Of a DNA stretch of 43,140 nt, positions 1 through 43,140 are shown one piece after another (within the stretch, counting starts at the first letter, position 1; every line of letters begins with the position of its first letter). Under the pieces are notes generated by a model, which was not told where the DNA came from, ran no database searches, and saw nothing but the letters and a program-made list of their open reading frames with translations. Made by a program: the position numbers and the translations under genes. Origin of the DNA: Candidatus Fermentithermobacillaceae bacterium (GTDB lineage: Bacteria; Bacillota; Sulfobacillia; Fermentithermobacillales; Fermentithermobacillaceae); assembly GCA_012842425.1 (NCBI GenBank), contig DUSU01000019.1, positions 1 through 43,140 of the forward strand, read 5' to 3'.

Positions 1-1
1 G

Positions 2-64
2 CCGAAGCGTGTTCAGGAGGAGTCAAGACTCGCCCGGATCGCTAAGACGATCGTGTCAGGGTAG
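2..64 (+). CDS. possible C-terminal end of an upstream gene (partial)
   Basis: Frame 2 is open from the window edge to a TAG at 62-64 and encodes about 20 residues ending in AKTIVSG. Codon third positions are mostly G or C, as in the neighbouring genes, and a hairpin at 83-101 follows the stop, as expected after a gene end. The fragment is too short to assign a family, so this could be chance. Confidence 0.35.
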   Translation, partial: PKRVQEESRLARIAKTIVSG

Positions 65-82
65 CCGCCCGGTTTCAAGTAG

Positions 83-101
83 AACCCAATTCGATTGGGT
101 T
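83..101 (+). terminator. hairpin, possible terminator before the ABC genes
   Basis: AACCCAAT and ATTGGGTT form a perfect 8-bp stem around a TCG loop, followed by TTCTG. It lies between the possible upstream gene end and the ABC gene's ribosome site (GAGGAGGAGG, about 119-128). The T-run is short, so it may be a weak terminator or a leader hairpin. Confidence 0.45.
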
Positions 102-133
102 TCTGAATCAAAGCATACGAGGAGGAGGCTACA

Positions 134-1951
134 TTGGCCACTCAAGCTGCTCCTGCACAGGCGGTCACCCCGACCAAACCCTCGGTCGCTAAAGTGCTCA
201 GCCGGCTCTTGAGCGTGACCGGCCGCCGGTCATACCTTCTGTACTTGAGCGCCTTGTCGGGCCTTATGATATCCGTGGCTGCGGTCATGTCGGCCGATCT
301 CACTGCAAAGCTCATGAACTCAATGGTGGCGAGAAACCTATCTGCCTTCATGAACCTCATCTGGCCTGCCGCGCTCATCCGCCTAGGCCACATTCTGCTC
401 ACGGGACTGCAGGAATACATGAACGGAAGGTTCGAACATGAAACCACAGGAGACCTGAGGCAAGGGATCGCCCGGCGCCTTAGCCGGGCAACGGCGCAAG
501 CATCATACCGGGAACACTCGGGGCAGACCCTTTCCAGACTCACGAGCGACCTCGGCTCGGCGCAGAACCTCTTACAGTCATCGCTGCCCGGGTTCTTCAC
601 AGGCTGCGTGCAGGCCGGGTTTGCCCTGGCATACATGCTCTGGAAACACTGGGTCCTCGCCCTGGTGGCGGTTTTGGGAGCTCCTGCGGTGTTCATGGTC
701 GTAAGGCGACTCAGCGGCCCGGTCATGAACATATCGAGAGAAGGGCAAGAAACCCTGGCCAAGGCGAACGAGATCGCGGCAGAGAGCCTGAGCGGTGCTG
801 AGATAGTGCGGTCGTTCGGCCTCAGGCAGGCCATGGCGGAGCTTCTTACAAAACGGACCGGCGAATGGCTCGGGATTATGAAGCGCTACGGCAGCATGGC
901 AAGCTTTGCTGCCGCAGTCGGGTTTGGGGCCAGTTTCACACCGTTTATCCTCATATTCGGGCTCGGTGGATACATGGTCCTTAAGGGCGATATCCAATTG
1001 GGCGTGCTGGCGGCCTTCCTCGAGCTCCTTAACTACGTGTCTTTCCCAATGGAGCAATTGCCGCGGCTGCTCACTCAGATCGCGGCCGAATCGGCCTCGG
1101 CGCAAAGAGTGCTCGACCTGTTAGACACTGCGGTCGAGCGCGAGGACGGCGCTGACTTCTCACCCGACCCTCGTTACCCCGCTCTTGAGTTTCGAAACAT
1201 CACATTCACCTACCCCGGAAGTTCGAAGCCTGCGCTATCCGGCGTCAGCCTCAAAGTAAACCTCGGGGAGACCGTTGCCGTAGTAGGCTCCAGCGGCTCC
1301 GGAAAGAGCACCTTGTTCAGGCTTCTCCTTGGCGACTACGAGCCCGACGAAGGCGAGATCTTTGTCTTCGGTCGCTCCGTGCGCGAATGGTCCCTGACCG
1401 CCCTACGGAACCGCTTGTCGCACGTAAGTCAAACGACGTACCTCTTCCCCTTCTCGGTCAAGGAGAATTTGAGGCTAGGAGACGAGACCTTGGACGACGA
1501 CAAGATAGAGGCTGTGGCAAGACTCGCCCAAGCGGACGGGTTCATCCAATCGCTTCCCCAGGGCTACAACACCCCTGTCGGCGAGCTCGGAAACCGCATC
1601 TCCGGCGGCGAAAGACAGCGTCTCTCCCTGGCAAGAGCCCTCCTCCGCCGCGCCGATATCCTTCTCCTGGACGAAGCCACGTCTGCACTGGACTACCAAG
1701 CCGAACGACGGGTTATCCAAGGGATCTGGGAAGCGGCGGGACACAAGGCCATACTCGTCATTGCCCACAGGCTCTCCTCTGTTCAGCACGCAGACAGGAT
1801 ACTGGTCCTCGAGGACGGGAAGCCGGTGGAAAGCGGCACCCACGACGAGCTGATGGCCAAGAAGGGGCGGTACTATCTGCTCTACAGCTCAGAGGAGGAA
1901 CTTGAGAAAACGCCTGCTCCCCGGACACCTTCGTCGGGAGGTGAACGGTAA
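134..1951 (+). CDS. ABC exporter subunit, fused membrane and ATPase domains
   Basis: ABC-type exporter half-transporter of 605 aa, the usual length for a type IV (MsbA/LmrA-like) subunit. Residues 1 to about 335 form a six-helix membrane domain and about 345-590 the ATPase. All ATPase motifs are present: Walker [10 protein letters not shown] (385-393), Q-loop in HVSQTT, signature ISGGE (489-493), Walker B LLLDE (D513, E514) and switch His in IAHRL (H545). The TTG start at 134 is chosen because GAGGAGGAGG sits just upstream. The stop overlaps the next gene's ATG by one base, so the two are translationally coupled and probably a heterodimer. The substrate (drug, lipid or peptide) cannot be told from the sequence. 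Confidence 0.93.
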
Positions 1952-3369
1952 TGGAGGAGCGAGTTACAGGAAGCCCCGGACGCTCGGGAGGTCCGGGAGT
2001 CCATGCAACTTCGGGAGCCCGGCGGACCCCCGGCAGGCTCACTACGCTCAAGAAGGTCCTCGCATTCCTGAGGCCGCATTTCCCCGGTTACGCAGCAGGT
2101 ATATTCGGGATCGGGTTCGCCAACTTCTTTATCAACGTCTTCCTTGCCCGTATGCTTATGGACCTCACCAGGGGCATCATGGAACTCTCGCGACAGCACC
2201 TTACCCAAGCAACCCGGCTAATGGTAGGCGGAACCTTGTTCATGGTTGTCTGGGTGTTCGGATCAGGCCGTTTGCTCGTGTTCAGCATCCATAAGACGGT
2301 AAACGACATCCGCCGGAGCCTGTTTGGGAAGTACCTGGGTATCCCCCTCGCCGAGATCGAGGAGAGGCACTCGGGAGACCTCCTGTCGCGGTCGACCAAC
2401 GCGCTCAGGCAAGTGGGCAACCTCTTCATAGGCGATGTCCAGATATTCGTTAATGTGGCGTTTTCGGGGATCGGAAGCGCCGTGTACATGCTCAAGCTAG
2501 ACCCCCGGATGGGGATCGCAGGGATCCTCACAAGTGCAGTACCTCTCCTCGTAAACCTTCCCTTCGCAAACCCGCTTCGGGATGCCGGGGTGAAATACCA
2601 GGAAACGCAAGCCGGGTTCACCCAAAGGATGTCGGACCTCATAAACGGAAGAGATACCGTCCGGCACATGAACCTTAGCGGCTACGCGGCAGATCGCGCA
2701 AGCGAGTCAAGCAAGATGGTGTTCAAGGCCGGAATGAGACAGGTGCGGATATCTACCGCCAGATCTCTGGCCAGCAGTCTGTCGGACCTATCCTCACACG
2801 CGTTTTTCATTTACGTTAGCATCATCGCGATAAGAAACCCCTCCCTCATCCCCGTAGCAGTGGCGATGGGGCAGCTGGCGAACCCTGTCCGGCGCTTGTT
2901 TGGAAGCCTCGGCGGCATCATCGCATCTATCAATGCCAATATGGGCGGAGCAGAAAAAGTGGTGGAAGTGCTGGATCTGCCGGAGGAACCGGAGCGTTAC
3001 GCTCCTGCAGAAGCCCAGGCCTCCCGGAGCGAATCCCCGGGCGAAGAAGAGCGGCACGATCTGGCCGGACCCCGGGCGGAACCGGAGAAGCAGGCCTCGC
3101 CGGTACACATACCGGGGTCAACTCAAAGGGAAGTCGACCTCACGCCACTCACGATATCCGGCCTATCGGTCAAATACCCGCGCTCCAACCGAACCACCCT
3201 GGTCGTGGCCCACCGGCTCACAACTGTTCGAGAAGCAGACGAGATCCTTGTGCTGGATGGTGGGACGGTCGTCGAAAGAGGGCGCCACGCGGAACTTATG
3301 GCCCTAGGCGGGACATATCGCAAACTTGTTGACGAAGGCCTAGGTGGGAAGAAAGCGCAAAGAGCATAG
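1951..3369 (+). CDS. ABC exporter partner subunit with ATPase core deleted
   Basis: 472 aa, against about 580-600 for the family. The membrane domain (to about residue 340) looks intact. A hydrophilic linker follows, then the start of an ATPase domain up to the A-loop tyrosine (KYPRSN). The sequence then jumps directly to the H-loop region [12 protein letters not shown] and the normal C-terminal tail. Walker A, Q-loop, signature and Walker B are all missing, about 130-140 residues, yet the frame is kept. The start overlaps the upstream stop (TAATG). A subunit without an ATP site could at most act as a passive partner of the intact subunit. It is either a recently damaged gene or an assembly artefact of a collapsed segment; the membrane domain shows no other damage. 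Confidence 0.85.
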
Positions 3370-3387
3370 CAGGGCTTGAGGAGAGGC

Positions 3388-3507
3388 ATGAAACGGATCG
3401 CCATTTTGCGGCATGGGCAGACCCTCGCAGACCTGCCGACCGCCGCCTATATGGAGAAAGGCTCCCTCGCTGAGGGGGCCTTCGCTTTCGTTAATGGATT
3501 CCGGTGA
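3388..3507 (+). pseudogene. histidine phosphatase / phosphoglycerate mutase-like N-terminal remnant
   Basis: A 39-codon ORF starts with ATG after GAGGAGAGGC and encodes MKRIAILRHGQT, the hallmark N-terminus of the histidine phosphatase (PGAM) superfamily, with the RHG catalytic motif. After about 12 residues the similarity ends; the frame runs through a terminator-like hairpin (3460-3480) and stops at TGA 3505-3507. Family members are about 200 aa, so this looks like the 5' stub of a gene whose body has been deleted. It lies 18 bp after the damaged ABC gene. A chance match is possible but the motif and ribosome site make it less likely. Confidence 0.55.
3460..3480 (+). terminator. hairpin between convergent genes
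   Basis: GGCTCCCTC and GAGGGGGCC pair (one G-T pair) around a 3-base loop, followed by TTCGCTTTCGTT on the plus strand. It would end transcription of the ABC operon before the convergent lemA gene, and lies inside the phosphatase remnant. Confidence 0.55.
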
Positions 3508-3509
3508 GG

Positions 3510-4073
3510 CTAGAACTCCACTTTCGGAACCGTCATCGCGTCAGGCGATACCTCGTAGTACGCCCTCTCGGAGAACCCGGCTATCCTCGCGAAGATAACC
3601 ATGGGGAACTGTTTGATCTTGGAGTTGAACACCCTTACCGCTTCGTTGTACCTGCCGCGTTCAGTAGCCAGGCGGTTCTCTGTGCCGGCCAGCTCATCCA
3701 TAAGGGCTCTAAACTGGGCATCAGCCTTCAGCTGCGGGTAATTCTCGACGACCACGAGGAGCCGTGAAATAGCCGATTCCAGTTCGGTGGCCGCGGCAGC
3801 CCTTTCATCCACAGTCCGGGCACCGGCCAGTTTCGCCCTGGCATCGGCGATCGCTGTGAACACTTCCTCTTCGTGGGCAGCGTAGCCCTTTACCGTGCTT
3901 ACCAAATTCGGTATAAGGTCGTTGCGCCTCTGCAGCTGATTCTCAACCTGCGCCCACTGGCCGTCGACCGCCTCGTTTTCTCTTACGAGCGAGTTGTACG
4001 ACCCAATGGCCCAGCCGCCTATGAGCACCACAATACCCAGGATTACAAGCAAGACCAGTGCTGTCTTTTTCAC
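3510..4073 (-). CDS. LemA family protein
   Basis: 187 aa, the usual length for LemA. One N-terminal membrane helix (about residues 4-24) is followed by a helical domain with the typical conserved stretches NSLVRENEAVDGQWAQVENQ, RRNDLIPNLV and AYYEV. LemA proteins are membrane-anchored with the bulk outside; their biochemical role is not settled. The GTG start follows AGGAGGAGG with a 6-base spacer. It lies 13 bp downstream of the TPM-domain gene, a pairing common in many bacteria, and the two are probably co-transcribed. Confidence 0.93.
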   Translation of the reverse strand: MKKTALVLLVILGIVVLIGGWAIGSYNSLVRENEAVDGQWAQVENQLQRRNDLIPNLVSTVKGYAAHEEEVFTAIADARAKLAGARTVDERAAAATELESAISRLLVVVENYPQLKADAQFRALMDELAGTENRLATERGRYNEAVRVFNSKIKQFPMVIFARIAGFSERAYYEVSPDAMTVPKVEF

Positions 4074-4086
4074 CGATATCCTCCTC

Positions 4087-5076
4087 CTACCATCTCCTAC
4101 TGGCTCCGCCTCCGCCGCTCCGGCCGCCGCCGAACCCTCTCGGGCCGGTAAAGCCGCCCGAACTCCCGCCTCCTCGTCCTGACCCGCCCCAGAACGGTCC
4201 GGGGCCTAAGGGGAATCCTCCGCCCGTTGGGGGACGCTGCAGTTTGCTTATCCTGCGCTCCTTCTCCTCGTGATAACCGCATTTCGGGCAGTGCAGGATG
4301 GTCCTGGCAATCCCGCCCGCGTCATAGGTCGCCTGCTGTACCACACGGTCGGTCACAGTCAAACGGCCCTTGCATCTCGGACACCGACGTCCCCTTATGG
4401 CGAAATAAGCTATGGCCAATACCGGCAGCCCAAGAAAGAGGGCAAGAAACCCGAACGGCATGTCGGGCGACTCAACGTAGAAATCCTCGTACTCCTTAGA
4501 TTCAGCCTTAAGGTCCAGCGTCACCCCGGCGTCTCTAGCTACATAATCCGCCGCTACCAGAAGCCCGGCGTAAAGGCCTTTGCCGTACTCGCCATCCCGG
4601 AAATACGGGATCATCTTATCCAGCACATCTCCTGCGCGGGCATCGGTGATGACTGGCTCGAGTCCGTATCCCACTTCTGCTCTCAGATCGTGTTCGTCCA
4701 TGGATACGACTATCAAGAGCCCTTTGTCTTCACCCTTCTTGCCGATACCCCAGGCCTCGTAGAGATGGACCGCGTACTCTTCAATCGACTCATCGCCGTG
4801 GTTCTTCACTATTGCAACGGCGAACGTGACTCCGGTCTGGTCAAGGACGGCGTTCACCAGGGCTTCCAGGTTCGACTTGTCTTCTTGAGTCAATACGCCG
4901 GCAAAATCATTGATGTTGCCGGTAGCCTTCGGATATGCCGCGAAAACTGAAGAGGCGGTGACCATGACGAAAGCCGCCACCGTGACGAAAAAAGCGATGC
5001 CTCTGCGCCGCGATTTGGCTTTGTGGTTTATGACTCTCGCCTGTTTGATCGCCCAGTCACCTCCCAGGTATGTCAT
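4087..5076 (-). CDS. TPM-domain (YgcG/Psb32-like) membrane protein with zinc ribbon
   Basis: 329 aa. A basic N-terminus leads into a signal/anchor helix (about 25-47, ending SSVFA). The TPM domain follows (about 50-190, including DEHDLRAEVGYGLEPVITD), then a second membrane helix (about 210-228), a four-cysteine zinc ribbon (CPRC...CPKC) and a Gly/Ser-rich tail. TPM proteins act at or outside the membrane and often pair with LemA, as here. The start is uncertain: the ATG at 5076 has no ribosome site, while a strong GGGAGGTGA lies inside the ORF (about 5065-5057) with only ATC codon 5049 in frame at a usable distance. Confidence 0.88.
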   Translation of the reverse strand: MTYLGGDWAIKQARVINHKAKSRRRGIAFFVTVAAFVMVTASSVFAAYPKATGNINDFAGVLTQEDKSNLEALVNAVLDQTGVTFAVAIVKNHGDESIEEYAVHLYEAWGIGKKGEDKGLLIVVSMDEHDLRAEVGYGLEPVITDARAGDVLDKMIPYFRDGEYGKGLYAGLLVAADYVARDAGVTLDLKAESKEYEDFYVESPDMPFGFLALFLGLPVLAIAYFAIRGRRCPRCKGRLTVTDRVVQQATYDAGGIARTILHCPKCGYHEEKERRISKLQRPPTGGGFPLGPGPFWGGSGRGGGSSGGFTGPRGFGGGRSGGGGASRRW

Positions 5077-5182
5077 CTACCATTACGAGTCTACGCCGGT
5101 GCGGTATGAGGATACCCACGTTTTTTGGGTTAGTAGATGCGGTTTTAGGGAATCCTTGGCAACATCAGCTGATCTGGCGACA

Positions 5183-5590
5183 TCAGCCGATCAAGGTCCT
5201 GAGGTCCAGCACCCTGTTTGAGATCGAATCAGCGGCCTTGTTCTCCTCACGGGGAACATGACGTATATCCCACTTCTCGAATCGCGAGAGGAGGCCGAGC
5301 ACCTTCCTGTGGAGCACGGCGAGGCCCTCGTTCTTCACTTTGTACTCGCCCGTTATCTGGCGGACGCACAGCTCCGAGTCAGACCTGATCTCGACCTCGG
5401 TTACACCCATCTCAAGGCACTCGGTCAGACCCGCGATGAACGCTGAATACTCCGCGACATTGTTGGTCGCGACTCCGAGGTACAGCCCAAGTTCCCGCTC
5501 TCTTTGGTCACCTATCTTGATTACCGCCGCGCAAGATGCTTGTCCGGGATTTCCCCTGGACGCGCCGTCGACGCTCAGTATCGCTTTCAT
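5183..5590 (-). CDS. RNase H-like protein (ribonuclease HI family)
   Basis: 135 aa when started at the ATG at 5590, which follows GGGAGGTG with a 6-base spacer; an upstream in-frame ATG at 5605 lacks one. The RNase H fold is shown by D8 in SVDGASRGNPG, E47 in NNVAEY, D71 in IRSDSEL and D120 in NKAADS, the four acidic catalytic residues. Such enzymes cleave the RNA strand of RNA-DNA hybrids. It resembles the short RnhA-like paralogues of Bacillota and archaea more than E. coli RnhA because it lacks the basic protrusion. It is separated from the M14 gene by the 32-bp repeat array. Confidence 0.9.
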   Translation of the reverse strand: MKAILSVDGASRGNPGQASCAAVIKIGDQRERELGLYLGVATNNVAEYSAFIAGLTECLEMGVTEVEIRSDSELCVRQITGEYKVKNEGLAVLHRKVLGLLSRFEKWDIRHVPREENKAADSISNRVLDLRTLIG

Positions 5591-5694
5591 CAGGGCACCT
5601 CCCAAGGACCTCGATCTGGAAAGCTGTGGCGCATAGATGATCTCACGGTCATTGCGGTTAGCGCAAGGGTGGGACTGCTCGAGACCGCATACCG

Positions 5695-5886
5695 TGCCGG
5701 CTCTAGCCGTCTGGCAAAAATCGATAGATGGGTTTAGCCCATCTGGCAGAAGATGACAGATAGGCCGAACCCATCTAGCAGAAGTTGACAGATAGGCTCA
5801 ACCTATCCGGCACGAAATGATAGATACGTTCGGTCTATCCGGCAAGAAGTGATACTTAGGTTGAGCCTATCGGGCAGAAAATACCA
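5695..5886. repeat. array of six 32-bp hairpin repeats (array 1)
   Basis: Six head-to-tail units of exactly 32 bp start at 5695, 5727, 5759, 5791, 5823 and 5855. Each is a 6-base left arm, a 5-base loop, a 6-base right arm and a 15-base tail (consensus YGGCAGAARATGAYA). Arms vary but tend to stay complementary: GATGGG/CCCATC in unit 2 and GATAGG/CCTATC in unit 4 are perfect; the first and last units are the most degenerate. The array fills most of the 361-bp gap between the RNase H-like and M14 genes (5591-5951), where no other feature is seen. A related array lies at 24951-25142. It is not a CRISPR: the units abut with no unrelated spacers. Confidence 0.85.
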
Positions 5887-5951
5887 GTCGGATCCTCTGT
5901 GACTCGCCTTCCTGTAGGTCTAGGCCGTCTTGGCCGAAGTCGGCTCGCCGG

Positions 5952-8525
5952 CTAGACCCTCTCGCCCGAACCCAGGTACAGGGCGTTGAACAAGACCTTG
6001 TACGTCCCTCTGGCTTGCCCGCGGAAGTACGGGTGGAACCCGATAAGCACCGCACGACCGAGACCCACAGGGTACTCTATGAGAGAGGCCTTGTTTAGAA
6101 TGTGCTGACTGCCGAGAAGCCACCCTGACATGAGCGGGTTGACCGCCGGGTACCGTCCGACGACTATGCCCTGTTCGGTATCCCAAACTGCGTTCCGCTC
6201 GAACGCGATGGGCAGCTCCCTGGGAAGACCAAACCCCAGAGGATGCTCCGTATCGATTACGGTCTTCAGGATCGACCCGGGGCAGAAGAACTCCTGAGGC
6301 TTCTTGTCGCCCACTATATTTGTGCAGTTCAGCCCCAGCCGCTCGATGGCCCAGTCGGCCGCGCCGGCCACAAACACGCCGTTTCCGCCCTGCTCAAGGA
6401 ACTCGGCTACGGCTTCCTTGCCTTCCTCTCCCAGACCGCCCGTGTACTCCGGAGGATAGGTGCCGGGGCGGTTACCGTGGGTTATAAACGCCGCGGGCTG
6501 CGACGGGAATATGACCGTGTCGAAGTCTTTGGCAAGTGCCCCACGCTTTATCCGCCCGTTAGTTACGGACTCAAAGGAGAATCCGTACTCCTCGAGGACG
6601 TAGCGGAGCCACCCTTCGTCGGCAAACCCGCGGTAGCTCTTGTACACCGCGATCCTGGGCTTCCGGAGTTTGATTACCGGGCTCTTGACCACACCTGCGG
6701 CGCGCACGTCGACTCCAAACTCCTTGGCCAGGTCACCGAGCGCTTGTGCCTCAGACACGGGGACCAGGAACGTGCCCGCCTCTACTACGGAGCCCTCGTC
6801 CCGGTATGAAGCCACGGTGCGGAAGACCGGGATATCCTTATCCAGCAGCCTGTTGACGATCTTCACCGACGCGTTCACGGCAGGGGGAATCGCGAAGTAT
6901 TTGGGTCCGGCTTCTCCGGAAGTCCCGCTGGTTATAGAGGACGCGGCAACCAGGCTGCCCTTGGGCTTCTCGAGTTTTTCCACCTTTTCGAGGACGGCGC
7001 TGAATGGCTTCTTGGCCAGAGTCGCCTTCACGCCCATCATGAGCGGCAGCGTGTGACCCGTCACGTCGTAGGGCAGCTTAGGCGGCCCGCCTGGATACTG
7101 CCTGAGGTCGGGATACTCCTGCACTTCGAGGAGGGTCTTGGCGTAAGCCCCGTAAGGCTGGGCCAGCTTTACGACGTATGAGCCGGCGTCAAACGGGACC
7201 CTCTCAACCTCAAACGGCTCTTTGGCAACGTGGATTTCGACCAAACCGTTTTCCAGTACTTTCAGGAGTTCGTAGAGCATGACCGGGTCCCTTTGGTCGG
7301 CCGGGAAAACGTAGGCGTAAGGCTCTTTCCTCTCAATCGCGCGCTTGGAGATCTTGTAGAAGTTGCCTACCCAGAGGTGGCGGAATTTCGCCGCGTGCGA
7401 GAGGCATGCGTAGCATGCGATCTTCTCGTAATCGACTATGTCCCTGAGGCGCCACTCTCCGCCTTTCCACGGAGCCGGGTGGTTCCATGTGGATACCTTG
7501 GGGTCAAGCCCGTCGCGCGTCGGCCGAAGCTCGTCAAACCTCCTGGTCGAAGGCGTCGCCAAACGCGCACTGGCGGCCTCGGACAAGATGCGGACTCCGC
7601 CGTGGTAGTGCTGGTAGGCGCGGGAAGGCGCGTACCCGTCGTAGGTGTTCAGCCACGATACGCCGGTCTTCCCTTCGGCGAGGAGCTCTCCGGCCATGTG
7701 GATACCCAGTTCGGCGACTTCTTGCTGCAGTATGTAATCCACATTGGGGTCGTACGGGTCCATGAACGGCGGGAGGAAGAAGCGGAACCCGAGGTCGCCC
7801 ATCTGGTGGAGGTCAAACACTATCTGGGGGTGCCAGACGTTGTGGAGTTTTTCTACAGTGAGCCTGTTCTCAACGAGGTTCAGCATGAACCAGTCGCGGT
7901 TGTTATCGTGACCCGCGTACTTCTGGTAGATGAAAGGCGGCGCCGAGCCCTCATACGGTGTACCCAGAGTCTGCTTGTACCAATTCACAACCAGGTCCAA
8001 GCCGTCCGGGTTCAGAGATGGCACGAACAGCAAGATCACGTTGTCCAGTATCTCTTTGACCTTCTCGTCCTCGCTGGTCTCCAGCTCATACAGGAGCTCG
8101 GGCGCCATCTGAGCGGCCCCTACTTCCGTCGCATGAATGGAGCAGGAAATCATGACGATAGTCTTCCCTCTGGCTATGAGGGCCTCGGCTTCCTTGGGGT
8201 CAAGGCCTCTGGGATCGGCCAGCCGCGCCTGAATCTCCCTGTACTCGTCTAGATTCTGGAGGTTCTCCGGAGAAGACACGGTGAGGTAGTAGAAGGGTCT
8301 ACCTTCGGTGCTTTCCCCCATGTGGACGATGCGGAGCCTCCGTGCTCCGTCGGCAAGCATCCTGTAATACTCGGTAAGCTGTTTCCAATCCGCAAGTTTC
8401 CGGTCTTCACCGGGGGTGAAACCTAGGAAATCTCTCGGGGGAACGGCAGGCATCGTGACCGGCGCCTCCAAAGGGCGCCTTTCCTCCTTTCGTCCTTTTC
8501 GATTCGTCCTTTCGGTCTCCGGCAC
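5952..8525 (-). CDS. M14-family zinc carboxypeptidase
   Basis: 857 aa. Residues about 35-400 form an M14 metallopeptidase domain. The HxxE zinc motif is H131-A-T-E134, the third ligand is probably H240 in VFDLHQMG, and substrate-binding elements include SLNPDGLDLV and HDNNRDWF. The C-terminal third (about 640-857, from RIAVYKSYRGF) resembles the class I glutamine-amidotransferase-like domain often fused to large M14 peptidases. No clear signal peptide is seen. The listed GTG start has only a weak AGGA site; TTG at 8471, 11 bases after AAGGAGG, is an equally good candidate and would remove a basic 18-residue leader. Its role is probably peptide or peptidoglycan-fragment hydrolysis. Confidence 0.9.
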   Translation of the reverse strand: MPETERTNRKGRKEERRPLEAPVTMPAVPPRDFLGFTPGEDRKLADWKQLTEYYRMLADGARRLRIVHMGESTEGRPFYYLTVSSPENLQNLDEYREIQARLADPRGLDPKEAEALIARGKTIVMISCSIHATEVGAAQMAPELLYELETSEDEKVKEILDNVILLFVPSLNPDGLDLVVNWYKQTLGTPYEGSAPPFIYQKYAGHDNNRDWFMLNLVENRLTVEKLHNVWHPQIVFDLHQMGDLGFRFFLPPFMDPYDPNVDYILQQEVAELGIHMAGELLAEGKTGVSWLNTYDGYAPSRAYQHYHGGVRILSEAASARLATPSTRRFDELRPTRDGLDPKVSTWNHPAPWKGGEWRLRDIVDYEKIACYACLSHAAKFRHLWVGNFYKISKRAIERKEPYAYVFPADQRDPVMLYELLKVLENGLVEIHVAKEPFEVERVPFDAGSYVVKLAQPYGAYAKTLLEVQEYPDLRQYPGGPPKLPYDVTGHTLPLMMGVKATLAKKPFSAVLEKVEKLEKPKGSLVAASSITSGTSGEAGPKYFAIPPAVNASVKIVNRLLDKDIPVFRTVASYRDEGSVVEAGTFLVPVSEAQALGDLAKEFGVDVRAAGVVKSPVIKLRKPRIAVYKSYRGFADEGWLRYVLEEYGFSFESVTNGRIKRGALAKDFDTVIFPSQPAAFITHGNRPGTYPPEYTGGLGEEGKEAVAEFLEQGGNGVFVAGAADWAIERLGLNCTNIVGDKKPQEFFCPGSILKTVIDTEHPLGFGLPRELPIAFERNAVWDTEQGIVVGRYPAVNPLMSGWLLGSQHILNKASLIEYPVGLGRAVLIGFHPYFRGQARGTYKVLFNALYLGSGERV

Positions 8526-8551
8526 AAATCCTATGTCAGCCTAAAGAAAGA

Positions 8552-8585
8552 GCTGGCACCCTAAGAATTTCCCTTCGGGGCCAGC
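8552..8585 (-). terminator. terminator of the aminotransferase gene
   Basis: On the minus strand GCTGGCCCC pairs with GGGTGCCAGC (one bulge) and is followed by TCTTTCTTT. It sits between the end of the aminotransferase gene and the start of the M14 gene, so the two are separate transcription units. Confidence 0.65.
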
Positions 8586-8707
8586 GCTTTCCTTCTATAG
8601 GCGAAATATCAGACAAGCTTTTTACTTCCTACCCTAGAGGCCTGCCTGTGCCCACGAGTTGACGCCGGTCACCGGCATGGCCGGCAACTGGAGGGAGCCT
8701 ACAACCC

Positions 8708-10072
8708 CTACTTCCTGACGACAGAAGCGACCAGGCTGAAGAAGGACTTGTTGCGGGAAAGGGTGTCCTCCAGAGCGTTCAAGACATAATCGATGTCTTC
8801 TTTCTCAACAATGAGCGCCGGTTCCAGACGGATGACGTTTGGGTTGTTCAGCGTGTACACGCTGATCACGCGGTGGCGTTTCATGAGTTCGGAAGCGACA
8901 AGGGCGCCGCTGTATTCCTCGGCGATCTTGTTCACCGAACCGGCGGTAAGGACATCCAGGATGCCACCGGGTTTGCGGAACTCTATGCCCATGAGGAGCC
9001 CCATGCCCCGGATGTCCTCGATGATCTTGTAGCGTTCCTTAAGGGTATTGAGTCCGGACAGGCAGTAGGCGCCGAGTTCGCGGGACCTCTCCACCAGACC
9101 TTCGTTCACGATTTTCTCGATGGAAGCAAGCGCCGCCGCGCAAGCCCTCGCCCCGCCGCCGAACGTGGAAGTGTGGAGGATCGCCTTGGAAAGGCCGCCG
9201 TACGCCTTCTCCCACACCTTCTTTGTGGCCATCGTGGCGCCTATGGGAACCACGCCGCCACCAAGTGCCTTGGCCAGGCACAGGATATCCGGGCGAACTC
9301 CCTCGTGGTCGGCGGCAAACATCTTCCCGGTACGCCCGAAACCGGTCTGAACCTCGTCGAGTATGAGGAGAGCACCGTACTTCTCGGTAAGTTCCCTCGC
9401 CTTTTTCAAATAGCCCGGAGGCGGGACAATCACGCCGCCCTCGCCCTGGACCGGCTCAGTTATGAACGCGATGACTTTGTTCTCTTTCAGGGCCCTTTCC
9501 AGAGCGTCCGCGTCTCCGAAGGGCACCTCTACCGTGCCCGGAATAAGCGGGTAAAACGGCTTTTTGTACTTCTCTCGCCCGCCCACAGAAAGGGAACCCA
9601 GGGTCTTTCCGTGAAACGCGCCGGTACAGTAGACGAAGACTCCCTCCCCCATGGCCCCCTTGGCCAGTTTGAGAGCCGCCTCAACGGCCTCGGTCCCGCT
9701 GTTGGAGAAAAAGGTTATCTCCAGCCCGGGAGGCGCGATCTGGGCCAAGTCGTGGGCAAGGGCAGCCTGGTAGGGGCTGGTCATGACCTGGAGGTAGTTC
9801 GGCACTTCTTTGACTTCATCCAGCGCTGCTAGGATGTCTTTGGGGCTGTGGCCGAAAGGAAGGCAGCCGTACCCTCCTACAAAATCTAGATAACGGTTTC
9901 CGTGCTCATCGTAAACGGATACCCCGTCTCCCCTCACGAACCTCTTGTCAAAGCCCACTACAGATTGGAGAGTCCGGAGGCCTGGGTTAACGTACCTGGC
10001 AAACAGATCTCCCATTTCCCCTTGACTCAGCCCAAGCGCTCCACGAACACCCAACAGCTCCTTTTTCGTCAT
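8708..10072 (-). CDS. class III PLP-dependent aminotransferase
   Basis: 454 aa, typical of class III aminotransferases (ornithine, acetylornithine, putrescine and 4-aminobutyrate type). PLP-binding features: SNSGTEAVEAA (123-133), LDEVQTGFGRTG (D239) and the Schiff-base lysine K268 in LAKALGGG. The N-terminal extension and sequence style resemble putrescine (PatA-like) or other diamine aminotransferases, but the exact substrate cannot be fixed. The ATG follows GTGAGGAGGACTCTAC. A terminator follows the gene, and palindromes in the 354-bp upstream gap (10073-10426) suggest it has its own regulation. Confidence 0.92.
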   Translation of the reverse strand: MTKKELLGVRGALGLSQGEMGDLFARYVNPGLRTLQSVVGFDKRFVRGDGVSVYDEHGNRYLDFVGGYGCLPFGHSPKDILAALDEVKEVPNYLQVMTSPYQAALAHDLAQIAPPGLEITFFSNSGTEAVEAALKLAKGAMGEGVFVYCTGAFHGKTLGSLSVGGREKYKKPFYPLIPGTVEVPFGDADALERALKENKVIAFITEPVQGEGGVIVPPPGYLKKARELTEKYGALLILDEVQTGFGRTGKMFAADHEGVRPDILCLAKALGGGVVPIGATMATKKVWEKAYGGLSKAILHTSTFGGGARACAAALASIEKIVNEGLVERSRELGAYCLSGLNTLKERYKIIEDIRGMGLLMGIEFRKPGGILDVLTAGSVNKIAEEYSGALVASELMKRHRVISVYTLNNPNVIRLEPALIVEKEDIDYVLNALEDTLSRNKSFFSLVASVVRK

Positions 10073-10179
10073 GTAGAGTCCTCCTCACGGTCGGTTTGCC
10101 AATGGGTACCCGCGGAAACCGGGCAACCCGAAGATGGTGGGGGCGGAAAACCGCCTGCTCTTGTTCAGCGACTATGTAT

Positions 10180-10197
10180 GTGCACACATCTGTGCAC
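10180..10197. promoter_or_regulatory. palindromic operator candidate upstream of the aminotransferase
   Basis: GTGCACA and TGTGCAC form a perfect 7-bp inverted repeat around a 4-base spacer, about 108 bp upstream of the aminotransferase start. A dimeric repressor site is plausible; the regulator is unknown. Confidence 0.4.
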
Positions 10198-10206
10198 GTC
10201 GATATC

Positions 10207-10266
10207 TTACACTGACCCCCGCCGGTCGGACAATAGAAAATTGGCCAGATCGCCCAGTCAGTGTAA
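10207..10266. promoter_or_regulatory. 9-bp inverted repeat pair in the divergent intergenic region
   Basis: TTACACTGA (10207-10215) and TCAGTGTAA (10258-10266) are exact inverse copies 42 bp apart, between the divergent aminotransferase and MATE genes. Spaced half-sites of this kind suit a looping regulator controlling one or both genes. A minus-strand TTGACA lies at 10284-10279, but no convincing -10 box was found at the right distance. Confidence 0.35.
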
Positions 10267-10426
10267 CCATCTACATTATGTCAACATACCTTGAGATGAG
10301 GCGCGGCGCCTTCCCTCCCCCAGGCGACGCGCCCGCGCGATTAGGGGCCCTCTTCCAACGCACCCCATCTGGTCGGCTTCCGGCAGTTGAGATAGAATCG
10401 AGATATTATGTGGGAGGGAGACACCT

Positions 10427-11836
10427 ATATCAGACCTCACGGCTTCATACAATGAATCCCTAACCCCGGAACCGTCCAGCGAGGAAATCCGGAGGACCAT
10501 TGCTAATCTCGTCTGGCCGGCGACCGTCGAAAGCGTGCTCCAGATGGGCGTCGGCCTCGTCAATACCGGGATGGTCGGACATCTCTCTGCGACCGCCATC
10601 GGCGCCGTCGGGCTCACCAACCGGGCAACCATGGTTGCCTGGGCGCTCTTCCAGGCGGTATCTACAGGCGCTACGGTGCTTGTGGCTCAATCTATAGGTT
10701 CGGGCAGGCGCGATAGGGCGAAGACCGTCGCCTCTCAAGCGCTGCTCTTCGGCACGTCCAGCGTGGTTACGTTGGCGCTCATCTTCGCCGTGTTCGGTGC
10801 GAAGGTGCTTTCCATTTTCAAGCCCGATCCTTCGCTCCTGGCCACTGCCACCGCATACCTGCGAATTGTGGTCATAGGAATGCCTGCGGTGGGCATCATG
10901 ACCGCTGCTGGAGCATCTATGCGCGGGGCAGGAAACACCAGGACCCCAATGCTAATCGCTGTCTTCGTGAACCTCATCAACTTGGCGGGAAACAGCGTCC
11001 TCATCTACGGTAGACTAGGCTTCCCCGCTCTCGGGATCACCGGTTCGGCCATCTCGACGGTCACAGCCCAGTGGATAGGAGCATCTCTCGCGCTCTTCGC
11101 CGTCATGGGCAAGAACTCGCCGCTCGGGCTCGTGTGGCGTGGACCGTGGAGGTTCGCCAAACGCGAACTCAAAGAAATGCTGGAGATCGGCCTTCCGGCC
11201 ACCGGAGAATCGCTGTTCTGGCAGGCGGCAGCCATTATTCTGACCTTCTTCATCACGGGCTTCGGAACAGAGGCCCTTGCAGCGCACCAGCTCGGTCTCC
11301 AGGCGGAATCCATATCGTACATGCCGACGGCTGGTTTCGGGATCGCCGCGACGGCCCTGGTAGGACAGGCGATTGGGGCGAACAACCACCGACTGGCGAA
11401 GAGAGTAACGCGGGAGCTAGGAGTGCTTATCACCGTGATTACGGCTTTCACGGCAGGCCTCCTCATCTTCCTGCCCAAACAGATCCTCGCCCTTCTAACC
11501 AACGATGCCCAGGTAATCGCGTTGGGGGCCATCTACCTCAGGCTCATGGGCACGGCTCAGATACCCCAGCAGCTGGGAGGCGTGTTCACAGGCGCTCTCA
11601 GGGGAAGCGGCGACACGAGGACGCCCATGTACATCGCCGCGCTCGGCCTGTGGTGCGTGAGACTCCCGCTTGCCTACGTGCTCGCGTTCCCTCTCAACAT
11701 GGGAATAGCCGGGGTCTGGACAGGGATGACCGTGGACCTTTTTGTTAGGTTCACGCTTACGGTACTCAGGTATCGCAGGATCCCGTGGGTACGCGGCGAA
11801 ACTTTAAGGACTCAAAGCGTCACCGCGGGCGACTGA
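10427..11836 (+). CDS. MATE family efflux transporter
   Basis: Multidrug and toxic compound extrusion antiporter of 12 membrane helices in two similar halves; GMVGHLS near the N-terminus and repeated GAGNTRTP / GSGDTRTP loops are typical. The first ATG/GTG/TTG in frame is GTG at 10535, but it lacks a ribosome site, and the codons before it encode a normal MATE N-terminus (EEIRRTIANLVWPATVES). The frame is open back to 10391. The only strong ribosome site, GGGAGGGAG, lies before 10427, where the in-frame codon is ATA. I therefore start at 10427 (about 469 aa). A frameshift near 10410-10450, or a sequencing error, is the alternative. Confidence 0.85.
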   Translation: MSDLTASYNESLTPEPSSEEIRRTIANLVWPATVESVLQMGVGLVNTGMVGHLSATAIGAVGLTNRATMVAWALFQAVSTGATVLVAQSIGSGRRDRAKTVASQALLFGTSSVVTLALIFAVFGAKVLSIFKPDPSLLATATAYLRIVVIGMPAVGIMTAAGASMRGAGNTRTPMLIAVFVNLINLAGNSVLIYGRLGFPALGITGSAISTVTAQWIGASLALFAVMGKNSPLGLVWRGPWRFAKRELKEMLEIGLPATGESLFWQAAAIILTFFITGFGTEALAAHQLGLQAESISYMPTAGFGIAATALVGQAIGANNHRLAKRVTRELGVLITVITAFTAGLLIFLPKQILALLTNDAQVIALGAIYLRLMGTAQIPQQLGGVFTGALRGSGDTRTPMYIAALGLWCVRLPLAYVLAFPLNMGIAGVWTGMTVDLFVRFTLTVLRYRRIPWVRGETLRTQSVTAGD

Positions 11837-11875
11837 CGAGCGCAGGATCATAAGCCCGGAAGGAGTGTCTTTCCA

Positions 11876-12541
11876 GTGGGTATCCTTGGCCTAATGTCAA
11901 CCGCGTTCCTCGTTGGCCTTTCGGGCGCCATGGGGCCGGGAAGCCTCTTGGTTGTCGTGGTCACCGACACCGTGAAGCGCGGCTTCTGGGCAGGCCCCGC
12001 GGCGATAGCGGGACACGCGGCTGTGGAGATCGCCATGGTCTCGCTCCTGAGGGTTGGGCTCGGGAAGGTATTGTCCTATAAGCAGGTGCTGGGGACCGTG
12101 GGCCTCATTGGGGGGGCCATGCTCTTCTACTTCGGGTACGGCACGGTAAAGACGGCCAAGACGGCCACCCTGTCCCTCACCGCGAGCGAGACGGACGCAA
12201 GGAAGTCTGCACCAACGGGCCGCCGGGGCCTAATCGGCACGGCAGTCGCGGGTATGGCAGCAAGCATCTCCAATCCTTATTGGGTACTCTGGTGGGCTAC
12301 CGTCGGGGCAGCCTACGTAGCGACCTCTGCATCGTACGGCCCGATTGGGCCTGCGGCTTTCTTCGTCGGCCACATCGCGGCCGACCTGGCGTGGTACTCT
12401 CTTGTTTCACTGGCCATCGCAACAGGTACCCGCTTCTTCAACGACAAGGTCTACCGCGGGATCCTCTTTGTGTGCGGGACGTTCCTGTTCCTCTTCGGAG
12501 CATACTTCTTAAAGCTGGGCATCGACAGCTTCCGTGGATAA
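11876..12541 (+). CDS. LysE family amino-acid exporter
   Basis: 221 aa with about six hydrophobic helices and the LysE/RhtB pattern: N-terminal GLSGAMGPGSLLVVV, a charged middle loop (TASETDARKSAPTG) and NPYWVLWW. Members export amino acids or related compounds by proton antiport. The GTG start follows GGAAGGAG with a spacer of about 9-10 bases. It starts 40 bp after the MATE gene on the same strand, so the two exporters are probably co-transcribed. The substrate cannot be predicted. Confidence 0.9.
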   Translation: MGILGLMSTAFLVGLSGAMGPGSLLVVVVTDTVKRGFWAGPAAIAGHAAVEIAMVSLLRVGLGKVLSYKQVLGTVGLIGGAMLFYFGYGTVKTAKTATLSLTASETDARKSAPTGRRGLIGTAVAGMAASISNPYWVLWWATVGAAYVATSASYGPIGPAAFFVGHIAADLAWYSLVSLAIATGTRFFNDKVYRGILFVCGTFLFLFGAYFLKLGIDSFRG

Positions 12542-12598
12542 AGATAGGAGCCTGCCTTCCGGACAGGCCCCCGCCGGTCGTCCTTTAGCCCGCTTACC

Positions 12599-12979
12599 TT
12601 ACTCCTTCTCTGCCTTGGGTTCTTCCGATTCCTTCTTGCCCTTGCCCCCGATCTTGATCTTCGAGAGGGCCTCTGGAAGCATGGAGGCAATCTTCTCGAT
12701 AACGCCCTTCCCGCCAAAGGGGAACACCTGGACCTCCGTACCTTTCACCGCTATGACGGCAATAGGCCTCAGAGAAGCGCCCGCTCCGGAGCCTCCTCCG
12801 GTCCCGGATTGCTCCGTCTGCTTGCCCTCTCCGCCCCCGGAACCGTAACCGAAGGATACGGTCTGGACCGGAATCAAGGTGACATCGCCGACGACAATGG
12901 GCTCACCTACGCACGTCTTGGTGGATATGAACTTCTCGAGACCGGACACCGTAATCCCCAACATGTCCTGTAGGTCCAC
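12599..12979 (-). CDS. ytfJ: GerW/YtfJ-family sporulation protein
   Basis: 126 aa. Matches the GerW family by the pattern GEPIVVGDVTLIPVQTVSFGYGSG, a glycine-rich insert, then RPIAVIAVKGTEVQVFPFGG. Family members are made in the forespore and needed for normal spore germination in Bacillus. The GTG start at 12979 lies 7 bases after AAGGAGGG; the upstream TTG at 13000 would place the ribosome site inside the gene. The C-terminus is a charged Lys/Glu tail. It follows the DUF2953 gene by 31 bp, the order known from Bacillus (ytfI-ytfJ). Confidence 0.9.
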   Translation of the reverse strand: MDLQDMLGITVSGLEKFISTKTCVGEPIVVGDVTLIPVQTVSFGYGSGGGEGKQTEQSGTGGGSGAGASLRPIAVIAVKGTEVQVFPFGGKGVIEKIASMLPEALSKIKIGGKGKKESEEPKAEKE

Positions 12980-13010
12980 CTGAAAACCCTCCTTGTTCAA
13001 CCTCTCTTAT

Positions 13011-13973
13011 CTACCCGGATATATGCGCCCCGAGTACCGGCGCTTTCCTGGACTCCCCCGCACGCCTCCTCCAGAGAGGTCTGATATCGCGCGAAAGGAG
13101 GAATCTCCCGAGGATGTAGGCCACCTGAGCCGGCAGGAACCATGTTTCACCTTGAACTCTCGCGAAGATCACTGAGTCGACGAAGTTGGGCTCAAGCGTC
13201 ATCCACTCCTGGCGGGTCATGCCGGACCAAGTCACGAAGGCAGCGTAGGCCATCCCGGTCGCGCCCGGGTCGCCGAGACCGCATTCGACATGGACCCGTC
13301 CCTTGAGATGCGAGGCTTTGACCAGACGCTTTGCAGTCGTGAGGACGATCCGTCTGACCTTGGGGCTTAACCACCGCCCGACCTCGTCGGCCTTCACCTT
13401 CAGGGAGAAGCCCCTTCTCGTTTGGGCCCTCTCATCCGGACCTTTTTTCCGTAAGAACCGCCCCGGCTTTAGGGCTTCCAGGGCCTTCCCCGCTCTCCCT
13501 GCCTTCATAGCCTTCAGGAATCCCGTCTTTTCCTTACTCTTCGCCGGTTGGGAACCCTCGGGGACGACTGCCTCCTGCCCTTCCGGCGGCTCAGGCCTTG
13601 GCCGCGCTCTCTTGGCAGGAGAGCGTGATCCTCCGACCCTCACACCTGCCACAAGGACTCTGAGGGAACCTCCGGACTGGTACTCAGCACCCAAGAGCCC
13701 GCCGAGAACGGTCAACCGTGCCGTCCCGGCAGGTGTGATAGCAATGACTGCCTCCGGAACGTCCGGCGGGCAGGCCTCTCCTGAGCCGCCATCTCCCGCC
13801 TCGGTCTCTCCGATCTCCGGCAGTTCGTCCAGGTCACCCTCTACCCTACACTCTCCCTGAACAGCGGCTCCCACCGGAAGTACCAAGAGGAGGATGGCAA
13901 GGAGCAAAACTCCCGCCAACACCAAAAGAAGCGCCTTGGCTACCACCAAGAGAGCCGCCACCGGGAAAGCCAT
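13011..13973 (-). CDS. DUF2953 family protein (YtfI-like)
   Basis: 320 aa. One long hydrophobic segment at the N-terminus (about 4-34) is followed by a low-complexity acidic/proline-rich region (about 45-150) and a C-terminal part with VHVECGLGDPGATGMAYAAF, the recognisable DUF2953 element. The function is unknown. The gene is usually next to gerW, as here, which links it to sporulation or germination by context. The ATG follows AAAGGTGG with a 7-base spacer. The 176 bp upstream (13974-14149) show no gene. Confidence 0.82.
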   Translation of the reverse strand: MAFPVAALLVVAKALLLVLAGVLLLAILLLVLPVGAAVQGECRVEGDLDELPEIGETEAGDGGSGEACPPDVPEAVIAITPAGTARLTVLGGLLGAEYQSGGSLRVLVAGVRVGGSRSPAKRARPRPEPPEGQEAVVPEGSQPAKSKEKTGFLKAMKAGRAGKALEALKPGRFLRKKGPDERAQTRRGFSLKVKADEVGRWLSPKVRRIVLTTAKRLVKASHLKGRVHVECGLGDPGATGMAYAAFVTWSGMTRQEWMTLEPNFVDSVIFARVQGETWFLPAQVAYILGRFLLSRDIRPLWRRRAGESRKAPVLGAHISG

Positions 13974-14149
13974 CAGAACGCCACCTTTAGTCCTGCTTTA
14001 GTCTCGCTTCTATTACAAAGGGCTTCGAATGCGCCGGCAAACCGGAATCACCGTCTAGCTCCTTCACGCCTGTCCCTTCAGTAACCTAGTACACGGGCGA
14101 GAGGAAAATGTCTGACGGGCGACCGAAGAATTTCAAATACTCGTACGGG

Positions 14150-15493
14150 TCACCGCCCAAGTGCTCCTGCCAACTCTTGCAGGAGGACAGGAAGTCCATC
14201 CACAAGCTTGTCGAACTCCTCCACGCGGAAGAACTCGTTGGGGCCATGGACGTTCTCGTCGGGGCTGGAGGTCGCAAAGAACACCAGGTAGGTCCCCAGA
14301 ACGTCCAGGAAGGTCCTCGCAACCGGCAAGGTGCCCCCGAGCCTCACCGTAACCGGCTCTCTCCCGTACATCTCTCGGAGCACCTTCGACATGACGGGCA
14401 TCACGGGATGGTCCTGGGGGATTACGTACGGGCGCGAATTGCCCGGAAACGCCATGACATTGACGCGCACTCCGGGAGGCGTGTGCTTCTCCACGTGCTT
14501 CGTCAAGAGATCCACTATCTTGTCGGGCTCCTGGTTGGGCACAAGCCTGCAGGTTATCTTGCATGCCGCCTTAGCGGGGATTATGGTCTTTATGCCCTCG
14601 CCCTGGAATCCTCCCCACATACCTACGACATCAAGGGTCGGTCTGGCCCAGAGTCGTTCGAATACAGTGAAGCCGGGCTCTCCGAAAAGCTCCGGGACTC
14701 CGGCCCGTTCTTTGTAGTCGCCCTCATCGAAAGGAACCTTGGCAAAGGCCTCGCGCTCGGCCGGAGTGAGATCGGCGACATCGTCGTAGAACCCCTCCAC
14801 CAGCACCTTTCCGTCCCAAGCCTTCGTGCTGGATATGATCTGGGCCAGGGCAATGAGGGGGTTGTTCACCGCGCCGCCGGCGCCACCGGAATGGAGGTCC
14901 TGCCTCGGGCCCTGAACGTCAATCTGGATCCCGCACAGACCCCGAGAACCGGTTGTGAGCGACGGGATCTCGCGAGAGTACATCCCACCGTCGACGGAGA
15001 CCACGAGGTCGCACTTTAGGAGCTCCTTGTTATCGACCAGGAAGGCTTTGAGGTTGGGGCTGCCGATCTCCTCTTCTCCCTCAAACAAGAACTTGACGTT
15101 AACGGGCAACCCTTCTCCCTGAAGGGCTTTCTCCACGGCCACGATTGCCGGAAAGACCCCGCCCTTGTCGTCGGCCGCCCCGCGGGCGAACACTTTGCCG
15201 TCTCTTATCTCGGGCTTGAAAGGCTCGGTAACCCACTCGTCCAGCGGGTCTGCGGGCTGAGTGTCGTAGTGCCCGTAGATCATGACCGTCGGGGCACCGG
15301 GCTCCTTCGCGCCGGCAAACCCGTAGACAATGGGATGACCTCCGGTGGGGATCACCCGGACATCCTCAATCCCCGCCCTCTCCATCCTCGCCTTGAGCCA
15401 CCGGGCAGCCCTGTCAATATCGGGTTTATGCTCGGGCAATGCGCTGACGCTGGGGATCGAGAGGAACTCGAGGAACTCGTTTATGTACGACAT
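14150..15493 (-). CDS. M20-family dipeptidase
   Basis: 447 aa, the usual length of CNDP/PepV-like M20 dipeptidases. Di-zinc residues are visible: H75 in GHYDTQP (with catalytic D77), bridging D108 in GAADDKGG, catalytic and ligand E140/E141 in EGEEEIGS, D168 in SVDGG, and the final His in ENVHGPNE. The lid (dimerisation) domain spans about 190-345. It cleaves dipeptides or short peptides in the cytoplasm. The ATG follows AAAGGAG with a 7-base spacer. It is divergent from the HAD gene, with a 139-bp gap. Confidence 0.93.
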   Translation of the reverse strand: MSYINEFLEFLSIPSVSALPEHKPDIDRAARWLKARMERAGIEDVRVIPTGGHPIVYGFAGAKEPGAPTVMIYGHYDTQPADPLDEWVTEPFKPEIRDGKVFARGAADDKGGVFPAIVAVEKALQGEGLPVNVKFLFEGEEEIGSPNLKAFLVDNKELLKCDLVVSVDGGMYSREIPSLTTGSRGLCGIQIDVQGPRQDLHSGGAGGAVNNPLIALAQIISSTKAWDGKVLVEGFYDDVADLTPAEREAFAKVPFDEGDYKERAGVPELFGEPGFTVFERLWARPTLDVVGMWGGFQGEGIKTIIPAKAACKITCRLVPNQEPDKIVDLLTKHVEKHTPPGVRVNVMAFPGNSRPYVIPQDHPVMPVMSKVLREMYGREPVTVRLGGTLPVARTFLDVLGTYLVFFATSSPDENVHGPNEFFRVEEFDKLVDGLPVLLQELAGALGR

Positions 15494-15632
15494 TTGCCTT
15501 CTCCTTTCTGGTAGGTGTTTCCGCCGTCTTCACAAACACTATACTTGATGTAGTCTGGTAGTCTGTAGGGTAGATAGCGATTTCTCTACTCGTTCAAGGA
15601 TTCGACAAAACACTTTAGCCAGGGAGGCACCT

Positions 15633-16289
15633 ATGCTGGACGCAGTACTCTTTGACCTGGACGGCACCCTCATAGATACGACTCAAGCCATCGTGACCAG
15701 CCTTCAGTACACGCTCTGGTATTTCACCGGCGAGAAACGAGACAAGGAACACTTCAGGATCTACCTGGGTGTCCCTCTGGACGAGGTACTGAAAGACCTG
15801 GTACCGGACCACGCCGCGGAAGCCCGCGACATCTACGTCGAACACAACCTATCCATGCACGACGAAATGGTCAGGCTGTTTCCGGGAACCCTCGAAACCA
15901 TTGAAAAGCTGCGGAGTCGTAATGTGAAGTTAGCAGTGGTCACCTCGAAGCGCAGGCGCTCGGCCACGTTCGGAATGGAGGTCACCGGGCTTCTCGGGCT
16001 TTTCGACGCCACTGTGTTCTATGAAGACACGACCCGGCACAAGCCCGAGCCGGACCCCATCCTGAAGGCTCTGGACCTCCTTGGCATCCGGGAAGGGTCT
16101 GTCTTAATGGTGGGCGACAGCGTCTACGACATAAGGGCGGCCAAAAACGCGGACGCCCTGCTCAAAGAAGTGGAGGTCAAATCGGCGGGCGCGGCCTACG
16201 GACCGTCGGGCCGGGACGTCCTCACTAAAGAAAACCCCGACTACATCCTGGACTCAGTTAGCCAGGTGTTGTCGGTGCTTGAGAACTGA
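15633..16289 (+). CDS. HAD-family phosphatase (PpaX/Gph-like)
   Basis: 218 aa haloacid dehalogenase-fold hydrolase. Motif I is FDLDGTLIDT (nucleophile D8, acid D10), motif II VVTSK, motif III the lysine in HKPEPDP and motif IV GDSVYDI. The alpha-helical cap between motifs I and II is of the type seen in pyrophosphatase PpaX and phosphoglycolate phosphatase; the substrate is uncertain. The ATG follows GGGAGGCACCT. It converges with the next gene with only 11 bp between stop codons, too little for a separate terminator. Confidence 0.92.
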   Translation: MLDAVLFDLDGTLIDTTQAIVTSLQYTLWYFTGEKRDKEHFRIYLGVPLDEVLKDLVPDHAAEARDIYVEHNLSMHDEMVRLFPGTLETIEKLRSRNVKLAVVTSKRRRSATFGMEVTGLLGLFDATVFYEDTTRHKPEPDPILKALDLLGIREGSVLMVGDSVYDIRAAKNADALLKEVEVKSAGAAYGPSGRDVLTKENPDYILDSVSQVLSVLEN

Positions 16290-16300
16290 GGGTTTCCCCG

Positions 16301-17302
16301 TCACCTGAAGGTCACGTCGCCGCTCACGGTCTCAATCTCGATAGCCGTTTTCCCAGACCCAACGGAACCCTCTGCCTTGCGGCGTCCGCCGGACCTGGAG
16401 GCTTTGATGACATCCCCGGGGCTCGTGATGGAACCGCTCACAGTGACCGCTTTCACGGAGCCTCCGGTCCCTTCGGGGACCTCAATCGATATGTCACCGC
16501 TTACGGTCTCGATAGAGAGCTCTTCCATCTCGCTTCCCAAGACCCCCTCGAAATCGCCGGAGACCGAGGTCACCTCCACGCGAGACGGGCTGTCATCGAG
16601 CCGGATGTCTGCCGATACGCAGTCCAGCTCGAGGCGGCCCCGCACACCTTGGACCTCGACGCTGCCCGAAACAGAGCTGAGCTTGAGATCGGAATCTTCC
16701 GGGACGGTAAGGACAAATGAGGAGTGGACACTGGCCTTACCGGCCAAAGAGCCCGGACGGTGGACCTCGAGGTAAAGAGTCTTTCCCGAATACCTAGGCA
16801 CCAACTTGACTTCGCCGGCATACTGCTTAGCCTCGTCAAGGCTCTTCGCCCTTACGGTCACTGTAGCCGTACCTGTGACCGACCGGGTGGCCGTTCCCGT
16901 CACAATGACTCCGCCCGTGGCACTTACTGATAGTCCGGTGACTCCCGTACCAAATGCCTCGTCGATGGGTATTTCGTAGATATAGGCCTCAGTGGGGCCG
17001 GCGATGAAGTTCCCCGGATACTGAATGTTGATTAAGTCGGTCCATCCGTACGCCTGGTAAGCCCAAGCAAATCCCAGGGCGAGGACGGTTAGAAACACCG
17101 CGCCGCCGCTAATCCGGACTCTTACCTCAGGATCGCGGGATGCGAGAGTATACTCCAGGCCCAAAAACACTATGGTCAGCGGCCACCATGTCAGAAAGGC
17201 GTCGCGAGGAAAGGGAGCTACTCCGGCCGTCTCAAGCACAACCATGAGACCTACGGCGATGAGCACTATACCCAATGTGTACTTGCCCACAGTCCTCCGC
17301 AT
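16301..17302 (-). CDS. membrane protein with LiaF-like N-terminus and DUF4097 beta-repeat domain
   Basis: 333 aa. The N-terminal third holds about four hydrophobic segments, including GIVLIAVGLMVVLE and WWPLTIVFLGLEY, typical of the membrane part of LiaF/DUF5668 proteins. Residues about 120-333 are a DUF4097-type beta-solenoid with repeated TVSGDI/SVSGSV motifs. Such proteins are linked to envelope-stress sensing in Bacillota, but a precise role cannot be assigned and no LiaRS-like system is nearby. The ATG follows GAGGGTGA with a 6-base spacer. Confidence 0.83.
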   Translation of the reverse strand: MRRTVGKYTLGIVLIAVGLMVVLETAGVAPFPRDAFLTWWPLTIVFLGLEYTLASRDPEVRVRISGGAVFLTVLALGFAWAYQAYGWTDLINIQYPGNFIAGPTEAYIYEIPIDEAFGTGVTGLSVSATGGVIVTGTATRSVTGTATVTVRAKSLDEAKQYAGEVKLVPRYSGKTLYLEVHRPGSLAGKASVHSSFVLTVPEDSDLKLSSVSGSVEVQGVRGRLELDCVSADIRLDDSPSRVEVTSVSGDFEGVLGSEMEELSIETVSGDISIEVPEGTGGSVKAVTVSGSITSPGDVIKASRSGGRRKAEGSVGSGKTAIEIETVSGDVTFR

Positions 17303-17444
17303 CTTGACTCACCCTCTTTACATCCTTGGCGCTCCTTAATACGTCTGAGCCGTGGAAGGGTAACGGCCGTTCGTGGCAGAACATGGGACATGTAACACGT
17401 CATGGAACTCTCTTACGGAACAAAGCGCAAGAGGAGGTATTCGA

Positions 17445-19568
17445 GTGGATAGGAAGTCTAATGAGGTCCGGGTTCCCCCGCCCCCACATACCCCTTCCAA
17501 ACCCGTTGTGGACGTCGTGCACGGAGTCACCATTGAGGACCCCTACCGCTGGCTTGAGGACGGGAACTCGCCTGAAACCGTCGCGTGGACCGGTGCCCAG
17601 AACAAACGTACAGAAGAGGTCCTCGGCCAGGTCCCGTCCAGAGACTACTTCGTAGATGAACTAACACGCCTTCTTTCCGAAGATTACGTGGGCTCTCCGG
17701 TAATCCGGAAAAACAGGCTGTTCTACATAAAGAGGGTCGCCGGCCAGAACCAACCGGTGCTCTGCATGCGCGAACTGTCGGGCAGCTCGCCCGAAAGGGT
17801 CATCCTCGATCCCAACAAAGCCAGCTCACGAGGGATCGTGGCGCTGGACTGGTGGTATCCGTCTAGAGACGGCACGAAACTCGCCTACGGCTACTCAGAG
17901 CGCGGAGACGAGTGGAGCGTGCTCAGGGTCCTGGATATCGAGTCAGGCGAGACTCTGCCCGACCATATCGAGAGGGCCAGGGGAGCCGGCGTAACCTGGG
18001 AACCTGACGGCATGGGGTTCTACTACAGTCGGTACCCCAAACCCGGCGAAGTGCCCCCGGGAGAGGAAAACTACAACCGTCACCTGTACTACCACCGCCT
18101 GGGCCAAGACCCTCAGGAAGACCGGAAGATATACGGCGAAGGACGGCCCAAACACGAGATGTACGGCACATCGCTTTCGGACGAAGGCAAGTATCTCCTG
18201 CTCACCGTCATGCACGGATGGAACAGCACTGACCTCTTGGTGCGAGAGGCTCACGATATGGACGCCCCCTTCACTCCGGTCGTTCAGGGGATTGACGCGC
18301 TCTTTAGCGGCAGGATCCACAAGGGAACCCTGTATATGATGACAAACTACAAGGCTTCCAGATACCGGGTAGTCGCCGTTGACCTTGCCCGGACAGATGA
18401 GTCATCCTGGCAGGAGATCATCCCCGAAGATCCTGAAATAACGCTCACCCACTTCACCATCGCAGGGGACTCCTTGGTCGTCACCGGGATGAAGGACGCG
18501 TCTTCCCGCGTTTTCGTGTACGACCTGGACGGCTCCAACAAGAGGGAGATCACCCTTCCCACCCTCGGGACGGTCGGTTCGGTATCCGGGCAAGCCGAAA
18601 GCCCGGAGGTGTTCTTCGAGTTCCAGTCATTCGCCCAGGCCAACGGCATTTACCGGTTCTACTTGGACGGTTCCGGAAATGCCGAACTGGTGCTAAGGAG
18701 CAGTCAGAGCCTCGATCCTTCACTGATCGCGATAAAACAGGTCTTCTACTCATCCAAGGACGGGACCCGGATCCCGATGTTCATCATCCACCGGAAAGAC
18801 CTTCTTGAGGGCGAAGGTACCAAGAGGCCTCACCCCACGGTCCTCACGGGCTATGGAGGCTTCAACCTGGCTCGAGTCCCGGCGTATTCAGCGGCCATAC
18901 TGCCCTGGATAATTGCCGGCGGGATCTACGCATCGGCAAACCTCCGCGGCGGCAACGAGTACGGTGAGGAGTGGCACCGCTCCGGCATGCGCGAGAAAAA
19001 GCAGAACGTCTTTGACGATTTCATAGCCGCGGCCGAGTACCTGATAAGAGAAGGGTACACCGACAAGGAACACCTGGGGATCTGGGGACGGAGCAACGGA
19101 GGTCTCCTGGTCGGAGCGGCCATGACCCAGCGTCCCGACCTCTTCAAGGCGGTCTCTTGCGGAGTCCCCCTTCTGGATATGGTCAGGTACCATAAGTTCC
19201 TAATCGCCTACATCTGGGCGTCTGAGTACGGTGACCCTGACGACCCCGAAGCCTTCAAGTGGCTGTATGCCTACTCGCCCTACCACAGGGTGAGAGAAGA
19301 CGTGGTATATCCTGCCGTGTTCTTCTATACGGCGTCGTCAGATTCGAGAGTCGACCCGATGCACGCAAGGAAGATGACAGCGAAACTCCAGGCCGTGCAG
19401 CTTAAGAGCGGGAGCAGCAACCCCGTGCTCCTTGTGGTTGAGTCCGATGCCGGCCACGGCGTGGGCAAGCCGCTCTACAAAGTCGTAGAGGAGCAGGCGA
19501 ATATGTGGGCATTCCTTGCCTGGCAGCTCGGACTGGAGGTTCCTCACAAGACGGGCCTCCAGACTTAG
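17445..19568 (+). CDS. prolyl oligopeptidase family serine peptidase (S9A)
   Basis: 707 aa. An N-terminal beta-propeller (about 75-430) gates a C-terminal alpha/beta-hydrolase domain. The catalytic triad is S550 in GRSNGG, D633 in SSDSRVDP and H671 in AGHG. The enzyme cleaves short peptides after proline in the cytoplasm; no signal peptide is present. The GTG at 17445 is chosen because GAGGAGG lies 7 bases upstream; the longer ORF from 17373 has no ribosome site and an atypical N-terminus. Full catalytic and propeller regions suggest an active enzyme. Confidence 0.94.
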   Translation: MDRKSNEVRVPPPPHTPSKPVVDVVHGVTIEDPYRWLEDGNSPETVAWTGAQNKRTEEVLGQVPSRDYFVDELTRLLSEDYVGSPVIRKNRLFYIKRVAGQNQPVLCMRELSGSSPERVILDPNKASSRGIVALDWWYPSRDGTKLAYGYSERGDEWSVLRVLDIESGETLPDHIERARGAGVTWEPDGMGFYYSRYPKPGEVPPGEENYNRHLYYHRLGQDPQEDRKIYGEGRPKHEMYGTSLSDEGKYLLLTVMHGWNSTDLLVREAHDMDAPFTPVVQGIDALFSGRIHKGTLYMMTNYKASRYRVVAVDLARTDESSWQEIIPEDPEITLTHFTIAGDSLVVTGMKDASSRVFVYDLDGSNKREITLPTLGTVGSVSGQAESPEVFFEFQSFAQANGIYRFYLDGSGNAELVLRSSQSLDPSLIAIKQVFYSSKDGTRIPMFIIHRKDLLEGEGTKRPHPTVLTGYGGFNLARVPAYSAAILPWIIAGGIYASANLRGGNEYGEEWHRSGMREKKQNVFDDFIAAAEYLIREGYTDKEHLGIWGRSNGGLLVGAAMTQRPDLFKAVSCGVPLLDMVRYHKFLIAYIWASEYGDPDDPEAFKWLYAYSPYHRVREDVVYPAVFFYTASSDSRVDPMHARKMTAKLQAVQLKSGSSNPVLLVVESDAGHGVGKPLYKVVEEQANMWAFLAWQLGLEVPHKTGLQT

Positions 19569-19640
19569 GAGCCCGGGGACGGTCAGTTCCGGAGGGACCG
19601 GCGCAAGGGACCAAGGGACTCAGACTACGCCTTGCGGTCG

Positions 19641-19670
19641 TTCTTAGCGTCCTGTGAACGGGGATATACT
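19641..19670 (+). promoter_or_regulatory. weak sigma-A promoter candidate for the EamA-nitrilase pair
   Basis: TATACT at 19665-19670 matches a -10 box in 5 of 6 positions, 18 bp after TTCTTA, a poor -35. It lies about 42 bp before the EamA start, in the gap after the prolyl oligopeptidase gene. Confidence 0.3.
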
Positions 19671-19711
19671 GTATCAGGAACACAGCATGACCGCCTAAGG
19701 AGAGTGGTCCC

Positions 19712-20137
19712 ATGTCCTGGCTTACCTGGGCCGTGATAGCAGCGGTTTTCTGGGGCGTTGGCCCTATTTTCGCCAAACTGGGACTTGAGAAACCGGACGC
19801 CCTTACGGCGCTCCTAATCCGCAGCGTCGCTGTCGTCGCGGTCCTTATCGCTTGGGTTCTGCTCCGCGGCGACCTGAGGAGCAGCCTCGCTCAGGTGAAC
19901 GGCCGGACACTGGTCCTCCTTCTCTTGGAGGGAGCCTCGGCTTCGGTACTTGCCCATTTTGCCTATTTCAAAGCTCTGCAGGAGGGCAGCATAGCCGGAG
20001 TTGTCCCGATCGCGGCCGCATACCCGCTGATCTCGGTGGCCCTTTCTGTGATACTGTTAGGAAGCAGACTATCCGTGGGAAAGGGCATCGGGGCCATCGT
20101 CACCGTCCTGGGAGTATATCTCTTGCAGCGATACTAG
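19712..20137 (+). CDS. single-domain EamA/DMT family transporter
   Basis: 141 aa with four to five membrane helices and one EamA unit (WGVGPIFAKLGLEK, then ALQEGSIAGVVPIAAAYPLISV). Most EamA proteins are about 300 aa with two such units; single-unit forms work as dimers in the SMR/DMT style. The helix count and clean C-terminus argue for a natural short form rather than a fragment. Its substrate is unknown. The ATG follows AAGGAG. The next gene starts 50 bp downstream. Confidence 0.87.
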   Translation: MSWLTWAVIAAVFWGVGPIFAKLGLEKPDALTALLIRSVAVVAVLIAWVLLRGDLRSSLAQVNGRTLVLLLLEGASASVLAHFAYFKALQEGSIAGVVPIAAAYPLISVALSVILLGSRLSVGKGIGAIVTVLGVYLLQRY

Positions 20138-20187
20138 GGGATAACTAGGAGACCGGTGCCTCCCGCGGCACGAACGGAGGGTCTCCA

Positions 20188-21765
20188 ATGGCTTTCTCTG
20201 TCGCCCTCATCCAGCATGAAGCGTACGACACAAAGTCCGCCGCAGACGGCCTTGCAAGAGTCCTCGACCTCATCGACCAAGCGGCAGAGGCCCGCCCCGG
20301 CCTGGTAGTACTTCCCGAATGCAGCTATCCCGGGTACTACCTGGGGCTTGACGAAAACCCCGCAAAAGCCCTCTCGGGCTGGGAGAGCGCTTTAAAGCGG
20401 TTCATTGAGAAGGCCAAGGTGCACAAAGTCCACCTTGTTGCCGGGATCGCCGAGCTCGACGGTAGCAATGCCTACAACTCTGCCTACCTCATAGGTCCGG
20501 ACGGACAGATCATAGGAAGGTACCGAAAGACATTCCTCTGGCATTTCGATTCCAGGTGGTTCACTGCGGGCGACGAGTACAGGGTATTCGACACACCCCT
20601 CGGCAAGATAGGCATTCTCATCTGCGCTGACGGGCGACTCCCCGAGATCGCCAGAGTGCTGGCCCTAAAGGGCGCCGAGATCATCGTGGACCCGACCAAC
20701 TGGGTCGCTACCAGCGCCGGCCTGGAGGCGCTCCGTAACACCCAGCCCGACTGGATTATACCCACCCGAGCGCTTGAGAACGGAGTTTGGTTCCTGTGCG
20801 CCAATAAGGTCGGTTGGGAAGCCGAGTCGGTGGTCTATTGCGGGCAGAGCTTGGTCGCATCGCCGGACGGAACGGTGCAGGTGAGGGGCTCAAACGGCTC
20901 TCCGGAGATCATCACCGCCACGGTCGATGTTGACCCGCGGGACAGGCAGAGGGCATTGGCGCTCCGCAAAGAGTGGTTCAGGGATGAGTACTCCCTTCTT
21001 CACTCGCCCAACGAGAGGGTCCCGCTGGCCTCCGTCGTGGGGACACACCTATCACCTGCCAAATCGTTCTCCTACTTGGCGATCGTGCAGATGGACAGGG
21101 ACATCTCGTTGCAAGAGTTCCTATTATCCGGCGCGCTGCTGGCTAGAAGGATGGCGGAGCAAGGGGCCGGTCTCATCGTGTTCCCCGAGCTCCCCGTGAC
21201 CGTCATGCGGGACTTCGGGAGGCCGATCACCGAAGCACTCCTGCCGGTAAGTGTCGCGGCCGGTGCCAGCATTGCCGTTACCACAAAGTCTGGCCTGCGC
21301 CCGGTTACAACAATCCTAGACCCCAAAGGAAAGACAACGACTCTAGGCGCCGAGGGTACTTCATCCCAGGTTGTCGATTTGGGAGGCATCAAGGTCGGGT
21401 TCCTCCTGGGAACCCAGGGCTTCGTTCCTGAAGAAGCGAGACTTCTGTTCTTGAAGGGAGCAGACGTGATAGTCTGGCAGACCGACTCGGCGACGGGGAA
21501 GGAGAAACAAGTGGCGATCACCAGGGCCATAGAGAACCGGGTGTTCGTAGCGCTCGCCAACTGCGCGTCGAAGAGCCCGGACCGGACCAGCATGATCGTG
21601 TCTCCCTCAGGCCGGCCCTTGGCGGAAGCTTTCCCGTCATCGCGGCAAGCCATCATTGCCCAGATATCTCCCGCCGAATCGCGGGTGAAGGAGATTGTCC
21701 CCGGAACAGACGTGTTCAGAAACAGGGCCCCGTCTCTATACGGCCCGTTGGGCTCCCCATCGTAG
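20188..21765 (+). CDS. tandem nitrilase-superfamily protein, second domain inactive
   Basis: 525 aa, about twice the usual carbon-nitrogen hydrolase length. Domain 1 (1-270) has the full triad: E44 in LPECSYPGYY, K114 in RYRKTF and C146 in ILICADGRLPE, so an amidase or carbamoylase activity is likely. Domain 2 (about 295-515) keeps the fold and E334 (VFPELP), but the position matching C146 is G408 in FLLGTQGF and the RK lysine motif is absent, so it should be catalytically dead. It may have a structural or regulatory role. The ATG follows GGAGGGTCTCCA. The 3' end overlaps the convergent metallo-beta-lactamase-fold gene by 50 bp. Confidence 0.9.
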   Translation: MAFSVALIQHEAYDTKSAADGLARVLDLIDQAAEARPGLVVLPECSYPGYYLGLDENPAKALSGWESALKRFIEKAKVHKVHLVAGIAELDGSNAYNSAYLIGPDGQIIGRYRKTFLWHFDSRWFTAGDEYRVFDTPLGKIGILICADGRLPEIARVLALKGAEIIVDPTNWVATSAGLEALRNTQPDWIIPTRALENGVWFLCANKVGWEAESVVYCGQSLVASPDGTVQVRGSNGSPEIITATVDVDPRDRQRALALRKEWFRDEYSLLHSPNERVPLASVVGTHLSPAKSFSYLAIVQMDRDISLQEFLLSGALLARRMAEQGAGLIVFPELPVTVMRDFGRPITEALLPVSVAAGASIAVTTKSGLRPVTTILDPKGKTTTLGAEGTSSQVVDLGGIKVGFLLGTQGFVPEEARLLFLKGADVIVWQTDSATGKEKQVAITRAIENRVFVALANCASKSPDRTSMIVSPSGRPLAEAFPSSRQAIIAQISPAESRVKEIVPGTDVFRNRAPSLYGPLGSPS

Positions 21766-22526
21766 AGTAGCAGCGTCCTTCCTGAACAATCTCCGCATGG
21801 GGGAACACGTCTCTACACTCCTGGAGCAACCGGCCCTCATCGTAGAGCGGCCAGATGTGCGTGAGCAGGAGCCGCCTTACACCCGCTTGAGCCGCGATCT
21901 CGCCGGCTTGCCTCGCGGTCAAGTGTCCGGGCGCAACGTAATCCGCATCTGCCTCAATGCCCGAAGCCTCGCAGAGGAACAAGTCCGCTCCTTTCGCGGC
22001 CTCGATGAGGGCATCGCACGGGCGTGTGTCGCCCGAATAGGCGATTACTCCCCCGGGTCCTTCTATCCTCACGGCCAAGGAAGGTAGTCCGTGGACACCC
22101 TGGTAGAAGGTCAGTTTGAGGGATCCGACTTTAAGGGACATCCCCGGAGACAGAGCCTTCCCCGACGTGACCTCCTTGTACGTTAAGAACGAGAACTCCG
22201 CCTCCGGCTGATCAGGCGCATATATGCGCACGTGGTGCGGGAGTTCTTTGTAACGTTCTTGAGCGGCCGCCGCACAGCGGAGTACCGTTACGTCTGAGAA
22301 ATGGTCAAAATGCAGGTGCGAAAGGATCACGGTATGTATCTTCGATAGGGGCCCCCACGTGCTCCTGAAAGCGGCTCAGCACTCCTGGACCGCAGTCCAG
22401 CAGGATACCGTCAGTAGAACCAGTAGAACCAGAAGTGCCAGACTCTCCCGCCTCAACCCAGTAGCCGGGACCCGCCCCGCCGGCCGGCGGGTACGGTGAG
22501 TACTTGCCCAGAACCGTCATCTTCAT
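21716..22526 (-). pseudogene. metallo-beta-lactamase-fold hydrolase, frameshifted (YhfI-like)
   Basis: Two minus-strand frames encode one protein. Codons from ATG 22526 give MKMTVLGKYSPYPPAGGAG and LLDCGPGVLSRFQEHVG. The frame then shifts by one base, and the rest (from about 22335) gives ILSHLHFDHFSD, the zinc-binding HxHxDH motif, through to ETGPCF. Removing one base from the C5 run on the plus strand (22352-22356) restores a continuous HVGPLSKIHTVILSHLH reading. It is therefore either a one-base insertion (decaying gene) or a sequencing error in a homopolymer. The start has GAGGTGA at 6 bases. A short Ser/Gly/Thr insert near residue 32 comes from a 9-bp tandem repeat. Confidence 0.85.
22413..22439. 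repeat. 9-bp tandem repeat inside the MBL-fold gene
   Basis: Two exact copies of AGTAGAACC and one diverged copy (AGAAGTGCC) lie head to tail and encode the Ser/Gly/Thr insert in the MBL-fold protein. Because 9 is a multiple of three, copy-number change would not alter the frame. Confidence 0.7.
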
Positions 22527-22637
22527 GGCCGGTCACCTCATTACTTGCTACCTGGAAGCTCGCGGATTCTCCCTTGGGACGCCGTAAGATGACAAGACAA
22601 ACAGATCGGGACTCCGCCAGGTACGAAGGTGTTGGGT

Positions 22638-22666
22638 TTGTGTTTACCCTGTTTGTATGCTATCAT
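22638..22666 (+). promoter_or_regulatory. promoter of tRNA-Val
   Basis: TTGTGT (22638-22643) and TATCAT (22661-22666) are 17 bp apart, with the -10 ending 20 bp before the tRNA 5' end. This is a good sigma-A-like arrangement, although the -35 matches in only about half its positions. Confidence 0.5.
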
Positions 22667-22686
22667 ATTTTCTGCGTCCGAACGGT

Positions 22687-22764
22687 GGGGGCTTAGCTCA
22701 GCGGTAAGAGCGCTCGGTTCACATCCGAGAGGTTTCGTGGGTTCAAATCCCTCAGCCCCCACCA
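22687..22764 (+). tRNA. tRNA-Val (CAC), CCA encoded
   Basis: A cloverleaf can be drawn: acceptor GGGGGCT/AGCCCCC, D stem GCTC/GAGC, anticodon stem CTCGG/CCGAG with loop TTCACAT (anticodon CAC), and T loop TTCAAAT, then A and encoded CCA. Two features are unusual: the variable loop appears to be 7 bases (AGGTTTC) instead of the usual 4-5, and the T stem GTGGG/CCCTC has a T-T mismatch. It should read GUG valine codons if functional. Confidence 0.85.
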
Positions 22765-22786
22765 CTTCTGTTTTCTCGCTATGCCT

Positions 22787-22864
22787 CCCACCTCATGAAG
22801 CATTCTCAGAGTACGTTCTCACGGCACACCCTCATGGTGCATTCTCATGATGCATTCTCACGGT
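22787..22864. repeat. six tandem 13-bp repeats downstream of tRNA-Val
   Basis: Units of 13 bp start at 22787, 22800, 22813, 22826, 22839 and 22852; the best copies are GCATTCTCATGAT and GCATTCTCACGGT. The first copy is the most diverged. No gene covers this stretch. Confidence 0.7.
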
Positions 22865-22901
22865 ACAATCGCCAGACCACAGCGGCCGGCTCGCCTTTCA
22901 G

Positions 22902-22972
22902 TTGGCTGAGCTGGTTCAGTTGGTTAAGTTGGCCCGTTGGTTCGGTTGGCTCCGTTGGTTCAGTGGCTTCAG
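22902..22972. repeat. tandem 9-bp repeats at the end of the GNAT gene
   Basis: Eight head-to-tail units related to TTGGTTCAG (one unit is 8 bp) run into the stop region of the minus-strand acetyltransferase gene. They look like slippage-generated minisatellite DNA. Confidence 0.7.
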
Positions 22973-23508
22973 TTCGCCTTTCGAAGCTTCATCAGGACAA
23001 GCGTTCGCCGGGAACCGTCTTCCCATCTGCAGGTTACCCTTCCCTCGGGCCTGAACCCAACCTTCTGATAGCAGCGTCTGGCCCGTCCGTTGTCTTGATC
23101 GACCCTCAAGAAGATCTCCTGGAGCGCCGTTGCCCTGAAGAAAGCATTCACCAAAGTGCTTACGGCGTCTTCCCCAAGGCCCCGGTCCCACAAGTCTTTC
23201 TCACCGATGAAAACTCGTATCTCGGCCGTCCTGGTCCTCCAAGTTATGTTCAGTACTTCTATCTCGCCTATCAAACGTCCGTCGAGGAGCTCGATTGCGA
23301 AGGTCCTGTGCTGCAGCGTTGGTCTTAAGTGCCACTCACGCGCGTCCTCAACGGTCTGGAACTTCTTACCTGCCCAACGGACTATGTCCGCGTCGTTTTC
23401 CCACTCCATAAGTTTCGGGATATCCTCGTCCTCAACCGGGCGGAGCCTTACCTTCTCGCCGTCTAGGACCCGGAGTTTCCCTACCTTACTGTCTTCACGC
23501 AACGACAT
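22969..23508 (-). CDS. GNAT family N-acetyltransferase
   Basis: 179 aa of RimJ/RimL type (Acetyltransf_3). N-terminal GEKVRLRPVEDEDIPKLMEW and the acetyl-CoA-binding region around DLWDRGLGEDAVSTLV, then NGRARRCYQKVGFRPEG, are diagnostic. Substrates in this group range from ribosomal proteins to antibiotics and cannot be predicted. The ATG lies 11 bases after GGGAGAGG. The upstream gap to the Ddl-like gene (23509-23795, 287 bp) contains no convincing gene. Confidence 0.88.
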   Translation of the reverse strand: MSLREDSKVGKLRVLDGEKVRLRPVEDEDIPKLMEWENDADIVRWAGKKFQTVEDAREWHLRPTLQHRTFAIELLDGRLIGEIEVLNITWRTRTAEIRVFIGEKDLWDRGLGEDAVSTLVNAFFRATALQEIFLRVDQDNGRARRCYQKVGFRPEGRVTCRWEDGSRRTLVLMKLRKAN

Positions 23509-23795
23509 CCGATATACGCCTCTCCCTGCCCGGTTCTCGAAAATAGACTCCTACCAGGCAGTTTTGGGGATTCTACGAGGGGCGTACCATTTCCCTTCCC
23601 ACAGGTAGATGTAAATTCGGGCAGTCCTAGAAGCGAGTGACTCCGGCGTTGCGGCGCACAGGTAACGGCAACTCTTGGGATGCGCAAAGTCACTATGTTG
23701 TGACAGGCGGACGTCCCTATGACCAGCATGACCGGCCCGTTCAGGAGGACCTGCTTAGCAGCAAGGGATGCCCGCCGCTATACCCATTTCTCAAA

Positions 23796-24833
23796 CTAGG
23801 CTATCTGCTTTACAAAAGGAGCCTGGATGAGATGCTCCATATTGTTGCGTCTCAAGGCGCACTCAAGGATCCCGTTCACCAGGTCGGTGTACGACCAACC
23901 GCCCTTCTCGGCAATGCGCGGGTAGTCAGAAAATCCCGGCGCCAGCCCCGGCAGGGGGTTCACTTCCATGACGTTTGGGACTCCATTCCGGTCGAGCCTC
24001 AGGTCGACACGCGCCAGGTCACGGCAATCCAGAGCCCGGTATGTCTTCAGCGCGGTATCCTTGAGCAGGGCCTCAAGTTCGGCCGATATCGGCGCGGGGC
24101 ACATGTAATATATGTCGTCCGACCAATCGGTTTTGAACTGCCTTGAGTATACCCGTGCGTGGTCCTTAGGAATAGCATCGAAGTTGATCTCCATCACGGG
24201 AAACAAGATGGGGTTCTTGTTCCCCAGGATTCCCACTGTGAACTCGCGTCCGGGCAAGTACTCCTCGACCAGGACAGACTGGCGGTAGAGCGCAATAAGC
24301 TTGCGGACCTCGGCGGTCAGCTCGTTCATGTCCCTGCAATACGAGCTCGACGACACACCCATGCTGGAACCCTCATGGGCAGGCTTCACGAATAGCGGAA
24401 ACTCGAGGCCTCCGACGTCGATCTCATCGCTTGACGAAAAAACGCGGAATCCCGGCGTCGGTATCCCGTGGTAGGCCAAGACCTTCTTGGTAAGAGGCTT
24501 GTCGAGAGTCAGCGCGAGCGTGAGCACTCCTGAACCGGTGTAGGGGATTCCGAGCATCTCCAGGATGGAAGGTATGTGGCTTTCCCGAGACTCTCCCCTA
24601 AGGCCCTCACACATGTTGAAGACGATGTCTAAACGGTTGGATAGAAGTTTGAGGTACGCGGTGTCATTTCCCTCAATGAGCTGTACTTCGTGCCCGTGCG
24701 CCCTAAGCGCTAGGGCTACTGCGGCTACTGTCGACTCCGAATCCAATTCGGCACCCAGGTCTGGAGGCTCTCCCTCCTCCGGCGGGGCACCTTTCAGGTT
24801 GTACATTACGCCGACAACGGCCATCCCAACCAC
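23796..24833 (-). CDS. D-alanine--D-alanine ligase-like ATP-grasp protein
   Basis: 345 aa ATP-grasp ligase. Ddl features include FNMCEGLRGESRESHIPS, GIPYTGSG, FVKPAHEGSSMGVS (nucleotide-binding loop), VEEYLPGREFTVGILG and the metal-binding end DLRLDRNGVPNVMEVNPLPGL. Classical Ddl has EINTLPG at that last motif and is usually next to murF; neither holds here, so a related peptide ligase is possible. The start is GTG at 24833 (3 bases after AAGGGGG) or ATG at 24824. The 462-bp gap beyond (24834-25295) holds repeat array 2 and a hairpin. Confidence 0.86.
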   Translation of the reverse strand: MVGMAVVGVMYNLKGAPPEEGEPPDLGAELDSESTVAAVALALRAHGHEVQLIEGNDTAYLKLLSNRLDIVFNMCEGLRGESRESHIPSILEMLGIPYTGSGVLTLALTLDKPLTKKVLAYHGIPTPGFRVFSSSDEIDVGGLEFPLFVKPAHEGSSMGVSSSSYCRDMNELTAEVRKLIALYRQSVLVEEYLPGREFTVGILGNKNPILFPVMEINFDAIPKDHARVYSRQFKTDWSDDIYYMCPAPISAELEALLKDTALKTYRALDCRDLARVDLRLDRNGVPNVMEVNPLPGLAPGFSDYPRIAEKGGWSYTDLVNGILECALRRNNMEHLIQAPFVKQIA

Positions 24834-24950
24834 TTTCCCCCTTCATAGGGCTTTGTCGCAGTGAATTATGGCACGGAGGCAAAGCACCGTCAATCGAATT
24901 CGGGTCCTAGTCTGAGGCCGTAGGATTGACCAGAACGCCACTGACGTCCC

Positions 24951-25142
24951 TTGAACAACTGATCAACTAGCAGAAGATGACAGATAGCCACGGGGTATTG
25001 TGCGTTCTGTGTACATCGCCGAGAGGCTATCTGTCACAAATCGCCATGTTGTCAGTTGTCAACATGCATTTTTCACGAGATAGGATGATCCTATCTGGTA
25101 AGAACAGCTAGATAGGTGGAGTCTATCTGGCAGAAAAAGCTA
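24951..25142. repeat. array of 32-bp hairpin repeats (array 2)
   Basis: 192 bp, again six 32-bp periods, matching array 1. Unit 1 (24951-24982) ends with the shared tail TAGCAGAAGATGACA. Periods 2-3 (24983-25046) have merged into one large hairpin: TGACAGATAGCC and GGCTATCTGTCA are a perfect 12-bp inverted repeat around a 35-base loop. Period 4 (25047-25078) holds CATGTTG/CAACATG, overlapping its left edge. Units 5 (25079-25110) and 6 (25111-25142) have GATAGG with CCTATC and TCTATC, followed by TGGYARGAA-like tails. A further GATAG at 25143 may start a degraded unit. Confidence 0.8.
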
Positions 25143-25153
25143 GATAGACACGA

Positions 25154-25185
25154 AGCCCGGATAGTCCCCAGGGACTAACCGGGCT
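25154..25185 (-). terminator. long near-perfect hairpin downstream of lon
   Basis: Two 7-bp stems, AGCCCGG/CCGGGCT and TAGTCCC/GGGACTA, are separated by one A-A mismatch and capped by two bases. It lies 110 bp after the lon stop on the minus strand and could end that transcript, though the following bases (TCGTGTCT) are only moderately T-rich. Confidence 0.5.
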
Positions 25186-25295
25186 CCTCAGTTCTCAGTA
25201 ATTCAGTTTGCGGCAGTCAGCGTCAGTTACGGCCGTTGCCGCCTGCGGCTATATGGATCTAATCAAGGCCGGTTGCACGCGCCTACTGCCAACGG

Positions 25296-27692
25296 CTAGT
25301 GAAGGTCGCTGACGGCTTGCGGCTGCTCAGGGCACTTATCGGCCACAACAGGCAGCCCGACCAGCTCCTCAGGCCCCTCCTTCACGAGGGCGATGCTCAG
25401 TACCTCATCCATATGGCTCACAAAGGATACGCTAATCTCGTCCCGGATGTTGGGCGGTACTTCCTCCAGGTCCTTGCGGTTCTCCTGGGGGAGTATGACG
25501 CTCATGATGCCTGCCCTGTGAGCGGCGAGGACCTTTTCCTTAACGCCGCCTATTGGCAGCACGCGGCCCCGGAGGGTGACCTCGCCGGTCATGGCGATAT
25601 CGTGTCTCACGGGACGGTTGGTGAGGGCCGAGGCCATAGCGCAGGCCATCGTAATCCCGGCCGACGGTCCATCCTTGGGGATGGAGCCTTCGGGCACATG
25701 GATGTGGATGTCCACGTTCTCGTAGAAGTCCTCGTTTAGGCCCAAGTCGAGGGCTCTGGAGCGGAGGTAGCTCAAGCCGGCATAGGCCGACTCCTTCATG
25801 ACATCCCCCATCTGGCCTGTGAGGGTGAGCTTGCCCTTGCCCTTCACAACACTGACCTCCACGGAGAGGATATCCCCTCCGACGTCGGTAACCGAGAGGG
25901 CAGTCGCGACGCCGACCTGGTTCTCTTTCTCGGCTTGGCCATAGTGGAACCGGGGGATTCCGAGGTACTTGGCCATGTTCTTGGGCGTGATGCGCACGCG
26001 CTTCCTCTTGCCGGAAACCAGGTCCTTCGCGGTCTTCCTGCATATCGTCGCGATCTGCCGCTCCAGGTTCCTTACGCCTGCTTCGCGAGTGTAAGACCTA
26101 ACTATCTCACGCAGGGCTTCCTTGCCTATGGCCAGGTGAGACGGCTTGAGCCCGTGCTCCCTGAGCCCCTTTGGAAGGAGGAACTGAACTCCTATCTGCG
26201 TCTTTTCTTCTTCGGTATATCCCGGGATAGTGATGACTTCCATGCGGTCAAGAAGCGGCCTCGGGATGGTGTGACTCGAGTTGGCCGTAGTTATGAACAT
26301 GACCCGCGACAGGTCAAACGGCACCTCAAGGTAGTGGTCGCTGAAGCTGAAGTTCTGCTCGGGGTCCAGCACCTCGAGGAGCGCCGCGGCGGGGTCACCT
26401 CTGAAGTCAGAGGCGAGCTTGTCGATCTCATCCATCAGGAAAACGGGGTTTCTCGAACCCGCGTTTCTCATACCTTGGATAATCCGGCCGGGCAGCGCCC
26501 CGATATAGGTCCGCCTGTGACCGCGGATCTCGGCCTCATCTCGCACGCCGCCCAGGGAAATCCTCACGAATTTGCGGTTGAGCGCGCGGGCGATGGACTT
26601 GGCAAGAGAAGTCTTCCCCACTCCCGGAGGGCCGACGAAGCACAGGATCGGGCCACGGGGCTTATCGACGAGCTTCCTTATGGCCAGGTACTCAAGGATA
26701 CGCTCCTTGACTTCCTGAAGCCCGTAGTGGTCCTCGTCCAGTATCTTCTGGGCTGCGCGGACATCGATGGTGTCGTCCGTGAGGACGTTCCAGGGTAGCG
26801 ATACCATCCACTCAAGGTACGTCCTGACTACGACGGCTTCGGCCGACGATTGAGGCATCTTCTCAAGGCGGTCGACCTCTCTCAAGGCCCTCTCCTTCGC
26901 CTCTCCCGAGAGGCCGGCCTTCTCGATCTTATGGCGGAACTCATCGGCCTCGCTCACGGTTTCGTCGCGGTCGCCGAGTTCCTTTTGGATGGCCTTCATC
27001 TGTTCCCGCAGCCAATACTCCCGCTGGCTCCTCTCGATCTGGTCCCTCACGCGCCTGTTGATGCGCTTCTCGAGGCCTACCATCTCGATCTCCTTGTTGA
27101 GGAAAGACACCAGCTTGCTGATCCTGTCCTTGACCGGGACTGTCTCGAGTATCTCCTGCTTCTCAGCGAGGCTCAGAGGGATGTGGCTCGCGATGGAATC
27201 ACAGAGCTGACCTGGGTCAGAGAGCGTCGCTATGGAAATGAGGGTCTCGGCGCCGACTTTCTTGGTCACGCGCACATATTCCTCATACTGCTCGGTGAGA
27301 GTCCTGACGGCCACCTTTGCCTCTGCCGGAGGCATGGCCTCCTCGGCGAGCGTTGTCGCGCTAACGACGTAACCGGGCGAGGTCACCAGGTACGAGTTCA
27401 CCTTGATGCGGGCCACGCCCTCGATCACAATCCTGTAGTGCCCTTGAGAAGTCCTCTCGATCTCCTTTATGACTCCAAGCGTCCCGACTTCAGAGATGTT
27501 CTCAGGAAGCGGGTCGACTATATCGTTGTCTTTTTGAGTGCACATGGCGATCCGCATGTCTCCGGACTGCGCCATCTCTACCGCCTTCACCGATCTGGTG
27601 CGACCAACCTCCAAGGCAGTCGTAGTGCCCGGGAACACCAAGATATTCCTAAGGGGTAGGAGCGGGTAGGACTTGTTCTCTGTCTTGACCAT
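25296..27692 (-). CDS. lon: ATP-dependent protease Lon (LonA)
   Basis: 798 aa from the chosen ATG. An N-terminal substrate-recognition domain (about 8-200) and coiled helical region precede the AAA+ module (Walker [10 protein letters not shown]360; Walker [10 protein letters not shown]) and the C-terminal protease domain with the Ser-Lys dyad S677 (DGPSAG) and K718 (GGVKEK). It degrades misfolded and regulatory proteins in the cytoplasm as a hexamer. The ATG at 27692 gives the normal start ([14 protein letters not shown]); the ORF extends to 27755 but the GGGAGGTG site favours 27692 despite a long spacer. It lies 204 bp downstream of lonB, so it may have its own promoter. Confidence 0.96.
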
Positions 27693-27896
27693 ATCCGAAG
27701 CTGCACCTCCCGCATTCTCCGCTTCAGTTCTCAGCCACATCATATTAGCCCGCAAAGCGGAAGTGACATGGCCTGGAGAACGCGAGAGATATATTCTCGA
27801 ACGCCGGATGCAAGTCCTTCACTTTAGGGTTGGGAAGCTCTGGATAAGCAGGAATGATGCTGGAGACCTACTGAGATCTGGTGAGGTCTACTGAGC

Positions 27897-29513
27897 TCAG
27901 GCGCCTGCGACCATGCCGTCCAGTACCTCCTCAAGGCGGTCTACCGGGACCACTTCGAGCGGCAGGAGCGAGTACCTGTCCTGCCAGTTGGCCCTCGGGA
28001 TAAACGCCCGCTCGAGCCCGGCTTCCCTGGCCGCCTCGAGTTTCTGGTCGACGCCCCCCACCGGCCTCACTTCGCCCCTGATGGAGACCTCGCCGGTGAA
28101 AGCCGTTCGCGGGTGAAGGGGAGTCTTGGTCATCGCCGAGTAGACGCTGGCGGCTATGGCGAGGCCCGCCGATGGCCCGTCCACGGGAGTACCGCCGGGG
28201 AAGTTGACGTGGATATCCCAGGCGTACGGACGTATCCCCGCGATCGACGTCAGGGCCGTACGCACATTCTCCACAGAAGACATGATCATGCTCTTCCGCC
28301 GCAGGATGTGGGTACCTTTGCCCATTTCCTCCTGCTCTATGACGCCGGTGATTATAACCTCTCCTCGCCTATCCGCTGCCTCCTGCACGACCTGGCACTC
28401 AATGTCTATGACGCACGCCATACCCGGACCGTACACGGCGAGGCCAAGCGCCGCGCCGATGGTTGGCTCGGAGTGAATGCGCGGCGAGGGACGAGGGCTG
28501 TGGTGGCCCTGAGCGATGATCCATTCAATATCACGGAGTTCGATGGATTGGCGCCCTTGGACGGTGATGAGGCCCGACGCCATTTGGACCAGGTTCACCG
28601 CATCCCGCCCGTTATCCGCGTACTTCTTGATCATCTCAACGGCCCTGGGGTCGATCTGGACGCCTGCTTTTCGAGCCGCGCCTTCCGCAATGCGCCCAAT
28701 TTCATCGGGAGAGAGAGCCCTGAAAAACACCTCCAGGCACCTTGACCTGAGGGCCGGGGATATGTCCTCGGGCAACCTGGTTGTGGCTCCGACCAGGCGG
28801 AAGTCGGCCGGCAGTCCGTTCTGGAAGATGTCGTGGATGTGTTCGGGGATGTTGGGGTCTTCCTGGGAGTAATACGCGCTTTCTAGGAAGACCTTCCTGT
28901 CCTCAAGTACTTTCAGGAGCTTGTTCATCTGAACCGGGTGCAGTTCGCCGATCTCGTCCAGGAACAAGATGCCGCCGTGGGCTTTCGTTACTGCTCCAGG
29001 TTTAGGTTGGGGAATACCTTGCACCCCCAAGGCTCCGGCGCCTTGGTAGATGGGGTCATGTACGGACCCGATCAGGGGGTCGGCGATGCCCCGTTCATCG
29101 AACCGGGCGATAGCAGCGTCCACCTCAATGAACTTAGCGTCGCCGGCGAAGGGAGACTTCGGGTTGCGCTTGGCCTCCTCAAGCACGAGCCTTGCGGCCG
29201 CCGTCTTTCCGACGCCCGGCGGGCCGTATATGAGGACGTGCTGCGGGTTCGGACCGCAGAGCGCCGCTTTAAGGGCCTTGATCCCATCGTCTTGCCCTAT
29301 GACTTCCTCTAGAGTTGACGGCCGGGTCTTTTCGCTGAGGGGCTCGGTAAGCCTGATCCCCCTGAGCTGCTTCAGGCGCTCAAGTTCCTTCTTGGATTCG
29401 CGGTTCACTGCTATCTTCTGGCTCTCCTGGGACCTAAGGAGGTTCCAAAAGTAAAGTCCCATCACTATGGTGAGGAACAGCTGCAGGTAAATAAGCACGC
29501 CCGAGTTCAGCAC
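27897..29513 (-). CDS. lonB: sporulation-type ATP-dependent protease LonB
   Basis: 538 aa. One N-terminal membrane helix (IYLQLFLTIVMGLYFWNLL), then an AAA+ domain ([30 protein letters not shown]) and a Lon protease domain (PVDGPSAGLAIA serine; GGVDQKLEAA lysine). LonB lacks the LonA N-terminal recognition domain. In Bacillus it is a forespore-specific protease under sigma-F control, and its presence supports a spore-forming host. GTG at 29513 is chosen since AAGGGG lies 9 bases upstream; TTG at 29522 is nearly on top of it. It sits between clpX and lon, the standard Bacillota order. Confidence 0.95.
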   Translation of the reverse strand: MLNSGVLIYLQLFLTIVMGLYFWNLLRSQESQKIAVNRESKKELERLKQLRGIRLTEPLSEKTRPSTLEEVIGQDDGIKALKAALCGPNPQHVLIYGPPGVGKTAAARLVLEEAKRNPKSPFAGDAKFIEVDAAIARFDERGIADPLIGSVHDPIYQGAGALGVQGIPQPKPGAVTKAHGGILFLDEIGELHPVQMNKLLKVLEDRKVFLESAYYSQEDPNIPEHIHDIFQNGLPADFRLVGATTRLPEDISPALRSRCLEVFFRALSPDEIGRIAEGAARKAGVQIDPRAVEMIKKYADNGRDAVNLVQMASGLITVQGRQSIELRDIEWIIAQGHHSPRPSPRIHSEPTIGAALGLAVYGPGMACVIDIECQVVQEAADRRGEVIITGVIEQEEMGKGTHILRRKSMIMSSVENVRTALTSIAGIRPYAWDIHVNFPGGTPVDGPSAGLAIAASVYSAMTKTPLHPRTAFTGEVSIRGEVRPVGGVDQKLEAAREAGLERAFIPRANWQDRYSLLPLEVVPVDRLEEVLDGMVAGA

Positions 29514-29592
29514 CGTCCACAACCCCTTACGTCACGCTTCACAGGTATGTTCTGCCTATCGGGCTGGGATTATGAGGATAAGAATCAAAGAA

Positions 29593-29612
29593 GCCTCCCC
29601 GGTCGGGGAGGC
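29593..29612 (-). terminator. terminator of clpX
   Basis: GCCTCCCC and GGGGAGGC form a perfect 8-bp stem around a 4-base loop, followed on the minus strand by TTCTTTGATTCTT. It lies just after the clpX stop and separates the tig-clpP-clpX transcript from lonB. Confidence 0.85.
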
Positions 29613-29630
29613 CTCAGATTATCCTTCGTT

Positions 29631-30899
29631 CTAAGCCGTCTCTTCCTTCTTCTTGCCGCTTCCCGACTTCTTCTCCGCCGTGACCAGTATCGGCGGCACG
29701 TTGCCGAGGATGGAATCCTTGGTCATTATGCACTTGGAGACATCGCCCCGGGACGGGATGTCGTACATGATCTCGAGCATCCGGTCCTCAAGCACTGCCC
29801 TCAAGCCGCGCGCCCCGGTGCCCCGCCGGATCGCTTCCTTGGCGATGGCGCGGATGGCTTCTTCCTGGAACTCCAGCGTCACGCCGTCCAAGGCGAAGAT
29901 CTTCTGGTACTGCTTGATGAGGGCGTTCTTGGGCTCGACCATTATCTTGATGAGGTCCTCCTCGGACAGAGCGTCCAGGGTGACAATCACCGGGATACGC
30001 CCGATGAACTCGGGTATCATCCCGTACTTCAGGAGGTCCTGAGGCAGGATCTTGGAGAGGACCTCCCCAATATTCCCTTCGTGTCTGGACCGGACCTCCG
30101 ACCTGAACCCCATGACCTTCTGGCCGATGCGACTCTGTATGATCTTCTCGATCCCGTCAAAGGCTCCGCCGCAGATGAACAGGATGTTCGTGGTATCAAC
30201 CTGGATGAACTCCTGGTGGGGATGCTTGCGGCCCCCCAGCGGCGGGACGTTGGCGACAGTGCCCTCCAGTATCTTGAGTAGGGCCTGCTGAACCCCCTCG
30301 CCCGATACATCACGGGTGATGGACGGGTTCTCAGATTTCCGGGCAATCTTGTCGATCTCGTCGATATAGATGATGCCTTTCTCGGCCTTCTCGATATCGT
30401 AGTCGGCTGCCTGGACGAGCCGGAGGAGGATGTTCTCCACGTCCTCGCCCACGTACCCGGCCTCTGTGAGAGTCGTGGCGTCGGCGATCGCGAACGGCAC
30501 GTTCAGCATCTTGGCCAAGTTCTGGGCAAGGTACGTCTTCCCTACTCCTGTAGGACCAAGCATAACGATGTTTGACTTCTGGATCTCCACATCGTCCTGC
30601 TTGTGACGGCGCCCGATTCTCTTGTAGTGGTTGTACACGGCCACGGACAGGATCTTCTTAGCCTTCTCCTGCCCAATAACGTACTGATCGAGGAACTCCT
30701 TAATCTCTTTCGGTTTCGGGACATCCTTGAGGCTCTCTTCGGCGTCCTCGTCCAGCTCCTCGGTGATTATCTCATAGCACAGCTCGATGCATTCGTCGCA
30801 GATATAGACACCGGGACCAGCGATGAGCCTCTTAACCTGGTCCTGGTACTTGCCGCAAAACGAACACTTCAGTCCCTTCTGTTCCTCGAATCTGAACAT
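29631..30899 (-). CDS. clpX: ClpX, ATPase subunit of ClpXP
   Basis: 422 aa. The N-terminal C4 zinc-binding domain (CSFCGKYQ ... CDECIELC) binds substrates and adaptors; the AAA+ module follows with Walker [19 protein letters not shown] Walker B, the GGAF pore loop and the IGF ClpP-docking loop (RIGQKVMGF). ClpX unfolds proteins and feeds them into ClpP. The ATG lies directly after GAGGTGAAAGG. The clpP stop is 13 bp upstream, so the two are co-transcribed, and a strong terminator follows. Confidence 0.97.
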
Positions 30900-30912
30900 C
30901 CTTTCACCTCGG

Positions 30913-31512
30913 CTATTTTGAGGCTTTGCCAGTCGGAATGAGGATGTCGTCTACCAGACCATAGGCCTTTGACTCCTCAGCGTTCATCCAAAAGTCTCTA
31001 TCGGTATCTCTCTCGATTCTCTCAATAGGCTGGCCGGTGTGTTTGGCCAGAATCTTGTTGAGAGTTTCCTTGGTCCTGAGCATCTCCCTGGCTGCTATCT
31101 GCACTTCTGTCGCCTGTCCCTGGACACCGCCAAGGGGCTGGTGAATCAAAGTCTTGGCATGGGGCAGGCAGAATCTCTTGCCCTTGGTCCCGCCCGCGAG
31201 GAGGACCGCCGCCATGCTGGCAGCCAGACCAACGCAGATGGTCGAGACGGGAGGCTTTATGTGCTGCATTGTATCGTAAATAGCCATGCCTGCCGTCACC
31301 GAACCACCCGGTGAGTTGATGTACAAAGAGATCTCTTTATCAGGGTCTTCGGCCTGCAAGAACAGGAGCTGGGCAACAACCAAGTTTGCGACGCCGTCGT
31401 CGATCGGAGTGCCTACGAAAACGATCCTGTCCTTCAGGAGCCTTGAGTAGATGTCGTATGCGCGCTCTCCCCGGCCGGTCTGCTCGACAACCATGGGCAC
31501 AAGGTATCCCAT
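30913..31512 (-). CDS. clpP: ClpP, proteolytic subunit of ClpXP
   Basis: 199 aa with the catalytic triad S99 (GLAASMAA), H124 (TLIHQP) and D173 (DRDFWM). The start at ATG 31512 gives the conserved N-terminus [20 protein letters not shown], with GGAGG 10 bases upstream; the ORF runs 22 codons further back but that extension is not typical. ClpP forms the double heptameric barrel that degrades proteins delivered by ClpX. It sits 69 bp after tig and 13 bp before clpX. Confidence 0.97.
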
Positions 31513-31581
31513 TGCTCTCTTACCTCCGTTCTCGCTGTGAGAGTTATCATTTCCAAGGGAAGTCGCCTCTATCGCCAAACG

Positions 31582-33036
31582 TTACCCTAGTGGATTCTCG
31601 TCCTTTTCAGGCGGCGCAACTTGGGTCTCCTGAGCGGCCGCGTCTTCTGCGACGCCCTTAGCTTCCTCGGCCGGCTGAGCTTCTTGAGCGGTATCTTTAT
31701 CCACCTGTTCTACTTCTTCCGTCTTCTTCACTTCGAGAGGAAGAGGAGTGCCGGCTTTCTCGGCAGCCTTCACGGCAAGTTTCTTCAGGACTTCGAGCCT
31801 TCTCAGATCGCTTACGATGCTATCCAAGGCGCCCCTCATCTGTAGCGTCGTCCTAATTGTATCAGTATCTCTACCCATCTGACGAGCGAAGGCTTCCATC
31901 ACTTCATTGACGGCCTCCTCGGGCACCTCTACATTCTCCTTATCGGCAATCGCGTCGAGAATCAGGTCTCTCCGCACGTCCTTCTCGGCTTCCTCGTGAA
32001 TGTCTTTCCGTAAGTCTTCCACGGTCTTGCCGGTGGAGCTTAGGTATGCGTCGAGATTGGTGTTTGCTTCCTGCAGCCGCTCCGCGAACCTCCTGAGGAG
32101 TTCCTCCTCACGGCGCTCAATCATCACGTGGGGGATCTCAACGCTGCCCTTTGTCAGTACTGCTTCTTCCACCTTCTGCGAGTGGACGCGTCGTGCCAGG
32201 TCTTCCCGCATCGCGGTAAGCCGCTTCCTTATGTCTTCCTTCACTTCATCGAGGTTTTCCTTACCGAGGTTCTTAACGAGTTCCTCGTCAGACGGAGTGT
32301 TCTTGCGGTAGCACTCCTTAACCTCGACGGAGTACATGGCGGTACGGGGCTCGCCGCCTTCTTTTGCGGGGGGATAGGTCGCCGGGAACTCCTTAGTCTC
32401 GCCCTTCTTCATACCCACGAGCGCCTCTGTAAGCCCGGGGACGAAACCGTACTGTCCACCGGCCTCAACGTACGATAGTTCCTGGTCGACTTCAGGTTTG
32501 AACGCGCCGCCTTCGATGCCCCTCACGTGGCAAGTAGCGAAGTCGCCTTTCTCTAGGGCCTGGTCCTCGGGGAGAGGAGAAAGGCTGGCCATCCTTTCTC
32601 TAAGGAAGGAGATCTGCTGGTCTACGTCCTCATCGGTAACCGCTTGCACTTCGTAGGGGACCGAGAGTTCCTCGTAGTCGTCCAATTTGACTTCGGGACG
32701 GACATAGACGGTGGCCTTTATCTTGAGGGGTTCGCCCTGCTTGAAGTTCACCTCGTCAAACTCGGGCTCGCTCACTGGCTCGATCTTGGTCTCCTCGACG
32801 GCCTTCTCGTACTGCTCGGGCAGGACTTCCTTCATGGCCTCTTCGTAGAGGGCATCCTTGCCTATGTGACGCTCTAAGATGAACCTGGGCGCTTTGCCGC
32901 GGCGGAAGCCGGGCACGTTTACCCTCTTAACCACGCTCTTATATGCCTTGTCGAGGGCTTCATCAACAACCGAAGCCGGTGCCTCAATGGTAAGCACTAC
33001 TTTGGAACCCTCGATCTTCTCCGCAGTAACCTTCAC
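31582..33036 (-). CDS. tig: trigger factor, ribosome-associated chaperone
   Basis: 484 aa, about 50 longer than the family norm. The N-terminal ribosome-binding domain has the signature GFRRGKAP; an FKBP-type prolyl isomerase domain (about 155-245) and the C-terminal helical chaperone arms follow. Residues after about 437 form an extra Glu/Ala/Gln-rich tail ending ENPLG, not part of the core fold. The GTG start follows AAGGAGG with an 8-base spacer. It is the first gene of the tig-clpP-clpX operon. Confidence 0.96.
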   Translation of the reverse strand: MKVTAEKIEGSKVVLTIEAPASVVDEALDKAYKSVVKRVNVPGFRRGKAPRFILERHIGKDALYEEAMKEVLPEQYEKAVEETKIEPVSEPEFDEVNFKQGEPLKIKATVYVRPEVKLDDYEELSVPYEVQAVTDEDVDQQISFLRERMASLSPLPEDQALEKGDFATCHVRGIEGGAFKPEVDQELSYVEAGGQYGFVPGLTEALVGMKKGETKEFPATYPPAKEGGEPRTAMYSVEVKECYRKNTPSDEELVKNLGKENLDEVKEDIRKRLTAMREDLARRVHSQKVEEAVLTKGSVEIPHVMIERREEELLRRFAERLQEANTNLDAYLSSTGKTVEDLRKDIHEEAEKDVRRDLILDAIADKENVEVPEEAVNEVMEAFARQMGRDTDTIRTTLQMRGALDSIVSDLRRLEVLKKLAVKAAEKAGTPLPLEVKKTEEVEQVDKDTAQEAQPAEEAKGVAEDAAAQETQVAPPEKDENPLG

Positions 33037-33137
33037 AGTCTGGTCCTCCTTATAACTCTGCCTATGTGGTATCGTATTACTCTCCCCAAGAAGCGCTGCT
33101 TGTCCTTGGTCTTCCGCTGGAAATCAAATCAATCTTT

Positions 33138-33166
33138 AGTATATTACCAGATCAAAACGGATTGAA
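33138..33166 (-). promoter_or_regulatory. promoter candidate for tig-clpP-clpX
   Basis: On the minus strand TATACT (33143-33138) is 17 bp from TTCAAT (33166-33161), in an A/T-rich patch about 100 bp before the tig start. The -10 is good and the -35 weak. The 266-bp gap to the divergent lipoprotein gene (33037-33302) shows no gene. Confidence 0.4.
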
Positions 33167-33302
33167 AAAGGCTGCCGCCAAACCGCGAGCCCTGGTCCCA
33201 AGCCTCAACCGGGGCTCCGAAAAATAAGAGCACGTCCACCGGAACAGTCACAGTCCTCACGCGTCAATATATACAGATACAGTGTTCTGGAGGCGAATCT
33301 CA

Positions 33303-34229
33303 TTGAAACGACCCTTTATCACCGGACTCATCTTCATTCTGGCCCTGTCCTTGGCCTTATCACTGGCGGGATGCACGAACTCCGTAAACATCACCACGCC
33401 ACCCGAGACGGGCAACGATGATGAGTCGAACGAGACTGCCGTTCTGGAGCTCGTCACCGAGTTCGGCAAGAGACTCCGGATGGTTTCTCTCCTGGCGCCG
33501 GAAGACGTCCTCAGGGACAGTCTGGAGGAGAACTACGGCGACATGGTCTCGCCGGACCTTATCGAGAAGTGGACTCAGGAACCGACTGCTGCGCCGGGTA
33601 GGCTGGTATCCAGCCCGTGGCCCGAGCGCATAGACATAACGTCAATTGAGAAGAGCGGAGACGAGGAGTACGAAGTCTTGGGCAGCATCATCGAAGTGAC
33701 CGGCGCGGAGGGTGGAAGCGAGGTTGCTGCCCAAAGGTCCATCACGCTGACCGTCGTGAACGTTGAGGGCAAGTGGGTCATAGACGACGTCTCGTTGGGG
33801 GACTACGAGGATACCGCTTCGATATCGTGCGATGTCGCGGACTACGGCTTCAGGGTACATCTGCCCGAGACCTGGACCGGGTATTCGGTCCTCGAGGAGA
33901 AGTGGGAAGGTTACAGGCTTGACGCCCAAGGAAACGTCGAGAAAGACCCGTCCGTAACCGGACCTCTGGTCATAATCAGGCATCCCAAGTGGACCGAAGA
34001 TAACCCTCGCCAAGACATACCCGTCATGGTGTTCACTCACGCCCAGTGGGAGGCGCTCCAGAAGGACGAATTCCACATCGGAGCAGCTCCTGTAAACCCC
34101 ACTGAACTTGGCCGGAACTCTGACTATGTGTTCGCGCTTCCGGCCCGGTACAACTACGCGTTCCCCGAGGGCTATGAGGAAGTGGAAGGTATAATCGAAA
34201 GCGGCGCCTTCGAGACCTTCGAGCCGTAA
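33303..34229 (+). CDS. lipoprotein of unknown function
   Basis: 308 aa. The N-terminus is a lipoprotein signal: KR, a hydrophobic stretch and the lipobox LAGC at about residues 19-22, so the mature protein should be anchored outside the membrane. TTG at 33303 is chosen because GGAGG lies about 9 bases upstream and the signal begins there; an earlier in-frame GTG at 33282 adds residues that include that site. The middle has a pattern of beta-strands (SLTVVNVEGKWVIDDV-like) common in small secreted folds, but no family is recognised. Confidence 0.8.
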   Translation: MKRPFITGLIFILALSLALSLAGCTNSVNITTPPETGNDDESNETAVLELVTEFGKRLRMVSLLAPEDVLRDSLEENYGDMVSPDLIEKWTQEPTAAPGRLVSSPWPERIDITSIEKSGDEEYEVLGSIIEVTGAEGGSEVAAQRSITLTVVNVEGKWVIDDVSLGDYEDTASISCDVADYGFRVHLPETWTGYSVLEEKWEGYRLDAQGNVEKDPSVTGPLVIIRHPKWTEDNPRQDIPVMVFTHAQWEALQKDEFHIGAAPVNPTELGRNSDYVFALPARYNYAFPEGYEEVEGIIESGAFETFEP

Positions 34230-34333
34230 ATGCCGTGGATTTTGGGTCCTGGATCTTCCTAGATCCGTAAGCCTAAAGCCTAGAGCATGGAGCCGAGAGT
34301 CTAGTACCGAGAACATGCAAGCCGAGACTATCT

Positions 34334-34373
34334 CCCTCCGCCTTGATATGGGCAACCGCCCTCAGGCGGAGGG
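34334..34373 (+). terminator. hairpin after the lipoprotein gene
   Basis: CCCTCCGCCT and AGGCGGAGGG form a perfect 10-bp stem whose 20-base loop contains a second hairpin, GGGC-AACC-GCCC; TGTCTTTATCT follows. A terminator for the lipoprotein gene is the simplest reading; a cis-regulatory leader of the nitroreductase is possible. The rest of the 328-bp gap (34230-34557) has a small GGATCT/AGATCC hairpin (34250-34265) and no gene. Confidence 0.55.
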
Positions 34374-34557
34374 TGTCTTTATCTCGACACAAACCGGCCT
34401 TCGAGGCAATACCTGCATGATGCTCTTAGGCCGCCGCGGAGAAGTCGGGACTCAGAGAGGTCCCCGGAACCAAAGAGTCCGCGGAACGCAAGGAGATCTT
34501 GGGCCGGTGATTGAATGTGCTTCCTACGAGTCCGGTCACGGAAAGGGAGGCCGTACT

Positions 34558-35136
34558 ATGGACGTGTTCGAAGCGATTTCTCAAAGGCGCAGCATAAGGA
34601 AGTTTGAGGACAGGCCGGTGCCCCGTGAGCTGATTGAGAAGATACTGCACGCAGCCATCCTCGCTCCGTCGGGAAAGAACGCTCAACCTTGGAGGTTCAT
34701 TGTGCTTGAGGGCGAGAAGAAGGATGAAGTGGTCGACATCCTGGAGCGTTCTGTGGCCTCATTCAAAGAAGCAGGTATGCAGACAGGAAGCGCGGAGAAC
34801 TCCGCCAGGATCATGCGCCAATCTCCCGTAGTCATACTCGTCCTGAACCCGCGGAGGACGACTCAGGATTTCAAAGACCGGTGGGAACAACTGGGATGCC
34901 TTGTGGATACTCAGTCGGTGGGTGCCGCCATCCAGAACATGCTCCTCCAAGCCACGGCCCTTGGACTCGGCACTCTCTGGATATGTGATGTGTTTTACGC
35001 CCAAGACGAGATCTGCCGGCATTTCGGTACAAATGACGAGCTCCTCGCGGGCGTCGCGGTCGGATATCCCGCAGAGTCGCCGCCTCCTCGCCCGAGGAAG
35101 CCGTGGCAAGAAGTGACGACTTGGTTGGTCGGCTAA
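34558..35136 (+). CDS. nitroreductase family protein
   Basis: 192 aa FMN-dependent oxidoreductase. N-terminal AISQRRSIRKFEDRPV holds the FMN-phosphate-binding arginines, followed by AAILAPSGKNAQPWRF and, towards the end, GLGTLWICD and VGYPAESPPPRPRK. These enzymes reduce nitro compounds or quinones with NAD(P)H, usually as dimers. The ATG follows GGGAGG with a 7-base spacer; the longer ORF upstream runs through the hairpin region and is not coding. Confidence 0.92.
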   Translation: MDVFEAISQRRSIRKFEDRPVPRELIEKILHAAILAPSGKNAQPWRFIVLEGEKKDEVVDILERSVASFKEAGMQTGSAENSARIMRQSPVVILVLNPRRTTQDFKDRWEQLGCLVDTQSVGAAIQNMLLQATALGLGTLWICDVFYAQDEICRHFGTNDELLAGVAVGYPAESPPPRPRKPWQEVTTWLVG

Positions 35137-35200
35137 ACCGCAGACCCGGGAACATCGCGCTAATAGCCCACATATTGCTCCGGTGAAGTCTAAAGCGCAA

Positions 35201-35231
35201 GAGACGAGGCCCCGTTGATGGGCCTCGTCTC
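35201..35231 (+). terminator. strong hairpin between nitroreductase and SLH fragment
   Basis: GAGACGAGGCCC and GGGCCTCGTCTC form a perfect 12-bp stem around a 7-base loop. Neither side has a strong T-run, but the position between convergent genes supports a bidirectional terminator. Confidence 0.6.
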
Positions 35232-35287
35232 CTGTGCTAATATCCAACTTCTTGCGGTTGTGTGGCGTGTTTCTCCCGCTCAGGCCT

Positions 35288-35620
35288 TCACCGCATGTTG
35301 TATATCCTGTAAAGGAACACCGCTGCTTCCGCTCTCGTTGTCCCGCCCAGCGGGTTGATCCGCTCGCCATCTCCCTGGATGAGTCCTTCCTTCACCAGAG
35401 TGGCCACGCTGTCCACCGCGTAAGGGGCAACCGACGCGCTGTCGGCGAACCTCTCCATGTCGGAGGCAGAGCCTTGCTCCACTAACCTGCCGAGCATTCG
35501 GAGCGCCCTCTCGGTGAGGACCATCATGTCTTGCCTCGTGATGCCCGCAGCCGGGTCGAACTTGTTGTCTCCTACTCCGTACGCGAAAACTGTGCGGAGT
35601 GCCTTGACGAAGAAACACAC
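35288..35620 (-). pseudogene. S-layer homology (SLH) domain fragment
   Basis: 110 aa. It contains the end of one SLH repeat (GVGDNKFDPAAGITRQDMMVL) and one more complete repeat (FADSASVAPYAVDSVATLVKEGLIQGDG...TTRAEAAVFLYRIYNM). SLH domains anchor surface proteins to the cell wall and normally come as three repeats in a secreted protein; here there is no signal peptide and the first repeat starts mid-way. The stop is at the natural end of an SLH domain, so this is the C-terminal remnant of a larger surface protein. A GTG with a poor ribosome site could allow translation. Confidence 0.75.
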
Positions 35621-35684
35621 TCTCGACCTTTTCCTCTAAGTCTCGCGAAGGAATCGAATTTAAGAAGGAATTAACCTTATGCGG

Positions 35685-35765
35685 AGCTTAAGACCGGGAC
35701 AGCGCAGATAGCTAGGAGAAAGGGGATGACATGCTTGCAGGTAAGGTGCAAAGCTTAAGACCGGG
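35685..35765. repeat. 14-bp direct repeat flanking the 3' end of the kinase remnant
   Basis: AGCTTAAGACCGGG occurs exactly at 35685-35698 and 35752-35765, 67 bp apart. The second copy contains the kinase stop codon. It may mark a local duplication or rearrangement. Confidence 0.7.
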
Positions 35766-37002
35766 TCCTGCACCGGCGGAGGACTTCGAGGGTTTTCGAC
35801 TCCACATCAGAGTACTGCGCTTGCAGGCGCGAGTGGACCTCAAGTAGGCAACCTATTCCCCCGGCCTTCGCCTTAGCTTCCATTTCGGCGCAGGTAGAGG
35901 AGAGCTCGGTCAGGCCCAAGAGCGCGGCGCTGGACTTCATGGCGTGGGACATAAGCTCTATTTGGCACCTGTCCCCGTTCTCCAGAGCCTCCTCCATGGC
36001 ACGGAGTCTGGAAGGCATATCGGTCAGGAACGACTCCAGCACCGATGCCAGAAAGGCGGGGTCTCCATCCACAAGCCTCGCCAGGTCACCGCGTTTCTCG
36101 GGAGCAGCAAAGATGAGTTCGGGAAGGGACTCCGGCACGGCAGGAGACACACGGGCCGGCGCTCTGCGAAGATGGCGACCGAGGAGCATCTCTAGGTCGT
36201 CTAGGTGGACCGGCTTGGAGAGATAGTCGTCCATCCGCGCAGCCAGACACTTCGCCCTGTCGTCCGACGTAGCGCTGGCGGTAATGGCAGCAACCGGCGT
36301 GTGGGTTCCCCTTCCCCGGTCTATCTCGCGCATAAGCCTGCAAGTCTCAAATCCGTCCATATCAGGCATATGACAGTCGAGGAGGACCATGCTGTACTTC
36401 TTTCGGGAAAATGCGTCGACCGCTTCCTCTCCACTCCGGACGGCCTCGGCTTCGTAACCGAGCTTCCGGAGCTGCGCGAGCAGGACCTTCCTATTGAGGG
36501 GTGTGTCTTCGACCACCAGAATGGACACATCCCGGTTTTGTCCCGGACCGGCGACGTCTCCTCTGGAGCAACCTGCTATATCCACAGTAGCGCCACCGCA
36601 AGACGGCGGGGCCGCCACCTGAGGCCTGCTTTCATCTCTCGCGCGATCCTGCAAGTCACCTGTCAAACCACCGTGGGGCCCAGGGAGGTCGAAGTCGACC
36701 GCGAACCAGAACTCGGTGCCCTGTCCTTCCCTGGTGGTGAACCCGATCTGGCCTCCCATGAGTTCCACCAGCCGTTTGCATATGGCGAGGCCGAGGCCCG
36801 TGCCCCCGTACCTTCTCGTGGTCGACTCGTCTGCCTGGACAAATGGGTCAAAGACGCTGGAGCGAACATTCTCGGGGATGCCCGGACCCGTGTCGGAAAC
36901 CTTAAACCTGAGGGTCGCCCGGGCTTCCGTCACCAGTACGGGCATAACGCTGAGTCGCACTTTCCCCTGCTCGGTGAACTTGAGCGAGTTCTCTGCAGAC
37001 AG
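35755..37002 (-). pseudogene. hybrid histidine kinase, N-terminally truncated (HATPase-REC-HPt)
   Basis: The frame begins inside a kinase ATPase domain. The N-box is visible (ENSLKFTEQGKV), then DTGPGIPE (G1), VFDPFVQAD (F) and GGTGLGLAIC (G2). A receiver domain follows with the phospho-Asp in LLDCHMPDMDG and Lys in YLSKPVH, then an HPt domain with the His in SHAMKSSAALLG. The sensor region, membrane part and HisKA phospho-acceptor domain are absent. The first ATG/GTG/TTG (GTG 36960) lies after the N-box; CTG at 37002, 8 bases after GGAGG, is the only plausible start before it. It abuts the M20 peptidase gene, so the 5' half was probably lost by deletion. Confidence 0.8.
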
Positions 37003-37069
37003 GATTAGTTCCTCCGTTTTACATAACGGGTCCGCCGGTTTGTGAGAGTCCGGGCATGCCGGACCGGTC

Positions 37070-38284
37070 CTAGCCGACGTAACGGACGGCGTACGCGGCG
37101 ACTATCTTGGCGCCTTCTACGAGGTCCTTGATGGGGATATGTTCCTTGACGGTGTGGGCTATGGACATATCTCCGGGACCCGTCATCGTGGCCGTCAGCC
37201 CCTTCTTCAGCGACCAGTAGGCGTTCCCGGCGGACAACGTTCCCGCAAGCTTCGGCTCGCGGCCGGTCAGGTCCCTGATCACCTCCATAAGGAGCCGTAT
37301 TGGCGGAGAGTTCGGGTCCGCCTCCACAGGGTCTCTGCTCTCAAACACGGTGAACTCGGAGACCTTGAACTCCGGGTCCTCGCCCTCGAGCATCTCTATT
37401 ACCCGGCGGAAGCGTTTAACGGCTTGTTCAGCGGAGCAAGGTCCGACAAACCTGTAGTCAAACGTGGCGGTGCAGGTATCCGGCACGACGTTTGGCCTCT
37501 CCCCGCCCCGGATAGTGCCGATGTTAAGAGTATCCGCCGGCATCAGGGGATGCGTGTGCCGCTCCATCGCCATAAGCCGCCTGAATAGCTCTACCATCTT
37601 TAGAATGGCGTTTATGCCCTTCTCGGGGGTTCCGCCATGGGCCGGCTTCCCCTCCACTGTGACCTTGACCCAAACCCTGCCCTTGAACGCGACGTTCACG
37701 GCCCATCTGCTGGCCTCGAGGAGGAAATGGAAGTCGGGCATAGGCCAGCCCGCTTTCTGGAGTCCCTGCTCGATCACGTACTTGAGCCCGAACTGCCCTG
37801 CGGTCTCGTCGTCGTTGGTGGCGGAGAGAAGGAGACTCCCCCGCGGCACAAAACCCGCCCTCTTGAGGGCTCTGACAACGCAAATCATGATGGCCAGTGA
37901 GTGCTTCATATCGGCAGCGCCCCGTCCCCAAATGGCCCCGTCGCGGACGGATGCGGCCCAAGGGTCCCCATCCCAGCCATCCCCTGCGGGAACGACGTCC
38001 ATATGAGCGTCAAGCAGAAGCGTCGGGCCGCCAGGATCGATCCCGCGCCACAGGCCCACGACGTTGGGCTTACCCGGGGCTCCTTCCATGATCCTGACTT
38101 CGAGGCCTGCCTCTTCCATGAGCCGCTTCATCTCAGGCGCGATCACTGAATAGTCGGCCGGTGGGTTGGGAGTCGCTATCCGGACAAGCCTTTGTGTGAG
38201 GCAGACGAGTTCGTCTTCGTCCAGCAATCCCACTACCTTTTCTTCCATGGGTCTATCCACTGACCTATCGACTGACATATCCAC
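37070..38284 (-). CDS. M20-family peptidase (ArgE/DapE/ACY1-like)
   Basis: 404 aa di-zinc hydrolase. Ligand and catalytic motifs: LLDAHMDVVPAGDGW, WGRGAADMKHS (bridging Asp), NDDETAGQFG (catalytic Glu) and the late IAHTVKEHIP; a dimerisation/lid domain spans about 200-315. The ArgE/DapE group removes acyl groups from amino acids or cleaves related amides, and the exact substrate cannot be set. The GTG start follows GGGAGGTT with an 8-base spacer. It is 21 bp after the GtrA gene. Confidence 0.9.
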   Translation of the reverse strand: MDMSVDRSVDRPMEEKVVGLLDEDELVCLTQRLVRIATPNPPADYSVIAPEMKRLMEEAGLEVRIMEGAPGKPNVVGLWRGIDPGGPTLLLDAHMDVVPAGDGWDGDPWAASVRDGAIWGRGAADMKHSLAIMICVVRALKRAGFVPRGSLLLSATNDDETAGQFGLKYVIEQGLQKAGWPMPDFHFLLEASRWAVNVAFKGRVWVKVTVEGKPAHGGTPEKGINAILKMVELFRRLMAMERHTHPLMPADTLNIGTIRGGERPNVVPDTCTATFDYRFVGPCSAEQAVKRFRRVIEMLEGEDPEFKVSEFTVFESRDPVEADPNSPPIRLLMEVIRDLTGREPKLAGTLSAGNAYWSLKKGLTATMTGPGDMSIAHTVKEHIPIKDLVEGAKIVAAYAVRYVG

Positions 38285-38305
38285 GTCCTGAACCTCCCTC
38301 AGGGC

Positions 38306-38740
38306 TCACCGGCGGGACTCAGCTTCCTTACCGCGCTCAAATACCCAGAACCTCGAGCCCAAGTAGTTGATCGGCACGGTTACGCAGGCAGTGAGGAGCT
38401 TCGCGACCATCTTCTGAAGCCGGAGCGACCCGTGGAGGACGCGGAGACAGAGAAGACTGGCGCTTAGAGAAGCGACGTTCACGGCGACAAATCTGGCGAA
38501 CTCGGCTTCGGTGTAGGGGTCCTTTTGCCGGAAAGTCCACCTCTTGTTGATTATGTAGCTGTTCACCGTAGCCGCAGAGTAGGACAGGAACTGGCTAAGG
38601 TACACGTTCACGCCCAGGACGTGGGCCAAGACGTAGAAAAGCCCGAAGTCTACGGCGGTGTTGAGCGCCCCGGTGATACCGAAACGCACGAACCGTCCGG
38701 CCTCGCGACGTGTCACGTATTTCCCTATCCACTCAAACAC
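38306..38740 (-). CDS. GtrA family membrane protein (lipid-linked sugar flippase type)
   Basis: 144 aa with four membrane helices and the family signature FVRFGITGALNTAVDFGLFYVL, then YIINKRWTF and NYLGSRFWVF. GtrA-type proteins are thought to move undecaprenyl-phosphate-linked glucose or similar lipid-linked sugars across the membrane. The GTG start lies 3 bp after the polytopic membrane gene, and GT2 is just upstream of that, so the three should act together in surface glycosylation. Confidence 0.9.
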   Translation of the reverse strand: MFEWIGKYVTRREAGRFVRFGITGALNTAVDFGLFYVLAHVLGVNVYLSQFLSYSAATVNSYIINKRWTFRQKDPYTEAEFARFVAVNVASLSASLLCLRVLHGSLRLQKMVAKLLTACVTVPINYLGSRFWVFERGKEAESRR

Positions 38741-38743
38741 TGC

Positions 38744-40477
38744 CTAACCACCTTCAACCGTCAAGATCGCCCGGCCGGCGTCATCCCGCGTAATCCGCGC
38801 CCGCAACTCGCCTTCGGCGTCAAAGAAGTGAAAGGCGCCGCCCCCCACATGCTTTACGGTAAGAGGGACAAAACCGTCCTTCCCGTCAAAGAGAAAGCAG
38901 GCGTCGTACTCGTCAAACTTGTCGTATGGCCGGTAAACGGGCCGCGTGGTCGCTATGGGCGTCACATACGGAGTTTCACTCGCGCTCATGGCGCGCAAAG
39001 CGCCGGTGAGCGCCCAGTCGCTTTCGGTCACCCCGTGGATATGCTCGTGGTAGAAGTAGCTCTGCTCAGGAAGGTACGAAGGGTTCACGTTCAGCACAAC
39101 GACTTGGTAATCCGCCGGGACGTCCTTAATGGCCCGGCTCAGGCTCCGGACTATCCTCTCGTCATTTTCCGTCGTAGCGCGGTAGTCGCTGAGTTCCGCC
39201 ACCGAAGCCACGAGGAACACCGCGACAAGGGCCGCCGCTGCGACGGGCTTTAGATCCACACCCCTCCTCTTAATCGGGCCGAGGACAAGGGTCGCCAGCG
39301 AATCAACCATGAGGGCAATGCCCGGAAACGACATCACCGTGTTGCGGAGGCTAAACCACGGATTTCCGAGGACGAAGAACGGAACCACCGGCGCCGCGGC
39401 CAAGAAAGCCCCCATAAAGAAACCCGAGATGGACCGCCGGATGACCTGCCGGACCGGTGCGCCCAACGACTCCCGGTTCGGGGAAGGCTTCTCTTCCTCG
39501 CGACGGGCCATCATCCAAAAAAACGCCGCTGCACCGGCCACACAAGCCGCGTAGAACCACGCACCGTCGCGGACCATCGTAGCCCACCCTCTGAAGAAAC
39601 CCCTCAGGGTGATGAAGAGCCCGCCCCCTAAGAACGCGCTCTTGAGTTGCCCGAGCACTTCCGGCAAGAACACCCTGAAGTAGTAAGGAGTATTCGGAAT
39701 GATGATATCGTACCGCTGTCCGTAGAGCCGGCTGTCTTCTACGAAACGAGAAGTAAAGGCCAGGTAGATCCCCACGTTCACGAACCAGTGGAGCCCCCAG
39801 AACGCCCTGCGCTTGAGCGCCGAGACGTTTGTGAGCGCAACTACCAGCGTAAGCGCAAAAGACAAGAATATTGCCTGCTCGTAGAAACCGAACGAGACGA
39901 GCTGCAAGAGCGCAAACAGAAAGACGTGATACCACCGCGCGGACTCCGCGAAACGATGGAAAAACCAAGCCCCGGCGACGGCAAAGAACAGCCCGCACAC
40001 GACGCGTGACGAAGCGGATATCCAGTACGTGCCTTCGAAACTTAAGGGAAGCAGGCAAAAAACTGAGGCGAACACATATCCCGCACCGAAGTGGCGGCGG
40101 AAAATGAGGAAAAGAAGCGCCGCCGCGGCTGCATACAATGCCGTCAGGAGCAACACGGCAAAGATCATGTTGTCGTAGAACCTGTACCAGAAGTATATGT
40201 CCATGAGCCCTGCCAGCGGCCGGGCAGCCAAGAGGCCGAGTTTCCTGATGAGCTCGGACCTTGACCCGCCGAAGTGCTGGTAGTTGAAGTACTGGATGTA
40301 ATCGTCCAGCTGTCGGAAATAGGTGAAGCCGTAGTATAGGAACCTGAGGGCCGTAACAGAGTAGAGCACAAGGAACAACCTGACAAAGACCACACCGCCG
40401 GCTTGGGCTCCGGCGAGGTCGCGAATTCTGGCCCAGAGACGGCTCCCGGGCCTGTCCCCACCGCTGTTACTTGCCAT
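38744..40477 (-). CDS. polytopic membrane protein, probable GT-C-type glycosyltransferase
   Basis: 577 aa with about ten or more hydrophobic helices and a soluble C-terminal domain (about 450-577). An acidic pair in the first outside loop (FRQLDDYIQYFNY) sits where GT-C enzymes carry catalytic acids. I do not recognise a named family. Position between a GT2 enzyme (overlap 11 bp) and GtrA (3-bp gap) matches the third, serotype-specific GtrC component of Gtr systems, which transfers the sugar from the lipid carrier to the acceptor; this is inference from context. The ATG follows AAGAAGGGGG, which lies inside the GT2 gene. Confidence 0.8.
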   Translation of the reverse strand: MASNSGGDRPGSRLWARIRDLAGAQAGGVVFVRLFLVLYSVTALRFLYYGFTYFRQLDDYIQYFNYQHFGGSRSELIRKLGLLAARPLAGLMDIYFWYRFYDNMIFAVLLLTALYAAAAALLFLIFRRHFGAGYVFASVFCLLPLSFEGTYWISASSRVVCGLFFAVAGAWFFHRFAESARWYHVFLFALLQLVSFGFYEQAIFLSFALTLVVALTNVSALKRRAFWGLHWFVNVGIYLAFTSRFVEDSRLYGQRYDIIIPNTPYYFRVFLPEVLGQLKSAFLGGGLFITLRGFFRGWATMVRDGAWFYAACVAGAAAFFWMMARREEEKPSPNRESLGAPVRQVIRRSISGFFMGAFLAAAPVVPFFVLGNPWFSLRNTVMSFPGIALMVDSLATLVLGPIKRRGVDLKPVAAAALVAVFLVASVAELSDYRATTENDERIVRSLSRAIKDVPADYQVVVLNVNPSYLPEQSYFYHEHIHGVTESDWALTGALRAMSASETPYVTPIATTRPVYRPYDKFDEYDACFLFDGKDGFVPLTVKHVGGGAFHFFDAEGELRARITRDDAGRAILTVEGG

Positions 40478-41195
40478 AATCCCCCTTCTTGCGCGCCGCC
40501 GGCAACGAACTGAAACGCACCTTGAACACGTCTCGCATCATCCGGAGAGAATCCCAGAGCACGTTTACTTTAGACCCGGAGTGGACCAGGAGTCTGACGG
40601 GCATTTCCTCGATCCTTAGGCCCATCTGCCTGGCCAGATAAAGCGCTTCAATGTCAAAGGCGAAACCGTTGACCTTCGCGCAGCCGAACACCTGTTGCGC
40701 AGCATCACGCGTGAAACCTTTGAAGCCGCATTGCGAATCGGAGACGCCCAGGCGCAATACGGCGTTGACTCCCATCACGAAAACACGCGACGCCACTTTC
40801 CGTAAGATTGGATAGGATTTGTACGCATCCGGTTCCATATTGCGCGAACCCACAAGCACGTCGCAGCTTCCCGAAGCGATCTTGTCGTAAGCGGGTTTCA
40901 GTACCTCAAGCCCGTAGGACAGGTCCGCGTCGCAGAAGAAGACGACATCGCCGCGAGCAGACAGCATCCCCATACGGACGGCATACCCCTTCCCCCTGTT
41001 CGGGGCGTATGTCAGCACTCGAACGCCGGCCTTTTCGTGCTCCCTCGCGATCTCCAGGGAGGAATCGGTGCTGCCGTCGTCGACCAGGATCAGCTCAAAA
41101 TCGCCGAAGATGCTTTTGAGGTAGCTTTCGGCTTCCTCGACGGTCCTCTCGAGCACCGCTTCTTCGTTGTAGAACGGTATAACTAGCGTTATCAT
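40467..41195 (-). CDS. GT2 glycosyltransferase (dolichyl/undecaprenyl-phosphate sugar synthase type)
   Basis: 242 aa GT-A-fold enzyme. Motifs: IPFYNEEAVLERTVEE, LVDDGSTDSS (nucleotide-sugar binding), NRGKGYAVRMGM, the metal-binding DADLSYG and SQCGFKGFTRDAA. This pattern fits enzymes that load glucose or mannose from a nucleotide sugar onto a polyprenyl phosphate on the inner membrane face. Unlike GtrB, no C-terminal membrane helices are present. The ATG follows GAGAGGCGCCCC. First gene of the Gtr-like trio, 66 bp after the amidohydrolase. Confidence 0.92.
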   Translation of the reverse strand: MITLVIPFYNEEAVLERTVEEAESYLKSIFGDFELILVDDGSTDSSLEIAREHEKAGVRVLTYAPNRGKGYAVRMGMLSARGDVVFFCDADLSYGLEVLKPAYDKIASGSCDVLVGSRNMEPDAYKSYPILRKVASRVFVMGVNAVLRLGVSDSQCGFKGFTRDAAQQVFGCAKVNGFAFDIEALYLARQMGLRIEEMPVRLLVHSGSKVNVLWDSLRMMRDVFKVRFSSLPAARKKGDYGK

Positions 41196-41261
41196 GGGGC
41201 GCCTCTCAATTCTCGCTGTGTTCGTACCTCCTGGGTTCCGTCTCCTGCGCGCTGCTCCTCC

Positions 41262-42671
41262 TTACGTCCTGGTGTAGAACCAGCTCTTGCTAAGATCCAC
41301 GACTTCCGATGTAAGACCTGCTTCTTGCGCTTCCGAAGCACCTTCCCGGGTAGCCGCCAAGAGGTGACCGCCCTTGCCTACCACCACACCGTCGATCATG
41401 ATCACTTGTCCACGGGAAATCCCGAGGTGAGCGCGGCCCGTCACCGGGTCGGCCACGGTTACGTCTCCGTCAAAGCCTTCGGTGAGGGCGCCTTTGTGCT
41501 CGAAACCGAACATGCGGGCCGGGTTCAGGGTCAGTTTCCTCACCAGCTCGGGCCAGGTCAGCGCTCCGAGCCTGACGAGTGCAGCGCCCCTTTCCAGCTG
41601 TACGTTCCTCGGTATGGCGCCTCCGTCCGTGCTTATGGCGTCAACTACAAATTCGTTTCTGTCCTGCATTTTCGCGGTCGCGAGTATGTGCATGGAGGTG
41701 GTGTCGTTCACGGGGAAGCTCACGCCGGTCCTCGTCCCGGCATCTTTCCAGATCTCGAAGCCTTCCTTGCCCGTTACGAGTTCAATTTTTCCGCCACGAA
41801 GGACTTGGATAAACGCCCACCCGCCGAGGATGGCTTCTCCCATGCCTTTCTCGTCGGGCGTGTATCCTCCCATGCGGAGGCAGTTGCGGGTCACGTGGCT
41901 GGACGGCAGCCCGTCCTTTATGTGCGCCGATGTCCCGTTGATGGTCCCAAGGTACGACTCGGAGACAAGGTTCCGGTGGCTCCGGAGCAGCTCGGCGGCT
42001 TCCAGCGCCTCCGCGGCGGGAGTCCGGTGGAGGCCCCGGCAGTAACTGTTCACATGCGCTATGTGCAGGTGGTTCTTGCCCGCGAGCTCGACCGCCTCGC
42101 GGAAACCCTCAATGTCGCTCCCGTGTCTCGTCGTGCCCACGTGGAATGCGACGTAACAGCCCTTTCTATTTGCCACGTCGATGATCCGGGCGGTAGCTTC
42201 AGGCGTCGCAGGGCTGTGTCCTCCGACGATCTTAAGCCCGAGGGCTCCGTGCGCCAGGGCCTCGTCTGTGATCTCCGAAAGCTCCTCCACGGTAGGATCG
42301 GCATCTTTGGTGTTCCGCCCGGGAGTCACCGTGTGAAGGCCTGCTATGCTCATTCCGCAGCCCATAGCAGCGAGCCCTTTCACCGTGTGCTGGATTGGCC
42401 CTCCGAAGTCCACGGCGGTAATCACACCCACGCCGGCCATCATCGAGAACCCAATCCACCTTGCCTCAGAGGAAACGTGGACATGGGAGTCGATTACGCC
42501 TGGCATAACTATGTAGCCTTCGACATCAATGACGCTGCCTGCGTCCACAGCGAGAAGCGACTCAGATACTGCAGCAATCTTCCCGTGCTTGATGCCCACA
42601 TCATACTTACCGTCAAGTCCGGTGAGAGCGTCGATCACATGTCCGTTCTTCAGCAAGATATCGTATTTCAT
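41262..42671 (-). CDS. amidohydrolase (D-aminoacylase / dihydroorotase-like)
   Basis: 469 aa metal-dependent hydrolase. HxH motif H63/H65 in DSHVHVSSE, probable carboxylated lysine K147 in GALGLKIVGGH, metal ligands H177 (VAFHVGT) and H206 (HLHIAHVN), and the catalytic Asp in DAISTDGGAIPRN. It resembles enzymes annotated as N-acyl-D-amino-acid deacylase or dihydroorotase-like; the true substrate is unknown. The start ATG is followed by the usual KYDILLKNGHVIDA beta-sandwich strand. With the two M20 enzymes and the nitrilase it adds to a set acting on amide bonds of amino-acid derivatives. Confidence 0.9.
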   Translation of the reverse strand: MKYDILLKNGHVIDALTGLDGKYDVGIKHGKIAAVSESLLAVDAGSVIDVEGYIVMPGVIDSHVHVSSEARWIGFSMMAGVGVITAVDFGGPIQHTVKGLAAMGCGMSIAGLHTVTPGRNTKDADPTVEELSEITDEALAHGALGLKIVGGHSPATPEATARIIDVANRKGCYVAFHVGTTRHGSDIEGFREAVELAGKNHLHIAHVNSYCRGLHRTPAAEALEAAELLRSHRNLVSESYLGTINGTSAHIKDGLPSSHVTRNCLRMGGYTPDEKGMGEAILGGWAFIQVLRGGKIELVTGKEGFEIWKDAGTRTGVSFPVNDTTSMHILATAKMQDRNEFVVDAISTDGGAIPRNVQLERGAALVRLGALTWPELVRKLTLNPARMFGFEHKGALTEGFDGDVTVADPVTGRAHLGISRGQVIMIDGVVVGKGGHLLAATREGASEAQEAGLTSEVVDLSKSWFYTRT

Positions 42672-42892
42672 GTACTCACCCTCTTTTCGGTTTTGCGCGG
42701 AGAGCGCTTGGAAAGCAAAGAACCCTGCTACAACAGCGTATCATAACTGACTAGGCGGGCCTTCACGCGGTGCAGGCCCCGGCCACATGGTAGCGTTCTC
42801 TAGGGCACTATTCTTATCCTTGTGTGCCTACGTAACGGCTCTTCGCGAGTCCGGGTGCTCCTTTTCGGGCGCTCATTCACAAGACTCCTGCT

Positions 42893-42958
42893 GTAGTGGT
42901 GCCAGAGTGGTGCTAGAGTGGTGCCGTCGAAGTCAGAGATTGGTACGAGAGTGGTGCG
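42893..42958. repeat. six 11-bp tandem repeats running into the 3' end of tRNA-Leu
   Basis: Units of exactly 11 bp start at 42893, 42904, 42915, 42926, 42937 and 42948; three intact copies are AGAGTGGTGCY or AGAGTGGTGCG. The last copy contains the encoded CCA end and last acceptor-stem bases of tRNA-Leu; the fourth is strongly diverged. On the tRNA strand the core is GCACCACTCT. Most of the 280-bp gap 42672-42951 shows no gene. Confidence 0.8.
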
Positions 42959-43037
42959 AGGGAGGGGATTTGAACCCCTACGCCTTATGGGCACTGGATC
43001 CTAAGTCCAGCTCGTCTGCCAGTTCCGACACCCTCGC
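42952..43037 (-). tRNA. tRNA-Leu (TAG), CCA encoded
   Basis: Class II tRNA with a long variable arm. Acceptor GCGAGGG/CCCTCGC, anticodon stem CTGGA/TCCAG with loop CTTAGGA (anticodon TAG), T arm GGGG-TTCAAAT-CCCC, then A and encoded CCA. Length 86 bases, normal for leucine tRNA. It reads CUA (and other CUN) codons. It follows tRNA-Lys by 28 bp on the same strand, so they are probably one transcript. Confidence 0.96.
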
Positions 43038-43065
43038 ATTTAACGCTGAGGAAACTAATAAGACG

Positions 43066-43140
43066 TGGTGGGCCATGATGGACTCGAACCATCGACTCCC
43101 CGCTTAAAAGGCGGGTGCTCTACCACTGAGCTAATGGCCC
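43066..43140 (-). tRNA. tRNA-Lys (TTT), CCA encoded
   Basis: Acceptor GGGCCAT/ATGGCCC, D stem GCTC/GAGC, anticodon stem CCCGC/GCGGG with loop CTTTTAA (anticodon TTT), T arm with TTCGAGT, then A and encoded CCA. The 5' end coincides with the window edge, so promoter and any upstream tRNAs are out of view. Confidence 0.96.

Follow-up and report, generated by a model that had tools for sequence, protein, structure and literature searches.

Why is the tRNA-Leu(UAG) gene of this bacterium followed by a run of 11-bp units that resemble its own end, and do these units serve any purpose? The DNA analyzed here (the window, 43,140 nucleotides) is contig C113 of a 1.68-Mb draft genome of 113 contigs, which is 83.9% complete and is called here the own genome. 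The genes around the repeated stretch are as follows.

43066..43140, minus strand: tRNA-Lys (TTT), the upstream neighbour of tRNA-Leu; its 5′ end is the contig end.
42952..43037, minus strand: tRNA-Leu (anticodon TAG) with encoded CCA (ARAGORN; Rfam RF00005, 54.1 bits).
41262..42671, minus strand: amidohydrolase-family gene (Pfam PF01979, E 1.3e-12).

The amidohydrolase gene is located downstream of tRNA-Leu, 280 bp from its 3′ end, and its nearest named relatives are records of Candidatus Fermentithermobacillaceae and Fermentithermobacillus with 90, 87, 75, and 70% identity, from which the bacterium very probably belongs to this family. Compared with these 280 bp (42672-42951), about 2.3 kb separate the two genes in the congener G003 (L065/L111), and the interval there holds a long ORF with, by eye, the look of a chemotaxis receptor. 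A short motif upstream of the amidohydrolase gene is common to two relatives (L064 and L065, TTAGCGAACGCTA, a near-palindrome TAGCG/CGCTA) and to the window (TAGAGAACGCTA, 42791-42802, minus strand); the full palindrome, TAGCGNNCGCTA, has a single own-genome site, which is on contig C5. Between 42600 and 43140 we detected no RNA family except tRNA at gathering score, no promoter-like match, and no intrinsic terminator, sought as a GC-rich stem with a T run.

The 11-bp periodicity spans 42897-42962, and its tRNA-proximal unit includes the encoded CCA of tRNA-Leu. Read on the minus strand in the register of the tRNA, the unit consists of the 7-nt 3′ acceptor strand of tRNA-Leu(UAG) and ACCA (7 + 4 = 11 nt). 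The units and the sequence behind them are listed below in the order of transcription.

42952-42962, minus strand: unit 0, CCCTCGCACCA, the last 11 nt of the tRNA-Leu gene itself.
42941..42951, minus strand: unit 1, CTCTCGTACCA, 9/11 to the tRNA end.
42930..42940, minus strand: unit 2, ATCTCTGACTT, decayed, 6/11 to unit 1 on the period-11 match line.
42919..42929, minus strand: unit 3, CGACGGCACCA, 7/11 to the tRNA end.
42908..42918, minus strand: unit 4, CTCTAGCACCA, 9/11 to the tRNA end.
42897..42907, minus strand: unit 5, CTCTGGCACCA, 9/11 to the tRNA end, the last complete unit.
42865..42890, minus strand: post-array sequence CAGGAGTCTTGTGAATGAGCGCCCGA, 20/26 columns aligned with the flank directly behind the tRNA-Leu of G003 (L036).

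Behind units 1-5 the minus strand goes on with CTACAGCAGGAGTC. Matches of units to the tRNA end were listed from a cut-off of 7/11, and unit 2 lies below it. The preliminary description of this DNA had counted six exact units. The contiguous 11-bp periodicity is real, but the units are not exact and no two of the six are identical; the last of them, which was said to contain the encoded CCA of tRNA-Leu, does so because it is the tRNA copy itself. The repeated GCACCA that had been announced downstream of the tRNA is present three times in the trailer, together with one GTACCA, though in imperfect units. Along the match line for period 11, the last 11 nt of the tRNA agree with the next 11 nt at 9/11 and the preceding 11-mer reaches only 4/11, which means that the periodicity starts within the tRNA gene, approximately at the acceptor strand. 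From there the 11-bp phase is maintained through all five copies, decayed unit 2 included.

With units as uneven as these we can put the question: How easily would such a series arise by chance, and how rare is it? When the 101-nt flank was shuffled 200,000 times by first-order resampling, its own-end repeat score was reached 15 times. The array therefore has what characterizes a minisatellite, namely head-to-tail units of fixed period beyond chance. Other tRNA 3′ flanks had been proposed as the place to look for similar repeats, and among them the focal array stands alone: it scored 9 and the next best flank 4 in a set of 181 distinct tRNA-plus-flank sequences, in which flanks of less than 60 nt were left out and some flanks include the next tRNA. 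A T-arm-like motif followed by three GCACCA was found, among 154 genomes of the class, in the own genome and in G084 only, and the G084 match was rejected as a tRNA repeat, reading by eye as an Asn-Gly coding repeat. A general pattern of period-11 CCA series behind T-arms matched 3 of 398 genomes of the phylum (its reversed control gave 2 matches); it was discarded, as none of these resembles its own tRNA end by eye, and the decay of unit 2 makes the pattern miss even the focal array. The core pattern of the array had no match in viral contigs. Exact matches to the tRNA-Leu end plus first unit were limited, in the 154 genomes, to the focal genome, G009, and G011, with a pattern that was built after seeing these three flanks. 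At up to 2 mismatches the same pattern gave 9 matches, which are meaningless because the reversed control gave 22, and no tRNA was found at three loci of this pattern (L116, L118, and L120). Among the titles listed in our literature searches, none concerned repeats behind bacterial tRNA genes.

Short arrays as such are ordinary in the noncoding DNA of the own genome, and the unusual part is the seed. In 257.5 kb, that is, the window plus 14 own-genome stretches of which 13 were picked for their tRNA genes and not at random, arrays scoring at least 40 numbered 13 in noncoding DNA (24.4 kb) and 17 in coding DNA, compared with 6 when the entire 257.5 kb were shuffled once; the split was made by a rough ORF mask, which placed the focal array and that of tRNA-Thr(TGT) under coding DNA though both are tRNA flank. 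Of the 17 terminal tRNAs whose 200-nt flank is complete, 4 have some array behind them (Val, Leu-TAG, Ala-GGC, and Thr-TGT). Behind tRNA-Val(CAC) (window 22687-22764) there are two degenerate arrays with 13-bp and approximately 9-bp units (22791-22974), beginning about 26 and 132 bp behind the gene, and their units are by eye unlike the tRNA end. On contig C82 (L099, 7610-7682), tRNA-Thr(TGT) is followed after about 50 bp by a 31-bp array with 2.4 copies. Because the other arrays near tRNAs do not look like gene ends by eye, the seed of the focal array is possibly a coincidence of place.

The evolution of the array can be traced by comparing the related genomes. The terminal 24-mer of tRNA-Leu was present in 12 of the 14 genomes of the family; G002, one of three congeners, had no match to it. 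The array is absent behind tRNA-Leu(UAG) in G001 and G003, both congeners where the gene was found, and from all 16 other distinct flanks listed behind the 24-mer. The preliminary description had coupled a lack of any repeat in other strains with a coincidental period. Our comparison, made between species, separates the two: the congeners indeed lack the array, but the period is still not coincidental.

In G003, starting from the third base after the CCA of tRNA-Leu, 20 of 26 columns match the focal sequence just past the last unit, a similarity that was equalled in 3 of 20,000 shuffles. It covers 26 columns in one congener, and in a two-strand scan of the 8-kb locus of G003 the orthologous place had the top score of 25 while another place scored 24. 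The G003 flank contains a GGCTC/GAGCC hairpin (z -2.45, 60 nt), and its focal counterpart has no such stability (z 0.53). In the flank of G001 the post-array match was not seen (161 of 500 shuffles as good). Since the G003 flank after the CCA resembles the focal sequence after the array, the simplest reading would be a gain of about 55 bp (5 × 11) in the focal lineage, placed between the CCA and a trailer that is older; the opposite polarity, with units lost in G003, may also be considered. G009 and G011, which belong to another genus, carry CTCTTGCACCC and CTCTTGCGCCC directly behind the tRNA-Leu end (8/11 and 7/11 to it), and their 100-nt flanks align with the focal flank no better than expected by chance (equalled in 186 and 357 of 500 shuffles, respectively). 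These unit-like 11-mers may represent an older first unit or may be due to chance; because of them, the first unit is possibly older than the focal lineage, or part of something functional.

We consider it quite probable that the array is a minisatellite that arose when the end of tRNA-Leu(UAG) was duplicated in tandem, and that has since decayed between the 3′ end and the older trailer. Several observations support this reading: the period is that of the acceptor strand plus ACCA, the copies exceed chance, the array is absent in the relatives examined, the flank of G003 resembles the focal sequence behind the array, the noncoding DNA of the own genome is rich in short arrays, and 42600-43140 has neither promoter-like nor terminator-like matches. 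In this course of events, the last 11 bp of the gene (3′ acceptor strand and ACCA) would have been tandemly duplicated into five extra units, probably by replication slippage or short-homology recombination, and the copies would then have decayed through point mutation because selection acts on the tRNA copy only. The array itself is presumably neutral, and the trailer would be transcribed before the usual 3′ exonucleases remove it. Of the three options in the preliminary description, slippage that starts from the end of the tRNA is the best supported, although another route of duplication may have acted in its place. For the seeding by the tRNA end, the identity of period and gene end is joined by a similarity that starts inside the gene and an array-free flank in G003 that resumes after the array.

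Could the array instead be the footprint of integrative elements at the 3′ end of tRNA-Leu(UAG), either as nested scars or as recombinase-binding repeats of a lost element? Pieces of the same gene are indeed scattered among relatives of the family.

L105 1515-1547: 33-nt 3′ fragment of tRNA-Leu(UAG) in G001, attachment-site-like, without the 5′ half, 4.1 kb behind the intact gene.
L108 3439-3496: 58-nt 3′ fragment in G009, attachment-site-like, 5′ half missing.
L109 2831-2883: 53-nt 3′ fragment in G013, attachment-site-like, 5′ half missing; a gene with the N-terminal domain of DnaB helicase is present on the same 3.3-kb contig.
L110 3073-3129, L113 1-57, and L107 3115-3140: similar tRNA-Leu(UAG) pieces at contig ends in three more relatives (G011, G007, and G006), perhaps cut-off genes.

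The fragments in G001, G009, and G013 suggest that tRNA-Leu(UAG) is a site, and probably a hotspot, of integration in this family, and the flank behind the gene varies among genera of the family and between congeners. No integrase was present among 8 ORFs selected from three of these loci in the family scan. The 11-bp units, however, are far shorter than fragments of 33-58 nt, and none of the other flanks behind the terminal 24-mer carries an array. The own genome has no second copy of this 24-mer at up to 2 mismatches, and its four matches to tyrosine recombinases (PF00589) are on contigs C79, C48, C78, and C83, with none on C113 beside the tRNA; since the genome is 84% complete, a piece may be missing. 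Integration may account for the turnover of flanks but would not alone produce 11-bp units, and we find it unlikely as the source of the array. One of the recombinase matches (L139, C78:7591-8082, minus strand, E 1.4e-32) is situated some 125 bp behind tRNA-Ala(GGC) (C78:7391-7466), where the recombinase gene of an element inserted at this tRNA would be expected.

A role in tRNA maturation is quite unlikely too. Here the acceptor-like strands and RCCA motifs of the array would compete for the 5′ acceptor strand or for the processing enzymes, slowing or regulating the maturation of tRNA-Leu(UAG). According to the energy model unit 1 pairs 7/7 with the 5′ acceptor strand (G-U allowed), and with a trailer of at least 33 nt the predicted minimum-energy fold has no cloverleaf (-45.2 kcal/mol for the 66-nt trailer vs -39.3 with the cloverleaf enforced). 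But the duplex of unit 1 reaches -8.4 kcal/mol compared with -12.8 for the true strand, which makes it 4.4 kcal/mol weaker, and the precursor with its trailer is about as stable as its shuffles (z -0.44). The fold model is a weak guide because even the bare tRNA-Leu departs from the cloverleaf, its own predicted fold being 2 kcal/mol better than the enforced one. Unit 2 is decayed, and the array is not conserved among the relatives examined. Of the decoy CCA sites envisaged earlier, a weak form, by pairing of unit 1, is thus possible at a clear energetic disadvantage. A passage of PMC8097732 states that in B. subtilis RNase PH handles precursors with encoded CCA and RNase Z almost all of those without it; if this rule is valid here, the copies would simply be trimmed away. 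It is very unlikely, though conceivable from the model, that the trailer acts as a reservoir of acceptor 3′ strands, which by maturation at the second CCA (+11 nt) or by refolding would feed changes of the acceptor stem. About 226-280 bp separate the units from the amidohydrolase gene, which is downstream of them on their strand, a placement that a protein-binding array might also have. Four relatives (L064-L067) were examined over about 400 bp in front of their related amidohydrolase gene, and none has such an array; the units are also unequal, with one decayed, so that the helical-phase binding array of the preliminary description is unsupported and a binding function of this kind highly improbable. 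Chance periodicity of units without common origin, finally, is scarcely credible. In its favour, the series is degenerate, Tandem Repeats Finder resolves it into just two short arrays (42895-42925, 2.8 copies; 42936-42960, 2.3 copies), and the single unit-like motif GYACCANYCTNG occurs at about the control rate (15 genome matches, 3 of them inside the array, vs 9 for the reversed pattern); the shuffles and the phase kept over five copies speak against it.

We compared the array with known systems. The rtT (rttR) repeats of E. coli lie behind tyrT-tyrV. They are the nearest known parallel, and the array is alike in kind without being a member: in both, the 3′ end of the tRNA itself, including CCA, is repeated on the trailer side. 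In E. coli the 19-nt end of tyrV recurs 19/19 at +178, +356, and +534 nt behind itself, so the period is 178 nt compared with 11 here, and the 19-mers are exact where our units are decayed. The annotation of rtT includes a small RNA (rttR) and a small protein (tpr), whereas at the focal locus tRNA alone among RNA families reaches its cut-off; even at E up to 10, no RtT-like family matched 42600-43140. Of the rtT characters the array therefore shows the own tRNA 3′ end within the unit, but neither the unit of about 178 nt nor the family match. Bacterial intergenic minisatellites (VNTR) share with it the short head-to-tail units in noncoding DNA, many of which occur in the own genome, and differ in that the focal unit is the end of a tRNA gene. 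Attachment-site fragments likewise consist of duplicated tRNA 3′ sequence with CCA, in relatives even from the same gene, but they are single, 33-58 nt long, and in G001 4.1 kb away, whereas the copies here are of 11 nt, tandem, and adjoining.

Most likely, then, the array is a decayed minisatellite of one lineage, seeded by the tRNA 3′ end. It looks like an old and presumably neutral scar of tandem duplication. As such it would be the short-period equivalent of the rtT repeats of E. coli, and G003 and the focal genome would show the states before and after a tRNA 3′ end gave rise to tandem copies of its acceptor strand. If the copies affected maturation, they would bear on how the processing enzymes choose among encoded CCAs; and if the trailer were a reservoir of acceptor strands, slippage or gene conversion would provide a route for the evolution of the acceptor stem.
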